Shown here: one piece after another, positions 1 through 30,966 of the stretch | How the letters are laid out: every line of letters begins with the position of its first letter | Numbering within the stretch: the first letter of the stretch is position 1 | DNA from: a virus | Virus record (IMG/VR): IMGVR_UViG_3300042558_003569 | Location: 1-30,966 of that record | Reading direction: 5' to 3' (one strand) | DNA: 30,966 nucleotides | Translations under genes and position numbers: made by a program | The notes under the pieces: generated by a model | Told to the model about the DNA's origin: nothing | Databases searched by the model: none | What the model saw: only the letters and a program-made list of their open reading frames with translations

Positions 1-1135
1 TCAATACACTAATTGGTTTTAAAACATTCTGTAAGAAGAAATCTTTTTCGGTGTCAGTTATCTCAAAACCATCTTTAGGTTTAGCTGAGATAAAAACTTT
101 ACCAAAAACTGGCGGATCATTTTCTTCTCCACCCCAAACGTTTACAGCCTCAAACTGTGGATACTTCTGTTGAATTAATTTGATATAGTCGTTTTTGGTA
201 ACAGCACGATTCTGTGAAATGTATTGTAGTGGTGCAGCAAATCGAATCTCATCAACAGTTTCACGTGTTCGACCACCAGCAGCAACAGTAACGGTGTTGA
301 TTGTAAAACCGGAGAGAAAATTAATTGCTGCAGATCCAGTGAAGTTTGCTGCTCGATTTGCATCTTCACCATTGCTAATTAGATATCTTATTGTCAAAAC
401 ACCACCATCAGGAAGTTTCTTTCCAATGATATCATCTCCAAAGTAAATTTGATATTTACCGTTTTGCCCTTCTTGTATGAAGTAAGTCTTGGAATCAGCA
501 GTTAACGAAATTGAATCATCAACAGGATTATAAATCACTGTTTCTGTATTGGACGAACTTTGTTGTACTGAAACACGCAAAGTTGATGTGTCTACCTTAA
601 CATCAGGTATCTCATAAATTTGTTTAGGATTACTAATATTCGAATGTGTGTAGGAATATGAAAGCAACTTGCCTTCAAAAATTTCCATGTCATTATACAC
701 AAAGTTTGTTCCAGTTTTTGAAACAGTATGGTCTTGTAACGTGACAAATGTGTAAATTTTACCATCAACAGGACCACTGATAAATGTGTATCCACGTGGT
801 ATCGTTAAGTAATCTTCTTGGTAAGTTGAACCATTAATTGTTACATCTATAACAGCCTTTGATGCTCTATTGGAACGTGGTGTATAACCGAGTTTCTTAG
901 CATGAGATACAACCGAGTTTCTCAATAATGCGGTATCTAAGAAACCTTCATTTGCAACCATATTCAGATAGTACGCATTATAGTGCGTGTTGTATGCTAA
1001 AATATCCAAAAGAACACTTAAGCCAGCACCCTCAAAATCATAATCGGAGAACTCCGTTTGTTGTCTGAGGAATGTTTTTAAATTGGTCTTGATTGTATCA
1101 AAATCAAGTTCGGTTACTCTTAAACGATTTGCCAT
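1..1135 (-). CDS. gp6: Baseplate wedge subunit gp6 (5' part; cut by window edge)
   Basis: The reading frame is open from ATG at 1135 to the left edge, so about 378 N-terminal residues of a protein that is 660 residues in T4 are present. The N-terminus reads MANRLRVTELDFDTIKTNLK. It is followed by the strongly conserved gp6 stretch with FLRQQTEFSDYDFEGAG, then DILAYNTHYNAYYLNMVANE and LLRNSVVSHAKKLGYTPRSN. In T4, gp6 forms the dimeric ring that joins the baseplate wedges around the hub and drives sheath contraction. The start codon directly abuts the gp25 stop (TAAATG), so the two are probably translationally coupled. It is the last gene of the minus-strand baseplate operon in this window. Confidence 0.93.
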   Translation of the reverse strand, partial: MANRLRVTELDFDTIKTNLKTFLRQQTEFSDYDFEGAGLSVLLDILAYNTHYNAYYLNMVANEGFLDTALLRNSVVSHAKKLGYTPRSNRASKAVIDVTINGSTYQEDYLTIPRGYTFISGPVDGKIYTFVTLQDHTVSKTGTNFVYNDMEIFEGKLLSYSYTHSNISNPKQIYEIPDVKVDTSTLRVSVQQSSSNTETVIYNPVDDSISLTADSKTYFIQEGQNGKYQIYFGDDIIGKKLPDGGVLTIRYLISNGEDANRAANFTGSAAINFLSGFTINTVTVAAGGRTRETVDEIRFAAPLQYISQNRAVTKNDYIKLIQQKYPQFEAVNVWGGEENDPPVFGKVFISAKPKDGFEITDTEKDFFLQNVLKPISVL

Positions 1136-1540
1136 TTATCGTACTCGTTCTAGGAAAAAATTAATTGTTACGGGATCTGTCATATTCATAATATAGAATT
1201 CCATACGAACACTAAAACCATTATTGTCCATATCAGGTAAGATATCTAGGGTTTTAATCTGTGCTCTTGGTTCGTAATTTTGAACAACCTGTCTAATCTC
1301 TCTTTCCATCGATATTGCGGTAATCTTATCGAGGTTTTCAAAAAGCAAGCGTCTTACGTTAGAACCCAAATCAGGTTGAAACGGTCTTTCGTAATGGTTA
1401 GTCATCATCAGATTCTTAATTGAATTGATAACTGCCATTTCGTCCTTATGTTTATTGATATCTTTCCGCACTGGATGTATCAAAAAATTAAGGTCCAAAT
1501 CTTTATATTGTCTGGTTGTGGATGAAATTACTGTGGCCAT
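1136..1540 (-). CDS. gp25: Baseplate wedge subunit gp25
   Basis: This is a 134-residue protein of the GPW/gp25 family (T4 gp25 is 132 residues). The family signature is visible at about residues 37-70: a helix with NSIKNLMMTN, then YERPFQPDLGSNVRRLLFEN, with the conserved E51-R-P-F core. In contractile machines gp25 (TssE in type VI secretion) binds gp6 and the first sheath ring and is the nucleation point of the sheath. No Shine-Dalgarno sequence is visible. A late-promoter-like GATAAATA ends only 4 nt upstream of the ATG. The stop abuts the gp6 start. Confidence 0.93.
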   Translation of the reverse strand: MATVISSTTRQYKDLDLNFLIHPVRKDINKHKDEMAVINSIKNLMMTNHYERPFQPDLGSNVRRLLFENLDKITAISMEREIRQVVQNYEPRAQIKTLDILPDMDNNGFSVRMEFYIMNMTDPVTINFFLERVR

Positions 1541-1544
1541 ATCT

Positions 1545-1552
1545 TATTTATC
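1545..1552 (-). promoter_or_regulatory. Late-promoter-like -10 (GATAAATA) at gp25
   Basis: On the minus strand GATAAATA differs from the T4 late consensus TATAAATA at one position. It ends 4 nt before the gp25 ATG, so a transcript starting at the usual distance would begin at or inside the start codon. The spacing is the same as at the perfect TATAAATA upstream of the gene at 8015. It may be a chance AT-rich match. Confidence 0.35.
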
Positions 1553-1556
1553 TATG

Positions 1557-2408
1557 TTACCCAACGTTATTTTTGTATTTGTCTGTGCCAACCAGATTGT
1601 TTATCAAGTATTTTTGGGTATTACCAATTCGCCCAAGCTGGTTGATTTTGTTATAATCTTCCAAAATATTCAATGAATTCCTGTAAAAGTTCCAATCATG
1701 CAATCTTCTGGTAGACAATAATGTATTAGCTGCCAAAACATTTGCAGTTATGGTTGTGATAAGATTTGCCGATAAATTAGATACATTTGAAGAGGTTGGA
1801 GTTTCTCCACCAACAACTTCAATGCGAACACTATTTCTGACTGTCACAAGGTCATTAATAATATTGTTAGCATTTGCAGTAATTTCATCAGAAATAAACA
1901 AACTAGTAAAATTGCCTAACAAAGGAACTGTGTTTGCAACACCATCGGTTGAACTAGTCAACAATAAAATTTGTTCACCGGCACTAACTGCCTTGTTGTA
2001 GTCTGGAAAATGAGTAAGCACATTGGAAGTGTCCGAAATATTAGCTCTTGCTTCCGTGACACCAGAGATATTTGATGTATGACTCAAATAGTTTCTAATT
2101 TCAATAATCAAATTTGTTAAATTGGCCTTCATTGCTGTGCCAGAACCATTGTCGAAAGTGTCAATGCTTTGAACAATCTGATTCATCGTATTAACGTTAT
2201 CACTTAATCTCGCAGTAACGTTAATCATTGGATTTTTAAAATAATCTGTTTTGACAATACTACCATTTGCCAATTCATCTTTTTGCCATGTCTCAAGTCT
2301 AACTGGTGCGGCTTTTAGATAACTCTTTGTATTGTCGGAAAGATTAATTGCATCTCCAAACTTACCTGTATCAAAACTAAAATTTAATCTCTCATATATG
2401 CTTGCCAT
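1557..2408 (-). CDS. Putative virion structural protein, unknown function
   Basis: A 283-residue protein I do not recognise. It starts with MASIYERLNFSFDTGKFGDA behind a good ribosome-binding site (GAGGT, 7 nt from ATG). The composition is rich in Asn, Thr and Ser with long predicted helices (about residues 85-170 and 225-275). No Cys, transmembrane or enzymatic motif is apparent. It lies between the spike gene (12 bp upstream) and gp25 (16 bp downstream) in a run made up otherwise of baseplate genes, so a baseplate or hub role is inferred from position only. T4 has no obvious equivalent at this place. Confidence 0.7.
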   Translation of the reverse strand: MASIYERLNFSFDTGKFGDAINLSDNTKSYLKAAPVRLETWQKDELANGSIVKTDYFKNPMINVTARLSDNVNTMNQIVQSIDTFDNGSGTAMKANLTNLIIEIRNYLSHTSNISGVTEARANISDTSNVLTHFPDYNKAVSAGEQILLLTSSTDGVANTVPLLGNFTSLFISDEITANANNIINDLVTVRNSVRIEVVGGETPTSSNVSNLSANLITTITANVLAANTLLSTRRLHDWNFYRNSLNILEDYNKINQLGRIGNTQKYLINNLVGTDKYKNNVG

Positions 2409-2420
2409 AATATTACCTCA

Positions 2421-3251
2421 TTACATTAGTGAAAAGGGTGGGCCGGTCACTGGTTTTGCTGGATGCGTGTGTGTATTATATATTGCTCGCATCATTTCCA
2501 TTGATCCACGAATGTCCATTACTTGTCCACCAAAAACTACGGGAGCGGACACTTCGGCTCCAGCAGTAATGTTTGTTGTAGCAGTCACCATTGTTGGTAT
2601 TGCAACATCTAATCCTGCGGCAACACCACCAAGTAGTGTTACAAATCCTAAAGGCCCAGCTCTCATGCCTGTACCAGCATTAACTTTAGTTTGAGATGTA
2701 ATCATATCAGCACTTAATGCACCAGATACGACCAAGTCACCTTGTAAGTATAGATGGTCACCCGTTGCAAGTTTCATACGACCTGTAGCTGGATCACCAC
2801 AACCAACTGTCATATCACCATTCGATATTATTGAAGATGTTTTACCAACAGTTTGAGTTAATTTACCACCAACTTCTAAGATATAATCTCCAGCAATTTT
2901 TTCATATTTGTCACCTTTAACATGTACGATTGAATTTCCTTCTATTGTAATATTACACACACCGGAAATAATAACATTGTTGTGTTTGGCAATAATCTCA
3001 TAATTATCACCGACAATCTTATTGATTCTTGTTCCATCAGATTGTATTTCAAAGAAAGTACCAACACCATCAGTTTGAGCTCCGCCGTGTTGGAGGCGTA
3101 TCCTCTCACGTCCTGGAGTATCATCCAATTCAAAGCTATGACCAGATTCGGTTATAGTTGCATGATTGTATGGGTATTTTGGCAACGTTTCATCGTTTGC
3201 CTGCGATTCGGGTTCCGTCCACGAATAATCATCAGATGGTTTTGTTGCCAT
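2421..3251 (-). CDS. Central spike / gp5 C-terminal beta-helix protein with HxH tip
   Basis: This 276-residue protein looks like the needle part of gp5/VgrG as a separate polypeptide. Residues 34-56 carry the linker motif typical of gp5 and VgrG (TESGHSFELDDTPGRERIRL). Residues 75-190 are short beta-repeats with recurring GD and VGG turns, such as KIVGDNYEII and KIAGDYILEVGGK, as in intertwined trimeric beta-helices. The C-terminus has NTHTHP at 259-264. Paired HxH histidines coordinate the tip iron in known phage spike apices such as P2 gpV. No lysozyme domain is present. It lies 1 bp downstream of the OB-fold hub gene, which supplies the missing N-terminal part. Confidence 0.87.
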   Translation of the reverse strand: MATKPSDDYSWTEPESQANDETLPKYPYNHATITESGHSFELDDTPGRERIRLQHGGAQTDGVGTFFEIQSDGTRINKIVGDNYEIIAKHNNVIISGVCNITIEGNSIVHVKGDKYEKIAGDYILEVGGKLTQTVGKTSSIISNGDMTVGCGDPATGRMKLATGDHLYLQGDLVVSGALSADMITSQTKVNAGTGMRAGPLGFVTLLGGVAAGLDVAIPTMVTATTNITAGAEVSAPVVFGGQVMDIRGSMEMMRAIYNTHTHPAKPVTGPPFSLM

Positions 3252-3252
3252 A

Positions 3253-4323
3253 TTAATTAGTTGTAAATTTAGTTATATCAGTTGTAGTTGATGTTGGGCT
3301 CACACTGGATAGGTATGTATTCAACGTTTCTCCTGCAGCTGCAATATCAGTTGAACTACCTGGAGTAGTTAATGCTTGAATTACAGCAACAGGTGCCGCA
3401 ACAACTTTTAAACTAGCCGTATAAATCTCTCCAGCTGCTGTCTTTACATCATTGAAGGCTGCAATAGCTTCTGAAAAATCTGTTGTACCACCCAATGAAA
3501 ATAAATCCGATAAACCTGAAGTCAAAGATGCTACCAATTCAGACAAACATTGTTTTAACAAAGCATACAGTTTTAAAGGCAAACTATTAATATAATCAAT
3601 CATTGCTCTAACTCTTTTTGCAAAATCAACAATTACGGTTGCAAGGTCTGCCAATTCAGATATAGATTTAGCAATATTGCTTAACTCTCGAGCAAGTATT
3701 TTTGCTTGTTCAATCCAATAAACCGTTTCACCACTAGGTGTAAGTCCTAAAGATTTTAATAAAAGTTTAATAGCATCTCGAATCTTTGTGACAAATTCAG
3801 TAAATTTCAATCTTTCCAAAGCAGCATTACGTTTCATCAATCCAGCAACATCACAAACGTGTTGTCTATTTTGATTTGCTTTATGTATTGTTGTTTGTTC
3901 CAACAATTTTAAGTCTTGCATACCAACATATGGTTTTGCTGGTATACCAATTTGTTCATACACAACACCTTTAGCACATATTGGTGCTGCAGCTTTTTGT
4001 GCAGGTGTTCTTGGATCATTGAAACCAATTTGTGGATTTGGTTCAGTCAATCTAATACCTGAAAGAACTCCCATCACAACAGGATGTTCAGCGTTATTAT
4101 CTAAAAAGTATCCGTGTACATAATCACCTTCTCTGGGTAACATTATAGACAACATTGATGTTGGTGGCATCGATATTAAAGCCCAAGGTAAAGCTTCCGT
4201 TGGTACTGCCGTTTTACTGTCGGGATGAATTCCCATAATGCGAACTCTCACCCGCATCTTTAATGGATCAAATCTATCCTCAACGACACCTTGCCAAAAA
4301 AGTGAAGTGTAATTATTCCCCAT
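3253..4323 (-). CDS. gp5: Baseplate hub gp5-like OB-fold protein lacking lysozyme
   Basis: A 356-residue protein. Residues 1-90 match the gp5/VgrG OB-fold domain (LFWQGVVEDRFDPLKMRVRV, then LPREGDYVHGYFLDNN and HPVVMGVLSG). In T4 the OB fold is followed by a T4-lysozyme-like domain and then the beta-helix. Here residues about 130-345 are instead a long, mostly helical region without an E/D/T catalytic arrangement, and the beta-helix is in the next gene. It probably trimerises on the gp27-like hub and carries the spike. The start overlaps the end of the gp27-like gene by 11 nt and has a GGC-containing weak ribosome-binding site. Confidence 0.85.
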   Translation of the reverse strand: MGNNYTSLFWQGVVEDRFDPLKMRVRVRIMGIHPDSKTAVPTEALPWALISMPPTSMLSIMLPREGDYVHGYFLDNNAEHPVVMGVLSGIRLTEPNPQIGFNDPRTPAQKAAAPICAKGVVYEQIGIPAKPYVGMQDLKLLEQTTIHKANQNRQHVCDVAGLMKRNAALERLKFTEFVTKIRDAIKLLLKSLGLTPSGETVYWIEQAKILARELSNIAKSISELADLATVIVDFAKRVRAMIDYINSLPLKLYALLKQCLSELVASLTSGLSDLFSLGGTTDFSEAIAAFNDVKTAAGEIYTASLKVVAAPVAVIQALTTPGSSTDIAAAGETLNTYLSSVSPTSTTTDITKFTTN

Positions 4324-5650
4324 AATAAATTGCCTTTTCTTGTTCTGGTGTGCTATTGAAAACTGTTTTGTTATCTTTACCGATATAATTTGAAGAATCC
4401 GTTACTGCTTCAACCACAACTTCATGCATATTTGGACGAATGATGTGTCTTGTTGCAATAATTAAATATTTACCATACAATGATGAATCAAAAGGATTTT
4501 CTCCATCAACCAAAACACTTTTCTTTGGTACATCCAAATCAACACAAAAACCTGATGAAATTTTAAAGTTTCCAGGTAGAACTAATTTAACACGTTTGGA
4601 AAATAAATTTTGAAAAATGGCTTCTCTCTGGAAGATATAATTCTCAGTATCATCATCTAATGATACTGACGTTGGATCATTCTCTTTAATATAATCGCTG
4701 GTTTTTCTATTTGCAAATGATGGATAAGTTACGATTCTAGAATCATACATTTCTGTTTGAAATGTGCCAGCTCTATTTCTTATTAAAGAAACATTTGGTG
4801 TTTTATTTGCATGTTGACCGTTATCATACATCTCTTTGAATGTGTAATTATTTTCTTGCACTGTTCCTGTTAACGGATCAAATGCAATCATTTTTCCAGC
4901 ATAAACACCAGATTTGGTGTTTCGCATAAAGTCATTTTGTGTAATAACCTCAAAACTTCTTGCACCAGTAAACTCTTCCGATATGTTATCTGAAATATTT
5001 TTTACACTAAAATTGACTCTCGTTAAACTTGGAAAAGAAAATAGTGTTGACAAATTGGTAAAATTAAATCCCATTCTGTTTTCAAAAAATAAGAAACCTG
5101 GTGATTGATTTCCATCAACTGCACGGGTCGCAAGCCATTGTAGAGCAACCAATGGTTCTAAAGCTGGCACAAGAATTTTTCTTACACCTACCGAAGACGA
5201 AAAAATTCCTATCTTTTTGACACCCAAATAATCATTTAAAATCCTAACTGCTGCGTCAGAATAAGTCAGATTATAATAATGTTGCACTTTTTGTTGCAAC
5301 GAAAAAATGTGTTCATCCGAAACAAAGTGTAACACATACATCTCACTTGTTTGATTAACAGCTATTCGATTTGATTGTTTATATATTCGAAATGATTTTT
5401 GTATCAATAAGTTATCTTCATCTTTACCAATTTTAACCAGCAATACTTCCGAACCATCAAATATTAATTGTTCGGATAAACCAACAGCATCACGAATTAA
5501 AATGTTACCACTCATGGTTTGGTTCAAAATCGAATCAAAAATGTTTATTTCTTCAAATTTATCTTTGATATCCACATAACCAATTTTAGTCACCAAAGTT
5601 AATTCGGTGATGGTATATTGTGTTGTTTCTAAAATATTTAATTCAGACAT
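4313..5650 (-). CDS. gp27: Baseplate hub gp27-like protein
   Basis: This 445-residue protein fits the hub (gp27, Mu gp44, VgrG N-terminal) class in position and pattern. Its N-terminal tube-like beta domain reads VDIKDKFEEINIFDSILNQ, with MSGNILIRDAVGL at about residues 46-58. Next comes a segment about FRIYKQSNRIAVN and a conserved mid-part VRKILVPALEPLVALQWLAT. The C-terminal beta domain ends with KYLIIATRHIIRPNMHEVVV, a pattern typical of hub proteins. It should form the trimeric ring between tail tube and spike. It is followed by the OB-fold hub gene (11-nt overlap) and preceded by gp53 (TAATG overlap). Confidence 0.82.
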   Translation of the reverse strand: MSELNILETTQYTITELTLVTKIGYVDIKDKFEEINIFDSILNQTMSGNILIRDAVGLSEQLIFDGSEVLLVKIGKDEDNLLIQKSFRIYKQSNRIAVNQTSEMYVLHFVSDEHIFSLQQKVQHYYNLTYSDAAVRILNDYLGVKKIGIFSSSVGVRKILVPALEPLVALQWLATRAVDGNQSPGFLFFENRMGFNFTNLSTLFSFPSLTRVNFSVKNISDNISEEFTGARSFEVITQNDFMRNTKSGVYAGKMIAFDPLTGTVQENNYTFKEMYDNGQHANKTPNVSLIRNRAGTFQTEMYDSRIVTYPSFANRKTSDYIKENDPTSVSLDDDTENYIFQREAIFQNLFSKRVKLVLPGNFKISSGFCVDLDVPKKSVLVDGENPFDSSLYGKYLIIATRHIIRPNMHEVVVEAVTDSSNYIGKDNKTVFNSTPEQEKAIYYGE

Positions 5651-6297
5651 TAGGCAATCGTATTTCTGAATTCTTGCTCAAAACTTTTTGCAAATTCTGG
5701 CCGAAGAATATCAATTGTTCGTTTAGATTCATTCGTATCTATTTCATATTCATAATAAGATATTGAAGATTTTGTTGTTGTTATTGTAACGTTAGAGGAA
5801 TCATATAATGTATATACAACAGTTGATGTTGTATTTGTATTTGCAAATGTTGCCGCATCAATAATAATTGTTTCTGTAGTATCACTACCACCTGGTAAGG
5901 AACGTGTTTCTGTTATGTAGTATGAATGTGTGTGTGATTTTGACCACGCCAATCCTGTTCCTGTGTTTGCAGTATTTGCATATGTGACACCACGATATTT
6001 GATATCAATATATTTTGTTAAGTCATTATAACGCAAAGGCCAATCAAATTGTGGATTCTTAATATTATTTACAGCAAGAATTATCCAGTGTTTTTCTGGA
6101 GAACCATATAATTTATCAGCAATCATTTCTGGTGTTTCACCATCAAATATATCGTATTTGTAATACATTATCAATTGTTCTTTTGATGTTGCATTAATTG
6201 AAAAACGTGACATTATATTTGTCACAGTATCCAATGATGAGTTGCCATCCGATAAGTAGTAGGATGTTTTTGGGAAGTAATTAAAATATTTTGCCAT
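5650..6297 (-). CDS. gp53: Baseplate wedge subunit gp53
   Basis: A 215-residue protein (T4 gp53 is 196). Residues 1-95 contain the gp53 family core: YFPKTSYYLSDGNSSLDTVT, then YYKYDIFDGETPEMIADKLY and GSPEKHWIILAVNNIKNPQF, a LysM-like fold. The Thr/Asn-rich part after residue 105 is a variable insertion, and the end returns to IDILRPEFAKSFEQEF, as in relatives. In T4, gp53 clamps gp6 and gp25 at the wedge-hub contact and completes the wedge. Stop and start overlap as TAATG with the gp27-like gene. No clear Shine-Dalgarno sequence is seen. Confidence 0.9.
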   Translation of the reverse strand: MAKYFNYFPKTSYYLSDGNSSLDTVTNIMSRFSINATSKEQLIMYYKYDIFDGETPEMIADKLYGSPEKHWIILAVNNIKNPQFDWPLRYNDLTKYIDIKYRGVTYANTANTGTGLAWSKSHTHSYYITETRSLPGGSDTTETIIIDAATFANTNTTSTVVYTLYDSSNVTITTTKSSISYYEYEIDTNESKRTIDILRPEFAKSFEQEFRNTIA

Positions 6298-6308
6298 GAT
6301 TGTTTAAA

Positions 6309-7526
6309 TTATTCATCGAGATTCATCAATGAACTTCTTTCAGCTTGAGAATAAAAACTTCGGCCATCTGTATTTTGTTTGTTTATTTCCTGTTTTGTCA
6401 TAATTCGTGTTTCTTTAAATACTAAACCCATTCTAATACCAACAGGCATACCTGTTCCACCTTTTTTTGGAATACCATTCTCTTCAAAAACTTCATATGC
6501 GGCAAATCCATTTGGTGCGTAGTCAACATCTATAGTTGATAATACACAAGTTGAAACTTTTGGTATATTAGGATTAACTGTTCCATTATAGTAAAATTCA
6601 ATGTCAAATTCTGAAGGAGGTACTAAGAAATAACCACCTAAACCGCCAGCAGAATTATTGCCCAAAACTTCTGGCGCTTGATGAAATTGTATGCGCTGAA
6701 TAATGTTTTGCACTTCTTTTGCTTCTATCCGAGTTCTTGGATAAAACATAAAGTCAAAACGAAAACTTCTAAATTCGGGTGAGGAGTATATAACTTCCAT
6801 CATTGGATTAACAGTTGTTCCGGTAAATCCAGCAAACAATGCTCGTCCAGCATTACCAGTTAAATTTGCAATAGCATTTAAAACAAATGGTGTGGCATTT
6901 TTCAAACCTTCACCCACTCTATCAGAAAGACTGGCATCACTCGATATAAATTTTGATATTCCTGAAATTCCAGCTCCTATCAAAGCTGCATTTCCACCAC
7001 CAAGTTCTAATCCAGTATAATTTTGTGATTGTGAAAATGCTAATGTGTCTGGCATATACAAAGCAATAGTATCTGTTGTGCGGCGCACTGTTCTAAATCC
7101 AGTTTTATTAAAACTATTCAGGTTTGAAGTTAAATATTTGCCAACGTCATTGAGCACTGGACCAGCAACTGTACCAGCTTTACGTACTACTTCATTAGAG
7201 GCAATAATTTTATCAACTGCTTCTTTGAGTTCTATAGCAGCATTCGAATATATGCCTCCAATGTCAGCTGCACCACCATTAGATTGGTTCAAATCATTTC
7301 GTTGAAGGTGAGCAGTAACTTCATCTCCAGATGGTACTCCTGGAAATTGTGTTCGTACTTGTTCATTGATATGTAACACCATATAATGACCTTTATCAAG
7401 TTCACCCAAATCTAGAGGATAACGCAAAGTGTTTGTCTTATATTTGTTTGATACAAGGTTTTGTTGTGCAGTCGATTGCCTGTTCTGTGATTTGAATTGT
7501 ATGTCCGTAAGCGTGAATAGTGCCAT
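6309..7526 (-). CDS. gp48: Baseplate tail-tube cap gp48
   Basis: A 405-residue protein with features of the gp48 family. The N-terminus includes NTLRYPLDLGELDKGHYMVL. The C-terminal tube-like domain includes MMEVIYSSPEFRSFRFDFMF, YPRTRIEAKEVQNIIQRIQF, then YFLVPPSEFDIEFYYNG and STIDVDYAPNGFAAYEV. A Gly/Ala-rich helical stretch at about 170-235 (IGAGISGISKF) is typical. In T4, gp48 and gp54 cap the hub and start tube assembly. It is the first gene of the minus baseplate operon, with TTGAGGT as ribosome-binding site and a consensus late promoter just upstream. Confidence 0.87.
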   Translation of the reverse strand: MALFTLTDIQFKSQNRQSTAQQNLVSNKYKTNTLRYPLDLGELDKGHYMVLHINEQVRTQFPGVPSGDEVTAHLQRNDLNQSNGGAADIGGIYSNAAIELKEAVDKIIASNEVVRKAGTVAGPVLNDVGKYLTSNLNSFNKTGFRTVRRTTDTIALYMPDTLAFSQSQNYTGLELGGGNAALIGAGISGISKFISSDASLSDRVGEGLKNATPFVLNAIANLTGNAGRALFAGFTGTTVNPMMEVIYSSPEFRSFRFDFMFYPRTRIEAKEVQNIIQRIQFHQAPEVLGNNSAGGLGGYFLVPPSEFDIEFYYNGTVNPNIPKVSTCVLSTIDVDYAPNGFAAYEVFEENGIPKKGGTGMPVGIRMGLVFKETRIMTKQEINKQNTDGRSFYSQAERSSLMNLDE

Positions 7527-7549
7527 ATATACCTCAAGTTATTACTTAT

Positions 7550-7557
7550 TATTTATA
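7550..7557 (-). promoter_or_regulatory. T4-type late promoter TATAAATA (minus operon)
   Basis: TATAAATA on the minus strand is identical to the T4 late -10 recognised by the gp55-type sigma factor. The predicted start near 7544 leaves an 18-nt leader containing GAGGT before the gp48 ATG at 7526. It stands in the 35-bp divergent gap between gp48 and gp4, exactly where a promoter for the minus baseplate genes is needed. The window also encodes gp33 and DsbA, the accessory factors of this system. Confidence 0.85.
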
Positions 7558-7561
7558 CCAC

Positions 7562-8002
7562 ATGACCAGACAAACCTACAAAGGTGTATTCAAACCTAAA
7601 AACCCACAGAAATATAAAGGTGATCCAAGCAACATTATTTATCGTTCAAGCTGGGAAAAGATGGTGATGAAATACCTCGATGACAATCCGGGTGTAATTT
7701 GGTGGGGGTCTGAGGAGTTGCCCATTCCTTACAGAAGTCCGATTGACCAAAAAATGCATCGTTACTTTCCAGATTTCATCGTCAAGGTCAGGCGGAAAGA
7801 CGGTCTGGTGATGACGTATTTGTGGGAGGTTAAGCCATATTCACAAACGAAGATGCCAGTGCAGAAACGTAAGACACAAAGGTTTATCCAAGAGGCGGCA
7901 ACATATGCGGTAAATCAAGAAAAGTGGAGAGCTGCCGATATCTTTTGCCGAGAGCATGGGTGGCAATTTCAAATCATAACTGAAAAAGAACTAGGCATCT
8001 AG
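7562..8002 (+). CDS. gp4: Head completion protein gp4 (TnsA-like nuclease fold)
   Basis: A 146-residue protein (T4 gp4 is 150). It contains IIYRSSWEKMVMKYLDDNP with E32, then RYFPDFIVKV with D71 and LWEVKPYS with E89 and K91. This gives the E...D...ExK pattern of TnsA/PD-(D/E)XK endonucleases. gp4 closes the filled head and may trim packaged DNA before tail joining. I chose ATG 7562: 14 codons upstream are open to an ATG at 7520, but that would overlap the divergent gp48 start and add a non-family extension. No Shine-Dalgarno sequence is visible. The stop TAG runs into a late promoter. Confidence 0.88.
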   Translation: MTRQTYKGVFKPKNPQKYKGDPSNIIYRSSWEKMVMKYLDDNPGVIWWGSEELPIPYRSPIDQKMHRYFPDFIVKVRRKDGLVMTYLWEVKPYSQTKMPVQKRKTQRFIQEAATYAVNQEKWRAADIFCREHGWQFQIITEKELGI

Positions 8003-8010
8003 TATAAATA
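8003..8010 (+). promoter_or_regulatory. T4-type late promoter TATAAATA (plus operon)
   Basis: A perfect TATAAATA lies right after the gp4 stop. It is followed after only 4 nt (CGGC) by the ATG at 8015, so the predicted transcription start falls at the start codon itself. It would serve the gp54-gp26-gp51-tape measure run, while the 8015 gene would be read from a leaderless mRNA or from transcripts coming through gp4. Confidence 0.75.
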
Positions 8011-8014
8011 CGGC

Positions 8015-8593
8015 ATGGCTTATTTAATAGATAGAATTAATGCATCCCTACAAAAAGAGGGATTAACACCACGTACTCGAAAGTCACGTGATTGGCTTCG
8101 TTCGAAAGTTTCGGATTTAAAACCATCGAAACAATCGTTAATGAATGACATGACCAGACTGAGAGAAGGTACCATTATTGGCAAAATGTACTTTTACTTT
8201 TATGATCCGAAAACGAAGGATTCGTTGCCATATTACGATAGGTTCCCATTGGTTTTACCAATAGAACGTTACCAAGACGGTTTTCTAGGGCTGAATCTAC
8301 ACTACATTCACCCAAAGCAACGCATCATTCTTTTAGATAAACTAAGTGATTACGCCAATAATAACAAGTATGACGCATCGACAAGGTTACGATTAACGTA
8401 TCAAACTTTGAAGGCTGCATCTAAATTGTTCGAGGCACAACCTTGCATTAAGAGATATCTGTTTAACCATGTTCAGTCAAGATTCCTGGAAATTTCAGCA
8501 GGTGAATGGGACATTGCTGCGTTATTGCCAATGGAAAGTTTTGTTGGAGCTTCTACAAACAAAGTATATTCCGACTCAAGAAAGAAATTCTAA
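8015..8593 (+). CDS. Conserved T4-superfamily late protein (possibly gp2-like DNA end protector)
   Basis: This 192-residue basic protein has a recognisable central block: KMYFYFYDPKTKDSLPYYDR, then PLVLPIERYQDGFLGLNLHY. It ends with FLEISAGEWDIAALLPMESF and a DSRKKF tail. I remember this pattern from T4-like phages of aquatic bacteria, where it sits near gp4 and is labelled structural or DNA end protector (gp2). I cannot confirm which. The position between head completion gp4 and tube initiator gp54 supports a late morphogenesis role. Its stop overlaps the next start as TAATG. Confidence 0.75.
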   Translation: MAYLIDRINASLQKEGLTPRTRKSRDWLRSKVSDLKPSKQSLMNDMTRLREGTIIGKMYFYFYDPKTKDSLPYYDRFPLVLPIERYQDGFLGLNLHYIHPKQRIILLDKLSDYANNNKYDASTRLRLTYQTLKAASKLFEAQPCIKRYLFNHVQSRFLEISAGEWDIAALLPMESFVGASTNKVYSDSRKKF

Positions 8594-9336
8594 TGTCATT
8601 CGCCCCAAATTTATTCTTGTCTAACATTAAGGCAAAGGATGGTCTTGCTAGACCAAATCGTTTTCAGGTAATTCTACCAATACCAAAGTACATTGGCGAC
8701 TTTATCGAAACTGGTTTACTAGAAAAAATCCTCAATCTGCCAAATACAATTGCTACTGATGTGAGTGAGATATTGTCATCTTCATTTGGTGGACAATCAC
8801 CATCAGGTTATTCGAAGTCTTCCAATGCTTCAATCACACGTTATCTCTCAATGCAATGTGAAGCAGCTGAGCTTCCGGGTAAAACTTTGGGTACAACGGA
8901 AGTCAAGGTTTATGGTCCAGTATACAAAGTTCCATATCAAACACAATACACAGAAACTACACTTTCTTTTTTGTGTACGAATGATTTTTATGAGAGAAAG
9001 TTATTTGACCGTTGGATAGAAGCTATTATGCCAACCGACACAAACAATTTAAGATTTGCAAAAGACCAAGATTCTAGATATCTAACAAACATTAAAATTA
9101 TTCAGTATGATGATTTTATCAAACAAATTTATGCGGTAGAATTGATTGATGCTTTTCCAGTATCAATTGCCGCACAACCACTATCTTGGTCTGACGATAA
9201 TTTCCACAGACTGAGTGTTCAATTTGCTTATCAAAAATATAGAACAATTTATGAAGGCACATATGATTTGAAAGAGGCAGCTGCATCTATATTTGGTTCA
9301 TTTGCAGCATCCTCAATTTTTGGAAATAGAATTTAA
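8593..9336 (+). CDS. gp54: Baseplate tail-tube initiator, gp54-like (gp19 fold)
   Basis: A 247-residue protein with the tail-tube fold pattern. It reads ARPNRFQVILPIPKY, then CEAAELPGKTLGTTEVKVYG and KVPYQTQYTETTLSFLCTND. After that come YERKLFDRWIEAIMP and VELIDAFPVSIAAQPLSW, ending with HRLSVQFAYQKYRTI. gp19 (tube) and gp54 (initiator) share this fold. The length, the baseplate context and the lack of a neighbouring sheath gene favour gp54. I use the ATG at 8593, overlapping the previous stop, rather than the 29-codon upstream extension, which is only the other-frame reading of the 8015 gene. Confidence 0.8.
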   Translation: MSFAPNLFLSNIKAKDGLARPNRFQVILPIPKYIGDFIETGLLEKILNLPNTIATDVSEILSSSFGGQSPSGYSKSSNASITRYLSMQCEAAELPGKTLGTTEVKVYGPVYKVPYQTQYTETTLSFLCTNDFYERKLFDRWIEAIMPTDTNNLRFAKDQDSRYLTNIKIIQYDDFIKQIYAVELIDAFPVSIAAQPLSWSDDNFHRLSVQFAYQKYRTIYEGTYDLKEAAASIFGSFAASSIFGNRI

Positions 9337-9353
9337 TTTAAAATGGAGATAGA

Positions 9354-10085
9354 ATGTTACCTAAGATTGATACACCGTTATATGAAATAACTTTACCATT
9401 ATCTAAACAGAAGATAAAATTTAGACCTTTTTTGGTAAAAGAAGAAAAAATATTGTTGATGGCTATGGAGTCTGAAGAAGAGGAAGCCGTTCTATTAGCA
9501 ATTAAACAAATTGTTAATAATTGTTGCATAGACGATATTAATGTAGATGATTTGCCCATACTAGACTTGGAATATATGTTCTTACAATTGAGAGCAAGGT
9601 CTGTAGGTGAAATAATAGACTTGGAATACAAGTGCAATAATGAAGTTAAAGATGAAGAAGGACTAGACAAGCCTTGTAATCATGTCATTAAACTAAGTTT
9701 TAATGCTTTGGAAATTTATCCTGAACAAGATGAAAATCATTCTTGTAAAATTCAGTTAACACAAAAGCTTGGTGTGGTTATGAAATATCCAGATTTTAAG
9801 ATTATGGAAAAAATAAGAAATCTTAAAGAATCTGAAGTTTTAGGCAAATTAGTTTCAAGTAGCATAGATTATATTTACGATGAAGAATCGATTTATTATT
9901 CCAAAGATGTTGAAGAAAAAGAATTATTAGATTTCGTAGATAGTTTAACCAGAGACCAATTCCAAAAAATACAAGATTTTTTCGACAACATTCCTAAAAT
10001 GAAAAAGACACTGGATTTCAAATGTGGGAAATGCGGGTATCAGGAAGAGATGGTGTTGGAGGGATTACAAAGTTTTTTCGTATAA
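9354..10085 (+). CDS. gp26: gp26-like tail/baseplate hub assembly protein (zinc ribbon)
   Basis: A 243-residue protein of the T4 gp26 (T4_baseplate) family. The N-terminus has the family pattern PLSKQKIKFRPFLVKEEKIL, then MAMESEEEEAVLLAIKQIV and LPILDLEYMFLQLRARSVGE. Four cysteines (C94, C108, C224, C227; ending FKCGKCGYQEE) look like a split zinc ribbon. In T4, gp26 acts in hub assembly around the gp29 tape measure. The ATG is preceded by GGAGATAG, a strong ribosome-binding site. The last codons contain a T TTT TTC heptamer in phase, and the stop overlaps the next ATG (TAATG), so a longer frameshift product is possible. Confidence 0.88.
   Translation: MLPKIDTPLYEITLPLSKQKIKFRPFLVKEEKILLMAMESEEEEAVLLAIKQIVNNCCIDDINVDDLPILDLEYMFLQLRARSVGEIIDLEYKCNNEVKDEEGLDKPCNHVIKLSFNALEIYPEQDENHSCKIQLTQKLGVVMKYPDFKIMEKIRNLKESEVLGKLVSSSIDYIYDEESIYYSKDVEEKELLDFVDSLTRDQFQKIQDFFDNIPKMKKTLDFKCGKCGYQEEMVLEGLQSFFV
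10073..10079 (+). other. Predicted -1 ribosomal frameshift site (T TTT TTC)
   Basis: In the gp26 frame the codons are AGT TTT TTC GTA TAA, so TTTTTTC is an X XXY YYZ heptamer in exactly the right phase. A slip of -1 here reads on as CGT ATA ATG and then through the downstream 63-residue ORF. The product would be a gp26 fusion of about 307 residues with no stop in between. The region from 10022 is open in the -1 frame. A weak 6-bp ATAATG/CATTAT pairing (10082-10087 with 10112-10117) is the only downstream structure I see. Confidence 0.6.
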
Positions 10086-10276
10086 TGTTTAGGCACGATA
10101 GTTTAACGAATCATTATCAAACCAATTTTGCATTGATGCAACATCACAAATATAGTTTAAGTGATTTGGAAAAGATGGTGCCTTGGGAAAAAACGATGTA
10201 TGTTACTATGCTTTTGAGATTTATAGAAGAAGAAAATGAAAAGACCAAGCAACAAATTAACAGTAGAAAAAAATAA
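10085..10276 (+). CDS. Small gp51-like tail assembly chaperone / frameshift extension
   Basis: A 63-residue protein starting MFRHDSLTNHYQTNFALMQH, then HKYSLSDLEKMVPWEKTMYV. This resembles the short tail-assembly chaperone segments that follow the G-type gene in long-tailed phages: an aromatic or His-rich turn, then a W/P-x-E-helix pattern. T4 gp51 acts at this step. The ATG at 10085 overlaps the gp26 stop. The upstream extension to 10022 is only the -1 frame of gp26, although a frameshift would join it. The stop is 3 bp before the tape measure ATG. Confidence 0.72.
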   Translation: MFRHDSLTNHYQTNFALMQHHKYSLSDLEKMVPWEKTMYVTMLLRFIEEENEKTKQQINSRKK

Positions 10277-10279
10277 AAA

Positions 10280-12199
10280 ATGGCAACTTTTACCGATGTT
10301 TATAAACAAGAATTAAAATCAAAAGGGATATTAAGCTCCCTTGGTTCTGCAGCATTCAAAAGAACCAAAGAAAGATTGGATCCTAGGAACATGCTTTTTG
10401 GTGGCAGCGGTATGTTGGCCGCTTCTGGCCAAAAGATTTTCGGAAAAGGATATCAATCATTAGATAGAACGCCAGGTAAAAGATTAGCAGAATCTGGAAC
10501 ATTTAATGGAGAAATAAAGTCCGAGGTATTAAATTCTCTATTAATATCATCACAGAATCAAGAATCACAACTAACTATTATTGCAAAAAATACAATGAAT
10601 AGTAATGCAATGGCCAGAGACATGAACGTCATGCGTCAAAATATTATGAAGTTGGTGACTATGGGTGGCGGAAAAGCATCACGTGCATCAGATATGTTCT
10701 TTAGAGATTCAGCTGCAAGAGAAAACGCATATGAAAGTCAAATTGCAAAAAATAAATCAAAAACATCTCCAACTGTAGTAAACAAACCAGGCGAATCCGA
10801 AGGCGGAAATAAAGGAATAATGGGTGCGTTATTGGGAATAGGATCAACAATCGCAACTGCAGTAACCGGAGCATTAAGTTCAATACCAAGTTTACTTTTG
10901 AGTATTTTTTCGGCCGAAAACATAGGAAAAATACTTGGACTTGGTTCAGCTGCTCTATCAGGATTAGGTACTGTGTTTCGTTTGTTATTGCCAATAATAT
11001 CAAATCCCGTGTTCTTAGCTCTTGCTGGTGCATTAGTTAGTGCGAAATGGTTGATGGATTTATTAGATAGAAAAAATGCAGAAGCTAATACACCAGAAAA
11101 AATACAAGGAAGAGTGGAAAATAATGAAGGAAGTAATGCTGCTAAAGGTGCTGCTGATACAGCGTCCAGAAAAATAGACCAAGGACTAAGAGATGTTGCT
11201 TCAGGTAATTATACTGACCAACAAGTTCAATTATACACTGGAGGAGTAGAATTACCTGATCGTACAGTTGTTGGTGGAATAAAATCAAAAAAAGAATTAC
11301 AAGACGCAATCAAAAAAGCTGATAGTGAAGGCAAAAAAATGATTGATATTGGAGGTCCGACTGCCGCCGAGCAAGCAAAAGAAGTTCGCATGGGTCCGGC
11401 TCCAACTAAAATGACTTTGTTGGATGCAATTGCAAAAGGCGAATCTGCTAGTGCTGGTGGTTATGATGCAATGAATCAAGGAACAGTCGGTACTGCTGGC
11501 AAAGTTATAGGTTCTGGTAATTCAGAAAAAATTATTGGCAAAAAATTAACTGATATGACTATTGGTGAAATAATGGACAGAGCAGCCAAACCATCAGATA
11601 ATGCACAAAAGAGAAAAGCTGACGGATTAATATTTGCTGCGGGAAAATATCAAATAGTTCCTAAAACTCTAAAAGGTTTAATAGATGCTGGAATTGCTAG
11701 CAGAGATGAAAAATTTAGTCCAGAAGTTCAAGATAGATTAGGAATGGAATTAATTAGACAAACTGGTGCTTTAAAAATGGCATCGGAAGGAAGGTATGAT
11801 GATGCTCAAAACGCTTTAGCTAAAGTTTGGGCAGGAATTCCTTTAGCTACAGACACAATGAATAAAGAAACTGGCCGAATGATGAAAGCCGGACAATCTT
11901 TCTGGGCTGGTCCAGGAAATAAGTCTAGCGCCGCATCAGGAAAAGATGTTCGATCTTCTTTAATGGCTTTTACTAACCAAGTTGGAAGTACCTTAAGTGA
12001 AACTACAGCCGAAGCAGCAAGATTGAATATGCAAGCTGCAACACAATCACAATCAGCACCAATTGTCGTCAATCAACAGGCGGCTGCACCACAATCAAGA
12101 AGTGTAAACCAAGGTTCAACTGCTTCAGCATATAATATCGATATGTTACCTGAAATCTGGAAATTAAATATTCTAAGACCTGGTGGTATTGGTGCATAA
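10280..12199 (+). CDS. gp29: Tape measure protein with muramidase-like domain (gp29 position)
   Basis: A 639-residue protein (T4 gp29 is 590). Residues 1-170 are polar and helical. Residues 179-260 are Gly/Ala-rich and hydrophobic with about three membrane-type segments (IGSTIATAVTGALSSI, NPVFLALAGALV), as in tape measures. Residues 376-545 look like a lysozyme-superfamily domain: LLDAIAKGESAS with likely catalytic E388, IFAAGKYQIVPKTLKGLID, then FSPEVQDRLGMELI. The tail is Gln/Ser-rich. The domain would open the peptidoglycan during DNA entry, a task done by gp5 in T4. It follows two chaperone-like genes as lambda H follows G and T. The ATG 10280 has no obvious Shine-Dalgarno sequence. Confidence 0.85.
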   Translation: MATFTDVYKQELKSKGILSSLGSAAFKRTKERLDPRNMLFGGSGMLAASGQKIFGKGYQSLDRTPGKRLAESGTFNGEIKSEVLNSLLISSQNQESQLTIIAKNTMNSNAMARDMNVMRQNIMKLVTMGGGKASRASDMFFRDSAARENAYESQIAKNKSKTSPTVVNKPGESEGGNKGIMGALLGIGSTIATAVTGALSSIPSLLLSIFSAENIGKILGLGSAALSGLGTVFRLLLPIISNPVFLALAGALVSAKWLMDLLDRKNAEANTPEKIQGRVENNEGSNAAKGAADTASRKIDQGLRDVASGNYTDQQVQLYTGGVELPDRTVVGGIKSKKELQDAIKKADSEGKKMIDIGGPTAAEQAKEVRMGPAPTKMTLLDAIAKGESASAGGYDAMNQGTVGTAGKVIGSGNSEKIIGKKLTDMTIGEIMDRAAKPSDNAQKRKADGLIFAAGKYQIVPKTLKGLIDAGIASRDEKFSPEVQDRLGMELIRQTGALKMASEGRYDDAQNALAKVWAGIPLATDTMNKETGRMMKAGQSFWAGPGNKSSAASGKDVRSSLMAFTNQVGSTLSETTAEAARLNMQAATQSQSAPIVVNQQAAAPQSRSVNQGSTASAYNIDMLPEIWKLNILRPGGIGA

Positions 12200-12221
12200 A
12201 AAACCCCGCACTAGGCGGGGT
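12198..12221 (-). terminator. Rho-independent terminator after gp32
   Basis: A 7-bp stem (ACCCCGC with GCGGGGT, 12203-12209 and 12215-12221) with a 5-nt loop is followed on the minus strand by six U (12203-12198). It ends transcription coming from gp32. On the plus strand the hairpin lacks a U-tract and starts 3 bp after the tape measure stop, so it may stabilise or weakly stop the convergent plus transcript. Confidence 0.92.
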
Positions 12222-12243
12222 CTAAACGTTCAATAAAGAGAGT

Positions 12244-13128
12244 TTATTCTTCAGCGAGAGACTTGAAATATTCCAAGTCATCATCTCCACCAATGTCAAC
12301 TGGTGTTGAACGTGGTGCAAACTTAGCTGCGGGTGGTGAGAGGTCGATAGATTCAGCAGTAGTTGAAGGTGCAATGCCTTCAAAGCCCAATACTTTATCC
12401 AAACGAGTCTTCAATTGGTTGTATGGTTTAAACAACTTTGGTTCAGTAAATTCCTTGAGAGAATATTCTTTCTTCCAAATTGTTTCCAACTCAGCATCAT
12501 CTTCAGACAAGGCAGACTTGCTAGCAAATTCTGATTTGTCATAATTACGATAACCTTCAACATTACGAATCTTCAACTTGAAGTTAGCACCTTCCCATAA
12601 ATCAAATGGGTTGATAGGTGTTTCATCAGCGAATTCGGGATTCATCGCTTCATTAATCTTGTCGAAAATTTTCTTACCGAATTTGAACAAGCGAACCTGT
12701 CCTTCGTTTGACGGATTACTTGGATCAGAAACGATCAAAATATTTGTCATGTAAGTTAGTTTACGTTTTTGCTTACGTGCGATATCTTTGTTGGCTTCGA
12801 TACCAGAATTCCAAAGTGTGTTATTGTGTTCGCACACAGGACACTTATCATTCAAAGTAGTCAAACAGTTATCAATGAACCAACCGCCAGGTCCCTGAAA
12901 TCCGTGTGTGAATACTCTAACCCATGGCAAAGCATCATCACCATCGATAGCAGGACTTGGCAAGAAACGAATTACTGCCATGCCGTTGCCAGCTTTGTCA
13001 ACTTCTGGTTGCCAGAATCTGGTATCATCTTTTGATCCGGCTTCTGCGGGAGTGCCGGTTGCTTCAATCGCTTTTGACAACTTGTCGAAATTGTCACGAT
13101 TGCGCTTAAGATTTGCAAATGAACTCAT
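12244..13128 (-). CDS. gp32: Single-stranded DNA-binding protein gp32
   Basis: A 294-residue protein (T4 gp32 is 301). The basic N-terminus (FANLKRNRDNF) corresponds to the cooperative-binding B domain. The core contains DTRFWQPEVDKAGNGMAVIR and a zinc site with H75, C88, C96 and C99 (THGF, DNC, KCPVC). It continues GPGGWFIDNC and FDLWEGANFKLKIRNVEGY. The C-terminus is the acidic tail (GGDDDLEYFKSLAEE) that contacts replication partners. gp32 coats ssDNA during replication and recombination. Ribosome-binding site AAGGAAA lies 5 nt from the ATG. The AU-rich unstructured leader would suit gp32-type translational autocontrol. A strong terminator follows. Confidence 0.97.
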   Translation of the reverse strand: MSSFANLKRNRDNFDKLSKAIEATGTPAEAGSKDDTRFWQPEVDKAGNGMAVIRFLPSPAIDGDDALPWVRVFTHGFQGPGGWFIDNCLTTLNDKCPVCEHNNTLWNSGIEANKDIARKQKRKLTYMTNILIVSDPSNPSNEGQVRLFKFGKKIFDKINEAMNPEFADETPINPFDLWEGANFKLKIRNVEGYRNYDKSEFASKSALSEDDAELETIWKKEYSLKEFTEPKLFKPYNQLKTRLDKVLGFEGIAPSTTAESIDLSPPAAKFAPRSTPVDIGGDDDLEYFKSLAEE

Positions 13129-13195
13129 ATATATTTCCTTGTATAATTTGTATTACGTTGTATAGTTTTTTTGTCCACATTATCATAATATAGAC
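13129..13195 (-). promoter_or_regulatory. AU-rich gp32 leader region
   Basis: The 67-bp gap upstream of gp32 reads on the minus strand as an A/U-rich tract (GGACAAAAAAACTATACAAC, then AATACAAATTATACAAGG) with little hairpin potential before the ATG. T4 gp32 represses its own mRNA by binding such an unstructured leader. A weak TGGACA-17-AATACA promoter could also lie here. Function is inferred, not shown. Confidence 0.3.
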
Positions 13196-13702
13196 TTATA
13201 TAGGCGACCTGTCCAGAAGTTTATCCAACATCATTAAAGTATTACCTATATCTTTGTGATGTACACCGATACCACCAGCGGCGATAAACCCCTGTATAAC
13301 ATCATGTGTATCATCAATCAATACCGATTCTGGTGTGGCATATTCGGCTTTCGCTTTACGTCCAGAAACAATATTGGCTTTGAATGGAATGCCTTTATCA
13401 CGCAACCATTCAATTTTTTGCTCAGCAACTTCTCGGTGATATTTTTGACCACCAGAAGATGAAAGAATCTCTACCTCGACTTCATTTTCATGTTGATATT
13501 GTGTAATGTACGTCAACAAGTCTCGACCACCTGTCCACCAGTCCAATGTTTTAAATTGTTCTGATTGCACAAAATGATCCCAATTCACATTAAAGTCTTT
13601 CCGATCCCGCATAGAACCAGGTAACTCATCATATAGTTCAAGGTACCGGCGATCAAAGTTACACAGAACGCCGTCCATATCGAGGTAGATTTTTTTTATC
13701 AT
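13196..13702 (-). CDS. HAD-superfamily 5'-nucleotidase-like phosphatase
   Basis: A 168-residue HAD protein. Motif I is IYLDMDGVLCNFD, with nucleophile D8 and acid/base D10. Motif II is EILSSSGG. The conserved lysine lies in SGRKAKAEYA, and motif IV is VLIDDTHDVI. The fold resembles the 5'(3')-deoxyribonucleotidase (NT5C) group found in many large phages, which could adjust dNMP pools. It overlaps the gp59 gene by 4 nt and stands between gp59 and gp32, which are neighbours in T4, so it has been inserted into a conserved replication operon. The substrate is not determined by the sequence. Confidence 0.85.
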   Translation of the reverse strand: MIKKIYLDMDGVLCNFDRRYLELYDELPGSMRDRKDFNVNWDHFVQSEQFKTLDWWTGGRDLLTYITQYQHENEVEVEILSSSGGQKYHREVAEQKIEWLRDKGIPFKANIVSGRKAKAEYATPESVLIDDTHDVIQGFIAAGGIGVHHKDIGNTLMMLDKLLDRSPI

Positions 13703-14289
13703 ATCATCTTCTTTAGAATAAGTTTATATTTTAACACATCTTGTGGCAGAAATGTGGCATACTTGAGCAATCTTAACCGAAATTCTGGCCACCGAATAGT
13801 ATCGGCAATCCGTGCATTCCAGTTAGGTTCAAAACCAAGTATCTTATTGAGTATGCACAAAGTTTCAATTTGTGTAACCTTCTGCATAGTCTTACGTAAT
13901 ATCACAGGATAGTCACCGTCATTCACTTTGAACAAATCGTTTGGATTGTCGCATCCATCAAATAGTGTGTGACAATCATTTTCGAAAAAGTACGATAGTG
14001 ATTGTAACACCTTTTGGTGAGTCTTGTAATTGATATCTGCTTCTTCAGTTAACAAATCACCAGCCCAAGTGTTAGGTTTCTCAACCAAGTTGGACACGAA
14101 AAATAATTCCATGTCTTCCTTGTTTGTATACTTCCTTGACAACTTGTGAAAGTGGTATTTGTCACGCCTATTCTCAAATGCATCAACTGAGATGTTACTC
14201 TTACCATTATATTTAAAGTAATCGTAAGATTCTCGGTTGAAGTGCAGTTTTAAAGAATTGAATAACGCAAATGTTTCATAACCAGTCAT
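13699..14289 (-). CDS. gp59: Helicase loader gp59
   Basis: A 196-residue protein (T4 gp59 is 217). The diagnostic part is RRDKYHFHKLSRKYTNKEDM, then LFFVSNLVEKPNTWAGDLL, which aligns well with T4 gp59 (RRDKYFFQKLS, FISNLVANQDAWIGD). The N-terminus (GYETFALFNSLKLHF) and the helical C-terminus also fit. gp59 loads the gp41 helicase onto gp32-covered forks and recombination intermediates. It overlaps gp33 upstream and the HAD gene downstream by 4 nt each (ATGA type), in the same order 33-59 as in T4. Confidence 0.93.
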   Translation of the reverse strand: MTGYETFALFNSLKLHFNRESYDYFKYNGKSNISVDAFENRRDKYHFHKLSRKYTNKEDMELFFVSNLVEKPNTWAGDLLTEEADINYKTHQKVLQSLSYFFENDCHTLFDGCDNPNDLFKVNDGDYPVILRKTMQKVTQIETLCILNKILGFEPNWNARIADTIRWPEFRLRLLKYATFLPQDVLKYKLILKKMI

Positions 14290-14510
14290 ATGGGTAAACG
14301 AGATTTCTTCACTTTCAACATATTCAAATCGGAAGCCAACAATTCAATTTTCGATTTTAAATTCGAATTAATTAATGTTGCGGCGACTTCCGTTTCAAGA
14401 CCCGTTTCTGCACAATACTCAACTATAGCTTCAAGATGATTGATGTTTCTTTCGGAGACGAATCTATCAATCTCCACAGAAAACGTCTTCATTTCTTCTT
14501 TAGTTGGCAT
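14286..14510 (-). CDS. gp33: Late transcription coactivator gp33
   Basis: A 74-residue protein of the phage late-transcription coactivator family; it is shorter than T4 gp33 (112). The pattern FSVEIDRFVSERNINHLEAI, then VEYCAETGLETEVAATLINS and LKSKIELLASDLNMLK is what I recall of gp33 in T4-like aquatic phages. The protein bridges the RNA polymerase beta flap and the sliding clamp and works with the gp55 sigma at TATAAATA promoters, which are present in this window. The ATG overlaps the dsbA stop, and the stop overlaps gp59. Confidence 0.87.
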   Translation of the reverse strand: MPTKEEMKTFSVEIDRFVSERNINHLEAIVEYCAETGLETEVAATLINSNLKSKIELLASDLNMLKVKKSRLPI

Positions 14511-14782
14511 TATTTCACAATCGTTTCGTACAACTGTTCAAATTGTTCGTGCGTAGCCACTTCTTCATCATAGTTTTGCTTATGATAAACTTTGACCAAA
14601 CGTTGAACGACCTGTTTGGGTAATTTCAAATCATCTGAAACTTTTTTCACTGCTTCTTTAATGAAGTCTTTTTCTCCGTCCATTCGTGTCATAGAATTTG
14701 AACACTCTTGTACAGCATCCAACAATTTCTTGCGGTCTGCTTCATTAGAGATTTGATTAATGCTAAATTGTTTCACTGCCAT
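14510..14782 (-). CDS. dsbA: dsDNA-binding protein DsbA, late transcription
   Basis: A 90-residue protein (T4 DsbA is 89). Central and C-terminal parts match T4 DsbA in pattern: DFIKEAVKKVSDDLKLPKQV, then QRLVKVYHKQNYDE, and a QLYETIVK end corresponding to T4 LYDTVF. DsbA binds double-stranded DNA and helps late transcription in T4. The strong ribosome-binding site TTAGGAG lies 7 nt before ATG. First gene of the dsbA-33-59-HAD-32 run. Confidence 0.9.
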   Translation of the reverse strand: MAVKQFSINQISNEADRKKLLDAVQECSNSMTRMDGEKDFIKEAVKKVSDDLKLPKQVVQRLVKVYHKQNYDEEVATHEQFEQLYETIVK

Positions 14783-14796
14783 AATATACTCCTAAA

Positions 14797-15012
14797 TTAT
14801 TTCTTTGTTGCTGCCATTGTGATGCAAACCGGATTAGCTCCAGTTTCATATGCACACTTAACAGACAATGGATCAACGCCTTTTGTAATAGCGGCTTCGA
14901 TGTTTTTGGCCATGTTATTACGGTCGTTTAAATTATACATGAATCCTCCAACGATTGTGGTACACAATACGATTGTTATAGAAACACATATAGTGATAAG
15001 GTCTTTGTTCAT
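14797..15012 (-). CDS. Small single-span membrane protein
   Basis: A 71-residue protein: MNKDLITICVSITIVLCTTI begins one transmembrane segment (about residues 5-26). A short soluble tail follows with AAITKGVDPLSVKCAYETGA and NPVCITMAA, including two cysteines. The ATG at 15012 follows AAAGGAGTTATTTAAT, an excellent ribosome-binding site. The frame is open further upstream but only as the shadow of the endolysin gene. I recall similar small proteins in other T4-like phages, without a known function. Directly after an endolysin gene, a lysis role (holin or spanin-like) is possible but unproven. Confidence 0.8.
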   Translation of the reverse strand: MNKDLITICVSITIVLCTTIVGGFMYNLNDRNNMAKNIEAAITKGVDPLSVKCAYETGANPVCITMAATKK

Positions 15013-15013
15013 A

Positions 15014-15574
15014 TTAAATAACTCCTTTTGTTCGGTCAATTTTATCACCTTTGCTTTTGTAGAAAATATGCCTGCCAATTTTAGTCTCCTTTTGTAGTTT
15101 TGTCCAATTTGGATTAACATAATCTGCATGATAATATGTCGCACCATTTGTAACATCCTCCATCCGATCAAAATTGATGTACAGGTTAGTTGCTAACTCT
15201 CTAATGTCATTATACAACTTTGTACTCTTGATTGTCAACCGTTTTGAGGTAAATAAGGAATCACAATACCAAGAAAATTGGCAAGTGTTACCGGTCTTTT
15301 GGGTTACTACATCGCAAATATTACTAGCATAGTTGCCGGTCTGTACACGATTTATAGTGACAAACGCAACAGCCATTTGGCCAGTAACGGGTTCATGTGC
15401 CGACTCAAAATATATATTCTCAGCCAGACATGTCACGTGTTTTTGTGCCTCTTTTGATAGAGACTGATAGCTTGCCTTGATTGGCATAATGTTGTGTATA
15501 TCAACATTGATTGAAGCTACCATTAAAATAATACTTGATAAAAATGCACTTAGAAGCACAATCTTACTTTGCAT
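15014..15574 (-). CDS. SleB-type cell wall hydrolase (endolysin)
   Basis: A 186-residue protein with a cell wall hydrolase (SleB/Hydrolase_2) domain. The core is CLAENIYFESAHEPVTGQMA with likely catalytic E57, then AVAFVTINRVQ and ICDVVTQ. After that come CQFSWYCD, then NGATYYHADYVNPNW and IGRHIFYK. SleB-type enzymes cut peptidoglycan glycan strands (lytic transglycosylase/amidase reports). The N-terminal 22 residues (KIVLLSAFLSSIILMVAS) form a signal peptide or signal anchor, so export by Sec and a SAR-type endolysin are plausible. Ribosome-binding site is AAAGGA, 7 nt from ATG. A small membrane protein gene follows 1 bp later. Confidence 0.9.
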   Translation of the reverse strand: MQSKIVLLSAFLSSIILMVASINVDIHNIMPIKASYQSLSKEAQKHVTCLAENIYFESAHEPVTGQMAVAFVTINRVQTGNYASNICDVVTQKTGNTCQFSWYCDSLFTSKRLTIKSTKLYNDIRELATNLYINFDRMEDVTNGATYYHADYVNPNWTKLQKETKIGRHIFYKSKGDKIDRTKGVI

Positions 15575-15594
15575 TTGGTTCCTTTCTGTGTGTG

Positions 15595-15614
15595 AGATAG
15601 GCCGAAGCCTATCT
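15595..15614 (-). other. C(UUCG)G intercistronic hairpin
   Basis: On the minus strand AGATAGGC-TTCG-GCCTATCT forms a perfect 8-bp stem closed by the very stable cUUCGg tetraloop. It lies 5 nt after the stop of the 15620 gene and 20 nt before the endolysin ATG. T4 is known to use such hairpins between genes. There is no U-tract on this strand, so it is more likely an mRNA 3'-end stabiliser or processing site than a full terminator. Confidence 0.8.
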
Positions 15615-15619
15615 TTCCC

Positions 15620-15892
15620 TTACGACTTCTTAGTAACCTTGGTAGTAGGTTCAGAAATGTTAGAAACGAAACCATTTAAAGCATGTGCCTTAGTGATGAT
15701 TTCTTGTTCTGATGGGAATGATGAATATTCTGGCTGATTAGGTAACTGTTGTCCTTGAGTGCGAGCATTCTCGGAAGCTACCTGCCAGTTATTATGTGCA
15801 ACTTCCCGTTTAGACATATACTCCTGTTCGAGCATGTCTTTAGAAAGTTTTAGAAGTTCGAGACGGATCTCGAATGGTGTCATGTTACTCAT
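15620..15892 (-). CDS. Conserved small phage protein, unknown function
   Basis: A 90-residue protein beginning MSNMTPFEIRLELLKLSKDM, then LEQEYMSKREVAHNNW. It ends with FPSEQEIITKAHALNGFVSN before a Lys/Thr tail. I recall near-identical patterns in many T4-like phages of aquatic bacteria, always unassigned. It is likely helical and charged, without Cys or membrane segments. AAGGAG precedes the ATG by 6 nt. It follows the tmRNA gene by about 30 bp and is probably cotranscribed with it. Confidence 0.82.
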   Translation of the reverse strand: MSNMTPFEIRLELLKLSKDMLEQEYMSKREVAHNNWQVASENARTQGQQLPNQPEYSSFPSEQEIITKAHALNGFVSNISEPTTKVTKKS

Positions 15893-15970
15893 ATTTTTCT
15901 CCTTGTGTGATGAGTGTAGTGTAGTTGGTTATTCTGTTACGAGGAAACCAACTGAAACCCTAGTCAGCGT

Positions 15971-16003
15971 TTAGGCTGCCAATGCGAACTTTTCATCGTT
16001 TGC
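15971..16003 (-). other. tmRNA tag reading frame (ANDEKFALAA)
   Basis: Ten codons from resume codon GCA to TAA, preceded by AATAACT, close to the AATAGTC before the E. coli resume codon. The end ALAA is the ClpX/ClpA-recognised type of degron. The tag resembles the beta/gammaproteobacterial set (ANDENYALAA in E. coli, ANDERFALAA-type in betaproteobacteria as I recall) more than typical longer alphaproteobacterial tags. Confidence 0.93.
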
Positions 16004-16087
16004 AGTTATTTTTGTTTTAGTGTTAACGTCAACTCTGACGAGTAGCCAATTTTTGTACTTGTTGCCTTGTCGAAACTAGTCAAGCCC

Positions 16088-16174
16088 ATCATAAGAATTT
16101 TGGTTTAGATTATCTGGATGTCCGTGATCCCTTAGTCATCTTCATTATCGCACGGCGCAGACCTAAATTCTTAT
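16088..16174 (-). other. tmRNA intervening segment with processing stem
   Basis: The segment between the CCA end and the coding piece is bounded by a 14-nt inverted repeat (ATAAGAATTTAGGT at 16174-16161, ACCAAAATTCTTAT at 16104-16091; one mismatch). It stacks on the acceptor stem in the precursor, so the two tmRNA ends are brought together before the loop is cut out, as in permuted bacterial ssrA genes. The final A of CCA is part of the repeat. Confidence 0.85.
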
Positions 16175-16238
16175 GGTGGACTTGGGGGGATTCGCACCCC
16201 CGTCCAAAACACTTTTCAAAAAATCAGTTTACTACCAT

Positions 16239-16517
16239 TCATTCTGTTGTTGGTAATACAGTTTCTACTATTTCCATGATAACCAATTCAGGAATTTCAG
16301 GAATAGTGTGTTCAATACCCAATGTTTTGAGAATATCGATTTCCGGATTAATGAAAACATCATCAGCGGAAAGTTCAGTTACTTTTTCAGAAACAAATGC
16401 AATCAATTCTTGTCCTGTTAAACCATCGGGATTAGAAATGTTGGTATAATTCGTTGTTCTGTATTCCACTTTAATTGTAGAATCTTCATTTACTTTGATA
16501 AATTGAAAGTCGTTCAT
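16239..16517 (-). CDS. Small acidic protein downstream of adhesin, unknown
   Basis: A 92-residue acidic protein starting MNDFQFIKVNEDSTIKVEYR. It is rich in Glu, Ile, Val and Thr, with no Cys after the start and no membrane segment. It is not recognised. It directly follows the adhesin-like gene (23-bp gap). A small accessory or chaperone for that protein is possible by position, but nothing in the sequence shows this. The tmRNA acceptor piece begins at or just after its TGA stop, so transcript processing of the tmRNA would trim this mRNA's 3' end. Confidence 0.7.
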   Translation of the reverse strand: MNDFQFIKVNEDSTIKVEYRTTNYTNISNPDGLTGQELIAFVSEKVTELSADDVFINPEIDILKTLGIEHTIPEIPELVIMEIVETVLPTTE

Positions 16518-16540
16518 TTTATTTTATTGTTGATAATTTG

Positions 16541-17563
16541 TTATTGATAATTTTCTAATATAGCACCAATATATGGCCGATCACTCATGTATGGACCTTC
16601 ATTGGCCCAAGTTGTCCATAGGTCTGTAGAACTAGTGTTCACAGTTAACTGTGCGCCCCCACCATTATACCAGTAAGAGTCTGCAGTCATAGTGTTTGTG
16701 CCAGTTACTTGGCCACTTGTATATGTGTGAACAGGTATTGGTAATGGATATGGACTATCTCTACCACGTTCACACACAAGTACGTGGATTTTGCCAGCAC
16801 CAAGAGTTCTCGCATACGATCCTCCTGGAAAACTGTACGGATCAAAATTCAGATATCCTTGGCCATCCTGAAATCTCCATTTACCGGGAATCAAATATGA
16901 GTGATTCCACATACCAGTATTTGATGGGTTGCGTGAAGAAGTTATTGAATTACTTGTTACTGTTTTAATCTGTCCTTGATAAGTTTGTGTTATAGCCTGT
17001 AAACCAAATCCATTACCAACAAGTGTTGGTTGGTCACCATCACCAACATATTGGAAAGGACCATATTGTTGTAATAAACTACCAGGTGATGCATAAGCTG
17101 ACATTGTTGGATAATTACCAATATTGCCAACTGAAATACTAACCATAGTGAAAAAGGAACTGGTTATTGGTAACCCACTGTTTGCATATGTCCACGTGTT
17201 GGTATAGGAACTATTATACCTACCATTAGGACGATTCTGAGTGAAGAAATCACCAGGATAATATTGCAGGCCTCCTTCATCACCGTATCTAACCAAGTTT
17301 GCACGATTGTCCCAGAAATAATTTGCCAAAGCAACAGCGTTAGGTTCAGCAGATGCACCATAGAAATTACTAATGGAAATTGGAAAACCGGGACCGGCCG
17401 AAGGAATAGAAACTGCTGAACCGTTTGGAAAACCAACTGTTCCCGAATTTACAAGTCCATACCCTGCGTAGTATTCACTCAAACTAATTGGATTAGAGCC
17501 GCCAAATTCTGCTTGAATTTCACTCAAAGATAATGAACCTTGATTGAATGATTTAATAGTCAT
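16541..17563 (-). CDS. Phage adhesin / tail-fiber-like structural protein
   Basis: A 340-residue protein. Residues 1-70 contain the motif SLSEIQAEFGGSNPISLSEY and YAGYG, then ISISNFYGA, which I recall from the N-termini of many phage appendage and surface proteins. The rest is rich in Gly, Tyr, Asn, Ser and Trp with beta-type repeats (TSSTDLWTTWANEGPYMSDR near the end), typical of receptor-binding or capsid decoration proteins. The exact place in the virion is unknown. It stands apart from the main baseplate block. A CTAAATA sequence about 40 nt upstream is a poor late promoter candidate. Confidence 0.78.
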   Translation of the reverse strand: MTIKSFNQGSLSLSEIQAEFGGSNPISLSEYYAGYGLVNSGTVGFPNGSAVSIPSAGPGFPISISNFYGASAEPNAVALANYFWDNRANLVRYGDEGGLQYYPGDFFTQNRPNGRYNSSYTNTWTYANSGLPITSSFFTMVSISVGNIGNYPTMSAYASPGSLLQQYGPFQYVGDGDQPTLVGNGFGLQAITQTYQGQIKTVTSNSITSSRNPSNTGMWNHSYLIPGKWRFQDGQGYLNFDPYSFPGGSYARTLGAGKIHVLVCERGRDSPYPLPIPVHTYTSGQVTGTNTMTADSYWYNGGGAQLTVNTSSTDLWTTWANEGPYMSDRPYIGAILENYQ

Positions 17564-17602
17564 TTTGTTGTATGTTTAAATGTGATGTACTATTTAGTCA
17601 AA

Positions 17603-18250
17603 TCAATCCCATAGGGCTTGATAATACTTTCCAAATAATCTAAAACCATTCTTGTTTCGTTCTTCGTGTGCTCTGTATGCATCCCAATCGCATTTTCGGT
17701 CACCTAACTCTACCATTTTTTTGCAATTTTTACCACCGTATTCCGAGTCAGCATCTTGCCATTCAATTTTACTTGTACCAGTCCAATACTTCTCAGACCA
17801 ATCCTCATTATTCTTGCATTCGAATGCTTGAATCATTTCCTCAAGTACCCAATCCCAACGTTTGAAATGATTGTCATCAATATCATAATCGTTTTCTTTT
17901 GCTGGTGCTTCGGTGCTGCGTAAACCAAGGCCTTCTGGTACATCTTCATCATCAACACAAGGAGCACCATGTTTTGTTTTATGTAACTGTTTCAACATTG
18001 GCAAAATAATCAATGCAAGGGTATGATCCATTGACCATGTATCGTACTTATCAATACGAATTTTCACTTTGCGTTTTTTATGACTTTCTACCCAAACGCA
18101 GACTTTTTGTAACCACGTATCTTTGCCATCTGGTCCAGCCAGCCACCCGCCAATTTCAAAACGTTTATCTTTTGATAACCAGAAAAATAGTTTATCTGCT
18201 ATCTGATAAGGACCAATCCAATCTCTGTAAGGACCAATATATATTTTCAT
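17603..18250 (-). CDS. Conserved phage protein of unknown function
   Basis: A 215-residue protein starting MKIYIGPYRDWIGPYQIADK. It is Trp-rich, with conserved-looking stretches KVKIRIDKYDTWSMDHTLAL and HGAPCVDDEDVPEGLG, then FKRWDWVLEEMIQAFECKN. I have seen this pattern in many marine and freshwater phages without an assigned role. The His/Asp/Asn-containing HGAPCVDDEDVP segment could be a binding site, but this is a guess. The ATG overlaps the end of the nuclease gene by 4 nt. Confidence 0.82.
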   Translation of the reverse strand: MKIYIGPYRDWIGPYQIADKLFFWLSKDKRFEIGGWLAGPDGKDTWLQKVCVWVESHKKRKVKIRIDKYDTWSMDHTLALIILPMLKQLHKTKHGAPCVDDEDVPEGLGLRSTEAPAKENDYDIDDNHFKRWDWVLEEMIQAFECKNNEDWSEKYWTGTSKIEWQDADSEYGGKNCKKMVELGDRKCDWDAYRAHEERNKNGFRLFGKYYQALWD

Positions 18251-18921
18251 CTTTTATCCCAGTAATTTTGTATGTATGTATTTAAACTGTTAATATAATT
18301 CGATTTGTCTTTAATAAAAATTTGTGGTACTTCTTCTTCGGTTGCAATAGCTACCACAATCTTATTTATAGTTTTACCTGTAATTTCTTCAAACATTAGT
18401 GCATATGCGGTACATTGCATAAAGTAATTTTGAATCTTGTCTTCACTCTTTTCACGTGTAGAGGATTTGAAGTCAATAACTGATAGTTCATTATCCCACT
18501 CAGCAATTAAGTCCACACGACCTGCCATTCTTAGCTGGTGACTATATAACGCCTGTTCAAGACAATAGATATTATCCACAAACTCATCCAACTTCGGCCG
18601 CAATTGCTTAAACATCATTTTGTCTAATGGCATCATTGATGCTACTTTTTTAGGTGACAATTCACCCAATAAATAAGTTTCACATAAACTGTGCAATTTA
18701 GTACCACGATTTGAAGCACGTGTAGCAATCTTATTTGCTTCTTCCGCACCGACACGCTGGCGCCATTCCATAATGGCCTTCTTATTGTAATCTGCCAAAA
18801 CAGTAGTCACCGATGGGTACATTTCACCACTCGGTGTATTGTATCTTCTGCCAGCATCTGTAGTAACAGCTTTTAAGTCAAAATCCAACTCAGGTAATTT
18901 TATAAATTTAAATGGCATCAA
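18247..18921 (-). CDS. PD-(D/E)XK superfamily exonuclease
   Basis: A 224-residue protein with the RecB/Cas4/MGME1-like nuclease pattern. Motifs are GTKLHSLCETYL (H77), GRVDLIAEW (D137), LSVIDFKSS (D150, K152) and QCTAYALMFEE (Q169, Y173). An N-terminal segment (PSGEMYPSVTTVLADYNKK) is usual in the phage members. All catalytic residues are intact. It probably processes DNA ends in replication, recombination or host DNA breakdown. Two ATGs in tandem (18921, 18918) overlap the upstream gene's stop, so the exact start is uncertain by one codon. Confidence 0.88.
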   Translation of the reverse strand: MMPFKFIKLPELDFDLKAVTTDAGRRYNTPSGEMYPSVTTVLADYNKKAIMEWRQRVGAEEANKIATRASNRGTKLHSLCETYLLGELSPKKVASMMPLDKMMFKQLRPKLDEFVDNIYCLEQALYSHQLRMAGRVDLIAEWDNELSVIDFKSSTREKSEDKIQNYFMQCTAYALMFEEITGKTINKIVVAIATEEEVPQIFIKDKSNYINSLNTYIQNYWDKR

Positions 18922-19238
18922 GCTTTTATTTTCTTTGTAATTTTATCAACGTGTTTCTTAACAATTTGTTCAGTTTGCACCTGTTTAATAGACTTCTTAC
19001 CATATCTTTCACCAACGGTGCTAGTAGGATGCGCTTCTGCAACCTTAGATAATACTTCTTTGAAGCCATCAGGTGTTTTCTGGTCTAATGTTCCCCCAGA
19101 ATGTGATACGATTGCCGGAGCAGTCATAACAGTTTGAAGATGTTTATTGTCATTCAAATAATCTTCACGAGCAGCAATGCTCATAAATGAATCAAATTGT
19201 TCACCAGTTTCGGTGTTTAAAAAGCTATACGTTGGCAT
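18918..19238 (-). CDS. Conserved small phage protein, FmdB-like N-terminus without cysteines
   Basis: A 106-residue protein, MPTYSFLNTETGEQFDSFMS, then MTAPAIVSHSGG and a basic helical tail. The beginning imitates the FmdB zinc-ribbon family (MPTYEF...), yet all zinc cysteines are absent. The pattern is common in T4-like aquatic phages and has no known function. It overlaps the upstream gene by 14 nt and the nuclease gene downstream by 4 nt, so it is part of one tight transcription unit. Confidence 0.8.
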   Translation of the reverse strand: MPTYSFLNTETGEQFDSFMSIAAREDYLNDNKHLQTVMTAPAIVSHSGGTLDQKTPDGFKEVLSKVAEAHPTSTVGERYGKKSIKQVQTEQIVKKHVDKITKKIKA

Positions 19239-19773
19239 ACCACTCCGGAATATTTCGTTTTTTCCAAGACGCTAAATGTGCCTTGTTCTTTATATAGTAA
19301 TTTTTATAGGATGCCAAAGAATCACCAGCAATTTTCACTTCGTCAGGCATTGCAGGTGTTGGTTCAGTAAAATTTGCAAACGCAGAAATGTTATTTGGTG
19401 GATACATCAATTCTTCTTCAAGGCCATCACGCTCAACTTTATGTATTTTGCCATACCGATAAGTATATTCTAAACATAACGCTGTCAATAATTTAGATAA
19501 CCAAACATAATTGGAATACGACTGTCTCACCCAAATTGCTGATGGATGATTGATATGAGTAGCAGAATAAAGAGCAGATTCACGGCTATCAGGAAGTACA
19601 TATGTAATACGTTTTCGACCAGTTTTACTGACGCCAACAGATTGAGTACCATCAAGCACACGATGAGCAGTAGAAAGTAGTTGAGCATATTCGAGAATCA
19701 TTTTCACACAATGTTTATCATTATGCATCTCCGCACACTTTACAACATCATTATCGAGATAAAAAATATTCAT
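19225..19773 (-). CDS. Conserved phage protein of unknown function
   Basis: A 182-residue protein beginning MNIFYLDNDVVKCAEMHNDK, then HCVKMILEYAQLLSTAHRVL. It continues with THINHPSAIWVRQSYSNYVW and ends in KSIPEWY-like RNIPEWYANV. The His-rich helical pattern (H17, H21, H37) is strongly conserved among phages, as far as I remember, and could bind metal. No function is known to me. Start ATG 19773 is the first in frame. A stretch of about 100 bp with a terminator for the gene before it lies upstream. Confidence 0.82.
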   Translation of the reverse strand: MNIFYLDNDVVKCAEMHNDKHCVKMILEYAQLLSTAHRVLDGTQSVGVSKTGRKRITYVLPDSRESALYSATHINHPSAIWVRQSYSNYVWLSKLLTALCLEYTYRYGKIHKVERDGLEEELMYPPNNISAFANFTEPTPAMPDEVKIAGDSLASYKNYYIKNKAHLASWKKRNIPEWYANV

Positions 19774-19814
19774 ATAAAGCTAAAGCAATTGCATAAAGAA
19801 AAGAACCATTGATT

Positions 19815-19842
19815 AAAACCACGGCACATACAAATGCCGTGG
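19815..19842 (-). terminator. Rho-independent terminator
   Basis: A perfect 8-bp stem CCACGGCA/TGCCGTGG (19819-19826 and 19835-19842) with an 8-nt loop is followed on the minus strand by UUUUAAU. It ends the transcript of the 19875-20279 gene. The rest of the 19774-19874 gap holds no other signal that I see. Confidence 0.82.
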
Positions 19843-19874
19843 ATTGAATGTCGTTACGCAAGTCTTCTATAAAA

Positions 19875-20279
19875 TCAATCAGTCTGTTCGACAGTTTCAT
19901 TTACTTCAACTTCTTCGGCAACAGGTTCAACAATGGTTGGCATTGGTGTAGCACCAGTCTGAGCAACCAGTTTGGCTGTAGAAGGTTTTTTAACCTTTTG
20001 ACCAGGAACCCATGTTGACTCGGCAATACCAATTGTGGTCAAGTAAGCTTTAACTTCTTTGACATTAATCAACTGATAGCCAACAACTTGGCGGCCATCT
20101 TTAATCGCACGAACTGTGCCATTGGCAATTGTCTTAATGTGCCAAATGTATGTTGACAATCGGTACATATAGATTTCAGAACCAAGTTGGGCATCAATTT
20201 CATCTTTAGTCACAGGTTCGCCTGAGACCATCAATGTCAAAAGTTTTTCGAAAGGTTTTAGTTTTACAGTTTTGGACAT
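19875..20279 (-). CDS. Small winged-helix-like protein, possible regulator
   Basis: A 134-residue protein. Residues 5-75 (PFEKLLTLMVSGEPVTKDEI, then RLSTYIWHIKTIANGTVRAI and GRQVVGYQLIN) look like a three-helix plus beta-wing arrangement of small DNA-binding proteins. After residue 100 comes a low-complexity acidic tail (VEPVAEEVEVNETVE). It has its own near-consensus sigma-70 promoter, a ribosome-binding site (AAGGAA) and its own terminator, so it is monocistronic and probably early. A transcription regulator role is an inference from shape only. Confidence 0.78.
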   Translation of the reverse strand: MSKTVKLKPFEKLLTLMVSGEPVTKDEIDAQLGSEIYMYRLSTYIWHIKTIANGTVRAIKDGRQVVGYQLINVKEVKAYLTTIGIAESTWVPGQKVKKPSTAKLVAQTGATPMPTIVEPVAEEVEVNETVEQTD

Positions 20280-20306
20280 AATATATTCCTTAGTTTCAAT
20301 AGTTTA

Positions 20307-20334
20307 ATTATACACTTTGAGGCGAATTTGTCAA
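20307..20334 (-). promoter_or_regulatory. Consensus sigma-70 early promoter (20279 gene)
   Basis: Minus strand TTGACA (20334-20329), 16-bp spacer, TATAAT (20312-20307): perfect hexamers. A leader of about 20 nt with AAGGAA follows before ATG 20279. The sequence CCGCTTGACAA around the -35 is shared with the promoter at 22218. Confidence 0.9.
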
Positions 20335-20355
20335 GCGGCATCGCCATGTTTGCCG

Positions 20356-20736
20356 TTAAATTGTTGCCTTTGAGCAACAAAAATCTTTAAAGTCTTGCCA
20401 TGTGCCAGAGAAAATCACTTCACCTGGATTTTGAACTACCACTTTATCCTCGAAAACGTGATACTCATATTCTTGGCAGCAATCGGTATCGGTAACAGCA
20501 TGAATATAAAAACCACCAACGGTATGTTTAAAATAGGCAATCAATTGAGCTGCAAGGCAACCCATACCATTAAATTGTATTGTTTTTGTATCAGAGTAAC
20601 CATTAACCATTTTACCTGAAATCAAAAAATCAGCCAATTCTTGGCCATGACCTTCCAGATAACCATCATATTGACGGTACATATTGATAATAGGTTTGTC
20701 ACCATCGTAAACAAAAGTCAAACTACGTGTTCCCAT
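20356..20736 (-). CDS. Conserved phage protein of unknown function
   Basis: A 126-residue protein, MGTRSLTFVYDGDKPIINMY, then RQYDGYLEGHGQELADFL and FNGMGCLAAQLIAYFKHTVG. The pattern is widespread in tailed phages and I know of no function. I chose ATG 20736, two bases after the previous stop, because TGAGGAATATTAAA provides a ribosome-binding site and the family begins at MGTRSL. An in-frame ATG 30 nt upstream lies in the preceding gene. The last codons contain the 16-bp GTTGC...CAAC element. Confidence 0.85.
   Translation of the reverse strand: MGTRSLTFVYDGDKPIINMYRQYDGYLEGHGQELADFLISGKMVNGYSDTKTIQFNGMGCLAAQLIAYFKHTVGGFYIHAVTDTDCCQEYEYHVFEDKVVVQNPGEVIFSGTWQDFKDFCCSKATI
20363..20378 (-). 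repeat. 16-bp element GTTGCTCAAAGGCAAC (copy D)
   Basis: One of four copies of GTTGCNYAAANRCAAC, an imperfect palindrome. It is 28 bp upstream of the -35 of the 20279 promoter and inside the 3' end of the 20356 gene. This copy has the best palindrome (GTTGC/GCAAC) but the greatest distance from its promoter. Confidence 0.5.
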
Positions 20737-20737
20737 T

Positions 20738-21142
20738 TTAATATTCCTCAATAGGGTTTGTTTCAATCATAATGTGACCAAACTGAATCACACCATCCCA
20801 ATCTTTTGTACCACGGCCACCACAGGTGACAAATGGTGAATCAAAATCTTCAATACAACCAAGGTCTAGTAGATTATCATAATTATTTGCTTTGATATCA
20901 CTAACCAAAATGCAACCAATTAATCCAGCATCCACCGAATATGAATCACCATCATAATCTTGGTAAGTGCCATCACCATAAGCGGTGCCGTATGTTGCAA
21001 ACCGGCGGCCATCGCTTAGTTGGAACTCACCATCTATACATTTATTGCCGTCAATGGTGATACCACAAAATTCTTCCCATTCTTCATCGGTCATTACATA
21101 ACATAAATCACCAACATAATATTTGCCAGCAGGCATTGTCAT
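20738..21142 (-). CDS. Conserved phage protein of unknown function
   Basis: A 134-residue acidic protein, MTMPAGKYYVGDLCYVMTDE, then GEFQLSDGRRFATYGTAYGD. It continues SYSVDAGLIGCILVSDI and ends GVIQFGHIMIETNP. It is a beta-rich pattern frequent in phages and cellular relatives with no role known to me. ATG 21142 is preferred because AAGGAATATTAAA precedes it. An upstream in-frame ATG at 21199 is the shadow of the 21154 gene's end. Its last codons and stop (GAG GAA TAT TAA) double as the ribosome-binding site of the next gene. Confidence 0.85.
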   Translation of the reverse strand: MTMPAGKYYVGDLCYVMTDEEWEEFCGITIDGNKCIDGEFQLSDGRRFATYGTAYGDGTYQDYDGDSYSVDAGLIGCILVSDIKANNYDNLLDLGCIEDFDSPFVTCGGRGTKDWDGVIQFGHIMIETNPIEEY

Positions 21143-21153
21143 TTTAATATTCC

Positions 21154-21408
21154 TTAATAAGTATAAGCTGAAAAGTGTGTGGCGTCCTGTTTTAAACAAG
21201 TTGATTGCTTAGACGCAGCTGAACGATAACGGGCTGAAGGAGTATTAGCTCGAGGACCACGATATCTCACTTTGAAAAATTTATTTTGATTTGACATTTC
21301 ACTTCTAAAAAGACCTAACAATTGAATTGGCACTCTGTGATAAAGAGCCGTTTTACCATTAATATTAAATTTATCAAACATCTTGTTTTCTTCAAAATTG
21401 ATAATCAT
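21154..21408 (-). CDS. Conserved basic phage protein of unknown function
   Basis: An 84-residue basic protein. After the first residues it reads MFDKFNINGKTALYHRVPIQ, then FKVRYRGPRANTPSARYRSA and KQDATHFSAYTY. I recall similar Arg/Tyr-rich small phage proteins without known function. The ATG 21408 overlaps the previous stop (TAATG) and would be translationally coupled. An internal ATG at 21381, after GAAGAAAAC, is the alternative start and gives 75 residues. Confidence 0.75.
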   Translation of the reverse strand: MIINFEENKMFDKFNINGKTALYHRVPIQLLGLFRSEMSNQNKFFKVRYRGPRANTPSARYRSAASKQSTCLKQDATHFSAYTY

Positions 21409-22157
21409 TAAGCAGCTTTCAACATAATAACTGGATATTTTACAAAACCGGTTGTATCTTTTTTGGCTTTACCTTTAGCATACAAACCGATAACTGAATC
21501 TTTCGGATCTAAAAAACGCAAATCAGAATCATCACCATTAAAAACGGAACGGAACTTATAAGTTTCTGGCATCGGCGAACCTTTTTTAATACCAAAAACA
21601 ACAGCAACATTATAACCTTGTGTCATAGCTGATAATACATCATTATCATTACCATCAGCGGCAGAAAATGTCAGGTGATAATTAGGAATATTTTTTACTT
21701 TACGACCAAGTATTTTGGTATAATCATAAAATTGGATACGTTCAAACGCTTCAAAAATATTACGGTATAATTTACCATTACGGACAACCTCATACTTTTC
21801 CCAAGCAAGGTCGCTAGTACCATTTAAACGAATAACTGGAACTAAATCTTTATTGGCACTTTGCTTAATAGCCAATTCAATATCTTTAACTAACCAATTC
21901 ATAAAATACATGCGCTCTTCGAAAAACATTTGTGTTTTGCGGATACGTGCTTTTTGAATAACGTTGGTAGTTTCGCCTTTTTTGAACATACCGCCACGGC
22001 CAGCTGTATTCAAACAAGCAGCTGTGCAACCAGCGGTACGCTTAGCACACGTTTCATAACCTGACAAATCAGCTGGTGCCAAATGCAAAATATAGGTATT
22101 GTAACCTTCAGCCAATCCTTTAAGGATTTTGGGGTTACCAGTAGAAAGCAGTTTCAT
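21408..22157 (-). CDS. Conserved phage protein with cysteine cluster, unknown function
   Basis: A 249-residue protein, HLAPADLSGYETCAKRTAGC then TAACLNTAGRGGMF, giving clustered C37, C44 and C48. It continues NVIQKARIRKTQMFFEERMY, VPVIRLNGTSDLAWEKY and FYDYTKILGRKVKNIPNYHL. The layout resembles phage proteins of the Gp37/Gp68-like or DUF7227 type, in which the cysteine cluster may hold a metal or Fe-S centre. No function is known. It is the first gene after a perfect sigma-70 promoter, with AAAGGA as ribosome-binding site, so early expression at a high level is likely. Confidence 0.85.
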   Translation of the reverse strand: MKLLSTGNPKILKGLAEGYNTYILHLAPADLSGYETCAKRTAGCTAACLNTAGRGGMFKKGETTNVIQKARIRKTQMFFEERMYFMNWLVKDIELAIKQSANKDLVPVIRLNGTSDLAWEKYEVVRNGKLYRNIFEAFERIQFYDYTKILGRKVKNIPNYHLTFSAADGNDNDVLSAMTQGYNVAVVFGIKKGSPMPETYKFRSVFNGDDSDLRFLDPKDSVIGLYAKGKAKKDTTGFVKYPVIMLKAA

Positions 22158-22190
22158 AACAATGTGTCCTTTATCAACTCAACAGAATCC

Positions 22191-22218
22191 ATTATACAGG
22201 TTTCGGTACAATTGTCAA
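22191..22218 (-). promoter_or_regulatory. Consensus sigma-70 early promoter (22157 operon)
   Basis: Minus strand TTGACA (22218-22213), 16-bp spacer, TATAAT (22196-22191). A leader of about 30 nt follows and ends with AAAGGACACATTGTTATG. It drives the run 22157 to 20356. The -35 context CCGCTTGACAA is identical to that of the promoter at 20334. Confidence 0.92.
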
Positions 22219-22233
22219 GCGGTTTTTGACTAT

Positions 22234-22249
22234 GTTGCACAAATACAAC
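22234..22249 (+). repeat. 16-bp element GTTGCACAAATACAAC (copy C)
   Basis: Copy of GTTGCNYAAANRCAAC in the opposite orientation to the other three. It lies 15 bp upstream of the -35 of the 22218 promoter, just beyond the stop of the 42-residue membrane protein gene (2 nt from it). As the element is nearly palindromic, orientation may not matter for a dimeric binding protein. Confidence 0.55.
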
Positions 22250-22250
22250 A

Positions 22251-22379
22251 CTAGTACTTAAGTATTAATATCACCAGGAGTACTAATCCCATGATTCCGA
22301 ACGTTACGGAACGACCCACCAGAGCGCCTAGGAACGCACCCAAGGCGAATATTGAAACGGTTGATAGATATATCTCCAT
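22251..22379 (-). CDS. 42-residue two-span membrane protein
   Basis: MEIYLSTVSIFALGAFLGAL, then VGRSVTFGIMGLVLLVILIL and KY: two hydrophobic segments joined by a short polar turn with Arg. The ATG at 22379 follows GCGGAGATAAT, a good ribosome-binding site, one base after the previous stop. A longer upstream in-frame start at 22460 would only run inside the neighbour gene and is rejected. Small hairpin membrane proteins of this size include phage holins and inhibitors of membrane functions, but nothing here decides. Confidence 0.75.
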   Translation of the reverse strand: MEIYLSTVSIFALGAFLGALVGRSVTFGIMGLVLLVILILKY

Positions 22380-22380
22380 A

Positions 22381-22734
22381 TTATCTCCGCATATTGGCTT
22401 GGTCGATTGCTTCTTCGGCCGAGAAAATCGGAACAGCATTACTTTTATGCAAGGTGCCAATACCTTTCATGGCCGAGCCAGTATATACTTTACCAACGAC
22501 TGGTTTTGTTGCCATACCCCCACCAGTACTTAGACTAGGATAACGGACAGTTTCCCGACCAGCAGGCGGTTTTAACTCAGGTAGTACATTTGTATTCAAA
22601 TTTGTTTTGAGTACTTTAGTATTACCTGATGGTGGCGGCATAGAATTGATTTTATCCAACCATGCCTGATATTCAGCCAGTTTTTTGGCTGTTGGTTTTT
22701 TACGTTTTGAACGATTGTGTACAAATAACATCAT
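22381..22734 (-). CDS. Conserved phage protein of unknown function
   Basis: A 117-residue basic protein: MMLFVHNRSKRKKPTAKKLA, then EYQAWLDKINSMPPPSG. It continues RYPSLSTGGGMATKPVVGKV and GTLHKSNAVPIFSAEEAIDQ with a final MRR. The pattern with a basic start and the HKSNAVP...A end is one I recall from many T4-like phages, always unassigned. It is mostly disordered. A TATAAT -10 ends 6 nt before the ATG, so the mRNA would start at the first or second Met codon (leaderless). Confidence 0.82.
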   Translation of the reverse strand: MMLFVHNRSKRKKPTAKKLAEYQAWLDKINSMPPPSGNTKVLKTNLNTNVLPELKPPAGRETVRYPSLSTGGGMATKPVVGKVYTGSAMKGIGTLHKSNAVPIFSAEEAIDQANMRR

Positions 22735-22740
22735 AATGCT

Positions 22741-22769
22741 ATTATAACACTACCGATATTATTAAGCAA
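22741..22769 (-). promoter_or_regulatory. Sigma-70 promoter (22734 gene)
   Basis: Minus strand TTGCTT (22769-22764), 17-bp spacer, TATAAT (22746-22741). The -10 is perfect and the -35 matches at three or four positions. Only AGCATT separates the -10 from ATG 22734, so the expected transcription start coincides with the start codon. Confidence 0.75.
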
Positions 22770-22776
22770 GCCTACT

Positions 22777-22792
22777 GTTGTTTTTACGCAAC
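22777..22792 (-). repeat. 16-bp element GTTGCGTAAAAACAAC (copy A)
   Basis: Differs from copy B at 30424 in one of 16 positions. It lies 7 bp upstream of the -35, as copy B does, and also contains the last codons and stop of the upstream gene (GTT GCG TAA, Val-Ala-stop). It is a candidate operator or UP-element-like site. Confidence 0.65.
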
Positions 22793-22972
22793 TATTTCGT
22801 CACTGTTAAATTTGAAACACATTAAGATTTCTTCCATAATACAATTGCTGATTTCGTGAACAACTCTATATTCATCCATCTCATTATGTTCGTGACAACG
22901 TTTTAGTCCTTCAAGAGCACCACGTTCAATACAAATTTGCATCACAGCACATTCATCAATCTTCACGTTCAA
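22784..22972 (-). CDS. Small hypothetical protein (non-ATG start)
   Basis: Up to 62 residues: VKIDECAVMQICIERGALEG, then LKRCHEHNEMDEYRVV and EEILMCFKFNSDEIVA. It is helical and acidic with four Cys. It is not recognised. The frame begins with TTG at 22972 after AGAAGGA. GTG 22966, or ATG 22942 farther in, are alternatives. It overlaps the end of the upstream gene by 17 nt and fills the space to the next promoter, so it is probably real, but the start is unsettled. Confidence 0.55.
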   Translation of the reverse strand: MNVKIDECAVMQICIERGALEGLKRCHEHNEMDEYRVVHEISNCIMEEILMCFKFNSDEIVA

Positions 22973-23405
22973 ATCCTTCTTCTGTAAAGAAGGTTTCTAT
23001 TTTCTTTTGATTGTCCCACTTTGCACAATAATAATTATCAACATCACATAGTTTCAAAGCATCTTCTTCTGAAATAACACGATGTGACACAATTTGTTGG
23101 CCAATAAACTCTTGTGAGAATTCTTTGGCAGCATCCATTGTAACTGTATCAAGTGCATATTCTGGATGTTCAGCAGGTACTTCAACCATGTACCGCATAC
23201 GAAATGTGTGTACAGCTTCAACCATCACCCAAGACTTTTCTTCTTTTTTCTTTAATGACCAACTGCCATCACCACGGTCAGCCCATTCCAATTCATCACC
23301 AATTTTAAAACCAGTTTCTGCCAAAATTTCATCATTCAATTCGATGAAATAATCGTCAGTGCCAGTTGTTCTATTCACTTCAAGTATCCATGATTTATTT
23401 GACAT
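22956..23405 (-). CDS. AbrB-like N-terminus plus conserved phage domain, unknown
   Basis: A 149-residue acidic protein. Residues 15-52 (TDDYFIELNDEILAETGFKI, GDELEWADRGDGSWSLKK) resemble the swapped-hairpin AbrB/SpoVT fold (pattern: I-x-L-P/N-x-E/D-hydrophobic-L-x-E-x-G-x-K-x-GDE-L). Residues 58-145 (WVMVEAVHTFRMRYMVEVPA, then VSHRVISEEDALKLCDVDN) form a second domain found in other phages. A DNA-binding regulator is possible, but the AbrB part may also be a structural module only. Ribosome-binding site is AAAGG, 6 nt from ATG. Confidence 0.78.
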   Translation of the reverse strand: MSNKSWILEVNRTTGTDDYFIELNDEILAETGFKIGDELEWADRGDGSWSLKKKEEKSWVMVEAVHTFRMRYMVEVPAEHPEYALDTVTMDAAKEFSQEFIGQQIVSHRVISEEDALKLCDVDNYYCAKWDNQKKIETFFTEEGFERED

Positions 23406-23406
23406 A

Positions 23407-23586
23407 TTAACCTTTTAATAAAATTTGTTGGTTCTGTTCTTCTTTCAAGTCTTCTTCAAACTCAGATAACTTAACACGTTCTAATTTGCTTTTGATTTCT
23501 TTTAATTGTTGCAAAGAATTGGTATTATCTTTCAATCTTATTTCAAGATTATCAATTTCTCTTTGTATGTCTGTTTTCAAGCTCAT
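23407..23586 (-). CDS. 59-residue coiled-coil protein
   Basis: MSLKTDIQREIDNLEIRLKD, then NTNSLQQLKEIKSKLERVKL and a Glu/Gln-rich end: almost entirely a heptad-type helix with Leu/Ile at a/d positions. AGGAAGAAGAAT precedes the ATG and the stop lies 1 nt before the next gene's ATG. It is shorter than usual gene-calling limits but clearly supported by the ribosome-binding site and tiling. Function unknown; a dimerising small protein. Confidence 0.75.
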   Translation of the reverse strand: MSLKTDIQREIDNLEIRLKDNTNSLQQLKEIKSKLERVKLSEFEEDLKEEQNQQILLKG

Positions 23587-23731
23587 ATTCTTCTTCCTGT
23601 TTTAAAAGACGATAGGTACTCTTATCGTGGTGTTTATGTTTATTACTATACTTCTCAGATTCTGCATTTTTTCTAAACTTCGTTTTTTGAATTTTCTGAG
23701 GTTTATTTCCAGCGACCAACATTTGCATCAT
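23552..23731 (-). CDS. 59-residue basic protein overlapping two neighbours
   Basis: MMQMLVAGNKPQKIQKTKFR, then KNAESEKYSNKHKHHDKSTY and RLLKQEEEYELENRHTKRN. It is strongly basic, His/Lys-rich and probably nucleic-acid-binding or disordered. ATG 23731 overlaps the ClpP stop (ATGA), GGAG lies just before it, and ATG 23728 or 23722 are alternatives. The last 35 nt overlap the next gene in another frame. I recall similar short KxTKFRKN...HDKSTYR proteins near this place in related phages. Confidence 0.65.
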   Translation of the reverse strand: MMQMLVAGNKPQKIQKTKFRKNAESEKYSNKHKHHDKSTYRLLKQEEEYELENRHTKRN

Positions 23732-24345
23732 GCTCCGAAAATACGATCCGCCACGTTAAGTTCAACCAATTCTTGTGGCTGCAACCAAATGTCTGTAGCA
23801 GGCAACAACTTCTTTTTAACTTCTCGTTCTGTAAGTTGTGTGTTTTCAACCAACAAATTTAACATGCGTTGGTTTGTGTAATCAGCTTCAATCATCTCAG
23901 ACTTGATATCGTGGAATTTACCTTGAATTTCATCGGAATATTGGTGACACATGCAAGACGTATTCTTAGCAATGTATCTATGACCTGGTTCACCTGAAGA
24001 AAAGATAAGGAATGCGGCACTCATAACAGAGCCAATTCCAATAGTTCTAATTGGCAAAGCTGAATGCTTCATCAAATCAATTAAAGCAAATGCATCAGTC
24101 AAATTGCCACCTACTGAATTAACATATAGTGTCAACATTCTGTCTTCGTTTTGGTCTAAATTTTCATATACAATCCACTGCATAGCACGATTGATATTTT
24201 CTTCGTTAATTTCACCCGTTAAAAAATGAATGCTGTTATCCAACAAACGTTGGTTAACTATGTCAAACCAACCTGCGCCATCCATGTTATCATCAATTAA
24301 ACTCTGTTTCATTAAATTAGATGCTCTCATTTTTATGCCATTCAC
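23728..24345 (-). CDS. clpP: ClpP-like serine protease
   Basis: A 205-residue ClpP-family protein with a complete triad. Ser109 is in GIGSVMSAAFLIFSSG, His134 in SCMCHQYSDEIQG and Asp185 in LPATDIWLQPQELVEL. The oxyanion-side GG is in LYVNSVGGNLTDAFALIDLM. The N-terminal axial loop region differs from bacterial ClpP. In phages such proteins may act as prohead proteases or work with the host ClpX/ClpA. No prohead core genes are in this window, so the second option stays open. Start: ATG 24345 or ATG 24330; both overlap the galE-like gene. Confidence 0.92.
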   Translation of the reverse strand: MNGIKMRASNLMKQSLIDDNMDGAGWFDIVNQRLLDNSIHFLTGEINEENINRAMQWIVYENLDQNEDRMLTLYVNSVGGNLTDAFALIDLMKHSALPIRTIGIGSVMSAAFLIFSSGEPGHRYIAKNTSCMCHQYSDEIQGKFHDIKSEMIEADYTNQRMLNLLVENTQLTEREVKKKLLPATDIWLQPQELVELNVADRIFGA

Positions 24346-25255
24346 TTGCTGTTGTAATAATACTCATTATATCATGTTTAGGTCGGTAATGCAAGACTTT
24401 TTCGGCAAGACTAATATCGGCAACCAAAACGGGTGGATCACCTTGTCGTCTAGGCAATATATCATAGTCAACATATTCACCGGTAATTTCGGAAACTAAT
24501 TTTATCATTTCTAATACCGAAACGCCTTGGCCTGTACCCAAATTTAAAGTTGTAGATTTCTTACCTGATTGTAAATAATTGAAAGCATCAAAATGTGCTT
24601 CAGCAACATCACAAACGTGTACATAGTCACGGACGCACGTACCATCTGGTGTTTCATAATTATCACCATATATTTCAACGCTATTTAGATTTTGTAAGAT
24701 GTTTGGAATTAGATGTGTCTCGGGATCATGCGACTCACCCATTTCTCCATCCAAATCAGCGCCGGCAAGATTAAAATACCGAAATATTACGTGATTAATA
24801 TTTGAGTAACGAATGGCAGTCTCAGCCATGTATTTTGAAATACCATATGGATGATTCTCTGCAATTTTACCATTCTCTTTAATTGGTCTATTACTTGGTG
24901 CATAGACGCCTGCAGTAGAAGAATATATAATATTTTTCACTCTGAACATTGTCATCACATTCAACAGGTTGCAAGTGCCTGCTGTATTAACATCCATAAA
25001 TTCATTTGGATATTCCCACGATTGAGAGACTTCGATTCTTCCCGCTAGGTGAAATACTGTATCAATTTTAACACGTGAGAATAAATCCAACAAAGAACTT
25101 TTTCGGCGAATATCACCTTCATAGAATATGTCCATGTAACGGTGTTTTGGTGGTTTACAATCATAACCAATGACATTGAAGCCTTCACGCTTCAATTTTT
25201 TACACAGGTGAGAACCGAGATAACCCGATGCACCTGTAACTAATACTGTACTCAT
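24317..25255 (-). CDS. galE: UDP-glucose 4-epimerase-like SDR enzyme
   Basis: A 312-residue extended SDR. The NAD-binding motif is VLVTGASGYLGSHLCKK (G8, G11, G14). It has DTVFHLAGRIEVSQSWEYPN and IIYSSTAGVYAP with S112-S113-T114, followed by YGISK (Y137, K141). GalE-type signatures are RYFNLAGADLDGEMGESH, then HLIPN and CVRDYVHVCDVAEAH. It interconverts UDP-hexoses at C4. With the glycosyltransferase and the nucleotidyltransferase-cupin gene upstream, it forms a small sugar cassette, possibly for virion, DNA or host surface glycan changes. It overlaps the clpP start by 29 nt. Confidence 0.92.
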   Translation of the reverse strand: MSTVLVTGASGYLGSHLCKKLKREGFNVIGYDCKPPKHRYMDIFYEGDIRRKSSLLDLFSRVKIDTVFHLAGRIEVSQSWEYPNEFMDVNTAGTCNLLNVMTMFRVKNIIYSSTAGVYAPSNRPIKENGKIAENHPYGISKYMAETAIRYSNINHVIFRYFNLAGADLDGEMGESHDPETHLIPNILQNLNSVEIYGDNYETPDGTCVRDYVHVCDVAEAHFDAFNYLQSGKKSTTLNLGTGQGVSVLEMIKLVSEITGEYVDYDILPRRQGDPPVLVADISLAEKVLHYRPKHDIMSIITTASEWHKNESI

Positions 25256-25256
25256 A

Positions 25257-26006
25257 TTAACTAAAAATTAATGATATATTCGGACCAAGTTCTTCTTTGA
25301 TAACATTTTGTTTCCACGGAAAACCTGTTGGGTATTTCTCAGCAGACACAGCATTACCTTTGTCAAAAAACTCCTGCGTTACTGAATTTGGATTTCCATC
25401 CAATCTATAACACATGGTGTAATCATTCGAACAATCAAATTTTGGAAAATGATTCTTCAGCGCACTAAAAAACTGTCTATCGGCACCCCATTGGCCGTAC
25501 CAAGCATGCCCAATCCTAACAGCAATGTCACGCCTAATAGCAAAGCTTGAGGTATCAATGTGGAATACTTCACCATTGAAATATACAGGCCATTTACCAA
25601 GCGACTCACAGTCATCATTGCACAAAAAATTGCCGTCTTTATCATAAATTTTCCTTAACGAATATGCCCAATCATTACCTTGTTTGATTTTATCAACAAG
25701 TTTTTCCACGTGATTTGGTTCGTACCAATTGTCTTCGTCTAGATAACAAATTACATCGGCATTAACCAAAAAAGAACAAGCTGAATAGACACGGTGTCCA
25801 TACCAACCCTTACCAACATTTTCCTCAAGCACAATCTTTTTTACTTTGGTTGCACCTTCGATTTTGTCAATAACACTTAACTCACTCTGTTCACCATCAA
25901 TAAAAACATAATGTGTTAAATCACTGTATGTTTGTTTATCAACGGAATCAACACACCTTACTAGATGTTCACTTCCGATTGTCGGTGTTACTATTGCTAC
26001 TTTCAT
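25257..26006 (-). CDS. Family 2 glycosyltransferase
   Basis: A 249-residue GT-A protein. The N-terminus MKVAIVTPTIGSEHLVRCVD is the nucleotide-sugar strand and helix. D90-E91-D92 in VICYLDEDNWYEPNHVEKL is the DxD metal motif. The segment DTSSFAIRRDIAVRIGHAWY, then GADRQFF is the acceptor side with an ED/D-type catalytic base. It likely transfers a sugar from a UDP-sugar. Together with galE downstream (1-bp gap) it belongs to the cassette. The start overlaps the 25969 gene by 38 nt in another frame. Confidence 0.87.
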   Translation of the reverse strand: MKVAIVTPTIGSEHLVRCVDSVDKQTYSDLTHYVFIDGEQSELSVIDKIEGATKVKKIVLEENVGKGWYGHRVYSACSFLVNADVICYLDEDNWYEPNHVEKLVDKIKQGNDWAYSLRKIYDKDGNFLCNDDCESLGKWPVYFNGEVFHIDTSSFAIRRDIAVRIGHAWYGQWGADRQFFSALKNHFPKFDCSNDYTMCYRLDGNPNSVTQEFFDKGNAVSAEKYPTGFPWKQNVIKEELGPNISLIFS

Positions 26007-26175
26007 TATATAATCCTAGTCTGTCAGATTCAGCTTCGAGCTGATTCATCAATTTCTTTTTTAATTCTTCCTCTTTTTGCAAATCTCTAGCAAAGATTGC
26101 GTCCCATCTATTGTTGTATTCATCTTGTGCTACACTAAATGGTCTTGGTTTACTTCCTTTTCCACCGTCACTCAT
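25969..26175 (-). CDS. Conserved small hydrophilic phage protein
   Basis: A 68-residue protein, MSDGGKGSKPRPFSVAQDEY, then NNRWDAIFARDLQKEEELKK. I recall the start MSDGGKGSxxRPFxVxxxEYxNRWDxIF from numerous aquatic phages, where it is unassigned. It is charged and helical after residue 25. ATG 26175 overlaps the upstream stop by 4 nt, and the end overlaps the glycosyltransferase start by 38 nt. Confidence 0.8.
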   Translation of the reverse strand: MSDGGKGSKPRPFSVAQDEYNNRWDAIFARDLQKEEELKKKLMNQLEAESDRLGLYNESSNSNTDNRK

Positions 26176-26933
26176 TTTTTCCTCTCTATGTCATCTTCTT
26201 CACAATATGTTCCGTATTGTATCTCAACAATCTTACATTCACTGGCATAAGGATTAGTTAATTTATGCCATTCTTCGATACCAATATCGATGGTTTGATT
26301 TAGGCCAAGAATTTGACCTGGCAATTTATAACCACTGGCCATTTGACTTTCAACCAGACACTGGCCTTTTGTAACGTGCCAATGTTCTTTTCGGAATCTA
26401 TGTCGTTGCATACTCAATGATTTACCTGGTTCAACAACCAGTTCTTTTACTTTTGTATTAGCAGCTTCATATATTACACGATAATAACCCCAAGGCCGTT
26501 CAACCTTTGGTGCTTTCCATTCTTCTAGAATCCAACTACTCGAATTCTTTTTATCTTCACCACCAACACCAAACTTAAAAACAATATTATTGTCTTTAAC
26601 ATCCATCTCTGGAATATTATCAGCAGTTCTATCGCCACCATTTGCAAAGATAATCTCATCCATCGGAAACATTTTCCTAACTTGAATGATTGCATCTTTG
26701 GCAGTACCATCATCATCATTAAATTTAATAACACGATGTACTTGATATAAATTTTCAATAATCTCTGACCTCTCAGAGAAAGGCATAAATGCTCGACCCT
26801 TCTTGCGTTCGAGCCATGCATCACTATTCACACCAATAACCAAGAGACTACCGAGTGAACGTGCTGCTTTGATGTAGGCGATATGCCCCGAATGTAGTGG
26901 ATCAAATCCACCCGTTATCAATACAATTTTCAT
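26172..26933 (-). CDS. Nucleotidyltransferase - mannose-6-P isomerase-type cupin fusion
   Basis: A 253-residue two-domain protein. Residues 1-125 are a cytidylyltransferase-like Rossmann domain (VLITGGFDPLHSGHIAYIKA with HxGH at 14-17, then GVNSDAWLERKKGR, FSERSEIIENL and IIFANGGDRTADNIPE). This resembles the HldE/RfaE adenylyltransferase part. Residues 143-245 are a type II mannose-6-phosphate isomerase/ManC C-terminal cupin (VERPWGYYRVIYEA, VEPGKSLSMQRHRFRKEHWH, EIQYGTYCEEDDIER) with metal-type H178, H184, H186 and H223. The protein may make a nucleotide-activated sugar precursor for the GalE/GT2 genes downstream. The substrate is unknown. Confidence 0.87.
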   Translation of the reverse strand: MKIVLITGGFDPLHSGHIAYIKAARSLGSLLVIGVNSDAWLERKKGRAFMPFSERSEIIENLYQVHRVIKFNDDDGTAKDAIIQVRKMFPMDEIIFANGGDRTADNIPEMDVKDNNIVFKFGVGGEDKKNSSSWILEEWKAPKVERPWGYYRVIYEAANTKVKELVVEPGKSLSMQRHRFRKEHWHVTKGQCLVESQMASGYKLPGQILGLNQTIDIGIEEWHKLTNPYASECKIVEIQYGTYCEEDDIERKK

Positions 26934-26934
26934 T

Positions 26935-27366
26935 TTACAATGCTAAATGTGGGTATGCTTCTTTTAATATTTTTACATCCAAAGATTTAACTTTGAATTT
27001 GCCAGAAATAATGTCGGCTAACAATTTTGCTTCTTCAACAAACAATGATTCTAACATGATTGCTAAAATTTGTTGTTGTTTTTTTACTGTAATGCCAGCA
27101 GCTCTTTTTGGATGACCAGCAATAAGATTATACAACCGATTAACTTCGGAATGTAGGTACATGTGGTTTAGACCCGCAGGTTCTTTTGACGGACGATACT
27201 CAGGTACCGTTGCATCAAATACAATATCAGGACTAAACGCATAAAACATTAACAGTTGAAAAGACTTATCGCCGTGTTTACGTAACGCAGCGATTTTATC
27301 ATCTTTTGTTTTTGCTTGTTCAAATTCGTGCAATATTTCATGCATCATTAGGTTAAAATTCATCAA
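26935..27366 (-). CDS. Conserved T4-superfamily protein (DUF6433-like)
   Basis: A 143-residue protein: MHEILHEFEQAKTKDDKIAA, then LRKHGDKSFQLLMFYAFSPD and ATVPEYRPSKEPAGLNHM. It ends in ESLFVEEAKLLADIISGKFK and AYPHLAL. This is the pattern I remember as DUF6433 in T4-like phages, often beside replication genes. Function unknown. It overlaps the RNase H gene by 14 nt at its start and is followed after 1 bp by the nucleotidyltransferase fusion. Confidence 0.82.
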   Translation of the reverse strand: MMNFNLMMHEILHEFEQAKTKDDKIAALRKHGDKSFQLLMFYAFSPDIVFDATVPEYRPSKEPAGLNHMYLHSEVNRLYNLIAGHPKRAAGITVKKQQQILAIMLESLFVEEAKLLADIISGKFKVKSLDVKILKEAYPHLAL

Positions 27367-28201
27367 TCACTTCCAGTAAATTTTTTAAACGATTGGTAAT
27401 CATATAGTTCATAAAAACTTGACGACTGTGGCCTTTCGTGTTTTCATAGGTATCTAGGATACTTCGTTTCAAGGTTTCAGGTATTAAGTTCAAGTCTATC
27501 AACATTTCGTTACGTTTGAAATTACGCAACATTTCATCATTACAAAATTCTTCTGGTGACTGATTCATCCAATTAATAATCTTAGTTTCAGTGATTGGTT
27601 TCTGGCGACCACCAGTTACAAAAACATCATCATTGGTCAAAATATTAGGAATGCCATCACTCTTATCACCACGAATAATCAATTGTTTAAGTTGAGCACC
27701 TGGTAATGGTTCTTTAATATACTTCTTAAGAATAGGTGAATATTGTTCAACATTAGGAAACTTTTGCAATTGAGCAAAGTCTTTATCTGACGACAAAATC
27801 ATCACTTTTTCTGTTGCCGAATATTTCATTGCCAATACAGCAATAACATCATCGGCTTCAGCAGTTTCAACATCAATTACTTTATATGGAGAGTATTGTT
27901 TCAACTCATCACGAATTTTATTCAAGCAATCAAAGATGGTGTTCCAATCGTGACCAGAAGACTCACGTGCCTTCTTACGACTGGCTTTATAGTGTTCAAA
28001 GATACCTCGGCGCCAGTAGTGTCTATTATCGCAAGCAATAATTACTTCAGGTCCGTGTGTGTTCTTAAACTTCTTCACATAGGTACGAATTGAATTCAGA
28101 ATCATGTGACGAACTAACGTTTCCTCAACTTTAGTTTTTGAGGATCCGATTTGTTCCATCAGATTCGAAATAGCAACTTGGTTAAAATCAAAAATTATCA
28201 T
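27353..28201 (-). CDS. rnh: Phage RNase H (FEN-1-like 5'-3' nuclease)
   Basis: A 282-residue protein (T4 RNase H is 305). Acidic metal ligands are in IIFDFNQVA (D5), IIACDNRHYWRRGIFEHYKA (D58), ETAEADDVIAVLA (E115, D117, D118), ILSSDKDFAQLQ (D139, D141) and IRGDKSDGIPNI (D179, D182). It removes RNA primers and short flaps on the lagging strand together with gp32. An extended -10 (TGTTATACT) lies just upstream with only 9 nt to ATG 28201 and no Shine-Dalgarno sequence. Confidence 0.95.
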   Translation of the reverse strand: MIIFDFNQVAISNLMEQIGSSKTKVEETLVRHMILNSIRTYVKKFKNTHGPEVIIACDNRHYWRRGIFEHYKASRKKARESSGHDWNTIFDCLNKIRDELKQYSPYKVIDVETAEADDVIAVLAMKYSATEKVMILSSDKDFAQLQKFPNVEQYSPILKKYIKEPLPGAQLKQLIIRGDKSDGIPNILTNDDVFVTGGRQKPITETKIINWMNQSPEEFCNDEMLRNFKRNEMLIDLNLIPETLKRSILDTYENTKGHSRQVFMNYMITNRLKNLLEVIDEF

Positions 28202-28210
28202 AGTATAGTA

Positions 28211-28216
28211 AGTATA
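28211..28216 (-). promoter_or_regulatory. Possible extended -10 promoter for rnh
   Basis: Minus strand TGTTATACT has the TGn extension of the -10. No good -35 is seen 16-18 bp upstream. The -10 ends 9 nt before ATG 28201, so the mRNA leader would be only a few nucleotides. Confidence 0.35.
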
Positions 28217-28242
28217 ACACAGTTCCTGGTTTATTTCGGCAA

Positions 28243-28698
28243 TTATTCATCATCACGTTGTTTTATTGCAAAAATCAAATCGGTAACAAGTTTGTGGTCT
28301 AATTCAGTGGCGCCATTATCTTCAAATGGAATAACTTCAATATCATCGGTACTTTCATCATACCAAACGTAAATGCAGACTTCTTCCTTTGGCCGATGAA
28401 TTAATGCCCATGGTGTTTGTTCGTGTGGAGGAAATTCATTATCCAAAGAATCTTTATGAACAAATACGGCAAATGACATTACAGTAGTGTCAGCACCTTC
28501 TTCATAAACGTATTCATTATTCTCATCATAAGTTTCTAAATCGGCATATCCATCAAATATAATTTTTACACCGAATGGTGCATCACCAGAATCATCACCT
28601 GGACGTAAACGACCTTCGTCCATTGTACAGATAAACTCTCTGACCCAACCTTCAATAATTTCTGAGTAATTACGGTCATCATTCAAATATATTGTCAT
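28243..28698 (-). CDS. Acidic protein of unknown function
   Basis: A 151-residue very acidic protein, MTIYLNDDRNYSEIIEGWVR, then GDAPFGVKIIFDGYADLETY. It continues VMSFAVFVHKDSLDNEFPPH and VCIYVWYDESTDDIEVIPFE. It is an alpha/beta pattern with Trp/Tyr-rich strands. I do not recognise it. Strong acidity (Asp/Glu throughout) is also seen in DNA-mimic inhibitors, but nothing else supports that. ATG overlaps the upstream stop by 4 nt; about 40 bp separate it from rnh. Confidence 0.78.
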   Translation of the reverse strand: MTIYLNDDRNYSEIIEGWVREFICTMDEGRLRPGDDSGDAPFGVKIIFDGYADLETYDENNEYVYEEGADTTVMSFAVFVHKDSLDNEFPPHEQTPWALIHRPKEEVCIYVWYDESTDDIEVIPFEDNGATELDHKLVTDLIFAIKQRDDE

Positions 28699-29405
28699 TT
28701 CACTTTCCTCGCTCTAGGTTTACGATTTTTCAAACTTGCGGTTTTAATTTTTGTAGCATCATCAATTACAGAATTAATGTAACCAATAATCTTCTTCAAT
28801 TGCATACGTTTAAAATTGGAGTATCCTTCTTTGAATTGTTTATCATCGGAATCCAACACTTCCTCATAATGCAGTTTTTTGATTTGATAAATTTTAATAA
28901 TTTTGTTAGCGTGTACACCTTTAATTTCGTAGGTGTGCATTACGCCATAAGCAGAACCCATATCTTTAAATTCGGACATAATGTAATCATCTAATTGTCC
29001 TTCAAGTTCACCAATACAATCATGTACCTTCTCATTAATTCGGTCCTGAATATTTGGTGCAGTTGATTCTACGACCTCTTCAACAACAGCTGGTTTTTCT
29101 TTCTTCAGTTCCGATTTAATGCGATCAATCTCTCCGTTAAACCACTCAACATCTTTGGGTGATAACTGTCCACCATTCGTGACGATTCTACAAATGAATC
29201 CAAACGTACTAGGTTCTTTTTTTAATGTGGACTCAGCACTTAGCTTCAACTTCTTTTTAAAATAGTCGGTGGCGTATTTTAGTGCGGCCTTCTTGTCTCG
29301 ATTTTGTGTGTACCAGTTTAAGGTTTGAGATAACTCTACTTTGGTTAGCTCTTTAGTAAATTTTGGTTCACCATAATTTGGATCACGGAATCTGTTATTA
29401 GTCAT
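28695..29405 (-). CDS. Conserved phage protein of unknown function
   Basis: A 236-residue, mostly helical, charged protein. Its N-terminal part (FTKELTKVELSQTLNWYTQN, then RDKKAALKYATDYFKKKLKL) is a pattern I recall from T4-like cyanophages. A Glu/Val linker (PAVVEEVVESTAP) leads to a second helical domain (GELEGQLDDYIMSEFKDMGS, EGYSNFKRMQLKKIIGYINS) and a basic end (KNRKPRARKVK). Function unknown; the basic tail suggests nucleic acid contact. It overlaps both neighbours by 4-8 nt. Confidence 0.82.
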   Translation of the reverse strand: MTNNRFRDPNYGEPKFTKELTKVELSQTLNWYTQNRDKKAALKYATDYFKKKLKLSAESTLKKEPSTFGFICRIVTNGGQLSPKDVEWFNGEIDRIKSELKKEKPAVVEEVVESTAPNIQDRINEKVHDCIGELEGQLDDYIMSEFKDMGSAYGVMHTYEIKGVHANKIIKIYQIKKLHYEEVLDSDDKQFKEGYSNFKRMQLKKIIGYINSVIDDATKIKTASLKNRKPRARKVK

Positions 29406-29679
29406 TTACAACTTCATCAAATGTTTTAGTTAAAGCGTGCCGCATAACAAAAATACCATCATCAGTTTCGGGATATTTTTTAGATACGTCAACAGCTGCA
29501 CGTACAGCATCCGAATATTCAGTATAAGTTTTTTTATCTCCGAAAACTTCGTTGATAACTTTTTTATTTAACTCGTAATTCATTGACGAATCATCATAAG
29601 AGCCAATCATGTCTTCATATCGCTTACTGTAAGCAACTCGAAAACCATCTTTCAACTTCAAAATGTAAATTCCACTCAT
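29398..29679 (-). CDS. Conserved small phage protein of unknown function
   Basis: A 93-residue protein, MSGIYILKLKDGFRVAYSKR, then DMIGSYDDSSMNYELNKKVI. It ends in GIFVMRHALTKTFDEVVN. It has an N-terminal beta-hairpin followed by helices; it is not recognised by function. No clear Shine-Dalgarno sequence is seen (AAAGATAATAATATG). A TATAAT lies about 25 bp upstream, without a good -35. Confidence 0.78.
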   Translation of the reverse strand: MSGIYILKLKDGFRVAYSKRYEDMIGSYDDSSMNYELNKKVINEVFGDKKTYTEYSDAVRAAVDVSKKYPETDDGIFVMRHALTKTFDEVVND

Positions 29680-29743
29680 ATTATTATCTTTATGTTAGCA
29701 CTCTATTATATAGAGCACTTTTTTCTAATTAAATCATTATTGC

Positions 29744-29980
29744 CTAAAATTTCAAGTGTTGTATTACCCATTTTGCTTCGGGTATTGATTTACATTTTTC
29801 TTTATTTACTGTAATATTTCTATTCGTCACAATTTTAACAGAAATATTTGGAACGTCAAGCTTTACCCAAGACGGATCTCTCGTTTTAATTACTCTTTCG
29901 CCGGTACAAAAAAACATTGTGTCTTTTAATTCATCGGATGCTAATTTTCTCAAAAAGTGTACGTTAACCATTTTTTTCAC
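29744..29980 (-). CDS. Small basic protein of unknown function
   Basis: Up to 78 residues: MVNVHFLRKLASDELKDTMF, then VIKTRDPSWVKLDVPNISVK and KSIPEAKWVIQHLKF. It is basic with an alternating beta pattern and two Cys. ATG 29980 overlaps the upstream gene by 17 nt. ATG 29971 (MVNVHF) is an equally good start. Not recognised. Confidence 0.7.
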   Translation of the reverse strand: MKKMVNVHFLRKLASDELKDTMFFCTGERVIKTRDPSWVKLDVPNISVKIVTNRNITVNKEKCKSIPEAKWVIQHLKF

Positions 29981-30377
29981 TCAAATACATAACTGTTAAA
30001 AATGCCTCAAGGTTGTAAGCTTCTACTTCCCAAGGCTGCTCAAAATAATCTACTTCATTACAATCAATTTTTTGTCCCAACCAGCTGGACATTTGTTCGT
30101 TTAGTTCGCCGTAAACATATTGCTTTACGTGTACCATTTCGTGCGCTACGGCATTTAGAATTTCCAATTTTGATTGATTTTTATTAATCTCAATCGTAAA
30201 GGAACGTGGTTTATTCTGGTTGTTGTACTCGTCAATAATGCATAAACCACTTGGTGCATTACCGGAAACTATTTTTACATCAATATTCACAAAATTGAGC
30301 ATTTGTGAGCTCAACAAAATCTCCGCAAAGTAATTTTTAGCGGAAACAAGCTCGGATTTTGACAATATTTTGCTCAT
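29964..30377 (-). CDS. Zinc metallopeptidase-like protein (HExxH)
   Basis: A 137-residue protein with NAVAHEMVHVKQYVYGELNE: zincin motif H79-E80-x-x-H83, and a later glutamate pair in FEQPWEVEAYNLE (E117/E119) as a possible third ligand. The layout (helix with HExxH, then PWExEA) resembles SprT/M78-like or small phage peptidase domains. It may cleave a host or phage protein or may be a non-secreted early takeover factor. Targets are unknown. A near-consensus sigma-70 promoter stands 10 nt before the ATG, and no Shine-Dalgarno sequence is seen. Confidence 0.8.
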   Translation of the reverse strand: MSKILSKSELVSAKNYFAEILLSSQMLNFVNIDVKIVSGNAPSGLCIIDEYNNQNKPRSFTIEINKNQSKLEILNAVAHEMVHVKQYVYGELNEQMSSWLGQKIDCNEVDYFEQPWEVEAYNLEAFLTVMYLSEKNG

Positions 30378-30387
30378 ATAATGTACT

Positions 30388-30416
30388 ATTGTAACACAAA
30401 GTCAAAATATTGTCAA
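30388..30416 (-). promoter_or_regulatory. Sigma-70 early promoter (30377 gene)
   Basis: Minus strand TTGACA (30416-30411), 17-bp spacer, TACAAT (30393-30388). Ten nt separate the -10 from ATG 30377, leaving a leader of about 3 nt. Confidence 0.85.
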
Positions 30417-30423
30417 TCCTAGC

Positions 30424-30439
30424 GTTGTTTTTATGCAAC
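30424..30439 (-). repeat. 16-bp element GTTGCATAAAAACAAC (copy B)
   Basis: 15 of 16 positions are identical to copy A at 22777. It has the same 7-bp distance to the -35 and the same overlap with the upstream gene's end (GTT GCA TAA, Val-Ala-stop). The match extends into the flank (CTAGG here, AGTAGG at copy A). Confidence 0.65.
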
Positions 30440-30721
30440 ACCAATGTGAAATTGCACATTTTTAACGGAATCTAAGCGAAAACTGCGCCAGCCTTGATTT
30501 TCAATGTCAAAAACAGGAAGCACTTCATCACTTTTTTTACGTTCCGTGTTTTTTGGTGAAAAATCAGCAGGAATTTTATTCTCATTCAACGTGCAACGCA
30601 TTTGTCGCTCAGTTCCGTCAGCTTTAGTGAAAAGAACATCAACGTATTCTTCAGATTTCAGCACTCCGATGAGCCACTCTTTGCCTTCTGGTGTTGTAAA
30701 TGCAGGTTTTTCAGTATTCAT
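30431..30721 (-). CDS. WYL_2/SH3-like small phage protein
   Basis: A 96-residue protein. After FTTPEGKEWLIGVLKSEEYV it has VLFTKADGTERQMRCTLNEN, KIPADF, then LPVFDIENQGWRSFRLDSVK. This beta pattern, with TKADGTxRxMxCTL and the later W-R-S-F-R, matches the Sm/SH3-like WYL_2 (DUF2693) phage family as I remember it. Function unknown, possibly nucleotide or nucleic acid binding. Ribosome-binding site ACGGAG lies 8 nt from ATG. Confidence 0.83.
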   Translation of the reverse strand: MNTEKPAFTTPEGKEWLIGVLKSEEYVDVLFTKADGTERQMRCTLNENKIPADFSPKNTERKKSDEVLPVFDIENQGWRSFRLDSVKNVQFHIGVA

Positions 30722-30739
30722 AATATAATCTCCGTTTAA

Positions 30740-30966
30740 TTAATATAATTCAGTTATTTTTTGTTCTGTGTCTCTAATGTACTTGTCAATCCATTCTTTA
30801 GACTTCTCAGTTTTCTTTAAAAACACACCATACAAATTGCTACCAATCAGACCTTTGACATATTCAATAGGATCTAAAAAGATTGCTTCAAAATTGGAAT
30901 CAAATTTAGGTTTACCTTCATCATCTTCCTTAAAAAACACCACATGAAACCAGTAGCCATTATTTG
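30740..30966 (-). CDS. Hypothetical protein, 5' end beyond the window
   Basis: The frame is open from TAA at 30740 to the right edge and reads NNGYWFHVVFFKEDDEGKPK at the edge, then NFEAIFLDPIEYVKGLIGSN and KEWIDKYIRDTEQKITELY. At least 75 residues are present. A GTG at 30943 could be a start, but it has no good ribosome-binding site, and the aromatic beta-strand upstream of it looks coding, so I take the gene as truncated. Not recognised. Confidence 0.68.
   Translation of the reverse strand, partial: NNGYWFHVVFFKEDDEGKPKFDSNFEAIFLDPIEYVKGLIGSNLYGVFLKKTEKSKEWIDKYIRDTEQKITELY

Follow-up and report, generated by a model that had tools for sequence, protein, structure and literature searches.

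The intervening sequence (IVS) that separates the halves of permuted tmRNA genes has so far been regarded as a spacer that is discarded. A tmRNA gene carried by a 30,966-base IMG/VR virus record, the whole of which is referred to here as the window, raises the question of whether in phages this segment is something more.

The permuted tmRNA gene and its setting

A phage-encoded two-piece tmRNA had been proposed for positions 15921-16237 in an earlier note, and the covariance-model search recommended there bears the proposal out. On the minus strand, matches above the cut-off and covering the whole model were obtained to RF04321 (15971-16236, 138.3 bits, gathering score 47) and to the beta-type model RF01850 (15911-16294, 126.7 bits, gathering score 84, E 1.5e-38). 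The extent first proposed was close, but the strand was missing and an 86-nt intervening segment at 16173-16088 had gone unremarked. ARAGORN reports a tmRNA* at 15880-16266 with the tag ANDEKFALAA. By its scores the gene is of the beta type, because the alpha model reaches only 75.6 bits against the 126.7 of RF01850, in a comparison where the cyanobacterial (cyano) permuted model has no separate score. The gene has the full set of tRNA-like parts, the tag and the beta-type ends. The acceptor piece with its encoded CCA lies upstream of the coding piece, which is the permuted order; this arrangement, the 7-bp GGGCTTG/CAAGTCC pairing from 16087 and the tag had all been read correctly. The acceptor stem includes the G3-U70 wobble, a pair with a role in recognition by alanyl-tRNA synthetase. 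The features of the locus are as follows.

15911..16294, minus strand: permuted tmRNA gene, extent of the RF01850 model (ARAGORN, 15880-16266)
16174..16236, minus strand: acceptor piece as modelled by RF04321, from a putative 5' end to the encoded CCA 3' end (16176-16174)
16185..16201, minus strand: T-arm with a 5-bp stem and, at 16190-16196, the loop TGCGAAT in place of TTC- (sequence and script)
16178..16184, minus strand: acceptor stem 3' strand CAAGTCC, followed by discriminator A at 16177 (sequence)
16088..16173, minus strand: IVS of 86 nt, a 13-bp covarying stem around the element A core, with a TGAT end (alignment)
16105..16160, minus strand: element A core, IVS positions 14-69 (alignment)
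16081..16087, minus strand: acceptor stem 5' strand GGGCTTG, start of the coding piece (sequence)
15971..16003, minus strand: tag reading frame GCA...TAA with resume codon and stop, ANDEKFALAA, LAA end (sequence, ARAGORN)
15911..15970, minus strand: 3' part of the coding piece with the beta-type terminal hairpin (RF01850 alignment)
18247..18921, minus strand: PD-(D/E)XK nuclease, upstream (PF12705 3.9e-08; phrog_298 exonuclease 6.9e-75)
15014..15574, minus strand: cell-wall hydrolase (endolysin; PF07486 1.5e-21, phrog_938)
14286..14510, minus strand: gp33-type late-transcription coactivator (PF16805 3.8e-15)
13699..14289, minus strand: gp59 helicase loader (PF08993 6.1e-16)
12244..13128, minus strand: gp32 ssDNA-binding protein (PF08804 2.1e-47)

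In the direction of transcription, the nuclease is followed by other genes, the tmRNA, a 90-aa protein, the cell-wall hydrolase, two small genes, gp33, gp59, one gene and gp32, in agreement with the T4-like replication/lysis setting that the note had recognized. SmpB was not found in 14 viral records, any of which may be fragments, and it is therefore probably supplied by the host. A ClpP-family protease gene lies at 23728-24345 of the window (minus strand, PF00574 4.8e-32), and among 13 records of tmRNA phages, counting the window, 5 have a CLP_protease match; such a protein may be a partner of the tag. Sugar-nucleotide genes occupy 24317-26933 on the same strand (an epimerase, a family 2 glycosyltransferase and a cytidylyltransferase-like protein with a mannose-6-P isomerase C-terminal domain).

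Such a gene is less unusual than was first supposed. PMC9004378 describes 402 phages with 133 unique tmRNAs, 53 of them two-piece and 50 of those from marine or aquatic samples, and PMC11915505, the origin of RF04321, counts 79 unique phage tmRNA sequences. The window tmRNA has no nucleotide match among deposited phages. The cultured phages Mosig and Melnitz (MT647606, MZ577096), of which Mosig, on SAR11, is the closest system in culture, likewise have a permuted tmRNA between a PD-(D/E)XK nuclease and gp33-gp59-gp32, and their syntenic proteins are 34-55% identical to those of the window. In Mosig, the nuclease is followed by one small gene, the tmRNA, a late-transcription accessory protein, ThyX, one gene and gp59; in Melnitz, by two small genes, the tmRNA, one gene, the coactivator and gp59. 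Unlike the window, both lack a cell-wall hydrolase between tmRNA and gp33, fit the alpha subfamily best in Rfam, carry the tags GEDNFALAA and ANDNYVPVDYALAA, and have IVSs without element A. The genomic slot is common to the three phages; the type of tmRNA differs.

Fragments of host ssrA have been described in prophages (PMC9004378), and the window gene could be a dead piece of this kind acquired by the phage. The full-length model match and the retention of a tmRNA beside the same genes in relatives both speak against this origin, which is highly improbable.

Intervening sequences of phage and bacterial genes

Viral contigs were scanned for ANDExFALAA tags, giving at least 120 loci, which are a sample of that tag type because the scan used those tags. 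ARAGORN called 95 of the 120 listed as permuted, 2 as standard only and 23 as neither; exact ANDEKFALAA tags occur in permuted and in standard genes alike. In three loci (L019, L055, L067) ARAGORN gives 26-aa tags, ANVSTFKFWQSPVS(V/I)AANDEAFALAA; these may truly be long tags, or the resume codon may have been set in the wrong place. A script requiring GGG, CCA and 6 of 7 acceptor pairs, and rewarding G3-U70, resolved 85 of the 120, with IVSs of 28-284 nt (median 84). Among these matches listed, G3-U70 is present in 85/85, and ten different acceptor stems with paired changes were seen among 73 viral genes; since the script demands or rewards these very features, neither count is an independent test. 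The IVS ends in TGAT in 71 of the 85, and the nine rows with an end other than TGAT or TAAT are possibly mis-cut. T-loops in this listed set are TTC in 53, TGC in 24, GGC in 7 and AGC in one, those of 57 genes with element A are TGC in 33, TTC in 16 and GGC in 8, and TTC is present in 21/21 bacterial loci.

Bacterial beta-type genes (RF01850) share with the window the structure, the tag type, the IVS arms and the TGAT end. Their IVS forms a hairpin, with arms like those of the window, a short loop and mostly a TGAT end; the phage loop is bigger. Nine of the ten well-resolved bacterial IVSs measure 30-33 nt, four of them copies from one Cupriavidus genome, and that of Pelistega measures 61 nt; of the 18 bacterial loci run through the script, 7 were left unresolved and L167 (5 nt) appears mis-cut. 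In the order to which Pelistega belongs, 300 genomes were sampled, and 13 exceeded the RF01850 cut-off. Cupriavidus pinatubonensis HN-2 has five beta-type copies over the cut-off in one genome, with exact-tag copies on both chromosomes and plasmid p2. Compared with the bacterial hairpin, the window IVS has an enlarged loop, and its covarying stem encloses a nearly invariant core of 56 nt.

This core, element A, shows a mean pairwise identity of 0.955 across 17 genes with distinct IVSs, the identical IVS of L297 standing for that of the window. In the same genes, the arms are at 0.715, the acceptor piece at 0.681, the first seven bases of the coding piece at 0.860, and its positions 8-90 and 91-190 at 0.700 and 0.629. 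Columns outside each of the baits used to collect the copies are still 0.924 and 0.964 identical, against 0.717 for the arms. On these alignments the window IVS is more strongly conserved than the tmRNA halves. The core pattern was found at 63 places in viral contigs; a 3'-half bait returned the same 63 and a 5'-half bait 65, the extra places being one cut by a contig end and one with a single change. With the window included, 57 of 64 copies lie within a resolved IVS, always of 86 nt, and five more (L304, L317, L336, L340, L348) were placed by eye in IVSs that are cut off or were missed by the script. The remaining two copies are not in a tmRNA at all but between the tRNA-Met and tRNA-Trp genes of another phage (L307:2282-2360, L323:687-765), and a role in tmRNA maturation therefore cannot be the sole one. 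The L307 copy has no nucleotide match among deposited phages, and a terminator seen by eye after it had no call in a scan. In Burkholderiales, with two mismatches allowed, the element was met in 1 of 399 genomes, judged a chance hit. Searched against Rfam, the core gave only weak sub-threshold matches besides tmRNA, with no convincing riboswitch or other family. A model, R1, run over 29 sources gave eight matches, the weak one among them (L026, 32 bits) being left out of the element A count.

The arms form a 13-bp stem in which 8 of the 13 pairs have changes on both sides. Paired cells amount to 95.4%, against 84.3% in shuffles (0/500 reach the observed value) and 29-45% when the strands are slid; one of five structure measures, that of further pair types, was no better than shuffles (138/500). 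A predicted inner helix, CCGUG/CACGG, is invariant and so has no support from covariation. In the predicted fold of the precursor, the acceptor stem is joined to the IVS stem (z -2.39).

Other contents of phage intervening sequences

In other phages, the same place is occupied by another conserved RNA or by a small protein gene. The 85 tag-set IVSs among the matches listed fall into 19 clusters and 39 singletons, and comprise 9 that bear open reading frames (ORFs), 5 with element A and 71 of other kinds. Higher identity in the IVS than in the mature parts is also seen, for example, in L027/L100 (0.98, 0.77), L029/L113 (0.96, 0.74) and L070/L078 (0.97, 0.74). The pattern is absent from L042/L046/L072 (0.81, 0.95), L035/L040/L052 (0.75, 0.74), L058/L073/L086/L120 (0.81, 0.80), L039/L096 (0.89, 0.91) and L079/L099 (0.66, 0.63). 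No known RNA scored above its gathering score in the IVSs of 15 loci.

A second RNA, element B, was defined from the IVSs of L003 and L098. Its pattern occurs at 21 places, 21/21 of them in an IVS (19 resolved, L368 and L373 by eye; the entry L360 is the record of L003). Across 12 distinct IVSs, identity reaches 0.942 within the IVS, as against 0.687 and 0.657, the bait spanning 26 of 67-72 positions, and the bait-free pair L003/L098 gives 0.93 against 0.72. Element B behaves like element A in this. The Mosig IVS contains GTCCTAGATGAAGGAAA, which agrees with the start of element B except at one position.

A different content was revealed by a characteristic start architecture, namely a Shine-Dalgarno motif and an ATG that opens a frame of 15 codons or more, the end of which lies 1 nt ahead of the coding piece. 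It is present in 9 of the 85 tag-set IVSs among the matches listed, against a mean of 0.5 and a maximum of 3 in shuffled controls. A scan for this architecture returned at least 120 stretches; of the 120 listed, 50 were resolved as IVSs and 70 were left over, many of them unrelated genes; the resolved stretches listed hold 24 distinct ORFs of 21-29 aa, all hydrophobic and all ending 1 nt before the coding piece. In ten 24-aa ORFs, single-base codon differences were synonymous in 313 cases and not in 106, with 120.5 synonymous expected, a 7.3-fold excess counted over pairs that are not independent. The shifted frames give 1.10 and 0.16, and the 23-aa and 22-aa groups 2.97 and 12.0. These ratios indicate that some sister-phage IVSs carry small protein genes under purifying selection. 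Pfam cut-offs were passed by two of eight IVS translations, PF09791 (4.1e-12; L096, without its own ATG) and PF03692 (1e-05; L064). Less confidence attaches to frames that, like the one in Melnitz, continue past the IVS into the coding piece. A 34-aa IVS peptide of L195 has no match among deposited phages, and the 451 nt around it gave only matches of 32-36 nt in three records. The 273-nt IVS of L232 contains a frame of 83 aa which by eye resembles a holin and which has no Pfam match.

Given these cases in sister phages, it could be supposed that the window IVS also nests a small protein gene, like those 24 hydrophobic ORFs. However, stops interrupt all three sense frames of the core in 14/14 distinct cores, and the mostly open antisense frame lacks a synonymous excess (55 such changes for 57.4 expected). 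An excess is present in two frames full of stops (77 against 45.9, 88 against 44.7), where it is taken as chance. Coding was rejected across the six frames, by stops or by the lack of synonymous excess in the open frame, and a nested gene here is improbable in the extreme.

Permuted phage tmRNA is itself already known, and the IVS conservation described here was not met in print by literature searches. Neither conserved RNAs nor protein genes were reported from the IVSs of phage tmRNAs in the literature searched, which covered few subscription papers and passages of PMC9004378, PMC11915505, PMC3037559, PMC5964084 and PMC10872708. PMC11915505 mentions one IVS with a repetitive element and one with a tRNA-Ala. 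The latter, in the permuted gene of GCA-2688965__sp002688965.2, resembles the present case in having another gene in the IVS; it is a single example, nominally from an archaeon, and holds a known tRNA, whereas the window has an uncatalogued conserved RNA.

Exchange, constraint and the role of the core

The main rival to a selected RNA domain is recent horizontal spread, in which the tmRNA would be an ordinary permuted one and the IVS an exchanged cassette, a recombination joint or a stretch of homology for exchange. IVS identity is 98-100% among 16 close relatives of the window, whereas the tag drops to 72% in six and the acceptor piece to 72% in L327; for this reason pieces are taken to be exchanged around the IVS, and the tmRNA halves look mosaic. 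Seven close relatives (L297, L303, L305, L306, L315, L327, L351) have other tags, ANDERFLMAA and ANDESYALVA, and an identical IVS. Also in favour of a cassette, core copies are near-identical with almost no variants or intermediates, and IVS types do not track gp32 or gp59 similarity. Identity of gp59 to that of the window is 28-100% in element A carriers (41 of 61 loci with a match) and 27-65% in non-carriers (40 loci), with non-carriers (L026, L032, L040, L051, L052, L059, L081) at 58-65% and carriers L002 and L056 at 59%; the gp32 median is 64 for both. Against mere spread, identity in the arms beside the core has fallen to 0.72, with compensating changes, and the core has not diverged, which argues that the core is also under constraint. 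Exchange and constraint are not separated by these data, and spread as the full explanation is rather unlikely.

The reading favoured here is that of a functional tmRNA whose IVS is under selection, which is likely irrespective of how the core acts. By analogy with known biology, a T4-like phage would transcribe its beta-type permuted ssrA as one precursor, from which host nucleases would excise the 86-nt IVS, RNase P cutting at GGG and 3' nucleases trimming to CCA. The acceptor stem and P2 would then hold the two pieces together, and with AlaRS, SmpB and EF-Tu from the host the tmRNA would free stalled ribosomes and add ANDEKFALAA. As the note proposed, this might serve the phage late in infection.

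Within this reading, the core would be an RNA domain maintained by selection, and the most likely option, held tentatively and at somewhat less than even chances, is that it acts in cis on the maturation or the amount of the tmRNA. Control in cis is preferred because the IVS belongs to the precursor and because, in the predicted fold, the IVS stem extends the acceptor stem. Regulation at a tmRNA locus has a precedent in the glutamine riboswitch match (RF01739) of Melnitz, likewise a candidate regulatory RNA tied to a phage tmRNA (PMC9004378); that match belongs to a known family and sits at the tmRNA 3' end, whereas element A sits in the IVS. Alternatively, the excised IVS might persist as a stable small RNA, an 86-nt hairpin acting in trans on a host or phage target. 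The near-invariance of the core and the two copies between tRNA genes would suit such a role; against one E. coli rRNA operon, however, the longest complementary run is 10, within the 10-15 of shuffles, and matches to the window itself were collected without a control. Action in trans is an unlikely explanation, on a par with recent spread.

More speculatively, and with slightly less confidence than control in cis, the IVS may be a cargo slot, a loop loaded with RNAs or mini-genes in which maturation and cargo release are one event and element A gates maturation. Its cargo would comprise elements A and B and probably more RNAs, single-helix membrane peptides and small Cys-rich proteins. If this were true, element A would represent a new class of regulatory RNA. 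If the IVS is selected cargo, phage ssrA genes would be composite loci, and long IVSs of phage tmRNAs would be a place to seek new RNA families and mini-proteins.
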